A stretch of 33,934 nucleotides of DNA from Gammaproteobacteria bacterium. Its GTDB lineage: Bacteria > Pseudomonadota > Gammaproteobacteria > Chromatiales > Chromatiaceae. The stretch spans positions 1-33,934 of the forward strand of contig JAABSM010000041.1 of NCBI GenBank assembly GCA_011390365.1. The letters run 5' to 3'. Positions within the stretch are counted from its first letter, which is position 1, and each line of letters opens with the position of its first letter. Below are positions 1 to 33,934 of the stretch, piece by piece. The notes under the pieces are model-generated. The model did no database searches, was not told the origin of the DNA, and saw only the letters and a list, made by a program, of their open reading frames with translations. The translations under genes were made by a program, and so were the position numbers.

Positions 1-86
1 CGCCGTATTTCTATCCCGACAACGAGAAAACGAGAAAGCCCGGTGGGCATCGTTCAACTGGAGCATCTTACTAATCAGGTCTCACC

Positions 87-1140
87 ATGAACTTCCAACA
101 GGAGGCGGACATCATCCGCTCGCTGGGCAAGATCGCCGCCAACGGCCATCTGCACAAGGGCTTCAAGCCGGTGCACTGGTGCAGCGACTGCGGCTCGGCC
201 CTGGCCGAGGCCGAGGTGGAGTATCGCGACAAGGACTCCTTCGCCATCGACGTGCGTTTCGAGGTGCTGGACGAAGAGGCCCTGTTCGCCCGCTGCCACG
301 CCATCCCCAACGGCCATGGCGAAGGGCCGCTCTCCGTGGTCATCTGGACCACCACCCCCTGGACCCTGCCCGCCAACCAGGCGGTCGCCTTCAACCCGGA
401 GCTGGAGTACGCGGTGGTCCAGACCGAGGCGCCCCACCAGAAGGAGCGGCTGATCGTCGCCGAAGGGCTGCTCAAGGAGACCATGGACCGCTGGGGCATC
501 GAACACCATCGGGTCATCGCCTACGGGCGCGGCGACGCCTTCGAACGGCTCAAGCTGCAACACCCCTTCTATGATCGTCAGGTGCCCATCATACTCGGCG
601 AACACGTCACCCTCGACGCCGGTACCGGCGCGGTGCACACCGCCCCCGGCCACGGTCTCGACGATTACATCGTCGGCCAGCGCTACGACATTCCGGTGGA
701 CAACCCCGTCGGCGGCAACGGCTGCTTCGTCGAAGGCACGCCCATGTTCGAAGGCCAGCACGTCTTCTCCGCCAACGAAAAGGTGATCGACGTACTCAAG
801 TCCCGGGGCAAGCTGGTCCAGGAGGCCCGCCTCAACCACAGCTACCCCTGCTGCTGGCGCCACAAGACCCCCATCATCTTCCGCGCCACCCCCCAGTGGT
901 TCATCGGCATGGAGACCAACGGCCTGCGCCAATCGGCGCTGCGCGAGATCAATCAGGTCAAGTGGATGCCCGACTGGGGCAAGGCGCGCATCCAGGGCAT
1001 GGTCGAAAACCGTCCCGACTGGTGCATCTCCCGCCAGCGTACCTGGGGCGTGCCCATCACCCTCTTCATCCACAAGGCCAGCGAGGTGGCGAAGAAGGTG
1101 GAAGAGAAGGGCATAGAGGCCTGGTTCGAACTGGAAGCCA
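87..1140 (+). pseudogene. ileS: isoleucyl-tRNA synthetase internal fragment
   Basis: About 350 codons of uninterrupted IleRS sequence, covering the part between the N-terminal catalytic half and the KMSKS loop. Typical IleRS stretches are visible: [12 protein letters not shown] near the start, [14 protein letters not shown] and [11 protein letters not shown] of the editing domain, and [18 protein letters not shown] and [15 protein letters not shown] near the end. The ATG at 87 corresponds to an internal Met of the family. An in-frame TAA lies at 72-74, so roughly the first 160 residues, including the HIGH motif, are missing. The 3' end breaks at about 1140, so KMSKS and the tRNA-binding C-terminus are absent. 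Between HK and EVAKK the protein seems about 14 residues shorter than E. coli IleRS. It cannot be a working synthetase. A complete ileS must exist elsewhere. The clean frame suggests a recent partial duplication, or possibly an assembly join. Confidence 0.88.
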
Positions 1141-1385
1141 GTGGGTCGATTTGTCACCACCACCCAGCATCACGATCAAAACATCGTCGCGTTGGGTGTA
1201 GTAGAGACGCCATCCAGGTCCGAAGAATTCGCGCATCTCGAAGACGCCCCCGCCAACGGGTTTGACGTCGCCCAGATTACCCAGCGAAGCCTTGCGCAGG
1301 CCGTAGCCAAGCGTCGCCTTGTCATGCCGTCTTTGATGCTCTTAAGCCACTCAGCGAACTCGGGGGTTTGCTTGATCGTGAACAT
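1141..1385 (-). pseudogene. RelE/HigB-type addiction-module toxin, frameshifted and truncated
   Basis: Reading leftward from an ATG at 1385, the sequence gives MFTIKQTPEFAEWLKSIKDG. The frame then shifts near 1320, after which the other frame reads [32 protein letters not shown] and [12 protein letters not shown]. Together these are the hallmarks of the short RelE/ParE-superfamily 'addiction module killer' proteins, which are about 100 residues long. The homology stops at 1141, where it abuts the ileS fragment, so roughly the last 20 residues are lost. No antitoxin gene is recognisable downstream; the place where it would sit is occupied by ileS sequence. Both the frameshift and the truncation argue that it is inactive. 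The family is clear; the exact subfamily is less so. Confidence 0.72.
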
Positions 1386-1442
1386 GGGTAGAAGTGTAAT
1401 CAGCGGACGATAGACAAGCAAGCACCGGAAGGGGTCAGGCCT

Positions 1443-1467
1443 CGCATTATACAATACTAATAATGCG
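1443..1467 (+). promoter_or_regulatory. inverted repeat in the leader of the transposase remnant
   Basis: The 8-base arms CGCATTAT (1443-1450) and ATAATGCG (1460-1467) form a perfect dyad just ahead of the transposase start. The run TATACAAT inside it resembles a -10 element. A GGGGTCAGG motif precedes it. From memory, a similar leader stands in front of many REP-associated transposase genes, so it was probably inherited with the element. Confidence 0.5.
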
Positions 1468-1482
1468 ACTATATCGAAACAC

Positions 1483-1695
1483 ATGGCCAGCCCCCTACGC
1501 ATGGAATTCGCCGGCGCCTTGTACCACGTCACCTCCCGAAGGGATCGGCGAGAGGCGATCTTCGAGGATGATGAGGATCGGAAAATTTTTCTCGCCGTTC
1601 TGGCGGAGGAGGTGGGGCGGTTGCAACGGGCACTGTCATGCCTATTGTTTGATGATGAACAACCTGCACCTAGTGTGGGTTCCGGTCCGGCGAAG
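1483..1695 (+). pseudogene. REP-associated tyrosine transposase (Y1/IS200-like), truncated remnant
   Basis: The start MASPLRMEFAGALYHVTSR, then DRREAIFEDDEDRKIFL, is the typical N-terminus of RAYT proteins (Y1_Tnp fold), which handle REP palindromes. At about 1620-1635 the frame changes, and the second frame reads GHCHAYCLMMNNLHLVW. This matches the family segment around the HUH-type metal site, but the expected H-x-H is degraded to N-L-H. Nothing after about 1695 looks like the rest of the roughly 200-300 residue enzyme, and the catalytic Tyr is missing. It is therefore broken three ways: frameshift, damaged HUH motif and truncation. It sits just upstream of pth. Two copies of a palindrome elsewhere in the window (5098-5128 and 16414-16444) could be substrates of an intact relative. 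Confidence 0.75.
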
Positions 1696-1800
1696 GGGCA
1701 TACGCCGCGTCATTTGCGGTGTTGTGGTAGAATGCAGGGCCGTTTTCGGCGCTTGGGTATTGTCGCGCCAAGGTTTTCAGCAGATCTCTCACGGTCGCTT

Positions 1801-2385
1801 ATGAGCAAGAATGAAACCCCCATTCGTTTGATCGTCGGGCTCGGTAATCCCGGTCCGAAGTATAATGATACCCGCCATAACGCCGGCTTCTGGTTTGTCG
1901 ATCGGCTGGAGCGTCTGCATGGCGGGGCGTTTCGTCAGGAGGGCAAGTTCCATGGTCTGGCCTGCCGTGTCCATCTGGGGGCGAGGGAGTGCTGGCTGCT
2001 GAAGCCGGAGACCTTCATGAACCGCAGCGGCGCGGCGGTGCGGGCGCTGATGGATTACTATCGCATCGAAGCGGGGGAGATCCTGGTCGCCCATGATGAG
2101 CTGGATTTCGAACCCGGGACGGTGAAGCTGAAGAAGGGCGGCGGGCACGGTGGCCACAACGGCCTGCGTGACATCCTCGCCCACCTGGGTAAGGCGGACT
2201 TCGCGCGCCTGCGTATCGGCATCGGCCATCCCGGCGATCGCAATCAGGTGGTGGATTACGTGCTCAAGGCACCGGGGCGGGACGATGCCCGGGCGATCGA
2301 GGACTCCATCGAGCGCTCGACGGGGGTGTTGCCGGAGTTGCTGGAGGGGAGTTGGCAGCGGGCGGTGAATCGGTTGCATTCTTGA
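1801..2385 (+). CDS. pth: peptidyl-tRNA hydrolase
   Basis: A 194-residue Pth that releases peptides from prematurely dropped peptidyl-tRNA in the cytosol. Family residues are in place: N16 in GLGNPG, catalytic H26 in NDTRHNAG, M73 in FMNRSG, D99 in VAHDELD and N120 in GGHNGLRD, with normal length. The ATG at 1801 was chosen because the upstream open frame belongs to the transposase remnant and the Pth fold starts right after it. No strong Shine-Dalgarno is visible. In many gammaproteobacteria pth is followed by ychF and preceded by ribosomal protein bL25. Here it stands alone, with decayed mobile DNA upstream and repeats downstream, and ychF lies 13 kb away, so the usual pair has been split. 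Confidence 0.96.
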   Translation: MSKNETPIRLIVGLGNPGPKYNDTRHNAGFWFVDRLERLHGGAFRQEGKFHGLACRVHLGARECWLLKPETFMNRSGAAVRALMDYYRIEAGEILVAHDELDFEPGTVKLKKGGGHGGHNGLRDILAHLGKADFARLRIGIGHPGDRNQVVDYVLKAPGRDDARAIEDSIERSTGVLPELLEGSWQRAVNRLHS

Positions 2386-2392
2386 GGTTGGA

Positions 2393-2413
2393 GGGGTGAG
2401 GGGTGAGGGGTGA
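2393..2413. repeat. three tandem GGGGTGA heptamers
   Basis: Three exact GGGGTGA units follow the pth stop codon and are trailed by degenerate GGTGAGG. The unit differs by one base from the GGGATGA heptamer of the long array at 20981-21106. Confidence 0.75.
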
Positions 2414-2479
2414 GGTGAGGCTTGAGGGGGCTGCGGAGTGTGCGGAATGATCGCGGTACGGCGCAGCGCGCCGGAGAGA

Positions 2480-2503
2480 GGTTCCCACGCGGCGCGTGGG
2501 AGC
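2480..2503. repeat. short palindromic repeat with a half copy nearby
   Basis: GGTTCCCACGC and GCGTGGGAGCC face each other around a 2-3 base loop. The right half, ending GCGTGGGAGCCAGCT, recurs about 70 bases downstream (2567-2581). No T-run follows, so a terminator role is unlikely. It looks like a REP-type intergenic element. Confidence 0.6.
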
Positions 2504-2508
2504 CAGCT

Positions 2509-2536
2509 AAAAAGCCCCTCTCCCCGAGGGAGAGGG
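2509..2536 (-). terminator. rho-independent terminator of the uvrC-pgsA transcript
   Basis: On the minus strand CCCTCTCCC and GGGAGAGGG form a 9-bp stem around a 3-base loop (2516-2536), followed by GC and five T (2513-2509). It lies about 75 bases past the pgsA stop. The plus-strand side lacks a T-run, so it does not serve pth. Confidence 0.65.
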
Positions 2537-2603
2537 AGAAAAACGGAATACTCTCACAGCCTCGGCGCGTGGGAGCCAGCTGAAACATCCCGTTTATCCT
2601 GAA

Positions 2604-2621
2604 AATCCTGTTAATCCTGTC
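2604..2621. repeat. dispersed repeat AATCCTGTTAATCCTGTC (copy 1)
   Basis: These 18 bases recur exactly, in inverted orientation, at 26196-26213, within a wider similar stretch of about 35 bases. Here the repeat overlaps the 3' end of pgsA and provides its stop codon and last residues. Confidence 0.8.
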
Positions 2622-3204
2622 TATTTGACCCGTTTTGGCTGGGTTCCTCCTCGCCCGAGAGGATGGGCCAGGCGGCGATTAGGTAGACCACCATCGACCA
2701 CAGGGTGAGGATGGCGGCGACGTAGAGCAGGAGGAAGCCGATCTGGTAGATGGGCAGGCCGAGCAGGGGGTATTCGAAGATCAGGAGCAGGATCGAGGCC
2801 ATTTGGGCGGTGGTCTTGAGCTTGCCGACCATGGAGACGGCGACGGTGGCGCGGGCGCCCAGTTCCGCCATCCATTCGCGCAGGGCGGAGATGGTGATCT
2901 CGCGGCCGATGATGATGATGGCGGGTATCGCCAGCTCCGGCCCTGGGTGGGCGGCGACCAGCATCACCAGCGCGGCGGCGACCATCAGCTTGTCGGCGAC
3001 CGGGTCGAGAAAGGCGCCGAAGGGGGAGAGCTGGCCCCATTTGCGGGCCAGGTAGCCGTCGAGCCAGTCGGTGATGGCGGCGAGGCCGAACAGGGCGGTG
3101 GCGATGACATGCGACCAGGGGTGGTCGATGTAAAAGACGCCGATGAACACCGGGATCAGCGCGATGCGCAGCAGGGTGAGTTGGTTGGGTATGGTTAACT
3201 GCAT
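2611..3204 (-). CDS. pgsA: CDP-diacylglycerol-glycerol-3-phosphate 3-phosphatidyltransferase
   Basis: A 197-residue inner-membrane enzyme that makes phosphatidylglycerol phosphate, the first committed step to phosphatidylglycerol and cardiolipin. The CDP-alcohol phosphatidyltransferase signature DG-x2-AR-x8-G-x3-D-x3-D is complete: D49, G50, A53, R54, G63, D67 and D71. Several hydrophobic helices flank it. The start at 3204 (MQLTIPNQLTLLRIALIP) is the family start; a longer open frame upstream only overlaps uvrC. It lies 11 bases after the uvrC stop, the common uvrC-pgsA operon. The last residues, SNRQD and the stop, are encoded by a dispersed repeat, so the tail differs from what the ancestor had. 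Confidence 0.95.
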   Translation of the reverse strand: MQLTIPNQLTLLRIALIPVFIGVFYIDHPWSHVIATALFGLAAITDWLDGYLARKWGQLSPFGAFLDPVADKLMVAAALVMLVAAHPGPELAIPAIIIIGREITISALREWMAELGARATVAVSMVGKLKTTAQMASILLLIFEYPLLGLPIYQIGFLLLYVAAILTLWSMVVYLIAAWPILSGEEEPSQNGSNRQD

Positions 3205-3215
3205 CCGACCCTCGG

Positions 3216-5045
3216 TTACTCGCTGCCGTGAAAGGTGTGATAGATCTTCTCCGCCAGGCTGCGATTGATGCCGTCGACCTGGCACAGGTCCTCGATTCCC
3301 GCCCGCGTGACCCCTTGCAGCCCGCCGAAGCGGGTCAGCAGACGTCGGCGACGGGTCGGGCCGACGCCGGGGATCTCCTCCAGCGAGGAGCTTTTACGTT
3401 CCTTGTCGCGTCGTTTGCGATGCCCGGTGATGGCGAAGCGGTGGGCCTCGTCGCGAATCCGCTGAATCAGGTGCAGGGCGGGGGAATCCTTGGAAAGTAT
3501 AATCGCCGCATCGTTACCATACAAGAAGAGTTGTTCCAATCCCGGTTTTCTTGTAGGTCCCTTGGCGATTCCCACCAGTATCACCCCGCTCACCGCCAGT
3601 TCGGCGAGGATCCTGGCCGCCGATGAGAGCTGGCCCTTGCCGCCGTCGATGAAGAGGATGTCGGGCAGCACCCCGTCGCCGGACTGGATGCGGGTGTAGC
3701 GGCGACTCAGGGCCTGTTCCATGGCGGCGTAGTCGTCGCCGGGGGTGATGTCCTTGATGTTGAAGCGGCGATAGTCGGACTTGAGCGGGCCTTCCTGATT
3801 GAAGACCACGCAGGAGGCCACCGTCGCCTCGCCCATGGTGTGGCTGATGTCGAAACACTCCATGCGTGACGGCGGCTCATCCAGGCCAAAGGCCTCTTGC
3901 AGCGCCTCGTAGCGGGCCTGGATGCCGGCGCGGCTGGCGAGACGGGACTCCAGGGCGATGCGGGCGTTCTCCTGAGCCATCGCCAGCCAGCGCGCCCGCT
4001 CGCTACGCACGCTGATGAGCAGGCGCACGGCGTGGCCCGCCTCTTGGGAGAAGGCCTCCTCCAGCACCTCGCGCCCGGCGGGCTCGGGGCTGACCAGGAT
4101 CTGCTTGGGGATGGCGCGCCCCAGGTAGTATTGGCCGAGGAAGGCGGCGATGATGTTGTCTGGCTCTTCGCCGGCGGGAAAGCGCGGGAAGTAGACCTTG
4201 TTGCCCAGGTTGCGACCGTCGCGGATGAAGAAGACCTGGACGCAGGCGGTCTCCTGCTGAAGGGCGCAGGCGACGATATCCAGGTCGCCCTTTTCGCCGC
4301 TGACGTACTGCCGCTCCTGGATCTTGCGCAGGCGGATGATCTGGTCCCGGTAATGGGCCGCCTCCTCGAACGCCAATCGTTCCGAGGCCTGTTCCATGCG
4401 CGCCGCCAGCCCGTCGACCACCTCGCCCGCCTTGCCCTCCAGAAAGCGCACCGCGTCCCGGACGTCGCGGGCGTACTCCTCCTGGGTGACATAGTCGACG
4501 CAGGGCGCGGTGCAGCGCTTGATCTGGTATTGCAGGCAGGGGCGGGAACGGTTGCGGAAGAAGGTATCTTCGCACTGGCGCACCGGGAAGAGCTTTTGCA
4601 GCAGTTGCAAGGTCTCGCGGGTGGAGCCCATGTTGGGGTAGGGGCCGAAGTAGCGCCCCTTCTCCTTTTTCGCGCCGCGATGAAAGGCGAGGCGCGGAAA
4701 GGCGTCGGCGGAGAGGAAGATGTAGGGGTAGCTCTTGTCGTCCCGCAGCAGCACGTTGTAGCGGGGCTTGAGCTCCTTGATCAGGGTGTTTTCGAGGATC
4801 AGCGCCTCGGATTCGGTGTGGGTCACCGTCACCTGGATGTCGCGGATCTTCGACGCCATTAATTGGGTGCGGCCGTTGAGGGAGCGGCTGAAGTAGCTGC
4901 TGACGCGGCGCTTGAGGTCCTTCGCCTTGCCCACATAGAGGATTTTGCCCTCCGCGTCGAACATGCGATACACGCCGGGGCGGCTGGTCAGGGTCTTGAG
5001 GAAGGCCTTGGGGTCGAAAGGGCGGGGTGGGTCGGATTGATTCAT
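3216..5045 (-). CDS. uvrC: excinuclease ABC subunit C
   Basis: A 609-residue UvrC that makes the dual incisions of nucleotide excision repair after UvrAB loading. Domains in order: GIY-YIG nuclease at about 16-95 (GVYRMFDAEGKILYVGKAKDLKRR), the Cys-containing region around 160-190, the UVR motif at about 205-240, the RNase H-like endonuclease domain (ECFDISHTMGE, DILFIDGGKGQL) at about 390-540, and the C-terminal helix-hairpin-helix pair (EIPGVGPTRRRRLLTRFGG). The length is normal. The ATG at 5045 starts MNQSDPPRPFDPKAFLKTL. pgsA follows 11 bases downstream and is probably cotranscribed. Nothing looks degraded. Confidence 0.97.
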   Translation of the reverse strand: MNQSDPPRPFDPKAFLKTLTSRPGVYRMFDAEGKILYVGKAKDLKRRVSSYFSRSLNGRTQLMASKIRDIQVTVTHTESEALILENTLIKELKPRYNVLLRDDKSYPYIFLSADAFPRLAFHRGAKKEKGRYFGPYPNMGSTRETLQLLQKLFPVRQCEDTFFRNRSRPCLQYQIKRCTAPCVDYVTQEEYARDVRDAVRFLEGKAGEVVDGLAARMEQASERLAFEEAAHYRDQIIRLRKIQERQYVSGEKGDLDIVACALQQETACVQVFFIRDGRNLGNKVYFPRFPAGEEPDNIIAAFLGQYYLGRAIPKQILVSPEPAGREVLEEAFSQEAGHAVRLLISVRSERARWLAMAQENARIALESRLASRAGIQARYEALQEAFGLDEPPSRMECFDISHTMGEATVASCVVFNQEGPLKSDYRRFNIKDITPGDDYAAMEQALSRRYTRIQSGDGVLPDILFIDGGKGQLSSAARILAELAVSGVILVGIAKGPTRKPGLEQLFLYGNDAAIILSKDSPALHLIQRIRDEAHRFAITGHRKRRDKERKSSSLEEIPGVGPTRRRRLLTRFGGLQGVTRAGIEDLCQVDGINRSLAEKIYHTFHGSE

Positions 5046-5097
5046 GGGGTTCGTTGGTCTGGCGATTCCCCGGTAGATGCGACGAACTCAGGAGTAA

Positions 5098-5128
5098 GGA
5101 GCGCCAGTCCTTGAAGGACTGGCGCTCC
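5098..5128. repeat. REP-like palindrome, copy 1
   Basis: GCGCCAGTCC (5101-5110), loop TTGAA, then GGACTGGCGC (5116-5125): a perfect 10-bp dyad, extended to 13 bp by flanking GGA and TCC. It lies between uvrC and the 3' end of ppiD with no T-run on either side. A near-identical copy is at 16414-16444. Confidence 0.8.
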
Positions 5129-5147
5129 TCTTGGAGGCGGTGATGAA

Positions 5148-7070
5148 TCAGCGTGGGTCCTGGCTCGCCTTGAGGCGAATCTCGACCTTGGCCTCGCTGC
5201 GCAGGTTATCCAGCATGTGCTGGTATTCGGCACGGCCCATGCTGGCGGCCAGCGAACGTTTTAACTGCTCCTTCTCGTTGTCGTCGAGCTGGCTGATGTC
5301 GCCATCCTTGACCTCGGAAAGGGCGATGAGGAGGTAGTCGCCGTTGGCGCTGGCCAGGCCCTGGTAGCGGCTCTCATCCCCTGCGGGGGCGGCCATGCGG
5401 AAGACGGCGTTGGCGATCTCGCGACCGCCCGCGGCGTTGCGCTCGACCAGATCCTTGTTGGTGAGCTCCAGTTCCAGGCTCTCGGCGATCTCCGCGAGGG
5501 TGGTGCCGCCCTCATTGAGGCTGGCCAGTTGCGTCTCGCCGCGTTCTTTCGCCTTGGCGGCGGCCTGCTGTTGTCGCAGGGTGGCGATGATCTGATCCCT
5601 GACCTCTTCCAGGGGTCTGGTGGAAGCCTCCTTGTGTTCCAGCACCCGCAGCACCACCGAGTGCTCGGGGGTGATCTCGACCAGTTCGCTGTTATTGCCC
5701 TGGTAGAGCACGTCGTCACTGAAGGCGGCGGCGGTCAATTTGGGGTTGCGGAACAGGCCGCTGGCGCCCTGGCGGGGGATCCAGTCGCTGTGCTGGATTT
5801 CGATGCCCAGCGCGTCGGCGGCGGGGAGCAGGGTGGTGGGCTCTTCGTAGGCCAGGTCGGCGAGGCGCTCGGCGTAGTCGTAGTAGACCCGTTCCGCCTC
5901 GGCGCGCAGGTGGGCCTCCTCGACTTCGGGGCGGGCCTCCTCGAAGGATTTGCCGCCCGCTGGCTGGATGCCGGTGACCTGGATGATGTGGTAGCCGAAG
6001 ACGGAGCGCACCGGCTCGCTGACGGCGCCCTCTTCGAGGGCGAAGGCGGCTCCCTCGAAGGCGGGGTCCATCACGTCACGCCCGAAGAAGCCGAGGTCGC
6101 CGCCCTGCTGGGCGGAGCCGGGATCCTGGGAGAGCGCCTTGGCGACTTCGCCGAAATCCTCGCCGGTCAGGATACGCTCACGGGCGGCCTGGGCCTGCTT
6201 GAGGGCATCTTCGATCTGGGCCTCGTCGGCGCCCTCTTCGGCGAGGAAGAGGATGTGGGAGGCGCGGCGGCGCTCGGGGGTGGTGTAATTCTGCTTGTGC
6301 TGCTCATAGTAGGCGCGCAGGGTCGTCTCGTCCGCCTCCAGGGTGTCGGCGATGGCGGCGCGGTCGAGTTCGATGTAGCCGACCTTTACCTGCTCGGGGG
6401 CGATAAAGTCCTGGGTGTGCTCATCGTAATAGGCCTGGATCGCATCGTCGCTGGGCGGATCTTCCGGGATGTGCGCGGAGGCGGGAATGGTCAGATAGGC
6501 GAAGCTGCGCTGTTGGCCGCGCAGGCGCAGGCTTTCGGCCAGCTCCTGATCGGTGACCCAGGCGGTGCCGGAGATGGCGTTCTCCAATTGGTCGCTGATC
6601 AGGCCGCGATACATGCGTTCCTCGAAGCCCTGGGGGGAGAGGCCCTGGGAGCGGAGGGTGCGCTCGTAGGCCTCCATGCTGAAACGACCGTTGACCTGAA
6701 AGACCGGGATGCGAGCGATCTCGGCGCGCACCAGGGCGTCGCCGGCCTTCATGCCAAGCTCGTCCGCCTTTTGCACGACCAGCTCGTCACGCACCATGGA
6801 TTCCAGGGTCTCCTGGCGAAGCATGGTCTCGTCGAACAGGTCGGGGCGATAGGCGTCGCCCAGGCGCTGGCGCAGTTGCGCGCGATAGTCACGGTAGCGC
6901 CCTTCGAAGGCCCTTTCGGTGATTTCGGTGTTGTTTACCTTGGCGACGACCGGCTCGGATCCGACCCCCAGGTACTCCTGGATGCCCCACAGGGCGAATG
7001 GGATGGAGATGAGGATGACGATGAGCCAAGCGATCCAGCCTTGGGCGCGATCCCTGATGGATTGAAGCAT
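5148..7070 (-). CDS. ppiD: PpiD-type periplasmic folding chaperone (SurA_N/parvulin)
   Basis: A 640-residue membrane-anchored chaperone attending proteins as they leave the Sec translocon. One N-terminal transmembrane helix (about 13-31, WIAWLIVILISIPFALWGI) is followed by a SurA_N-like segment to about 180. A parvulin domain is at about 265-365 (ASHILFL, GGDLGFFGRDVMDPAFEGAAF, VFGYHIIQV) and a second, degenerate parvulin-like region lies at the C-terminus. The length agrees with E. coli PpiD (about 620). It is placed directly after the hupB-tRNA unit, the order known in enterics and pseudomonads apart from the tRNAs. A terminator at 7115-7143 separates it from the tRNAs, so it probably has its own promoter in 7071-7114. 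Confidence 0.93.
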   Translation of the reverse strand: MLQSIRDRAQGWIAWLIVILISIPFALWGIQEYLGVGSEPVVAKVNNTEITERAFEGRYRDYRAQLRQRLGDAYRPDLFDETMLRQETLESMVRDELVVQKADELGMKAGDALVRAEIARIPVFQVNGRFSMEAYERTLRSQGLSPQGFEERMYRGLISDQLENAISGTAWVTDQELAESLRLRGQQRSFAYLTIPASAHIPEDPPSDDAIQAYYDEHTQDFIAPEQVKVGYIELDRAAIADTLEADETTLRAYYEQHKQNYTTPERRRASHILFLAEEGADEAQIEDALKQAQAARERILTGEDFGEVAKALSQDPGSAQQGGDLGFFGRDVMDPAFEGAAFALEEGAVSEPVRSVFGYHIIQVTGIQPAGGKSFEEARPEVEEAHLRAEAERVYYDYAERLADLAYEEPTTLLPAADALGIEIQHSDWIPRQGASGLFRNPKLTAAAFSDDVLYQGNNSELVEITPEHSVVLRVLEHKEASTRPLEEVRDQIIATLRQQQAAAKAKERGETQLASLNEGGTTLAEIAESLELELTNKDLVERNAAGGREIANAVFRMAAPAGDESRYQGLASANGDYLLIALSEVKDGDISQLDDNEKEQLKRSLAASMGRAEYQHMLDNLRSEAKVEIRLKASQDPR

Positions 7071-7114
7071 GGGTCTATTCCAACGTGCTGCGTGTTTTTG
7101 TAGGACACAAAGAC

Positions 7115-7143
7115 AAACGGGGTATCACAAGGATACCCCGTTT
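7115..7143 (-). terminator. terminator after tRNA-Asp
   Basis: AAACGGGGTATCC and GATACCCCGTTT pair on the minus strand as a 12-bp stem with a short loop, followed by the T-rich GTCTTTGTG. It sits 11 bases beyond the CCA end of tRNA-Asp and closes the hupB-tRNA transcript. Confidence 0.82.
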
Positions 7144-7154
7144 GGCTTGGTTAG

Positions 7155-7231
7155 TGGCGGAGTGGACGGGACTCGAACCCGCGACCCCCGGCGTGACAGG
7201 CCGGTATTCTAACCAACTGAACTACCACTCC
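7155..7231 (-). tRNA. tRNA-Asp (GTC)
   Basis: A 77-base cloverleaf with encoded CCA. The acceptor GGAGTGG pairs with CCACTCC, the anticodon loop reads CCTGTCACG with anticodon GTC, and the T-arm is GCGGGTTCGAGTCCCGT. It lies 7 bases after tRNA-Val. Confidence 0.97.
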
Positions 7232-7238
7232 TAGAACC

Positions 7239-7314
7239 TGGTGGGTGCTGCAGGGATCGAACCTGCGACCCTCGCCTTGTAAGGGCGATGCTCTCCCAGC
7301 TGAGCTAAGCACCC
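7239..7314 (-). tRNA. tRNA-Val (TAC)
   Basis: A 76-base cloverleaf with encoded CCA. The acceptor GGGTGCT pairs with AGCACCC, the anticodon loop CCTTACAAG gives TAC, and the T-arm is GCAGGTTCGATCCCTGC. Only 13 bases separate it from the hupB stop, so it is likely processed from the hupB message. Confidence 0.97.
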
Positions 7315-7327
7315 CAATCAAGGCGGA

Positions 7328-7600
7328 CTAGTTTACCGCATCCTTGAGCGCTTTGCCAGCTTTGAATGAAGGTGTCTTGCTGGCCTTGATCTCAATGGTC
7401 TCGCCGGTGCGCGGATTGCGACCGGTGCGGGCGCCCCGCTCCTTGACCATGAAGGAACCGAAGCCGATCAGTGACACCTGGTCACCCTTTTTGAGGGCCT
7501 CGGTGACCGCTTCGACCATGGCGTCAAGGGCGCGACCCGCGTCGGCCTTGGAAATCTCGGCCGATTCGGCCATGGCTGCGACCAATTCCGTCTTGTTCAT
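7328..7600 (-). CDS. hupB: DNA-binding protein HU, beta type
   Basis: A 90-residue HU nucleoid protein that binds and bends DNA as a dimer. It starts [20 protein letters not shown] and keeps the core [18 protein letters not shown], including the arm with GRNPRTGE and its intercalating Pro. The length is exact for HU, and the beta type is inferred from the position after lon. GGAGAATATCG is the ribosome-binding region. Two promoters lie upstream (7696-7724 and 7836-7863). It probably shares a transcript with tRNA-Val and tRNA-Asp. Confidence 0.97.
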
Positions 7601-7695
7601 TCGATATTCTCCTCTGGATTAAAAGGCACCTTTAGCTTGGTGGCGCGAATTGTATTCCGATTTTCGGCTGCCTTCCCGGTTATGCACCGCGAACA

Positions 7696-7724
7696 TTTAT
7701 ACCGGCGGCTCTGGTTGGTGTCAA
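7696..7724 (-). promoter_or_regulatory. proximal hupB promoter
   Basis: On the minus strand TTGACA (7724-7719), a 17-base spacer, then TATAAA (7701-7696): near-perfect sigma70 elements. The predicted start near 7689 leaves a leader of about 90 bases before hupB. Confidence 0.75.
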
Positions 7725-7835
7725 GGAAGCGCTTGTCAGCGTTTTGAACCGTTATCCAAAGCGACCATTCGGCGAAACCGCTTGCATCTTTCTCTACAAC
7801 TCCCCGCCGGGGACCCTCGATCAAGAGGAGGCGGA

Positions 7836-7863
7836 ATTATATGGCACCGGCGGAAAAGTGCAA
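7836..7863 (-). promoter_or_regulatory. distal hupB promoter
   Basis: On the minus strand TTGCAC (7863-7858), a 16-base spacer, then TATAAT (7841-7836). It lies just after the lon stop and would give a leader of about 230 bases, reading through the proximal promoter. GCGGTT and AACCGC around the lon stop (7864-7895) could pair as a weak lon terminator just upstream. Confidence 0.65.
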
Positions 7864-7895
7864 GCGGTTTTTTTCAGGTGACGGATTGAACCGCC

Positions 7896-10340
7896 TTAGT
7901 GATGGCGCGCCGGGTCCTTGGTCTCTTCGCTCGGTTTCTTCTCCTTCTCGCCGGCCTCTATCGGCGCCTCCTCTTCATGGTCGAGGGGGTGAGGGGTATC
8001 GGCCAGCGCCAGCGCCAGCACCTCGTCGATCCAGCGTACCGGTCGAATATCCAGACTCTGCTTGATATTCTTGGGGATGTCCACCAGGTTGCGCTCGTTC
8101 TCCTCGGGGATGATGACGGTGGTGATGCCGCCGCGATGGGCCGCCAGCAGCTTCTCCTTGAGACCGCCGATGGGCAGCACCTCGCCGCGCAGGGTGATCT
8201 CGCCGGTCATCGCCACATCGGCGCGTACCGGGATGTGGGTGAGGGCGGAGACGATCGCGGTGCACATGCCGATGCCCGCGCTGGGGCCGTCCTTTGGCGT
8301 GGCGCCCTCGGGGACGTGGACGTGAATGTCGTTCTTTTCGTGGAAGTCGGGTTGCAGGCCGAGTACGTCGGCGCGACTGCGCACCACGGTCATGGCGGCC
8401 TGAATCGACTCCTGCATCACCTCGCCGAGCTTGCCGGTGTGGCTCAGGCGGCCCTTGCCGGGGATCAGCGCGGCCTCGATGCGCAGCAGTTCGCCGCCCA
8501 CCTCGGTCCAGGCCAGGCCGGTCACCTGTCCCACCTGATCCCGCTCTTCGGCGCGACCGAAGCGGAAGCGCTTGACGCCCAGATAGTGCTCCAGGCGCGC
8601 GGGGGTGACGGTGGTGGTCTTGTCCGTCTTCTTGAGCAGCACGTCGCGAATCACCTTGCGCGCGATCTTGGAGATCTCCCGCTCCAGGTTACGCACCCCA
8701 GCCTCGCGGGTGTAATAGCGAATGATGTCACGAATCGTCGATTCGCGGATCTGCAGCTCCTTCTTTTTGACCCCGTTCTTCTCCATCTGCTTGGGGACGA
8801 GATAGCGGGTAGCGATGTTGACCTTCTCATCCTCGGTGTAGCCCGAGAGGTGGATCACCTCCATGCGGTCGAGCAGCGCGGGCGGGATGTTGAGGCTGTT
8901 GGCGGTGGCCACGAACATCACCTCGGAGAGGTCGAAGTCCACCTCCAGGTAGTGGTCGCCGAAGGTGTGGTTCTGTTCCGGGTCCAGCACTTCAAGCAGC
9001 GCGGACGCCGGGTCGCCCCGGAAGTCCATCGCCATCTTGTCGATTTCATCAAGCAGAAACAGAGGGTTGCGGGTTCCGGCCTTGGACAGGTTTTGGATGA
9101 TCTTGCCCGGCAGCGCCCCGATGTAGGTGCGGCGGTGGCCACGGATCTCCGCCTCGTCGCGCACCCCGCCGAGGGCCATGCGCACGAACTTGCGGTTGGT
9201 GGCGCGGGCGATGGATTGGCCGACCGAGGTCTTGCCGACCCCGGGGGGGCCGACCAGGCACAGGATCGGTCCCTTGAGCTTGCGCACCCGCTGCTGCACC
9301 GCCAGGTATTCGATGATGCGTTCCTTGACCTTCTCCAGGCCGTAGTGGTCCTTTTCGAGCACCTCATCGGCGGCGGCCAGGTCGTTGCGGATGCGGCTGC
9401 GCTTGTTCCAGGGCACGCCGGCGAGGGTCTCGATATAGTTGCGCACCACCGTCGCCTCGGCGGACATCGGCGACATCAATTTGAGCTTGTTGAGCTCGCT
9501 GTTGGCCTTCTCCTTGGCCTCCTTGCTCATGCCGGCCTTGTCGATGCGGTTTTGCAGGTCCTCGATCTCGTTGGGGACGTCGTCGAGTTCGCCCAGCTCC
9601 TTCTGGATCGCCTTCATCTGCTCGTTGAGGTAATACTCGCGCTGGTTCTTCTCCATCTGGCGCTTGACGCGACCGCGGATGCGCTTCTCCATCTTGAGGA
9701 TGTCGTTCTCGCCCTCCATCAGCCCCATCAGGTGTTCCAGGCGGGCGCGCACGTCGACGATCTCCAGCACCTTCTGCTTCTCATCCAGCTTGAGGGCCAT
9801 GTGGGCGGCCATGGTGTCGGCCAGACGGCTCGGTTCGTCGATGCTGGAGAGGGAGGTGAGCACCTCCGGCGGTACCTTCTTGTTGAGCTTGACGTACTGA
9901 TCGAAGAGGGAGGTGGCGGAGCGGATCAGCACCTCGGTCTCGCGATCGCTCTCGATCATCGCCTCGACCATGGGCTCGATCTCGGCGCTGAAGAACTCTT
10001 CCCCTTCCACGAAGCGCACCAGCTCGGCCCGCGAACCACCCTCCACCAGCACCTTGACGGTACCGTCGGGCAGCTTGAGCATTTGCAGGATGGTGGCGAG
10101 GGCGCCGACCGCGAAGAGATCCTTTTCGGCGGGGTCGTCGACCTCCGCGCTGCGCTGGGCCAGCAGCAGGATCTGCTTGTCTTCCCGCATCGCCGCGTCG
10201 AGGGCCTTGATCGACTTCTCGCGTCCCACGAACAGGGGGATGACCATGTGAGGATAGACCACCACGTCGCGCAATGGCAGTACCGGTAGTACCGCGTCAG
10301 GGACGCCTGCACCGGGATTGAAAACAGCTTTGTGACCCAT
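7896..10340 (-). CDS. lon: ATP-dependent protease Lon
   Basis: An 814-residue Lon, a AAA+ serine protease for misfolded and regulatory proteins in the cytosol. It has a LAN substrate-binding domain at about 15-210 ([20 protein letters not shown]), a coiled coil at about 210-260, Walker A GPPGVGKT (364-371), Walker B LFLLDEID (427-434), and a C-terminal protease domain with the Ser-Lys dyad S687 (PKDGPSAG) and K730 (GGLKEK). The C-terminal tail is charged and about 25 residues longer than the E. coli enzyme. The ATG at 10340 has GGAGG ahead of it. A sigma32-like promoter candidate lies at 10470-10499, consistent with heat-shock control known for lon. It sits in the canonical place between clpX and hupB. 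Confidence 0.98.
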
Positions 10341-10469
10341 TTCGGATCCTCCTGCCTATTGGCTTGCTGGGGCATGTAGGGTCGCGACGAGTTGCGATGT
10401 CGCGGCGCTGATCATGGCTGGCTGGGTGAGATTTCGGGAAAGGGGCGTCTTGCTGGCGCCCATAACCGG

Positions 10470-10499
10470 ACATTGCGGCCCGCGCGGGGGGAATTCAAG
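10470..10499 (-). promoter_or_regulatory. candidate heat-shock (sigma32) promoter of lon
   Basis: On the minus strand CTTGAAT (10499-10493), a 15-base spacer, then CGCAATGT (10477-10470), compared with consensus CTTGAAA and CCCCATNT. It lies about 130 bases upstream of the lon start, where the known family regulation would place it. The match is good in the -35 and partial in the -10. Confidence 0.5.
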
Positions 10500-10528
10500 G
10501 GGCGCGATCGGCGCGGAGGCGCGGCAGT

Positions 10529-10553
10529 GATCAGGAAAGCGCCTTTTCTGATC
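10529..10553. repeat. dyad between clpX and lon
   Basis: GATCAG at each end with AAAG/CTTT next to them gives an 11-position dyad with one mismatch around a 3-base centre. There is no T-run on either strand, so it could be an operator or an mRNA stem just downstream of clpX. Confidence 0.4.
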
Positions 10554-10611
10554 GAGCAGCGAGGTGCATGGGCGGTCGGGGCGAGCGTCACGGCGTCGCC
10601 CCGGGCCGTCT

Positions 10612-11883
10612 TCAGTCGGATGCGGCAAGCTGCTTTTCGCCGCCTTCATAGATGATATAGGGGGCGTTTTCGCCACTGATGACCGATTCGTCGACCACCA
10701 CCTTGCCGACATTCTCCATCGAGGGGAGGTCGTACATGGTGTCGAGCAGCACCTGCTCCATGATGGTGCGCAGGCCACGGGCGCCGGTCTTGCGTTCGAG
10801 CGCCTTGGTGGCGATGGCGCGCAGGGCGTCTTCCCGGAACTCCAGTTCCACCCCTTCCATGTCGAACAGCTTGCCGTACTGTTTGGTGAGGGCGTTCTTG
10901 GGTTCGCGCAGGATCTGGATCAGCGCCTCTTCATCCAGCTCCTCCAGGGTGGCGATCACCGGCAGGCGACCGACGAACTCCGGGATCAGACCGTAGCGAA
11001 TCAGGTCCTCGGCTTCCACCTCGCTCAATACCTCGCCGACGCTGCGGCTTTCGTCCTTGCTGCGGACCTCGGCGGAGAAGCCGATGCCGCCCTTTTCGGA
11101 GCGATTGCGGATCACCTTGTCGAGGCCGGCGAAGGCGCCGCCGACGATGAACAGGATGTTGGCGGTATTCACCATCAGGAACTCCTGTTGCGGGTGCTTG
11201 CGTCCGCCCTGGGGCGGCACCGAGGCGACGGTACCCTCGATCAGCTTGAGCAGCGCCTGCTGGACGCCTTCGCCGGAGACGTCGCGGGTGATGGAGGGGT
11301 TGTCCGACTTGCGCGAGATCTTGTCGATCTCGTCGATGTAGACGATGCCGGTCTGGGCCTTCTCCACATCGTAGTCGCACTTTTGCAACAATTTCTGGAT
11401 GATGTTCTCCACGTCCTCGCCCACGTAACCCGCCTCGGTGAGGGTGGTGGCGTCGGCGATGGTGAAGGGGACATTGAGCATGCGCGCGAGGGTCTCGGCG
11501 AGCAGGGTCTTGCCCGAACCGGTGGGACCGATCAGCAGGATGTTGCTCTTGGCGATCTCGATCTCGTCATCGCCGCCATTTGATTCCAGTCTCTTGTAGT
11601 GGTTGTAGACCGCTACCGACAGTACCTTTTTGGCCCGCGCCTGACCGATCACGTACTGATCGAGCAGGTCGTAGATCTCCTGGGGGCGGGGCAGTTTGCC
11701 CGAAGACTCGCCGGGGGTTTCCTGCATCTCCTCGCGGATAATGTCGTTGCACAGTTCGACGCACTCGTCACAGATGAACACCGAGGGACCGGCGATCAGT
11801 TTGCGCACCTCGTGCTGGCTCTTCCCGCAAAAGGAACAATACAGGAGTTTGCCGTCATCTCCACGGCTGTTGCTGCTACTCAT
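10612..11883 (-). CDS. clpX: ClpX, ATPase subunit of ClpXP
   Basis: A 423-residue AAA+ unfoldase that feeds substrates to ClpP. The N-terminal zinc-binding domain has C16, C19, C38 and C41 (CSFCG and CDEC). Walker A GPTGSGKT is at about 119-126 and Walker B VYIDEID at about 181-187. The ClpP-docking loop is present (GGIGFSAEV), and there is a C-terminal small domain. The length equals the family norm. The start at 11883 gives [16 protein letters not shown]. clpP ends 102 bases upstream and the two are probably one transcript; lon follows after 271 bases with its own candidate promoter. Confidence 0.98.
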
Positions 11884-11985
11884 ATTCTCTCCCCGCCGCC
11901 TGGCGGCGCCGGTATCGGCGTTTTGATTCGGCTGTTTCCATTGCTATTCAGTCAAATGGCGGCTCGATTCGATTTTGTCGCGCCC

Positions 11986-12618
11986 CTATTTGGCCTCAAC
12001 TCCGGGGCGTCTGTCCAGTACCTCGTCGATCAGGCCGTATTCCCGGGACTGTTCGGAACTCATGAAGTTGTCCCTTTCGGTGTCTCTTTCAATGGTTTCG
12101 ATGTCCTGCCCGGTGTGTTGGGCGAGGATGTGGTTGAGCCGATCCCGCAGCAGCAGGATCTCCTTGGCATGAATCTCGATATCGCTGGCCTGGCCCTGAT
12201 AGCCGCCCAGGGGTTGATGGATCATCACCCGCGAGTGGGGCAGGCAGTAGCGCTTGCCCGCCGCGCCGCCGGCCAGCAGCAGTGCGCCCATGCTCGCCGC
12301 CTGGCCGATGCACATGGTACTGACATCGGGGCGGATGAACTGCATGGTGTCGTAGATCGCCAGCCCGGCGCTGACCACGCCGCCGGGGGAGTTGATGTAG
12401 ATGCTGATGTCCTTGTCAGGGTTTTCCGACTCCAGGAACAGCAGCTGGGCGACGATCAGGTTGGCCATGTGGTCCTCCACCGGCCCGACCAGAAAGATCA
12501 CCCGCTCCTTGAGCAGGCGGGAGTAGATATCGTAGGCCCGTTCGCCCCGCGCCGTCTGTTCCACCACCATGGGGATGAGGCCGAGATTGGTTGCGTCGAG
12601 TGCGCCGGATCGATTCAT
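11986..12618 (-). CDS. clpP: ATP-dependent Clp protease proteolytic subunit
   Basis: A 210-residue serine protease that forms the double heptameric chamber of ClpXP and ClpAP. The triad is visible: S109 in GQAASMGA, H134 in RVMIHQP and D183 in ERDNFMS, at spacings matching E. coli ClpP. A short N-terminal extension ([13 protein letters not shown]) before [13 protein letters not shown] is likely the cleaved propeptide. It is preceded by tig, 163 bases upstream, and followed by clpX. Confidence 0.98.
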
Positions 12619-12781
12619 GGTCTACTGCTCCCTAAACTGTTGCACGCCCCTTGCGGGGGTTGCCAGGGGTGGAGGCTTGTGCCTTCCCCCGCCGGCTGAT
12701 TTGACGGTGGCCGAAAAGCGGGGTTGTGGCGTGGCGATACGAGCCAACGCGGCCCCGGATCCGGGTATTCGGGCGGGGTGA

Positions 12782-14080
12782 TCAGGACTGCCCCTGATTC
12801 ATGATGGCGTAGAAGTCGCTGACCTCTTCCTCCACCTTGGCCTGCTCCAGCACCCAGTCTACCACCTGATCTTCCAGCACCAGCCCTTCGACGCTGCTAC
12901 GCTGCTGGGGATTGCCTTCGTAGTAGTCTATCACTTCCCGCGGGTTCTCGAAGCTTTCGGCCATCTCCTCGATGCGCTGCCTGACCTTTTCGGCATCGAC
13001 CTTGATGTCGTTCTGCTTGATGACTTCAGCAATAATCAGGCCAAGCGACACCCGCTTTTTGGCCTGGTCCTCGAAGATCTCCAGCGGCAGCTCGAATTTC
13101 CGGGCCTGGGCATTCTGACCCATGTTCTGGCGGGCCTGTTCGCGCAGCGCCTTGCACTCCTCCTTGACCATTGCCGCGGGTGCATCGACCGCGGTGCTGG
13201 CGAGGAGGGCGTCCATCACCTGATTCTTGACCTTGGACCGGATACGTTCGCGCAGTTCCCGCTCCATGTTGGTGCGTACGTCCTTGCGCAGCGCCTCTTC
13301 GCCGCCCTCTTCGATGCCGAAGGCCTTGCAGAATTCGTCGTCGATCTCGGGCAGCAGCGGCTCTTCCACCTTGGCGACGGTGACGTCGAAGGTGGCATCC
13401 TTGCCGGCCAGCTTCTCGGCCTTGTAGTCTTCCGGGAACCTGATCTCCAGGGTCCTCTCCTCGCCCGCCTTGACGCCGCTGAGGCCGCTCTCGAAGCCAT
13501 CGATCATGGCCCCGGAACCGAGGGTCAAAGGCACGTCGTTGGCGGCACCGCCCTCGAACTCCTCGCCGTCGATCTTGCCCACGAAGCTGATGGTGAGGCG
13601 GTCGCCCTCCGCGGCGGCGCGATCGGCCTCCTGCCAGTCGGCGCGCTGCTCACGCAGACGCTGGATCATCTTGTCCACGTCCGCGTCGGTGATCTCGGCC
13701 TGGGGACGGCTGATCTCGGCGCTGGCGAGGTCGCCGACGTTGATCTCCGGCAACACCTCGAAGATGGCGGTGTAGCCCATGCCCCGGTCGCGCTTCAGCA
13801 CCTCGATGCGGGGCTCGCCGACGGGGTGGACCGCCTGCTGGGAGAGGGCTTCGGGGTAGGTCTGGCGAACCAGTTCGCTATAGATCTCTTCTCGAACCTG
13901 CTGGCCGAAACGCTGACGCACCATGCGCAGCGGAACCTTGCCGGGACGAAACCCATCCATGCGGACATGGCGCGCCATCTCTTTCAGACGCTTCTCGAAC
14001 TCCGGCTCCACCCGCTCGGGGGGAAGCTCCACCGTCATACGCCGTTCAAGACCCTCGGTCGATTCGATCGAAACTTGCAT
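12782..14080 (-). CDS. tig: trigger factor
   Basis: A 432-residue ribosome-bound chaperone and prolyl isomerase at the nascent-chain exit. The N-terminal ribosome-docking domain carries the signature GFRPGKVP (GFRxGKxP). An FKBP-like PPIase domain at about 150-245 (GDRLTISFVGKIDGEEFEGG) is followed by a long helical C-terminal domain. The length is that of E. coli TF. It is the first protein gene of the tig-clpP-clpX-lon block and lies about 85 bases after tRNA-Leu on the same strand; a promoter upstream of the tRNA may feed both. Confidence 0.97.
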   Translation of the reverse strand: MQVSIESTEGLERRMTVELPPERVEPEFEKRLKEMARHVRMDGFRPGKVPLRMVRQRFGQQVREEIYSELVRQTYPEALSQQAVHPVGEPRIEVLKRDRGMGYTAIFEVLPEINVGDLASAEISRPQAEITDADVDKMIQRLREQRADWQEADRAAAEGDRLTISFVGKIDGEEFEGGAANDVPLTLGSGAMIDGFESGLSGVKAGEERTLEIRFPEDYKAEKLAGKDATFDVTVAKVEEPLLPEIDDEFCKAFGIEEGGEEALRKDVRTNMERELRERIRSKVKNQVMDALLASTAVDAPAAMVKEECKALREQARQNMGQNAQARKFELPLEIFEDQAKKRVSLGLIIAEVIKQNDIKVDAEKVRQRIEEMAESFENPREVIDYYEGNPQQRSSVEGLVLEDQVVDWVLEQAKVEEEVSDFYAIMNQGQS

Positions 14081-14163
14081 GAAACCTCTCGGGCGTCCGG
14101 GCGCCCCTCCTGAAATTGTCTACTCAATCCCGCCGCGACAAGCCGTCGAACGGGCACGAATTC

Positions 14164-14248
<85 letters not shown>

Positions 14249-14269
14249 CTGTAAAAAATCGAACGCGTG

Positions 14270-14298
14270 ATTATAGACCACTGAGCGCCGCTTGTCTT
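14270..14298 (-). promoter_or_regulatory. promoter of tRNA-Leu
   Basis: On the minus strand AAGACA (14298-14293), a 17-base spacer, then a perfect TATAAT (14275-14270). Transcription would start near 14263, about 15 bases before the tRNA. Confidence 0.75.
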
Positions 14299-14414
14299 GG
14301 GGAATTCAACCAGCCTTTGATTCCGTTTTAACCCGCGATGCGTCAGCGGGGGAGTCCGGCCCATGCCATACTCACTGTACCCGTTGGCACTGTGACGGCG
14401 GCGGTGCGCTGGAT

Positions 14415-14669
14415 TCACGCCACCCATCGCTCGGTAATCGCCTCCTTGCCCTCCACCTGAGCCGCAGCCTCTTGCTGATGGCTCAGGATCCAGTCCAAGG
14501 CCAGCGCCAGCAGTTTCAGGCGGTGGTGTGGAGGCATGGCCAGGGCGGTCTGGATCTCCGGTGGCGTGGTCCCCGCGGGTCTTTGTGTAGCGAAGCCCGC
14601 TGACGCCTCGCCCACGCCTCCTCTGCCAATGGAATCCGTCATCCCGACCACAGCCTGCCCCTGGGAAGG
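14415..14669 (-). other. unassigned DNA next to the hsd wreckage
   Basis: This stretch shows no gene I recognise. One minus-strand frame is open and could read as the tail of a protein (PPHHRLKLLALALDWILSHQ and KEAITERW, ending at 14415), continuing from the hsdR scrap in another frame. It has no ribosome-binding site or start of its own. It may be a third gene fragment. 14299-14414 also shows nothing recognisable. Confidence 0.3.
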
Positions 14670-14670
14670 C

Positions 14671-15150
14671 AGCATCAAACCCGGTCAGCCACATATCCCG
14701 CACGATCACCAGCCGCAGCGGGTCCTTGGAGCGGTCGGCCTCATCATTCATGCCGATGGTGGAGAGCAGGTCGATCAGTTCGCCGAGCATGACCTTGTTC
14801 AGCGCCGGGCGGGCGTACTCCTTGGGCGGCACGCCCTTGAGGCCGTCATTGCTCTTTATCCAGGGCGAGCATGGCGTCGTCGATGAACTTGCCGATCTTT
14901 TCGCTCTTGGCGTTGGCCTGGCGCCTGGACCAGCGGGCCGCGGGCGGGACCCAGAAGACGTTTGCGGCGATGTAGTCGTCGCGGCCGCGGGATCGGCGAC
15001 CTCGACCTGGAGGATTTGGTAGCGGGCCTCGAAGGCGTCGGAGATGTATTTGAGGAAGATCAGGCCGAGCACGATGTGCTTGTACCCGCTGGGCTCCATG
15101 TTGCCGCGTAGCTTGTCGGCGGCGAGGCCAGTAGAGTTGCGCCATCCTGG
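14671..15150 (-). pseudogene. type I restriction-modification remnant: hsdM 5' part joined to an hsdR scrap
   Basis: Read leftward in three frames, the sequence gives AADKLRGNMEPSGYKHIVLG and LIFLKYISDAFEARYQ, then DDYIAANVFWVPPAARW and SEKIGKFIDDAMLALDKEQ, then PPKEYARPALNKVMLGELID and GMNDEADRSKD. This is the N-terminal helical domain of an HsdM methyltransferase. Directly after it comes LVIVRDMWLTGFDA (14672-14718), a conserved helicase-domain segment of HsdR. The whole methyltransferase catalytic domain, hsdS and nearly all of hsdR are therefore deleted. At least two frameshifts lie inside the hsdM part. It is clearly dead. It sits between ychF and the tRNA-Leu promoter, facing away from ychF. 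Confidence 0.85.
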
Positions 15151-15260
15151 CCATTCGAATCCCCGCAAGGGTGGCTGGGCAAGTCGATCGGTTTTCAAAA
15201 AGGCCCAAAACGCTTATCCTTGCCCACCTTTACGAACAGATCAGCCTACGGAACACGCTC

Positions 15261-16352
<1,092 letters not shown>

Positions 16353-16413
16353 GGCTTTTTTGCCCGCTGCGCCACGTCGCTGGTTGATTGCGGAAATTGG
16401 GCACAGGGAGCAA

Positions 16414-16444
16414 GGCGCGCCAGTCCTTGAAGGGCTGGCGCTCC
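16414..16444. repeat. REP-like palindrome, copy 2
   Basis: GCGCCAGTCC (16417-16426), TTGAA loop, GGGCTGGCGC (16432-16441): the same element as 5098-5128 with one base changed in the right arm, turning one pair into a G-T. It lies between ychF and the metalloprotease gene. Confidence 0.8.
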
Positions 16445-16557
16445 TGAAGTTCTCCCGACCTTCACGATGTCATCGATGCGGCCTGGTCTGGTGAACCCGG
16501 CCCGCTGAAGATTGTCTCTGGTAGATAGTTCTAGCCACTTAAGCCCATGATGCAGCC

Positions 16558-18036
16558 ATGCCGGACCATCGCCGCCCCGTCGCCCTTTTTGTCGCCCTGA
16601 TCTTTCTGTGGTCGTCGCTGGCGACCACCTCTCATGCGACCAGCTATCAGCTGCCGGATATCGGTGAGCCCTCCGGGCGGGTGATGACCCCTGTCGAGGA
16701 GCAACGCCTGGGCGACGCCTTCATGCGCGAGGTGCGGCGCAGCGGCAAGGTGATCGACGACCCGCTGCTCAATGATTACCTGCAAGGGATCGGCTACCGC
16801 CTGACCAGCCATGAGGAGGCGCTGGGGCGCAATTTCCGCTTCTTTCTGCTCGACGAGCCGACCATCAACGCCTTCGCCGGCCCGGCCGGCAACATCGGCG
16901 TGCACAGCGGCCTGATCCTGGATACCCAGACCGAGAGCGAGCTGGCCTCGGTGCTCGCCCACGAGATCGCCCATGTTACCCAGCGCCACCTGATGCGCGC
17001 CTTCGACGCCGCTGGCGGCAATAATCTGACCCTCGCCGCGGCGCTGCTGGCGGCGATCCTCATCGGCGCCGCCTCCGGCAGTAGCGACGCCACCCTGGCG
17101 GCGATCACCGCCTCCCAGGCGGCGGCGATCCAGCAGCAGATCAACTTCACCCGCGCCAATGAGAAGGAGGCGGATAACGTCGGCATCAGCATCCTCGCCG
17201 ACAGCGGCTTTGACCCCAACGGCATGGCCGACTTCTTCGAACGTCTGGGGCGCAATACCCGCTTTTATGATTCCGGGGCGATCCCCGAATTCCTGCGCAC
17301 CCACCCGGTCACCACTAACCGTATCGCCGAATCCCGCGATCGGGCCGGTGATTATCCCTATCGCCAGGTCGGCGAGAGCCTGGATTACCACCTGCTGCGC
17401 GCGACCCTCAAGTACCGGGAATTTGATACCCCCCAGGAGGCGGAGCGTTACTTCGCCGCCAGCATCAAGGACGGACGCTATCGCAGCCTGGTGGGACAGC
17501 GCTACGGCCACGCGCTGGCGCTGGAGGCGCTGGGCCGGGGCGGCGAGGCCCTCAAGCGGATCGAGCTGTTGCTGGAGGAGACCGGTTTCAAGCCGCCCTT
17601 CATCATCGCCAAGGCGCGTCTGTTGCAAGGGAGTGGCGAGCGGGAGGCGGGGGTCGAGCTGCTGCGCGACGGCATGGCCATGTACCCGGCCCATCGGCCG
17701 CTGCTGATCGCGCTGGCCGAGGCGCTGCTCGACAATGATCAGGCCGCCGCCGCCGAGCGCCTGCTCGAATCCCATATCCGTGAGGACTCCCGCGACGCGC
17801 GCCTCTTCCAGCTGATCGGCCAGGCCGCCGGGGCCAACGGGCGCACCGCCCTGGGGCATCTCTACCTCGCCGAATCCCTCTACCATTCCGGGCGTCTTGA
17901 GCAGGCCAAACGGCAACTGGAGATCGGCCTCAAGACCCCCGGCCTCGACTATTACCACAGCGCCAGGATCTCCGCGCGCATGGCAAAGATCGATCGCGAA
18001 CTGGCGGAGCGAAAGACGCGCGAACAGAGCCGTTGA
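16558..18036 (+). CDS. bepA: periplasmic M48 metalloprotease with TPR repeats, BepA-like
   Basis: A 492-residue secreted protein. A Sec signal peptide (about 1-28, hydrophobic LFVALIFLWSSLATTSHA) precedes an M48 peptidase domain with zinc motif HEIAH (135-139) and the downstream glutamate in NEKEAD (likely E202). From about 310 the rest is TPR-like helical repeats. The architecture and length match E. coli BepA (YfgC), which assists or degrades LptD during outer-membrane assembly. The MPDHRR start at 16558 is assumed; no strong Shine-Dalgarno is seen. It stands alone between the REP palindrome and the DUF6901 operon. The symbol is by architecture only. Confidence 0.9.
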   Translation: MPDHRRPVALFVALIFLWSSLATTSHATSYQLPDIGEPSGRVMTPVEEQRLGDAFMREVRRSGKVIDDPLLNDYLQGIGYRLTSHEEALGRNFRFFLLDEPTINAFAGPAGNIGVHSGLILDTQTESELASVLAHEIAHVTQRHLMRAFDAAGGNNLTLAAALLAAILIGAASGSSDATLAAITASQAAAIQQQINFTRANEKEADNVGISILADSGFDPNGMADFFERLGRNTRFYDSGAIPEFLRTHPVTTNRIAESRDRAGDYPYRQVGESLDYHLLRATLKYREFDTPQEAERYFAASIKDGRYRSLVGQRYGHALALEALGRGGEALKRIELLLEETGFKPPFIIAKARLLQGSGEREAGVELLRDGMAMYPAHRPLLIALAEALLDNDQAAAAERLLESHIREDSRDARLFQLIGQAAGANGRTALGHLYLAESLYHSGRLEQAKRQLEIGLKTPGLDYYHSARISARMAKIDRELAERKTREQSR

Positions 18037-18198
18037 CGGTCATGGCGCTGCGGCCTCCCCGGCCCGCCCGCGGGGGCAGACTCAGGAGATCGCTGGGCAA
18101 GGTGTTGCCGCCAACGACACTCCCGACTTGCGCGGGAGTCATAACTTCGTCATGATCCGGTACAATGGGTTGCTTGGGCAACGGAAGGGAGCGCAGCT

Positions 18199-19320
18199 AT
18201 GGAGCCGGTTCGCATCGACTATCGGATTCGCCTGGATAACGGGCGGACCGAGACCTTCAAATTCGTACTCGACGGCAGAAGTTTCGATCTGATACCGCAA
18301 AAGGTTGTCGATCCGCCGGACTGGACCCGCCTCGGCTATCGCCAGTGCCAGCACTGCGGCCTGGCTGAGACAGCGCGCCCCTACTGCCCGCTGGCGCTCC
18401 AGCTGCATGGTCTGGTGGAGGCGTTTCATGACACCCGCTCCATCGACGAGGTGGTGCTCGATGTGGTGACCGTGGATCGGCGGGTGATCCAGCGGGTCGC
18501 CCTGCAACAGGCGATCGCCTCCATGCTCGACCTGATCTGGCCCATCTGCGGCTGTCCCAAGACCACCAACATGAAGCCCCTCGCCCGCTTCCACCTGCCC
18601 GTCGCCTCGGAAGAGGAGACGGTCTTCCGGGTTACCGGCATGCACCTGTTGGGCCAGTATTTCCGCAGTCACTACGGTGACTCCGCCGCGATCGAGTTCG
18701 ACGGCCTGGCGAAGATGTACGAGGACTACCATGTCCTTAACAAGTCATTGGCGAGTCGTCTGCAAGAGGTGACCCGTTCCGATTCGGTGAAGAACGCCAT
18801 CACCCTGCTCGACATGTACTCGATGCTGGTACCGGCGCTGCTGGATGACCAGCTGGCGGAGATGCGCCCCTTCTTCGAGGCCTACCTGCCGGAAGGGGGC
18901 GCGGCCCCCGCGGCCACCGCCGACCATCTCAAGAAGGCCAAGGCGTTTCGCCTGGAGCTGGTACCCATGGCCGAACCCTCGGTGAAGAAGGTGGATTATA
19001 TCGACGCCGCGCTGGCGACCGAGGAGGGGGGGGAGGGCGCCGCCATCGACCGCGAGGATCATGAGGCGAAGGCGGCCAGGGAGCGGGAGCGGGAAGCGCG
19101 CAAGGCGCAGGCCGTGGCCGAGGCGCGGGCACGCGAAAAGGAGGCGGCGGAGGCGATCCTTAGCGGCTCTTCCCTGTCGCTGGCACTGGAGCCGCTGGAT
19201 GGCGACGACGTCAAGCAGAAGCGATCCAAGGACGAGATCTTCCGGATGGCGGAAGAGGAAGAGGGGGCCTCCCGGGACAAGGGCGGCAAGGAGAGTATCT
19301 TTCTGGTCAATGACGATTAG
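18199..19320 (+). CDS. DUF6901-like conserved protein with Cys motifs and charged tail
   Basis: A 373-residue cytosolic protein without signal peptide or helices. Residues 1-210 match my recollection of the DUF6901 family pattern: PDWTRLGYRQCQHCGL followed by CPLA, CGCPKT, and LARFHLPVASEEETVFR. The cysteines C50, C53, C63, C117 and C119 look like a metal site, though no function is known. From about 240 the protein leaves the family and becomes low-complexity. A highly charged coiled-coil-like stretch (about 285-320, Arg/Glu/Ala) precedes the end SIFLVNDD. GGAAGGGAG precedes the start. A TACAAT at about 18162 may be its -10. The amidoligase starts 22 bases downstream, so it leads a three-gene operon. 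Confidence 0.75.
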   Translation: MEPVRIDYRIRLDNGRTETFKFVLDGRSFDLIPQKVVDPPDWTRLGYRQCQHCGLAETARPYCPLALQLHGLVEAFHDTRSIDEVVLDVVTVDRRVIQRVALQQAIASMLDLIWPICGCPKTTNMKPLARFHLPVASEEETVFRVTGMHLLGQYFRSHYGDSAAIEFDGLAKMYEDYHVLNKSLASRLQEVTRSDSVKNAITLLDMYSMLVPALLDDQLAEMRPFFEAYLPEGGAAPAATADHLKKAKAFRLELVPMAEPSVKKVDYIDAALATEEGGEGAAIDREDHEAKAAREREREARKAQAVAEARAREKEAAEAILSGSSLSLALEPLDGDDVKQKRSKDEIFRMAEEEEGASRDKGGKESIFLVNDD

Positions 19321-19342
19321 CCGGCGGCAAGGGTGACGATGT

Positions 19343-20329
19343 ATGCATGATCGCGGCGATTTCCGGTTGCCGCCCCGTCCGTACCGAGAAGATGGGGCGG
19401 CGCGCAAGGTTGGGTTTGAACTGGAGTTCTCCGGCATCACCCAACGCCAGGCGGTGGAAGCGGTGCGTTCCGCCATGGGCGGCGAGGTGCTCTCCGAAAC
19501 CTCGGCGGAGACGCGGCTCGAGGTGGCGGGGTTGGGGCCATTCAATATCGAGCTCGACTGGGCCTACCTCAAACGCAAGGCGGGCGAGGCGGGGCGGGGC
19601 GAGATCGATGGCGAATGGATCGAACACCTCAGCAGCGCCGCGTCGCTGCTGGTTCCCGTCGAGGTGGTTTGCCCGCCGATCCCGATTACCGAGCTGGAGA
19701 GCCTCAATGCGCTGACCCAGGCCCTGCATGACGCCGGCGCCACCGGCACCGAGGAGTCCTTCATCGCCGCCTACGGAGTACACATCAACCCCGAGATCCC
19801 GCGCCTGGACGCCACCACCCTGCTCGCCTACATCCAGGCCTTCGCGGCTCTGCAATGGTGGCTGTTCGACGCCCACGAGGTGGACATGTCGCGGCGCATC
19901 AGCCCCTATATTGATCCCTATCCCGATGCCTATCTCAAGCAGGTGCTGTCCCGCTCCAGCGCGAGCATGGACCAGATCTTCGACGACTACTTCGCCTACA
20001 ACGCCACCCGCAATCGCGCCCTGGACCTGTTGCCGATGCTGGCGGAGGTGGATGAAAAAAGGGTACGGCAAACGGTGGATGACCCCAAGGTCAAGGCGCG
20101 TCCCGCCTTTCACTACCGTTTACCCAACTGCCATATCGAACGCGACGACTGGGGTCTGGCCGACTCGTGGAATCTGTGGTGCGTGGTCGAGCGTGTCGCC
20201 GACCGGCGGGATGATCTGCGAGAGTTGGCCGATGCCTTCAGCAACGCGGATCGGCCGCTGCTGGGGGTCAGCCGCGGCGATTGGGTGAGGTTCATGGATC
20301 AATGGCTGCGAGACCGCGAGTTGGTGTAA
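19343..20329 (+). CDS. putative amidoligase (Amidoligase_2, glutamine synthetase-like fold)
   Basis: A 328-residue predicted ATP-dependent carboxylate-amine ligase of the Amidoligase_2 family. Signature segments are visible: KVGFELEFSG with G24, E26 and E28 (metal/ATP-binding GxExEF); FNIELDW with E70 and D72; VEVVCPPIP with E107; YGVHINPE with H147 and N149; and a C-terminal FHYRLPN patch. The family is related to glutamine synthetase and is predicted from comparative genomics to form isopeptide or amide bonds in unknown metabolites or peptides. Its gene lies 22 bases after the DUF6901-like gene and overlaps the amidotransferase by 28 bases, so the two enzymes probably act in one pathway. 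The substrate is unknown. Confidence 0.85.
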   Translation: MHDRGDFRLPPRPYREDGAARKVGFELEFSGITQRQAVEAVRSAMGGEVLSETSAETRLEVAGLGPFNIELDWAYLKRKAGEAGRGEIDGEWIEHLSSAASLLVPVEVVCPPIPITELESLNALTQALHDAGATGTEESFIAAYGVHINPEIPRLDATTLLAYIQAFAALQWWLFDAHEVDMSRRISPYIDPYPDAYLKQVLSRSSASMDQIFDDYFAYNATRNRALDLLPMLAEVDEKRVRQTVDDPKVKARPAFHYRLPNCHIERDDWGLADSWNLWCVVERVADRRDDLRELADAFSNADRPLLGVSRGDWVRFMDQWLRDRELV

Positions 20330-20964
20330 CCGGCAATGGCCGTCGCTGGGCGCCGAGCTGGTGGTGCACCTGGCTGGCGCTGCGTCTGGCCGGGGCGACC
20401 CCGGAACGGATCAGCGTGCGTCACGGTCCCAGCGGCGAACCCCTCGACGCGCTGATCATCGGCGGCGGCAACGACATCGGCCCGGAGCACTACGGCGGCG
20501 ATATCGAGGCCAAGGTCAAGGCCGACCCGGCCCGCGACCGGCTGGAGATCTTCTGGATCGAACGGGCGCTGGAGCGGGGCATCCCCCTGCTCGGCATCTG
20601 TCGCGGCGCGCAACTGATCAACATCGTCCTCGGCGGCAACCTGTTCCAGGATATCCGCGACATGCGCAAACACACCCATAACCGGCCAGGACTCTTGCCC
20701 ACCAAGCGGGTCAATCTGCAAGCCGACTCCGGTCTGGCCCAGGTCTGCGGCAAGGGACGGCTGCGGGTCAACAGTCTCCACCACCAGGCCATAGACCGTC
20801 CGGGCAAGGACCTGCGGGTGGTGGGGCGGGATCTCGACGAGATCGCGCAGGCGGTGGAGTGTACCGCCGGGAGACCCATCATCGGGGTGCAGTGGCATCC
20901 GGAGTATCTCTTCTATCTCCCGTCTCAATTCGCCCTGTTTCGCTGGCTCTCGCGGCGAGCATGA
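20302..20964 (+). CDS. class I glutamine amidotransferase / peptidase C26-like hydrolase
   Basis: A 220-residue enzyme of the class I amidotransferase fold. The nucleophile elbow GICRGAQ carries C100, and HPE near the end gives H199 and E201, completing the triad. RVNSLHHQ is the segment that in PuuD-like gamma-glutamyl hydrolases helps bind substrate. It most resembles gamma-glutamyl-GABA hydrolase (peptidase C26) rather than biosynthetic amidotransferases. The ATG at 20302 was chosen; a TTG 21 bases earlier is possible. It overlaps the amidoligase, so translation is coupled. By analogy with the PuuA-PuuD pair, one enzyme may make and the other cleave a gamma-glutamyl-type amide; this is inference. 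Confidence 0.85.
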   Translation: MAARPRVGVTGNGRRWAPSWWCTWLALRLAGATPERISVRHGPSGEPLDALIIGGGNDIGPEHYGGDIEAKVKADPARDRLEIFWIERALERGIPLLGICRGAQLINIVLGGNLFQDIRDMRKHTHNRPGLLPTKRVNLQADSGLAQVCGKGRLRVNSLHHQAIDRPGKDLRVVGRDLDEIAQAVECTAGRPIIGVQWHPEYLFYLPSQFALFRWLSRRA

Positions 20965-20980
20965 TGGGGCTGAGTGATGA

Positions 20981-21106
20981 GGGATGAGGGATGAGGGATG
21001 AGGGATGAGGGATGAGGGATGAGGGATGAGGGATGAGGGATGAGGGATGAGGGATGAGGGATGAGGGATGAGGGATGAGGGATGAGGGATGAGGGATGAG
21101 GGATGA
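20981..21106. repeat. 18 perfect tandem GGGATGA heptamers
   Basis: Eighteen identical 7-base units run for 126 bases starting 17 bases after the amidotransferase stop. There are no interruptions or spacers, so it is a minisatellite and not a CRISPR array. It contains no T-run or dyad. A one-base variant, GGGGTGA, is present three times after pth (2393-2413). Confidence 0.95.
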
Positions 21107-21107
21107 G

Positions 21108-21173
21108 GTAACCGTTCGCCTCCCCCGGTGGGGGAGGGGGACCGTTCGTTTTGGGTAGGGGGTGAACGGTTAC
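21108..21173. repeat. inverted-repeat element beside the heptamer array
   Basis: GTAACCGTTC (21108-21117) and GAACGGTTAC (21164-21173) are exact 10-base inverted arms around a 46-base G-rich core that itself holds CCCCC/GGGGG stretches. It is MITE-like in form, without recognised target duplications. 21174-21363 shows nothing I can name. Confidence 0.6.
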
Positions 21174-21363
21174 GTGCTGAGGGGCGCGGAGCGCGCGGCT
21201 TGACGCGCAAGTGCGGGTACCTGAGCTGCTTATTACCGCGTTTTTGAGGCTGGCATGCGCGACACCTTCGCGGGGAGGTTGAGGCTTTAGCCGGAGCGAA
21301 TTTCATCGCGGCCGGCCTTAAGGTTCAACCTGCGCATCCACGAGAAACTTTGGCGCGGTTGTC

Positions 21364-22272
21364 CTAGTCCACCCCCTTTTGCTGGCGAATGGTGTCAATG
21401 AAGGCCTCGACCACCGGGTGGTCAAGGCGGGAGCGGTTACGGCAGATCCACAGGGTGCGACGAATGCGAAAGCCGGTGATCTTGATGCGCGCGAGGATCC
21501 CCTCCGCCACCCGTTCGCGCACCGCGAAGCGGGGCATGAAGCTGACATGGCGGCCGCGTCGCAGCATCTCGATGATGGCGTCGCTGGAGCCCACTTCCAT
21601 GGCGGTGTTGAGGGTGTGGATGCCGACGCTGTCGAGGGCCTCGTCGAGGTCATCGCGAATCGACGAGCGGCGTTCGCGCAGCACGAAACTGAGGTCGCCC
21701 AGCTTTTCCAGCGGCAACATATCCACCGCGGCCAGCGGATGGCGGGCGCCGCATACCAGCCACAACTCATCATCCATCCAGCGTTGCAACAGCAGCTCTG
21801 AGTGCTCCGGGGCATCTTCCAGAAGCGCCAGGTCGGACATGCCGGCGACGATATTGGTCTGAATGGCGCGGTTGTAGCCTACCCGGCTTTCGACCCGAAA
21901 CTCCGGGTGATGCTCCTGAAAGGAGAGCAGCAGATCGGGCAGCAGGTGTTCGGCGATGGCGAAGGTGCTCTCCATGCGCATGGAGTTGGCCAGATTGACG
22001 TTGTTACGCAACTCTTCATGCAGGACGCGGTGGCGATCGATGGTTTGCACCGCCAGCATGTAGACCTTTTCGCCCGCCTCGGTAAGGCGCAAGCGACCGC
22101 CGCGACGTTCCATCAGCGGCGTGCCGTAGCAGGCCTCCAGGGCGCGCAGCCGCTTGGTTACCGCCGGTTGGCCAATGGCCAGCGCCTTGGCCGCGCCCAC
22201 CACCCCGCCGCGTTCGACGATGGCCCGCAAGGCGGCCCAGCCGCCCAGGTCGGGTAGGGATGCATACTCCAT
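21364..22272 (-). CDS. LysR-type transcriptional regulator
   Basis: A 302-residue regulator. The N-terminal winged helix-turn-helix (about 8-65) contains GVVGAAKALAIGQPAVTKRLRALE and YGTPLMERRGGRLRLTEAGE. The remainder is a periplasmic-binding-protein-like effector domain. The ATG at 22272 was chosen, giving MEYASLPDLGG; a start 63 bases earlier would overlap the promoter. It is divergent from the SLC13 transporter with 194 bases between them, the usual LysR-target layout. Its promoter (TTGATT, 16 bases, TACAAT) is overlaid by a dyad at 22308-22324, which fits autoregulation. The effector cannot be told from sequence. Confidence 0.93.
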   Translation of the reverse strand: MEYASLPDLGGWAALRAIVERGGVVGAAKALAIGQPAVTKRLRALEACYGTPLMERRGGRLRLTEAGEKVYMLAVQTIDRHRVLHEELRNNVNLANSMRMESTFAIAEHLLPDLLLSFQEHHPEFRVESRVGYNRAIQTNIVAGMSDLALLEDAPEHSELLLQRWMDDELWLVCGARHPLAAVDMLPLEKLGDLSFVLRERRSSIRDDLDEALDSVGIHTLNTAMEVGSSDAIIEMLRRGRHVSFMPRFAVRERVAEGILARIKITGFRIRRTLWICRNRSRLDHPVVEAFIDTIRQQKGVD

Positions 22273-22303
22273 GACTCTTCCTCGGTGTCGTGACGATCTC
22301 CTG

Positions 22304-22373
22304 ATTGTATTCTTTGCGGGAATATAATCAATCATTTATTCAATTGATCGATGACGGCTCCTAGGCGTATCAT
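22304..22373. promoter_or_regulatory. divergent promoters and candidate LysR operator
   Basis: The minus-strand promoter for the regulator is TTGATT (22331-22326), a 16-base spacer, then TACAAT (22309-22304). Within the spacer, the dyad TATTC-N7-GAATA (22308-22324) has the T-N11-A form of LysR boxes. The plus-strand candidate for the transporter is TTGATC (22344-22349), an 18-base spacer, then TATCAT (22368-22373), placing the dyad 20 bases upstream of its -35, as expected for activation. Confidence 0.6.
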
Positions 22374-22466
22374 TCCCGCCTTTTGGCGAACTCGGTCGCC
22401 TCGATTCGCCGAAGATGGCGCTTTCTTAAAGTATCCAGCATGCATATTTCCCATCAGGAGTAGTCA

Positions 22467-24479
22467 ATGGCTCAGAATACCGCGGATTCCGGGGCGGACA
22501 GTCCGGACAGTTCTTCGTTGATCGCCAAGATTCCCATGAAGAATCTTGTTGCCGGGGTGATCTTCTTTCTCTTCGGGGTGGGCGTCGCGATGGCGGTGCC
22601 GTCGGTGGAGATCGCCTGGGTCTGCGCGATACTGCTGTTGACCATCTACCTCTTCGCCTTCGAGATCGTCGGCGTCGATGTCGCCGCGGTGACGGTGATG
22701 GTGTTGCTGGGGCTGACGACCCTGCTGGCCCCGGTGATGGGGCTGGAAGAGGGGCTGGTCTCCAACAAGAACCTCTTCGACGGCTTCGCCAGTAACGCGG
22801 TGATGTCGATCATCGCGGTGATGATCATCGGCGCGGGGCTGGACAAGACTGGCATCATGAGCAAGGTGGCGTCGTTCATCCTTAACGTCGCCGGTTCCAC
22901 CGAGGCGCGGGTGATTCCCGCCATCTCCGGCACCGTCGGCATCATCTCCAGCTTCATGCAGAACGTGGGCGCGGCGGCGCTGTTCCTGCCGGTGGTGAGT
23001 CGCATCTCGGCGCGCACCGGGCTGCCGATGTCGCGACTGCTGATGCCGATGGGCTTCTGCGCCATCCTCGGCGGTACCGTAACCATGGTCGGCTCCAGCC
23101 CGTTGATCCTGCTCAATGACCTGATCCTGACCTCCAACAAGGCGCTGCCCGCCGAGCAGCAGATGGAGACCTGGTCGCTCTTCTCCGTCACCCCGCTGGG
23201 ACTGGTGATGGTCGCCACCGGCATCGCCTACTTCGTCATCGCCGGTCGTTTCGTCCTGCCCACCACCAAAAAGATCACCGAAGATGATGGCGCTAGCAGC
23301 TCCGGCACCATGGAGTACTTCAAGCGCGTCTATAACGTCGATTACGAGCTGCGCGAAGTGGTGGTGCCCGAGGGCAGCCCGATCATCGGCGAGATGCTCG
23401 ATCCGGTGGAGAAGCACTCCCGCATCCGCTTCATCGCCGCGCTGCGCGGTAGCGAGGATCTGCGCATCGGCCCGGGCGGCCTGGCCCGCGATGTCGGCAT
23501 CGAGTCCGGCAGCGTGCTGGGCGTGCTCGCCTCCCCGCAAAAATTCCGGGTGTTCGTCGAGAAGTACGGCCTGGAGGTGCGCAAGGAGCTGCAGACCTTC
23601 CAGGAGATCCTCTCCCCCAGCAAATCCGGCATCGGCGAGGTGGTGATTCCGCCCGGCTCCGACCTGGTGGGCAAGAGCGCCCGCGACGTGTGGATGCGCA
23701 AGCGTTACGGCATCGCCATGGTCGCCCTGCATCGCAACGGCGAGACCCTGCGCGAGGGCGAGGGCATTCGCGACATCCCCCTCAAGGCGGGTGATACACT
23801 GGTGGTACACACCACCTGGGACGCCTTGGCGCATCTGGAGAAGGATCGCAACTTCGTGGTGGTGACCACCGAATTCCCTCATGAAGAAGAGCTGCGTCCC
23901 CACAAGCTGGGTTGGGCCGGTCTGTTCTTCGGTATCGCCCTGTGTCTGGTGCTGTTCAGCGACCTGCGTCTCTCCGTGTCGTTGCTGACCGGGGCGATGG
24001 GCATGGTGCTGGCCGGGGTTCTTACCATCGATGAGGCCTACAAGGCGGTGAGCTGGAAGACGGTATTCCTGCTCGCCAGTCTGATCCCCTTGGGGTTGGC
24101 GGTGGAGACCTCGGGCACCGCGGCGTGGATCGCCGATCAGGTACTGTCGCTGCTGGACGGGGTTTCCATCTGGGTGCTGCAACTGGCGATCGCCATCCTG
24201 GCGACCTTCTTTACCCTGGTGATGTCCAATGTCGGCGCGACCGTGCTGCTGGTACCCCTGGCGGTCAACATCGCCATCGGCGCCGGCGCCGATCCGGCGG
24301 TGTTCGCCCTCACCGTGGCCATCGCCACCTCCAACTCCTTCCTCATCCCCACCCATCAGGTCAACGCCCTGATCATGGGGCCTGGGGGCTACCGGGTAGC
24401 CGATTACATGCGCGCCGGCGGCATCATGACCATCCTCTTCCTGGTGGTAATGATGATCATGATGAACCTGCTGTTCTGA
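22467..24479 (+). CDS. SLC13-family permease with two TrkA_C (RCK-C) domains
   Basis: A 670-residue inner-membrane anion transporter. The first half (about 25-265) and last part (about 485-670) are hydrophobic, with about a dozen helices in total. Between them lie two soluble TrkA_C-like domains at about 288-360 (EVVVPEGSPIIGEML) and 390-455 (EVVIPPGSDLVGKSARD). Conserved SLC13 segments are visible: QNVGAAALFLPV, and SNVGATVLLVPLAVN with the later ATSNSFLIPTHQVNAL. This architecture is typical of bacterial SLC13 permeases annotated for sulfate or dicarboxylates. In a sulfur oxidiser a role in sulfur-compound anion traffic is plausible but not shown. TCAGGAG precedes the start. It is divergent from the LysR gene. 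Confidence 0.9.
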   Translation: MAQNTADSGADSPDSSSLIAKIPMKNLVAGVIFFLFGVGVAMAVPSVEIAWVCAILLLTIYLFAFEIVGVDVAAVTVMVLLGLTTLLAPVMGLEEGLVSNKNLFDGFASNAVMSIIAVMIIGAGLDKTGIMSKVASFILNVAGSTEARVIPAISGTVGIISSFMQNVGAAALFLPVVSRISARTGLPMSRLLMPMGFCAILGGTVTMVGSSPLILLNDLILTSNKALPAEQQMETWSLFSVTPLGLVMVATGIAYFVIAGRFVLPTTKKITEDDGASSSGTMEYFKRVYNVDYELREVVVPEGSPIIGEMLDPVEKHSRIRFIAALRGSEDLRIGPGGLARDVGIESGSVLGVLASPQKFRVFVEKYGLEVRKELQTFQEILSPSKSGIGEVVIPPGSDLVGKSARDVWMRKRYGIAMVALHRNGETLREGEGIRDIPLKAGDTLVVHTTWDALAHLEKDRNFVVVTTEFPHEEELRPHKLGWAGLFFGIALCLVLFSDLRLSVSLLTGAMGMVLAGVLTIDEAYKAVSWKTVFLLASLIPLGLAVETSGTAAWIADQVLSLLDGVSIWVLQLAIAILATFFTLVMSNVGATVLLVPLAVNIAIGAGADPAVFALTVAIATSNSFLIPTHQVNALIMGPGGYRVADYMRAGGIMTILFLVVMMIMMNLLF

Positions 24480-24506
24480 TGCAATGCCATCAAGTCGAGA
24501 GGGGTC

Positions 24507-24821
24507 TCAGTTGATCTCGTCGTCGGTCTCCCGCTCGCCGGACCAGCCGGCCTGCCTGGCCTGGCGCAGCGCCTGGTCATGGATCCGTCTGTGGCGCGCC
24601 GCGAGCTCGTCGGGCAGGTGGCTTGCCAGGCAACCATACTTGTCCCATTCGTCATTGACTTGGTGCATCAAGACCTCGATACGGCCGGAGGTCCAGCCCT
24701 CGCAGGTCTCGCTTTCCGGGATCAGCCCGAATACCCAGGCGTCCCGAATCATCTTGCCAATGTTGGTCATGCCGCCGTTCATATCGGCGTGGATGCCGGC
24801 GTAGGTCTTTTTCGAGTGCAT
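24507..24821 (-). CDS. conserved hypothetical protein, 104 residues
   Basis: A small soluble protein starting MHSKKTYAGIHADMNGGMTN and containing RDAWVFGLIPESETCEGW and HLPDELAARHRRIHDQAL. I recall similar small proteins in beta- and gammaproteobacterial genomes, without an assigned function. AGGAAAG precedes the ATG. It is the last gene of the minus-strand cluster, 57 bases after the two-helix membrane protein, and converges on the SLC13 gene. There is no signal peptide or helix. Confidence 0.75.
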   Translation of the reverse strand: MHSKKTYAGIHADMNGGMTNIGKMIRDAWVFGLIPESETCEGWTSGRIEVLMHQVNDEWDKYGCLASHLPDELAARHRRIHDQALRQARQAGWSGERETDDEIN

Positions 24822-24878
24822 CGTGATCTTTCCTGGTGTTGAGGGTAGTGAACAAAGGGCCGCGGATGGGATCGGGAC

Positions 24879-25541
24879 TCAGGTGTCCGGATCTTCCGGT
24901 TCCAGCGGAATGTGGCGATTACGGCGGCTGCCGGCGATGCCTTGGGTACGAGGGGCGGGGGCGGAAGGCGTCTGAGGCTCGATCTCGATGGCGGGAGAGG
25001 CGCTGGCCTCGGCGCGCGCCGGGTTTTTCTCCTGAGGCAGGGGCGACTGCGTAGGCGTCTGCTGCGCGGCGGGGTCGCCATCGAGTTCCCCCAGCGCATC
25101 CGCCACCGCGCCGTCCGCGCTCTGCTCTGGCAGTCCCTCAATGCCCAGCTCCTGCAACAGGCGGCTGGCATCCTCCTTGAAATCGTATTTCTCGGTCGTC
25201 GCCATCTGCTTGAGCACATCGATGGCGATCGTCCTGCTCTCATCGCCGTGGGGAAAGGCGCGATCGAACAGATCCAGGGACTGGTCCGCCGCCGTCGCCT
25301 TCTGCCTTTCATCCCGGCTGCCGAAGATGGCGGCGAAGACGATCAGCACCACGAAGGCGACGCCGCTCGCCCCCCAGCCCGAGAAGTCCAGCTGAAGGGC
25401 GGCGAAGAACGCGGCCCCGGCCGGAAACAGCACGATGGCGCAGCCGGTGAAGTCGTTGCGCTGATCGTGCAGCGGCTTGAGGGCCTTCTTGACCTGCTTG
25501 CGGATGCGGCTGCGCTCCGCCGGTGTCCCTGTCTCGCCCAT
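24879..25541 (-). CDS. two-helix membrane protein of unknown function
   Basis: A 220-residue protein. A basic N-terminus (RSRIRKQVKKALKPLHDQR) leads into two adjacent hydrophobic segments (about 31-50 and 55-73, GVAFVVLIVFAAIFG). A soluble acidic domain (about 75-140) and a Pro/Ala/Glu-rich low-complexity tail to the end follow. No family recognised. Its ATG overlaps the TGA of the DUF1257 gene by one base, indicating translational coupling, so it should work with the DUF1257/DUF2997 proteins, perhaps tethering them to the membrane (inference). Confidence 0.75.
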   Translation of the reverse strand: MGETGTPAERSRIRKQVKKALKPLHDQRNDFTGCAIVLFPAGAAFFAALQLDFSGWGASGVAFVVLIVFAAIFGSRDERQKATAADQSLDLFDRAFPHGDESRTIAIDVLKQMATTEKYDFKEDASRLLQELGIEGLPEQSADGAVADALGELDGDPAAQQTPTQSPLPQEKNPARAEASASPAIEIEPQTPSAPAPRTQGIAGSRRNRHIPLEPEDPDT

Positions 25542-25948
25542 CAGGCGCTCCGTCTCAGGGTCAGGCGGATGACGCCGCGCTCATCCACCTCCTCGTCAAC
25601 CGTGCCGAATCCCTGGGCCTCCAGTTGCTCCTTCGCCACATGGTAGGCGTAGCGCTGGTGCAGCTTCATCATCCAGGCTATGTCAAAACGCTGCTGGTCC
25701 ACATCCGAGACGATCGCCTCAAAGCGTCCCGCGTCGTTGCGGGCAAAGCCCAGGTCGTTGCTCAACTTGCCCAGATGGGCGCGGCGGATGATCACCTGCG
25801 CCAGCTGGTCCCGGGCCTGGCCCTGAAAATCGATCAGCGGCTGGGCGACGCGATGGGATTCGATCTCGCTGAAACCCATGTCCCGCAAGGCGGTGACCAG
25901 ATGCGCCTGGGATACCAGCTGGGTCTGCAAGGTGGTGTAGGCCGACAT
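25541..25948 (-). CDS. DUF1257 (Ycf35-like) protein
   Basis: A 135-residue protein. It starts MSAYTTLQTQLVSQAHLVTA, has a central LGFARNDAGRFEAIVSDVD and ends RYAYHVAKEQLEAQGF, EEVDERGVIRLTLRR. This is the DUF1257 pattern, known from the plastid/cyanobacterial Ycf35 protein and scattered bacteria. The function is unknown. The start at 25948 was chosen because the family N-terminus begins there; the open frame runs 19 codons further but overlaps the upstream gene. It lies one base after the DUF2997 stop. Confidence 0.82.
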   Translation of the reverse strand: MSAYTTLQTQLVSQAHLVTALRDMGFSEIESHRVAQPLIDFQGQARDQLAQVIIRRAHLGKLSNDLGFARNDAGRFEAIVSDVDQQRFDIAWMMKLHQRYAYHVAKEQLEAQGFGTVDEEVDERGVIRLTLRRSA

Positions 25949-25949
25949 C

Positions 25950-26165
25950 TCAAAATCCCCCCAGGGTCTGGCGATCCGACTGCTGCTGTTCGTCCGGCTG
26001 CTCATGATATTCGTAATTCAGATCCCGCTCCAGCACCTGCCCCCCCAGCAGCGCCTCCATCTCCTTGGTGAAGGTCAGGCACACCGGCCCCTTCGCCCCA
26101 TGGATATCCACCGTCAACTTGCCGTCGGGGGTGATGACGACGTCGATTTCCTGGATTTGGTTCAT
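25950..26165 (-). CDS. DUF2997-family small protein
   Basis: A 71-residue protein, MNQIQEIDVVITPDGKLTVD, then GAKGPVCLTFTKEMEALLGG and RDLNYEYHEQ. This is the DUF2997 pattern, a short beta-rich domain with one conserved Cys, found next to DUF1257 genes in other genomes as I recall, often with a ferredoxin and an AAA+ ATPase. Neither partner is in this window. It is the first gene of the cluster, and repeats fill the 295 bases upstream. Confidence 0.8.
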   Translation of the reverse strand: MNQIQEIDVVITPDGKLTVDIHGAKGPVCLTFTKEMEALLGGQVLERDLNYEYHEQPDEQQQSDRQTLGGF

Positions 26166-26195
26166 TTGTTGTGCCTTGTTTGGAGGGTCTTAATG

Positions 26196-26213
26196 GACAG
26201 GATTAACAGGATT
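26196..26213. repeat. dispersed repeat (copy 2, inverted relative to copy 1)
   Basis: Exact 18-base reverse complement of 2604-2621, embedded in the stretch 26191-26230. It lies about 30 bases upstream of the DUF2997 gene start. Confidence 0.8.
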
Positions 26214-26299
26214 ACACAGGATTTACGGAATTGGTAATCGCATAGTAGATGTGGATGGTTGGGGAATACATTCCCTAAATTATCCTCGATTCATCATTC

Positions 26300-26447
26300 A
26301 ACCGCAGATTAACGCCGATTCACGCAGATGTTTATAAGGAGTTGAAAAGAAAGCGGAACTCACCTGCCGGGTGACTCGCCAGTAGCAGGCACTACCCGGT
26401 TTCGAAAGAAGAAATCTGCGAACATCTGCGTTCATCTGCGGTTTATA
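26300..26447. repeat. inverted repeats with nested ATCTGCG motifs
   Basis: AACCGCAG, CGATTCACGCAGATG at 26300-26330 faces AACATCTGCGTTCATCTGCG, GTTT at 26414-26444 in inverted orientation, imperfect, with about 85 bases between. The right arm repeats ATCTGCG three times. It fills the gap between the TPR and DUF2997 genes. The rest of 26166-26460 shows no gene. Confidence 0.6.
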
Positions 26448-26460
26448 GGATTATAGCACC

Positions 26461-26973
26461 TCAAGAGAGCTGGATTTGCCCGAGCAGCGGATCTTCCCGA
26501 ATCTCGCGACGGCACTCGGGCAGGCGGGCGAGGAGTTGTTTCAGGTAGCGACGGGCGAGGTCGAGTTTCTTCTGGGATGCGCAGAGGCGGGCGATATCGA
26601 AGTAGCTCTCCTTGTCGTTCGGGTGCACCCGGATGGCGTTGAGAAAGGCGTCCGACGCGGCTTGGGTATCGCCCTTTTCCTGATAGGCGTAGCCAAGGGC
26701 GTTGTACCCGTTGAAGGCGGTTTCGTCGATTTCGATAGCCTCTTGCAGCAGGGAGATGCGGGCGTCCGCGTCTCGTACTCCGTAGCTGGCGATAATCCGT
26801 TGCATCGCCTTCTGGGTGCGATGGTGGGCATGGCGGATCTCCTCCATGACCTGGTCGAATTCGCGGCGGGTATGGCGCAGACTCCGCCACTCGAAGAAGG
26901 CGAACATGGCGAAGGCGATGCCGATTGCGGCGACCAGCACGGCAAGCGCTGAGAGGAGTTGTTCGCAGGTCAT
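26461..26973 (-). CDS. membrane-anchored TPR protein
   Basis: A 170-residue protein. A single N-terminal transmembrane helix (about 8-28, LSALAVLVAAIGIAFAMFAF) is followed by a basic/coiled-coil linker and then TPR units from about 80: AFNGYNALGYAYQEKGDTQA, ASDAFLNAIRVHPND and YFDIARLCASQKKLDLA. The start at 26973 has a strong GGAGG; a longer open frame upstream lacks one. TPRs mediate protein contacts, and the partner is unknown. It is divergent from the Ig/DUF2202 gene. Confidence 0.8.
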   Translation of the reverse strand: MTCEQLLSALAVLVAAIGIAFAMFAFFEWRSLRHTRREFDQVMEEIRHAHHRTQKAMQRIIASYGVRDADARISLLQEAIEIDETAFNGYNALGYAYQEKGDTQAASDAFLNAIRVHPNDKESYFDIARLCASQKKLDLARRYLKQLLARLPECRREIREDPLLGQIQLS

Positions 26974-27100
26974 GGCGGCCTCCTGGCTAGTAAAGCCGCG
27001 CCGAAATATCGGAAACAACCGCTCAGGCACGGTTCGCCGGAAGGCTCGACCTCCCATGTTTCCGTTACTTGCGCGCAGCTGTAGTAGCGTCACCTTAACG

Positions 27101-27112
27101 ACAAGATCTTGT
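27101..27112. promoter_or_regulatory. 12-base palindrome in a divergent intergenic region
   Basis: ACAAGATCTTGT is a perfect palindrome midway in the 351-base gap between the TPR gene and the Ig/DUF2202 gene; it may be an operator. The remainder of 26974-27242 shows no gene. Confidence 0.35.
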
Positions 27113-27242
27113 TATTCTAACGTATCCGCATGCCGGTTCAAATGCGTCGATGGCGTCGGTGATGCTGGAGGTGAAAACCCAAGATGTCGCGGCGGCGATT
27201 TTCGGCGAAGTTGCTCTGCACGGGTTGATGTTTGTCAATGAT

Positions 27243-27266
27243 GTGGGAAAACGTCCCACGTATACT
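27243..27266 (+). promoter_or_regulatory. -10 element with adjoining dyad ahead of the Ig/DUF2202 gene
   Basis: TATACT (27261-27266) is preceded at once by GTGGGA-N5-TCCCAC (27243-27259), a perfect 6-bp dyad lying in the -35/-10 spacer. No good -35 is visible at 17 bases, which fits a regulated promoter. The start codon is 59 bases downstream. Confidence 0.45.
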
Positions 27267-27324
27267 TTGGGCAACGGTGGGGAGATGGCCTCTCTGACCG
27301 CACCCAAAAAACAGGAGCAAGACG

Positions 27325-28485
27325 ATGAACAGAACGAAGCTTGGCATGGCGGTGTTGGTGCTGGGGAGCTGCGGTTGGATGACGGACTTGGCCATTGCCG
27401 CGCCCATCGGCAATTTCGAAGGGCCGCGGGAGGGCGAGGTGGTGGCCGGGGTGTTCAATATTCGCGGTTGGGTGACCGATGCCTCTCCCATCGTTCGGGT
27501 CGAGCTGGGTACCGACGCCAAGGGCTACTTTCTCGACTTGGGCTATGGCGGCTCGCGGGGCGATGTGGCCAGCGCCCATCCGCGGATCGACGGGGCGGAC
27601 AAATCCGGTTTCGCCGGCTTCTTCAACAGCCGCTATCTGCCCAATGGCCCCCTGACCCTCTATGTGCGCGCCACCAACGAGGCGGGGGAGAGCAGGGTCT
27701 TCGAGCGCAATGTGCGGGTAGGTAATACGCCGGATGACGGCCAGTTGTGGGACGAATTCGACCTCGCCGGGGCCAGCGTCAGCGTCTCCGGTGATCAACT
27801 GCTGCTGGATGATGTAACCATCAACGGGCGACGCTATAACGGTGTGAATCTGGTCTATGATCCGTTTACCAGCGCCTACCGGATCGCCTATTTCGCCGCT
27901 GACCTGGACAAGGACGGCGTCCCTGACGACTCCGGGGCAATCATCCCCGACGGCGCCCTGGATGAGACGGAGATCGCTACCCTGCGCTTCATGCGGGAGG
28001 AGGAGAAGGTGGCGCGGGATGTCTATCTGACCCTCGCCGGCGTCTGGGGCCATTCGACCTTCGTCAATATCGCCTCATCCGAGCAGAGCCACATGGACGC
28101 CATGGCGCTGCTGCTCGACCAGTATGGCATAGAAGATCCGGTCGCAAGCGATGAGCTGGGGGTCTTTCAGGATGCGGACTTGCAACAATTGCATGATGAC
28201 CTGATCGCCCGGGGCGGGCAGTCCCTGCTCGATGCGCTGCATGTCGGCGCGCTGATCGAAGAGGTGGATATCGCCGATCTGGTACAGGCCATTGATACCA
28301 CCGATGAGGGGGATATCATCACCGCCTATGAAAACCTGTTGCGCGGCTCCTACAACCACCTGCGCGCCTTCGTCTCCGCCATCGAACAGCTGGGCGCAAG
28401 CTATCAGGCCCAGCTTCTTGACGAGGCGGAGGTGGCCGAGATCCTGGCCAGCGGCAATGGCCGCGGCGGCGGGAGGCCCTGGTAG
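27325..28485 (+). CDS. secreted Ig-like plus DUF2202 (ferritin-like) protein
   Basis: A 386-residue exported protein. A signal peptide (about 1-26, ending AIA-AP) is followed by an Ig-like beta domain (about 28-135, GPREGEVVAGVFNIRGWV). A linker (about 140-190) leads to an Asp-rich calcium-loop-like motif, DLDKDGVPDD (193-202). The DUF2202 helical domain runs from 215 to about 375. The last carries ferritin-like ligand candidates: E225-E227 in MREEEKVARDVY, E253 and H256 in SSEQSHMDAM, E312/E313, and E336 with H345 in YENLLRGSYNHLRAF. DUF2202 belongs to the ferritin-like fold and its function is not established. GGAGCAAGACG is the ribosome-binding site. Fusion with an Ig domain suggests surface or periplasmic attachment (inference). 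Confidence 0.82.
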   Translation: MNRTKLGMAVLVLGSCGWMTDLAIAAPIGNFEGPREGEVVAGVFNIRGWVTDASPIVRVELGTDAKGYFLDLGYGGSRGDVASAHPRIDGADKSGFAGFFNSRYLPNGPLTLYVRATNEAGESRVFERNVRVGNTPDDGQLWDEFDLAGASVSVSGDQLLLDDVTINGRRYNGVNLVYDPFTSAYRIAYFAADLDKDGVPDDSGAIIPDGALDETEIATLRFMREEEKVARDVYLTLAGVWGHSTFVNIASSEQSHMDAMALLLDQYGIEDPVASDELGVFQDADLQQLHDDLIARGGQSLLDALHVGALIEEVDIADLVQAIDTTDEGDIITAYENLLRGSYNHLRAFVSAIEQLGASYQAQLLDEAEVAEILASGNGRGGGRPW

Positions 28486-28707
28486 AGCGCCGGCGATTGG
28501 CGACCGATAGTCTGGGTCTATCCGTCAGGCGGGGTTGCATTGCCAGAAAATTAATGAATCGGAGCGGGAAAAGGGTTATTCTCGCCTGACCCCGCAACTC
28601 GAAACACAACCACAGGCCGCAGTAGCCCGCGAGGAGAGGGTGATCGCCGCATCACCCGGAACCCGCGGCGGCGGGGGCGATTCATGTCATTGTAAGGAGG
28701 ATTCACC

Positions 28708-29841
28708 ATGAAACGAGCCCTGTTCGCGATCCTGCTGATCGCAGCCCCCCTCACTACCCTTGCCGCCGACCTGGTTAATGGCGAACGCATCAATCGCAAC
28801 TGCGCCCTGTGCCATGGGATCTATGGCCAGGGTACCCCCGGACGGCTGTCGCCGCGTCTCGCCGGCATGCCCAAGGAGTACCTGTTCAAGGCGACCAAGG
28901 AGTACAAGGAGGGCAAGCGGATCAACCCGCTGATGGTGGAGATCTCGGGCCTGTACCAGATGTCGGATCGGGATATCGAGGATGTCTCCGCCTATCTGGA
29001 GAGCCTCGACCTCTCACCGTTCCAGCGCTTCAATGTGCGTCACCATCTGGCGGCGGATCTCGAAAAAGGTGATGAGCTCTATAACGAGGAGTGTCGCCTG
29101 TGTCATGCACGGGATGGCTATGGCAACCCCAAAAAGGATGCGCCGCCGCTGGCCGGCCAGCACGGCGAGTACTTGTTCCAGTCGATGAAGATGTTTCAGG
29201 CCAAGGTGCGGGTTCACGATAACGATCCCGCGGATGACAGCTTCGATACCTATACCGACAAGGAGCTCTATGACATGGTGGCCTTTATCACCACCCTGGA
29301 CGACCCCAGGATCGACGACACCGTTCGTTTCAGCCCGGCCAGTTTCCGTCCCCTGCATCCCGCCGCGCCAATTCCCATGGCGGCGACGGCCCCGCCCAAG
29401 CGAGCGGTACCCGGTTTGCGCATTACCGATATCACCCAGACCGTGGCCCAGATGGAGCTGAAGTCCGGCGTCTCCGTCGACGATGCGATTCAGGCGATGC
29501 GTTCCAAGGCGATCGATCTCAACCTCAAGCTGGTTGGCGAGCAGCACGTCTCCAGGGAGCTGAAAAACCGCGGCGTGGATTCTCCCTACCTGAGCATCTT
29601 CCAGTTCTGCAATCCGATGGACGCCAAGGTGATGGTGGTCAACAACCCCATCTTCTCCAGCTACATGCCTTGCCGCATCTCCATGGTGGAGGATCAACAG
29701 GGCAAGATGTGGCTGATGATGCTCAACCTGGACATGCTCATCAACAGTCAGTTGTTGGCGCCTGAGGTGGTGGATACCGCCATTCGCGTCAATCAGCAGA
29801 TGCTGGAGATCATGGTCGCCGGGGCGACCGGCGAGTTCTGA
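28708..29841 (+). CDS. two-haem cytochrome c fused to a DUF302 domain
   Basis: A 377-residue periplasmic protein. A signal peptide (about 1-20, LFAILLIAAPLTTLAA) is followed by two cytochrome c domains with CALCH (32-36) and CRLCH (129-133), each followed by a possible axial Met (around M76 and around M160-M162). A Pro/Ala linker (about 208-235) leads to a C-terminal DUF302 domain (about 250-350, SVDDAIQAMRSKAIDLNLKL, IFQFCNPMDAKVM, MPCRISMVED). The cytochrome half resembles the c4/c553 class. DUF302 proteins are frequent in sulfur and iron oxidisers but have no proven function. AAGGAGG precedes the start. The preceding gene is the Ig/DUF2202 protein 222 bases upstream and the next is a small lipoprotein. 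Confidence 0.88.
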   Translation: MKRALFAILLIAAPLTTLAADLVNGERINRNCALCHGIYGQGTPGRLSPRLAGMPKEYLFKATKEYKEGKRINPLMVEISGLYQMSDRDIEDVSAYLESLDLSPFQRFNVRHHLAADLEKGDELYNEECRLCHARDGYGNPKKDAPPLAGQHGEYLFQSMKMFQAKVRVHDNDPADDSFDTYTDKELYDMVAFITTLDDPRIDDTVRFSPASFRPLHPAAPIPMAATAPPKRAVPGLRITDITQTVAQMELKSGVSVDDAIQAMRSKAIDLNLKLVGEQHVSRELKNRGVDSPYLSIFQFCNPMDAKVMVVNNPIFSSYMPCRISMVEDQQGKMWLMMLNLDMLINSQLLAPEVVDTAIRVNQQMLEIMVAGATGEF

Positions 29842-29987
29842 GGATCGCCGCCGATCGGGTGGGCGGGAGGCAAACCCGATCTCCCCAGCCACGGAGGGCG
29901 TCCCTGCCAGTGGGTGTCGTATTTCCATGTGCGACATGATGGCCTTATCTGGTCTTGCGGAAGATGTTCGCAACCAAGGAGTCTGGA

Positions 29988-30173
29988 ATGAAATACTATC
30001 GCCATGTCATCTTTCCGCTTTTCGCGATGCTGCTTGCCGCCTGCTCCGAGCAGCCCTCTGATGAGCACGTATTACAGGAGAAGACGGAAGCGATGAAGCG
30101 GGCTGAGGCGGCGGCCGCGCAACTGGAGCAGGCCACCGCCGATCGCCTCAAGCAGATCGAAGGCAGGGAGTAG
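29988..30173 (+). CDS. small lipoprotein
   Basis: A 61-residue protein with a lipoprotein signal: basic MKYYRH, hydrophobic VIFPLFAMLL and lipobox LAAC with the Cys at 19. The mature part is an Ala/Glu/Lys-rich helix (about 30-60) that could coil around a partner. The ATG at 29988 was chosen over one 33 bases earlier because it starts the signal peptide; AAGGAG precedes it. It is on the same strand as the cytochrome, 146 bases downstream. Confidence 0.75.
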   Translation: MKYYRHVIFPLFAMLLAACSEQPSDEHVLQEKTEAMKRAEAAAAQLEQATADRLKQIEGRE

Positions 30174-30333
30174 CTGGCGCGCTTATCGTTACCCAGGGCG
30201 CCCTAATCGCGGTAACCCAAGCTTTGCGGGTATTGCCAACGACAGCAATCCCTCGCAGGGGCACGAAGCACGCGAAAAACCACTTCTTATAGATGTGATT
30301 TAGTGGGTTTGGGGAGGCTTTGGCGCGGCTGCA

Positions 30334-31047
30334 CTAGTTGTCCGCCATGTCCCCGGTGATCGCCTGGTACTCTTCGTGCAATGGGCGCAGAATCTCCCGC
30401 TCGCTGTCGCGCACATAGTTCTTGCGCCCGATCTTGCGAAAGGTGTTGAGGCGGTTGAGGCGGTCGTGGATCTGCAAGTAGTTCTTGTGGGTCGGGTCGG
30501 GATAACGGATGCGGTCGTTTTCCAGATAAGGCAATTGCCACTCCAGCATCTCGGGGATGAACGGGATGCCCCAATACTCGCATAATTCCCGCAAGGTCGC
30601 CTCCGGCTCGCTGGTCAGGTGGTTGTAGGTGCTGATCAGGGGGCGCTTACCAACCGCCTTCTCGACCTTGTACAGGGTATCGAAGAGATGACGGTAGGCG
30701 GTGGTGAAGAGGTCGAGATCGGTCCAGCCGAGGATCTTCCAGGCGTTGAAGGTCTCCACCGGTTCCCGTAGCAGGAAGAAGGGACGGGCGTCGATCATGC
30801 TCCGCGGGTCGGGAAAGATCGGATAGCTGCAATCGAGCTGGGTGGCGTGGCCGATGGTCTCCTTGGCGACGATATAGCGCTCTTCGCTGCGCAGTTCGAA
30901 GACGGAGTGGTCCGGATGGCCGGTAACGCGATTGCCCGCCTTGATCGGCTGATAGTGGCAGTCGATGTCACGATTCTGGGAGATGGCGTGAATCAGCGCG
31001 GTGGAACCGGCGCGACACAGGGATATGGCGAGTTTGACGGAGTTCAA
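30334..31047 (-). CDS. sulfotransferase-fold protein
   Basis: A 237-residue P-loop sulfotransferase-like enzyme. The 5'-phosphosulfate loop is at the very N-terminus (LAISLCRAGSTALIHAI), and a 3'-phosphate-binding segment FFLLREPVETFNAWKILG lies at about 88-106. These would bind PAPS, the sulfate donor, but the acceptor is unknown. It is shorter than most carbohydrate sulfotransferases (250-300). No signal peptide is present, so it is cytosolic. It lies downstream of the psd gene on the same strand with 131 bases between. It may act on a lipid or glycan head group (inference from the psd neighbour), and could equally be unlinked. Confidence 0.75.
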   Translation of the reverse strand: MNSVKLAISLCRAGSTALIHAISQNRDIDCHYQPIKAGNRVTGHPDHSVFELRSEERYIVAKETIGHATQLDCSYPIFPDPRSMIDARPFFLLREPVETFNAWKILGWTDLDLFTTAYRHLFDTLYKVEKAVGKRPLISTYNHLTSEPEATLRELCEYWGIPFIPEMLEWQLPYLENDRIRYPDPTHKNYLQIHDRLNRLNTFRKIGRKNYVRDSEREILRPLHEEYQAITGDMADN

Positions 31048-31178
31048 GGGTTTCGGAACCTTTGGTGGTTAAGGGCGCGGCCCGGATTGATGTAGCTTAA
31101 ACAATAGCAACGGGGCGGTAAAGTGGGCCGATTATCGCGGCGGAGATTTCTGGCACTGGTTCACATTTTCTTATGTCG

Positions 31179-32099
31179 CTAACCGGGTAATGCGACCATG
31201 GCGATGGGTTGGCCCATCTTGATGCGCATGCCCCGCTTGAGCGCCTTCGACCATTGACCGCGCCCCTTGGGCAGCAGCATGATCACGGTGGAGCCCATGT
31301 TGAATCGGCCCATCTCTTCCCCCCGCTTTAGCTCGACGGACATCGCCGGCGGCCCGAAGTCGGAGACCGCTACCTCCTTGGGCGTCAGATATTCACTGCC
31401 CCACACCGTCTCGATGGAGGAGACGAAGATCGCCCCCACCAGTACCACCGCGAGCGGACCGATATCGCTCTCGAACAGGCAGCAGAGTCGTTCATTGCGG
31501 GCGAACAGCTTGGGCACCGCCCGAGTCGTGGTCGGATTGACGCTGAACAGTTTGCCAGGGACGTGTACGGTACGGTGCAGGGTACCGTCTCGGGGGGTGT
31601 GAATGCGGTGATAATCCTGGGGGGACAGGTAGATGGTGATGAACTCCCCATCCTTGAACAGGGCGCTCCATTTTTCATCGCCGCCGAGCAGCTCGAACAC
31701 CGAAAAGTCGCGACCCTTGGCTTGCAGGATGCGGCCGTCGTGGATCCGGCCGAGCTGACTGACCCGGCCATCGGCGGGGCAGCAGATGGCCTTGGGGTCC
31801 GTCGCGAGCGGACGTGCATCGGGGCGCAGGGGGCGGGTGAAGAAGGCGTTGAAGCTGGGATAGGCGTCGGGATCCGGCTCCATGGCAATGCTCATGTCGA
31901 TATCGAAGCGCTTGATCGCCTGTGCGACCAGGATCTTCTTGAGTGGTTCCCACTCACTGCGGGCGATATGGTACATCGCCTTCGAGAGCAGGTGCTGAGG
32001 GATGAGGTGCTGGATCTGGACGAACAGCTTCCTGCGCAGCTTCGCGAACTTGTCGGCCGGCTTCTTGATGCCGTCCGGGGCGGTCTTGCTTGTGGTCAT
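31179..32099 (-). CDS. psd: phosphatidylserine decarboxylase proenzyme
   Basis: A 306-residue pyruvoyl enzyme converting phosphatidylserine to phosphatidylethanolamine at the inner membrane. Family residues: D110 in CCPADGRVSQLG, H164 and H167 in QDYHRIHTP, and the self-cleavage site G269-S270 in FNMGSTVIML (LGST in E. coli), where the Ser becomes the pyruvoyl group. The length fits. The ATG at 32099 starts MTTSKTAPDGIKK. No partner gene (pssA) is in the window. Confidence 0.95.
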   Translation of the reverse strand: MTTSKTAPDGIKKPADKFAKLRRKLFVQIQHLIPQHLLSKAMYHIARSEWEPLKKILVAQAIKRFDIDMSIAMEPDPDAYPSFNAFFTRPLRPDARPLATDPKAICCPADGRVSQLGRIHDGRILQAKGRDFSVFELLGGDEKWSALFKDGEFITIYLSPQDYHRIHTPRDGTLHRTVHVPGKLFSVNPTTTRAVPKLFARNERLCCLFESDIGPLAVVLVGAIFVSSIETVWGSEYLTPKEVAVSDFGPPAMSVELKRGEEMGRFNMGSTVIMLLPKGRGQWSKALKRGMRIKMGQPIAMVALPG

Positions 32100-32242
32100 G
32101 GCACTATCCCTGATGTTGTGTCGATTCCGTTGCTATTTGCGGGTGGCAAGGCGTCAATGGCAGGATCGCGCCTGGGCATGCGCCGTGTGATCTACAGGAT
32201 ACGCGAGTTTGGCGCTGGGCGAGCGTGAGAGCCATCACGTTA

Positions 32243-32857
32243 TCATGTTCGGTGATTGCGGTTTTGCCGTTTCGCGGGGTGAAAGCCCTGCTCGGTTACC
32301 ACGCCATCCAGCGGGATGTCCCAGGGGCGGGTCGGCAGCTGCGCCACGCGCTGGCACGCATGGGCGATGCCGATCAGCCTGGGGCGGCGCCACAAGCGCC
32401 GCTGGCGCAGGAAGGCGAGGGTGCGGTCGTAAAAGCCGCCGCCCATGCCCAGCCGCCCGCCGTCGGCGTCGAACCCGACCAGCGGCATCAGGATCAGATC
32501 CAGCCCCCATGGGGGGGTGAGACCGCGGTGGCGGGGATCCGGTTCCCGGATGCGAAAGCGGTTATGCAGCAGGGCATCGCCCGGACGATATTCGCAAAAG
32601 TGTAGCCGATTGTCGCCGATCTTGCGCAGTACCGGGAGATAGGAGCGTTTTCGATAGCGTCGCAGGCGAGCCATCAGCGGGGCCGTAGCCGGTTCGCCGT
32701 CGCTGTCCAGGTAGAGCGCGACGCGTCTGGCATTGCGAAACGGGCCGAGACCGGCAAGGCGGCGGGCGATGGCCTGAGCATGGCGTCGCTGTTGACGGCG
32801 GCTGAGGCCGCGTCTGCGTCGGCGGAGTTCGCGACGGAGTTGCGCGGGGGTATTCAC
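32243..32857 (-). CDS. 5-formyltetrahydrofolate cyclo-ligase
   Basis: A 204-residue enzyme that converts 5-formyl-THF to 5,10-methenyl-THF at the cost of ATP. The signature PLVGFDADGGRLGMGGGFYD is intact near residues 125-144, and the basic N-terminal helix (LRRELRRRRRGLSRRQQ) is typical. The C-terminus is slightly extended. In E. coli the homologue ygfA/fau lies directly after the 6S RNA gene, and the same arrangement is seen here: the 6S RNA ends about 100 bases upstream on the same strand, and the two may be cotranscribed. Confidence 0.93.
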   Translation of the reverse strand: MNTPAQLRRELRRRRRGLSRRQQRRHAQAIARRLAGLGPFRNARRVALYLDSDGEPATAPLMARLRRYRKRSYLPVLRKIGDNRLHFCEYRPGDALLHNRFRIREPDPRHRGLTPPWGLDLILMPLVGFDADGGRLGMGGGFYDRTLAFLRQRRLWRRPRLIGIAHACQRVAQLPTRPWDIPLDGVVTEQGFHPAKRQNRNHRT

Positions 32858-32959
32858 GGATCGGTCGCTGGTTGCGTGAGAGATCTCATGGGAAATCTGG
32901 CGCGGTCATGCGCGTCTGACCATGGTCGGATTGACCGGGTCCGGCCGCGGCCTTGATGA

Positions 32960-33146
32960 GGACACCCCCCGCATCTGCCGTCGCCAACCATTGTTCTTGA
33001 ACCAGTAGGTTCAAGTGGGGACATCCGTCAACCTTCAGGCTTTCCGCTCGCGGCGGACATGCACACCGGCATCGACTTCATGCCCCCTGGGCATGGATTA
33101 GGCTCAAGAAAATACCCGGCGGCTAACGTACAGCGCAGGAGATGTT
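32960..33146 (-). ncRNA. ssrS: 6S RNA
   Basis: The roughly 187-base region matches E. coli 6S RNA in order and in conserved blocks. The 5' closing stem ACATCTCCTGC pairs fully, with wobbles, with GCGGGGGGTGT at the 3' end. TTGAGCCTAAT corresponds to CTGAGCCGATAT, and AAGCCTGAAGG to AAGCCTTAAAA. The hairpin TTGAACCTACTGGTTCAA is the conserved 3' arm, followed by GGCGACGGCAGATG (GGCGGCATCT). It binds sigma70-RNA polymerase as an open-promoter mimic in stationary phase. TAGTGT just upstream may be the -10, with TTGAAT 19 bases before it. Ends are good to a few bases. It lies directly upstream of the cyclo-ligase gene, as in E. coli. Confidence 0.85.
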
Positions 33147-33318
33147 GGTTACACTAGACCAGATCGCGGCGAAGAATTCAAGCGGTTGATGCATGCGGGC
33201 CGCTGCTTGTGGAGATTGCTTGCGCGGCGTCAAACAATCTCGCTGCGACGCTTGCGCGGAACGAAAAGATACTGGCCACGAAGATACCTCGAAAAGCACG
33301 TTGATAAAAAGAGCTTGC

Positions 33319-33371
33319 CTTCGGGAAAGTTTCCGACTAATTTACTCAGTAATCTCTTCGGTTTCCGATTA
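33319..33371 (+). promoter_or_regulatory. paired GTTTCCGA boxes upstream of dsrA
   Basis: GTTTCCGA occurs at 33329-33336 and 33361-33368, 32 bases apart, or about three helical turns. Each is part of a dyad: near-palindrome TCGGGAAAGTTTCCGA (33321-33336) and CCGATTATCGG (33365-33375). They lie about 110-150 bases before the dsrA start and may be regulator sites. A weak -35/-10 pair (TTGGTC, 17 bases, TTTACA) is at about 33407-33435. The rest of 33147-33478 has no convincing gene. Confidence 0.4.
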
Positions 33372-33478
33372 TCGGCCCACGAAGAGTCCGCCAAACAAAT
33401 TGGAATTGGTCCAAGACCTGATCGTGATTTTACACCCCTCAGGTTTACCACGTCCCGCTGAATGTTAGGAGAAGTAAC

Positions 33479-33934
33479 ATGGCAAAACCGATGCACCCAA
33501 CCCCGATGCTCGACCAACTGGAGAGCGGACCCTGGCCGAGCTTTGTCACCGGCCTCAAGCGCCTGGCGAACGACAACGATATGATGGTCGACCTGATGGG
33601 CCAGCTGGAAACCTCCTACGAAACCCGCAAGGGCTTCTGGAAAGGCGGTACCGTCGGCGTGATCGGCTATGGCGGTGGGATCATCCCCCGCTTTACCGAG
33701 CTCAAGGACGAAAGCGGCAAACCCAAGTTCCCGGCCGCCGCCGAATTTCACACCCTGCGCGTGATGCCGCCTCCGGGCATGCACTACGACACCAACACCA
33801 TTCGCAAATTCTGCGACATCTGGGAGAAGTACGGCTCTGGCCTGATCGCCTTCCACGGCCAGTCCGGCGACATCATGTTCCAGGGCTGTAGCACCGACAA
33901 CGTCCAGCCCGCCTTCGACGAGATCAACGAGATG
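33479..33934 (+). CDS. dsrA: dissimilatory sulfite reductase alpha subunit, N-terminal part
   Basis: The first 152 codons of DsrA, open to the window edge. It starts MAKPMHPTPMLDQLESGPWP, followed by TSYETRKGFWKGGTVGVIGY, GGGIIPRF, EFHTLRVMPPPG and IWEKYGSGLIAFHGQSGDIM. This is the ferredoxin-like first domain of the siroheme enzyme; the Fe-S/siroheme cysteines lie further on, outside the window. In sulfur oxidisers the enzyme runs in reverse, oxidising stored or sulfane sulfur to sulfite in the cytoplasm with DsrB. The N-terminus is closest to the Allochromatium-type oxidative form as I remember it. AGGAG precedes the ATG. Further dsr genes are expected to the right. Confidence 0.95.
   Translation, partial: MAKPMHPTPMLDQLESGPWPSFVTGLKRLANDNDMMVDLMGQLETSYETRKGFWKGGTVGVIGYGGGIIPRFTELKDESGKPKFPAAAEFHTLRVMPPPGMHYDTNTIRKFCDIWEKYGSGLIAFHGQSGDIMFQGCSTDNVQPAFDEINEM

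Follow-up and report, generated by a model that had tools for sequence, protein, structure and literature searches.

An amidoligase–Peptidase C26 gene pair conserved across distant genomes, with DUF6901 as an apparent bystander

The Amidoligase_2 and Peptidase C26 genes of a Chromatiaceae genome form a real conserved unit: their pairing goes beyond chance, and they lie adjacent in distant genomes. The two proteins probably constitute a make-and-break unit like PuuA and PuuD, with the DUF6901 gene upstream as a chance neighbour. The third gene that does recur with the pair encodes a YqaA-like membrane protein, not DUF6901. These results remove DUF6901 as a candidate partner and direct experiments to the right genes.

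The locus and the conserved pair

The window (the whole stretch of DNA analysed, 33,934 nucleotides) spans the full length of contig C105; in the 4.26-Mb genome to which this contig belongs, a genome-wide search gave one match to the window amidoligase. Three genes lie on its forward strand. The first (18199–19320) encodes a 373-residue DUF6901 protein with four invariant cysteines and a charged tail (PF21842, E 2.1e-59 over residues 6–227, 201.1 bits against a cut-off of 27 in the Pfam scan), which we judge to lie outside the system. The second (19343–20329) encodes a 328-residue Amidoligase_2 protein of the glutamine-synthetase fold, a predicted ATP-dependent amide ligase (PF12224, E 5e-68, 230.1 bits against a cut-off of 22, profile positions 3–244 of 245). 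The third (20302–20964) encodes a Peptidase_C26, or class I glutamine-amidotransferase-like, hydrolase with the triad C100-H199-E201 (PF07722, E 6.8e-47, 160.5 bits against a cut-off of 20.5, profile positions 59–219 of 219). A gap of 22 bases (19321–19342) separates the first two genes, and the last two overlap by 28 bases, as a sequence-only reading of this DNA had described; the overlap holds for the C26 ATG at 20302, and becomes 49 bases for the alternative TTG start at 20281 given by a mechanical ORF list.

In an hmmscan at E values up to 1, the only match of the amidoligase besides Amidoligase_2 was a weak one to MreB, and C26 also matches the PF00117 GATase family, far more weakly than Peptidase_C26 (E 1.6e-12). 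None of the three window proteins reaches the cut-off of an NCBIfam model; the best match of C26 is gamma-glutamyl-GABA hydrolase, at 68.5 of 266 bits and well under the cut-off.

The sequence-only reading had assigned active-site residues to the amidoligase and a full triad to C26, and both assignments hold across homologues. In the amidoligase, the acidic residues E26, E28, E70, D72, and E107 are invariant in 56/56 sequences (the window protein and 55 of the 78 usable named amidoligases); N149, R184, R223, R253, H257, and R259 are also invariant. The C26 triad is invariant in 30/30 (the window protein and 29 of the 74 usable named C26 genes). Replacement of the triad or the acidic residues in homologues, which that reading had said would count against it, was thus not seen. 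The predicted model of the amidoligase has the glutamine-synthetase fold (the catalytic domain of glutamine synthetase and its kin); against solved structures, the protein gave chance-level matches only, with E values of 0.24 by sequence and 0.18 as a profile. Solved relatives of the window C26 include Lin1909 and PuuD, and the ICRG nucleophile motif is common to its alignments with Lin1909 and with a probable amidotransferase.

How constant is the pairing? In the named set, C26 lies directly 3′ of the amidoligase in 76 of 80 loci; this sample leans to close kin, since it keeps the best 80 of at least 580 confirmed relatives. The four loci lacking C26 are L134, which stops at a contig edge, and L177, L178, and L185. 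In a second set, 20 regions with wide flanks were taken from 25 other Amidoligase_2 places at the class and family levels, and C26 follows the amidoligase in 18 of them; the window protein detects the amidoligase in 19 of these regions (L090 holds a divergent Amidoligase_2, and L104 has no C26). Among the remaining five places, C26 is present in the short loci L037, L039, and L048, while L032 and L056 are unmatched by the window amidoligase. Finally, in a phylum sample of 398 genomes (22 positive), C26 is found in 19 of 21 loci, the window itself being left out. The three counts do not add up to one total, because the samples overlap in part: genome G072 is shared between the phylum and class sets, and for the named and class/family sets, two tree rows are duplicates and the contigs of L094/L160 and of L096/L163 have equal lengths. 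Eleven plasmid records also match the amidoligase; of the three inspected, two alphaproteobacterial plasmids carry the pair and an Azospirillum argentinense plasmid (L208) carries the amidoligase with no adjoining C26.

Of the 72 pairs scored, 66 have overlapping reading frames, and in 39 the overlap is exactly 28 bases; the scoring chose the in-frame start closest to the position at which the window protein begins in the alignment, and so favours 28 (usable input: 78 of the 80 named amidoligases and 74 of the 76 C26 genes).

As a separate observation, the Amidoligase_2 proteins of L032 and L041 score 242 and 244 bits against PF12224, above the 230 bits of the window protein, yet give no tblastn match to the window amidoligase at 1e-4. 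They therefore appear, by these scores, to be a separate subfamily.

DUF6901, the upstream gene

The DUF6901 gene lies 22 bases upstream of the amidoligase gene on the same strand, and its co-transcription with the pair in this one genome is therefore likely. The sequence-only reading went further: it placed all three genes in one operon and a possible modification pathway, in which the charged DUF6901 tail could be a substrate. Its description of the protein itself is accurate. The window protein has five cysteines (50, 53, 63, 117, and 119), four of which (C50, C53, C63, and C119) are invariant in 21/21 aligned proteins and likely form a metal or Fe-S site, to judge from the alignment. The tail (residues 240–373) is 43% charged, rich in Glu and Lys, and free of Cys.

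The spacing, the shared strand, and the Glu- and Lys-rich tail all suit modification of DUF6901 by the ligase, but the comparative evidence speaks against it. DUF6901 is next to the amidoligase in 0/80 named, 0/20 class/family, and 0/21 phylum-sample loci. Conversely, 30 wide-flank DUF6901 regions (20 + 10, drawn from the 50 places besides that of the window, some shortened by contig ends, and including the second copy of this genome) contain no amidoligase, C26, or YqaA gene, and the pair is absent from ten further DUF6901 places within flanks of about 1.5 kb. Thus, of the proposed three-gene operon, the amidoligase–C26 part is conserved and the linkage to DUF6901 is not.

Co-occurrence at the genome level, which the sequence-only reading had suggested as a check and whose absence it had said would refute it, is at the chance level as well. 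Among 274 genomes of the class sample, DUF6901 occurs in 32 (31 above the cut-off) and Amidoligase_2 in 17; they occur together in 3, against 1.99 expected (hypergeometric p 0.32 counting this genome and 0.56 leaving it out). The three are this genome; G199, whose Amidoligase_2 match is weak (E 2.7e-11); and G242, in which about 25 kb separates the nearest copies of the two genes. In the family genome G276, both genes are present on different contigs. DUF6901 was found in 3 of 49 searched amidoligase-bearing genomes (drawn from the 80 named loci), as compared with the 32/274 of the class sample, and in 10 of 147 family genomes.

The long tail has a similarly narrow distribution. Besides the window protein, it is present in one of 20 other aligned homologues (L088, in genome G015), which is 55% identical to the window protein and lies in a region sharing no other window gene. 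Genome G015 gave no Amidoligase_2 match, and the tail is therefore not tied to the ligase. We consider modification of the tail as part of a three-gene pathway highly improbable; DUF6901 looks like a bystander, a chance neighbour of the amidoligase–C26 pair.

Elsewhere, DUF6901 looks like a solitary gene by its sequence context, since no constant partner appears among its neighbours: the commonest family was the response-regulator domain, in 5 of 50 scanned flanking ORFs, among the 25 of 84 Pfam families listed. The scan covered 50 of the 58 flanking ORFs of the 30 regions, chosen by length alone, and some of them are probably spurious. A single-sequence AlphaFold2 model of the protein had a mean pLDDT of 44, its profile gave only chance-level matches to solved structures (E 0.12 or worse), and we found no mention of “DUF6901” in the literature searched. 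The second DUF6901 copy of this genome (L089; G000:C160:13992-14663) adjoins a 707-residue ORF with DinB, FGE-sulfatase, and methyltransferase domains, a domain make-up that we take to be ovothiol-synthase-like.

The reaction of the pair and related systems

How might the two enzymes work together? In the make-and-break reading that we favour, the amidoligase would activate a carboxylate at the expense of ATP and couple it to an amine; this carboxylate is most likely the gamma-carboxyl group of glutamate. C26, co-translated with the ligase, would then hydrolyse the resulting amide. Together the two steps would let the cell cap an amine or amino acid and later release it, as PuuA and PuuD do on either side of the putrescine pathway. 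We infer the use of ATP, glutamate as the acyl donor, and one amide common to both enzymes; in the literature searched, we found no assigned reaction for the Amidoligase_2 family. According to excerpts of one source, PuuA and PuuD of E. coli are a ligase and a hydrolase acting on gamma-glutamyl amides (PMC9397018). The window C26 is related in sequence to PuuD, whereas the window ligase belongs to Amidoligase_2 and PuuA to the Gln-synt family. Aldehyde dehydrogenases, which a Puu-like catabolic route would lead one to expect and which were the Puu-type genes searched for by name, lie close to no more than 6 of 100 amidoligase loci. Puu-like catabolism was rejected as the general role on this count.

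Alternatively, C26 might be a glutaminase that channels ammonia to the amidoligase, which would amidate a carboxyl group as MurT–GatD does on peptidoglycan. In the excerpts available of two sources, MurT–GatD combines a Mur-ligase-like ligase with a glutamine amidotransferase (PMC3267633, PMC5871853). The window pair likewise consists of a ligase and a glutamine-amidotransferase-like protein; unlike the MurT described there, however, its ligase has a predicted glutamine-synthetase fold rather than a resemblance to Mur ligases. The near-fixed pairing and the overlapping frames suggest a stoichiometric complex, and the PF00117 match of C26 to the class I amidotransferase model fits a glutaminase; on the other hand, C26 is closer to the C26/PuuD-type hydrolases than to glutaminases. 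In addition, enzymes of the glutamine-synthetase fold can take free ammonia or an amine directly.

Three Halieaceae bear further on this question. In L177, L178, and L185, C26 is missing after the amidoligase (at about position 5972), and these loci keep the same following gene as three C26-bearing sisters. A C26 match at E 0.001 is absent from the three genomes and present in 3/3 sister genomes; the three are metagenome assemblies of unstated completeness, and a very divergent C26 substitute would escape this search. Their amidoligases are 93–94% identical to each other, and we therefore count one event. With dN/dS values of 0.09–0.10, the ligase appears to do selected work with no detected C26, and apparently does not depend on C26 for its ammonia. 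This speaks against a fixed glutaminase–ligase complex, which we regard as unlikely, and favours a separate step for C26. The same loss counts against an essential make-and-break cycle, since a hydrolase that supplied an indispensable half of it would be expected to persist in these Halieaceae; the Azospirillum plasmid amidoligase, which has no adjoining C26 either, counts against it too. The natural loss also offers a handle on the reaction, as the ligase product might accumulate in these organisms.

A defence or phage origin of the locus was also considered and rejected. PADLOC gave no match, a search at E 0.01 found no match to the window amidoligase among 50,697 phage records, and IMG/VR contigs held no relative (24 pattern matches, none confirmed); in PHROGs, C26 matched amidotransferase-type families only. 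In excerpts of two papers, phages are described as having an amidotransferase gene of the PF13522 type alongside Amidoligase_2, in one genome or cluster (PMC3890496, PMC10580990). The partner in the window, in contrast to the phage partner described there, is Peptidase C26.

Gene neighbourhoods of Amidoligase_2 with thiol hydrolases in proteobacteria were reportedly predicted by Iyer, Abhiman, Burroughs and Aravind in 2009, with the same two families side by side as a predicted ligase and thiol hydrolase. We take the amidoligase–C26 pair to be already described there and in the Pfam entry, and the novelty of the pair is therefore modest. The frequent third gene, YqaA, and the C26-less Halieaceae are not known to figure in that work, and we know of no other essential difference.

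A recurrent membrane-protein gene downstream

A YqaA-like gene lies directly downstream of the pair in 31 of the 80 named loci by tblastn. Consistently, ORF clustering of these loci yielded one further same-strand family, present just after C26 in 30 loci; the other clusters were antisense, out of frame, or confined to at most 9 loci. The protein has a VTT domain (PF09335) and shares 40% identity with E. coli YqaA, and the loci that carry it include gammaproteobacteria, Limnobacter, Desulfotignum, and the planctomycete Pla86. In a quickly built tree of 98 amidoligases, YqaA is downstream on the same strand in 41 rows; this label requires 14 parsimony changes, at least 5 of them forced by starred branches, as compared with about 31 when shuffled. 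We found no printed mention of a link between YqaA, the amidoligase, and C26 in the literature searched. The amidoligase family is said to have been predicted in 2009, and its repeated association with a membrane protein of the DedA type provides a second handle on it.

In the window, no YqaA ORF follows position 20964. A tandem array of GATGAGG (20963–21108; 21 copies with 96% matches) begins there instead, at the C26 stop codon. Among the best 80 named loci, the highest-identity relatives (Thiorhodococcus minor, T. mannitoliphagus, and Aestuariicella) carry the downstream YqaA gene, and its loss at the window locus is therefore likely, even though the nearest tree rows, L112 and L128, also lack it. 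A short GAGGGGT run is present elsewhere in the window (2391–2415).

The presence of YqaA after the pair in about 40% of the closer relatives hints that the substrate or product of the make-and-break cycle may meet the membrane. A reversible system of amide tagging, coupled to the membrane, could then have the pair as its soluble half and a YqaA-type VTT (DedA-family) protein as its frequent third member, an extension that we put forward as possible but doubtful. An alternative is modification of the envelope or a lipid: the ligase would join an amino compound to a carboxylate that is lipid-linked or on the cell surface, C26 would trim it, and the YqaA-type protein would move the product across the membrane. 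In its favour are the recurrence of YqaA in the named loci, Desulfotignum and a planctomycete included, and on the tree, and the Azospirillum plasmid, whose amidoligase has a DedA gene, UppP, and a two-component system in its vicinity. Against it stand the window operon, which lacks YqaA even though another contig of this genome holds a copy with 63% identity to the L105 protein, and the phylum sample, in which 0/21 loci have YqaA within flanks of roughly 1.5 kb. Moreover, in 7 of 20 pair-bearing genomes selected as lacking an operonic YqaA, no YqaA match was found anywhere. Weighing these points, we hold an envelope or lipid role to be improbable, and retain the make-and-break pair as the preferred reading. 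On the Azospirillum plasmid, the two-component system comes first after the amidoligase, and UppP (undecaprenyl-diphosphate phosphatase), on the opposite strand, and the DedA gene come next, all within 4 kb.

The DedA subfamily COG1238 is described, in excerpts of Todor et al., as little understood and unlikely to be an undecaprenyl phosphate flippase, and we read a methods passage of the same source as placing YqaA in COG1238 (PMC10127716). In E. coli (L215:3884-5941), yqaA is 72 bases from gshA. We take GshA to be a ligase of the glutamine synthetase superfamily; yqaA thus stands beside the gene of a second gamma-glutamyl ligase, and YqaA-type proteins may therefore transport gamma-glutamyl compounds, or lipids to which these are attached.

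Two further observations concern other parts of the window. In a check on whether the three genes arrived together, the BepA homologue in G274, a genome of the same genus, and in four family genomes was found to have none of the 12 other window genes tested nearby. An ORF on the reverse strand (14227–15198) overlaps the end of a tRNA-Leu gene (14164–14248) and matches only the HsdM N-terminal domain (residues 26–63, E 3.3e-9); it may be what is left of a restriction-modification gene, or an ORF that arose by chance.
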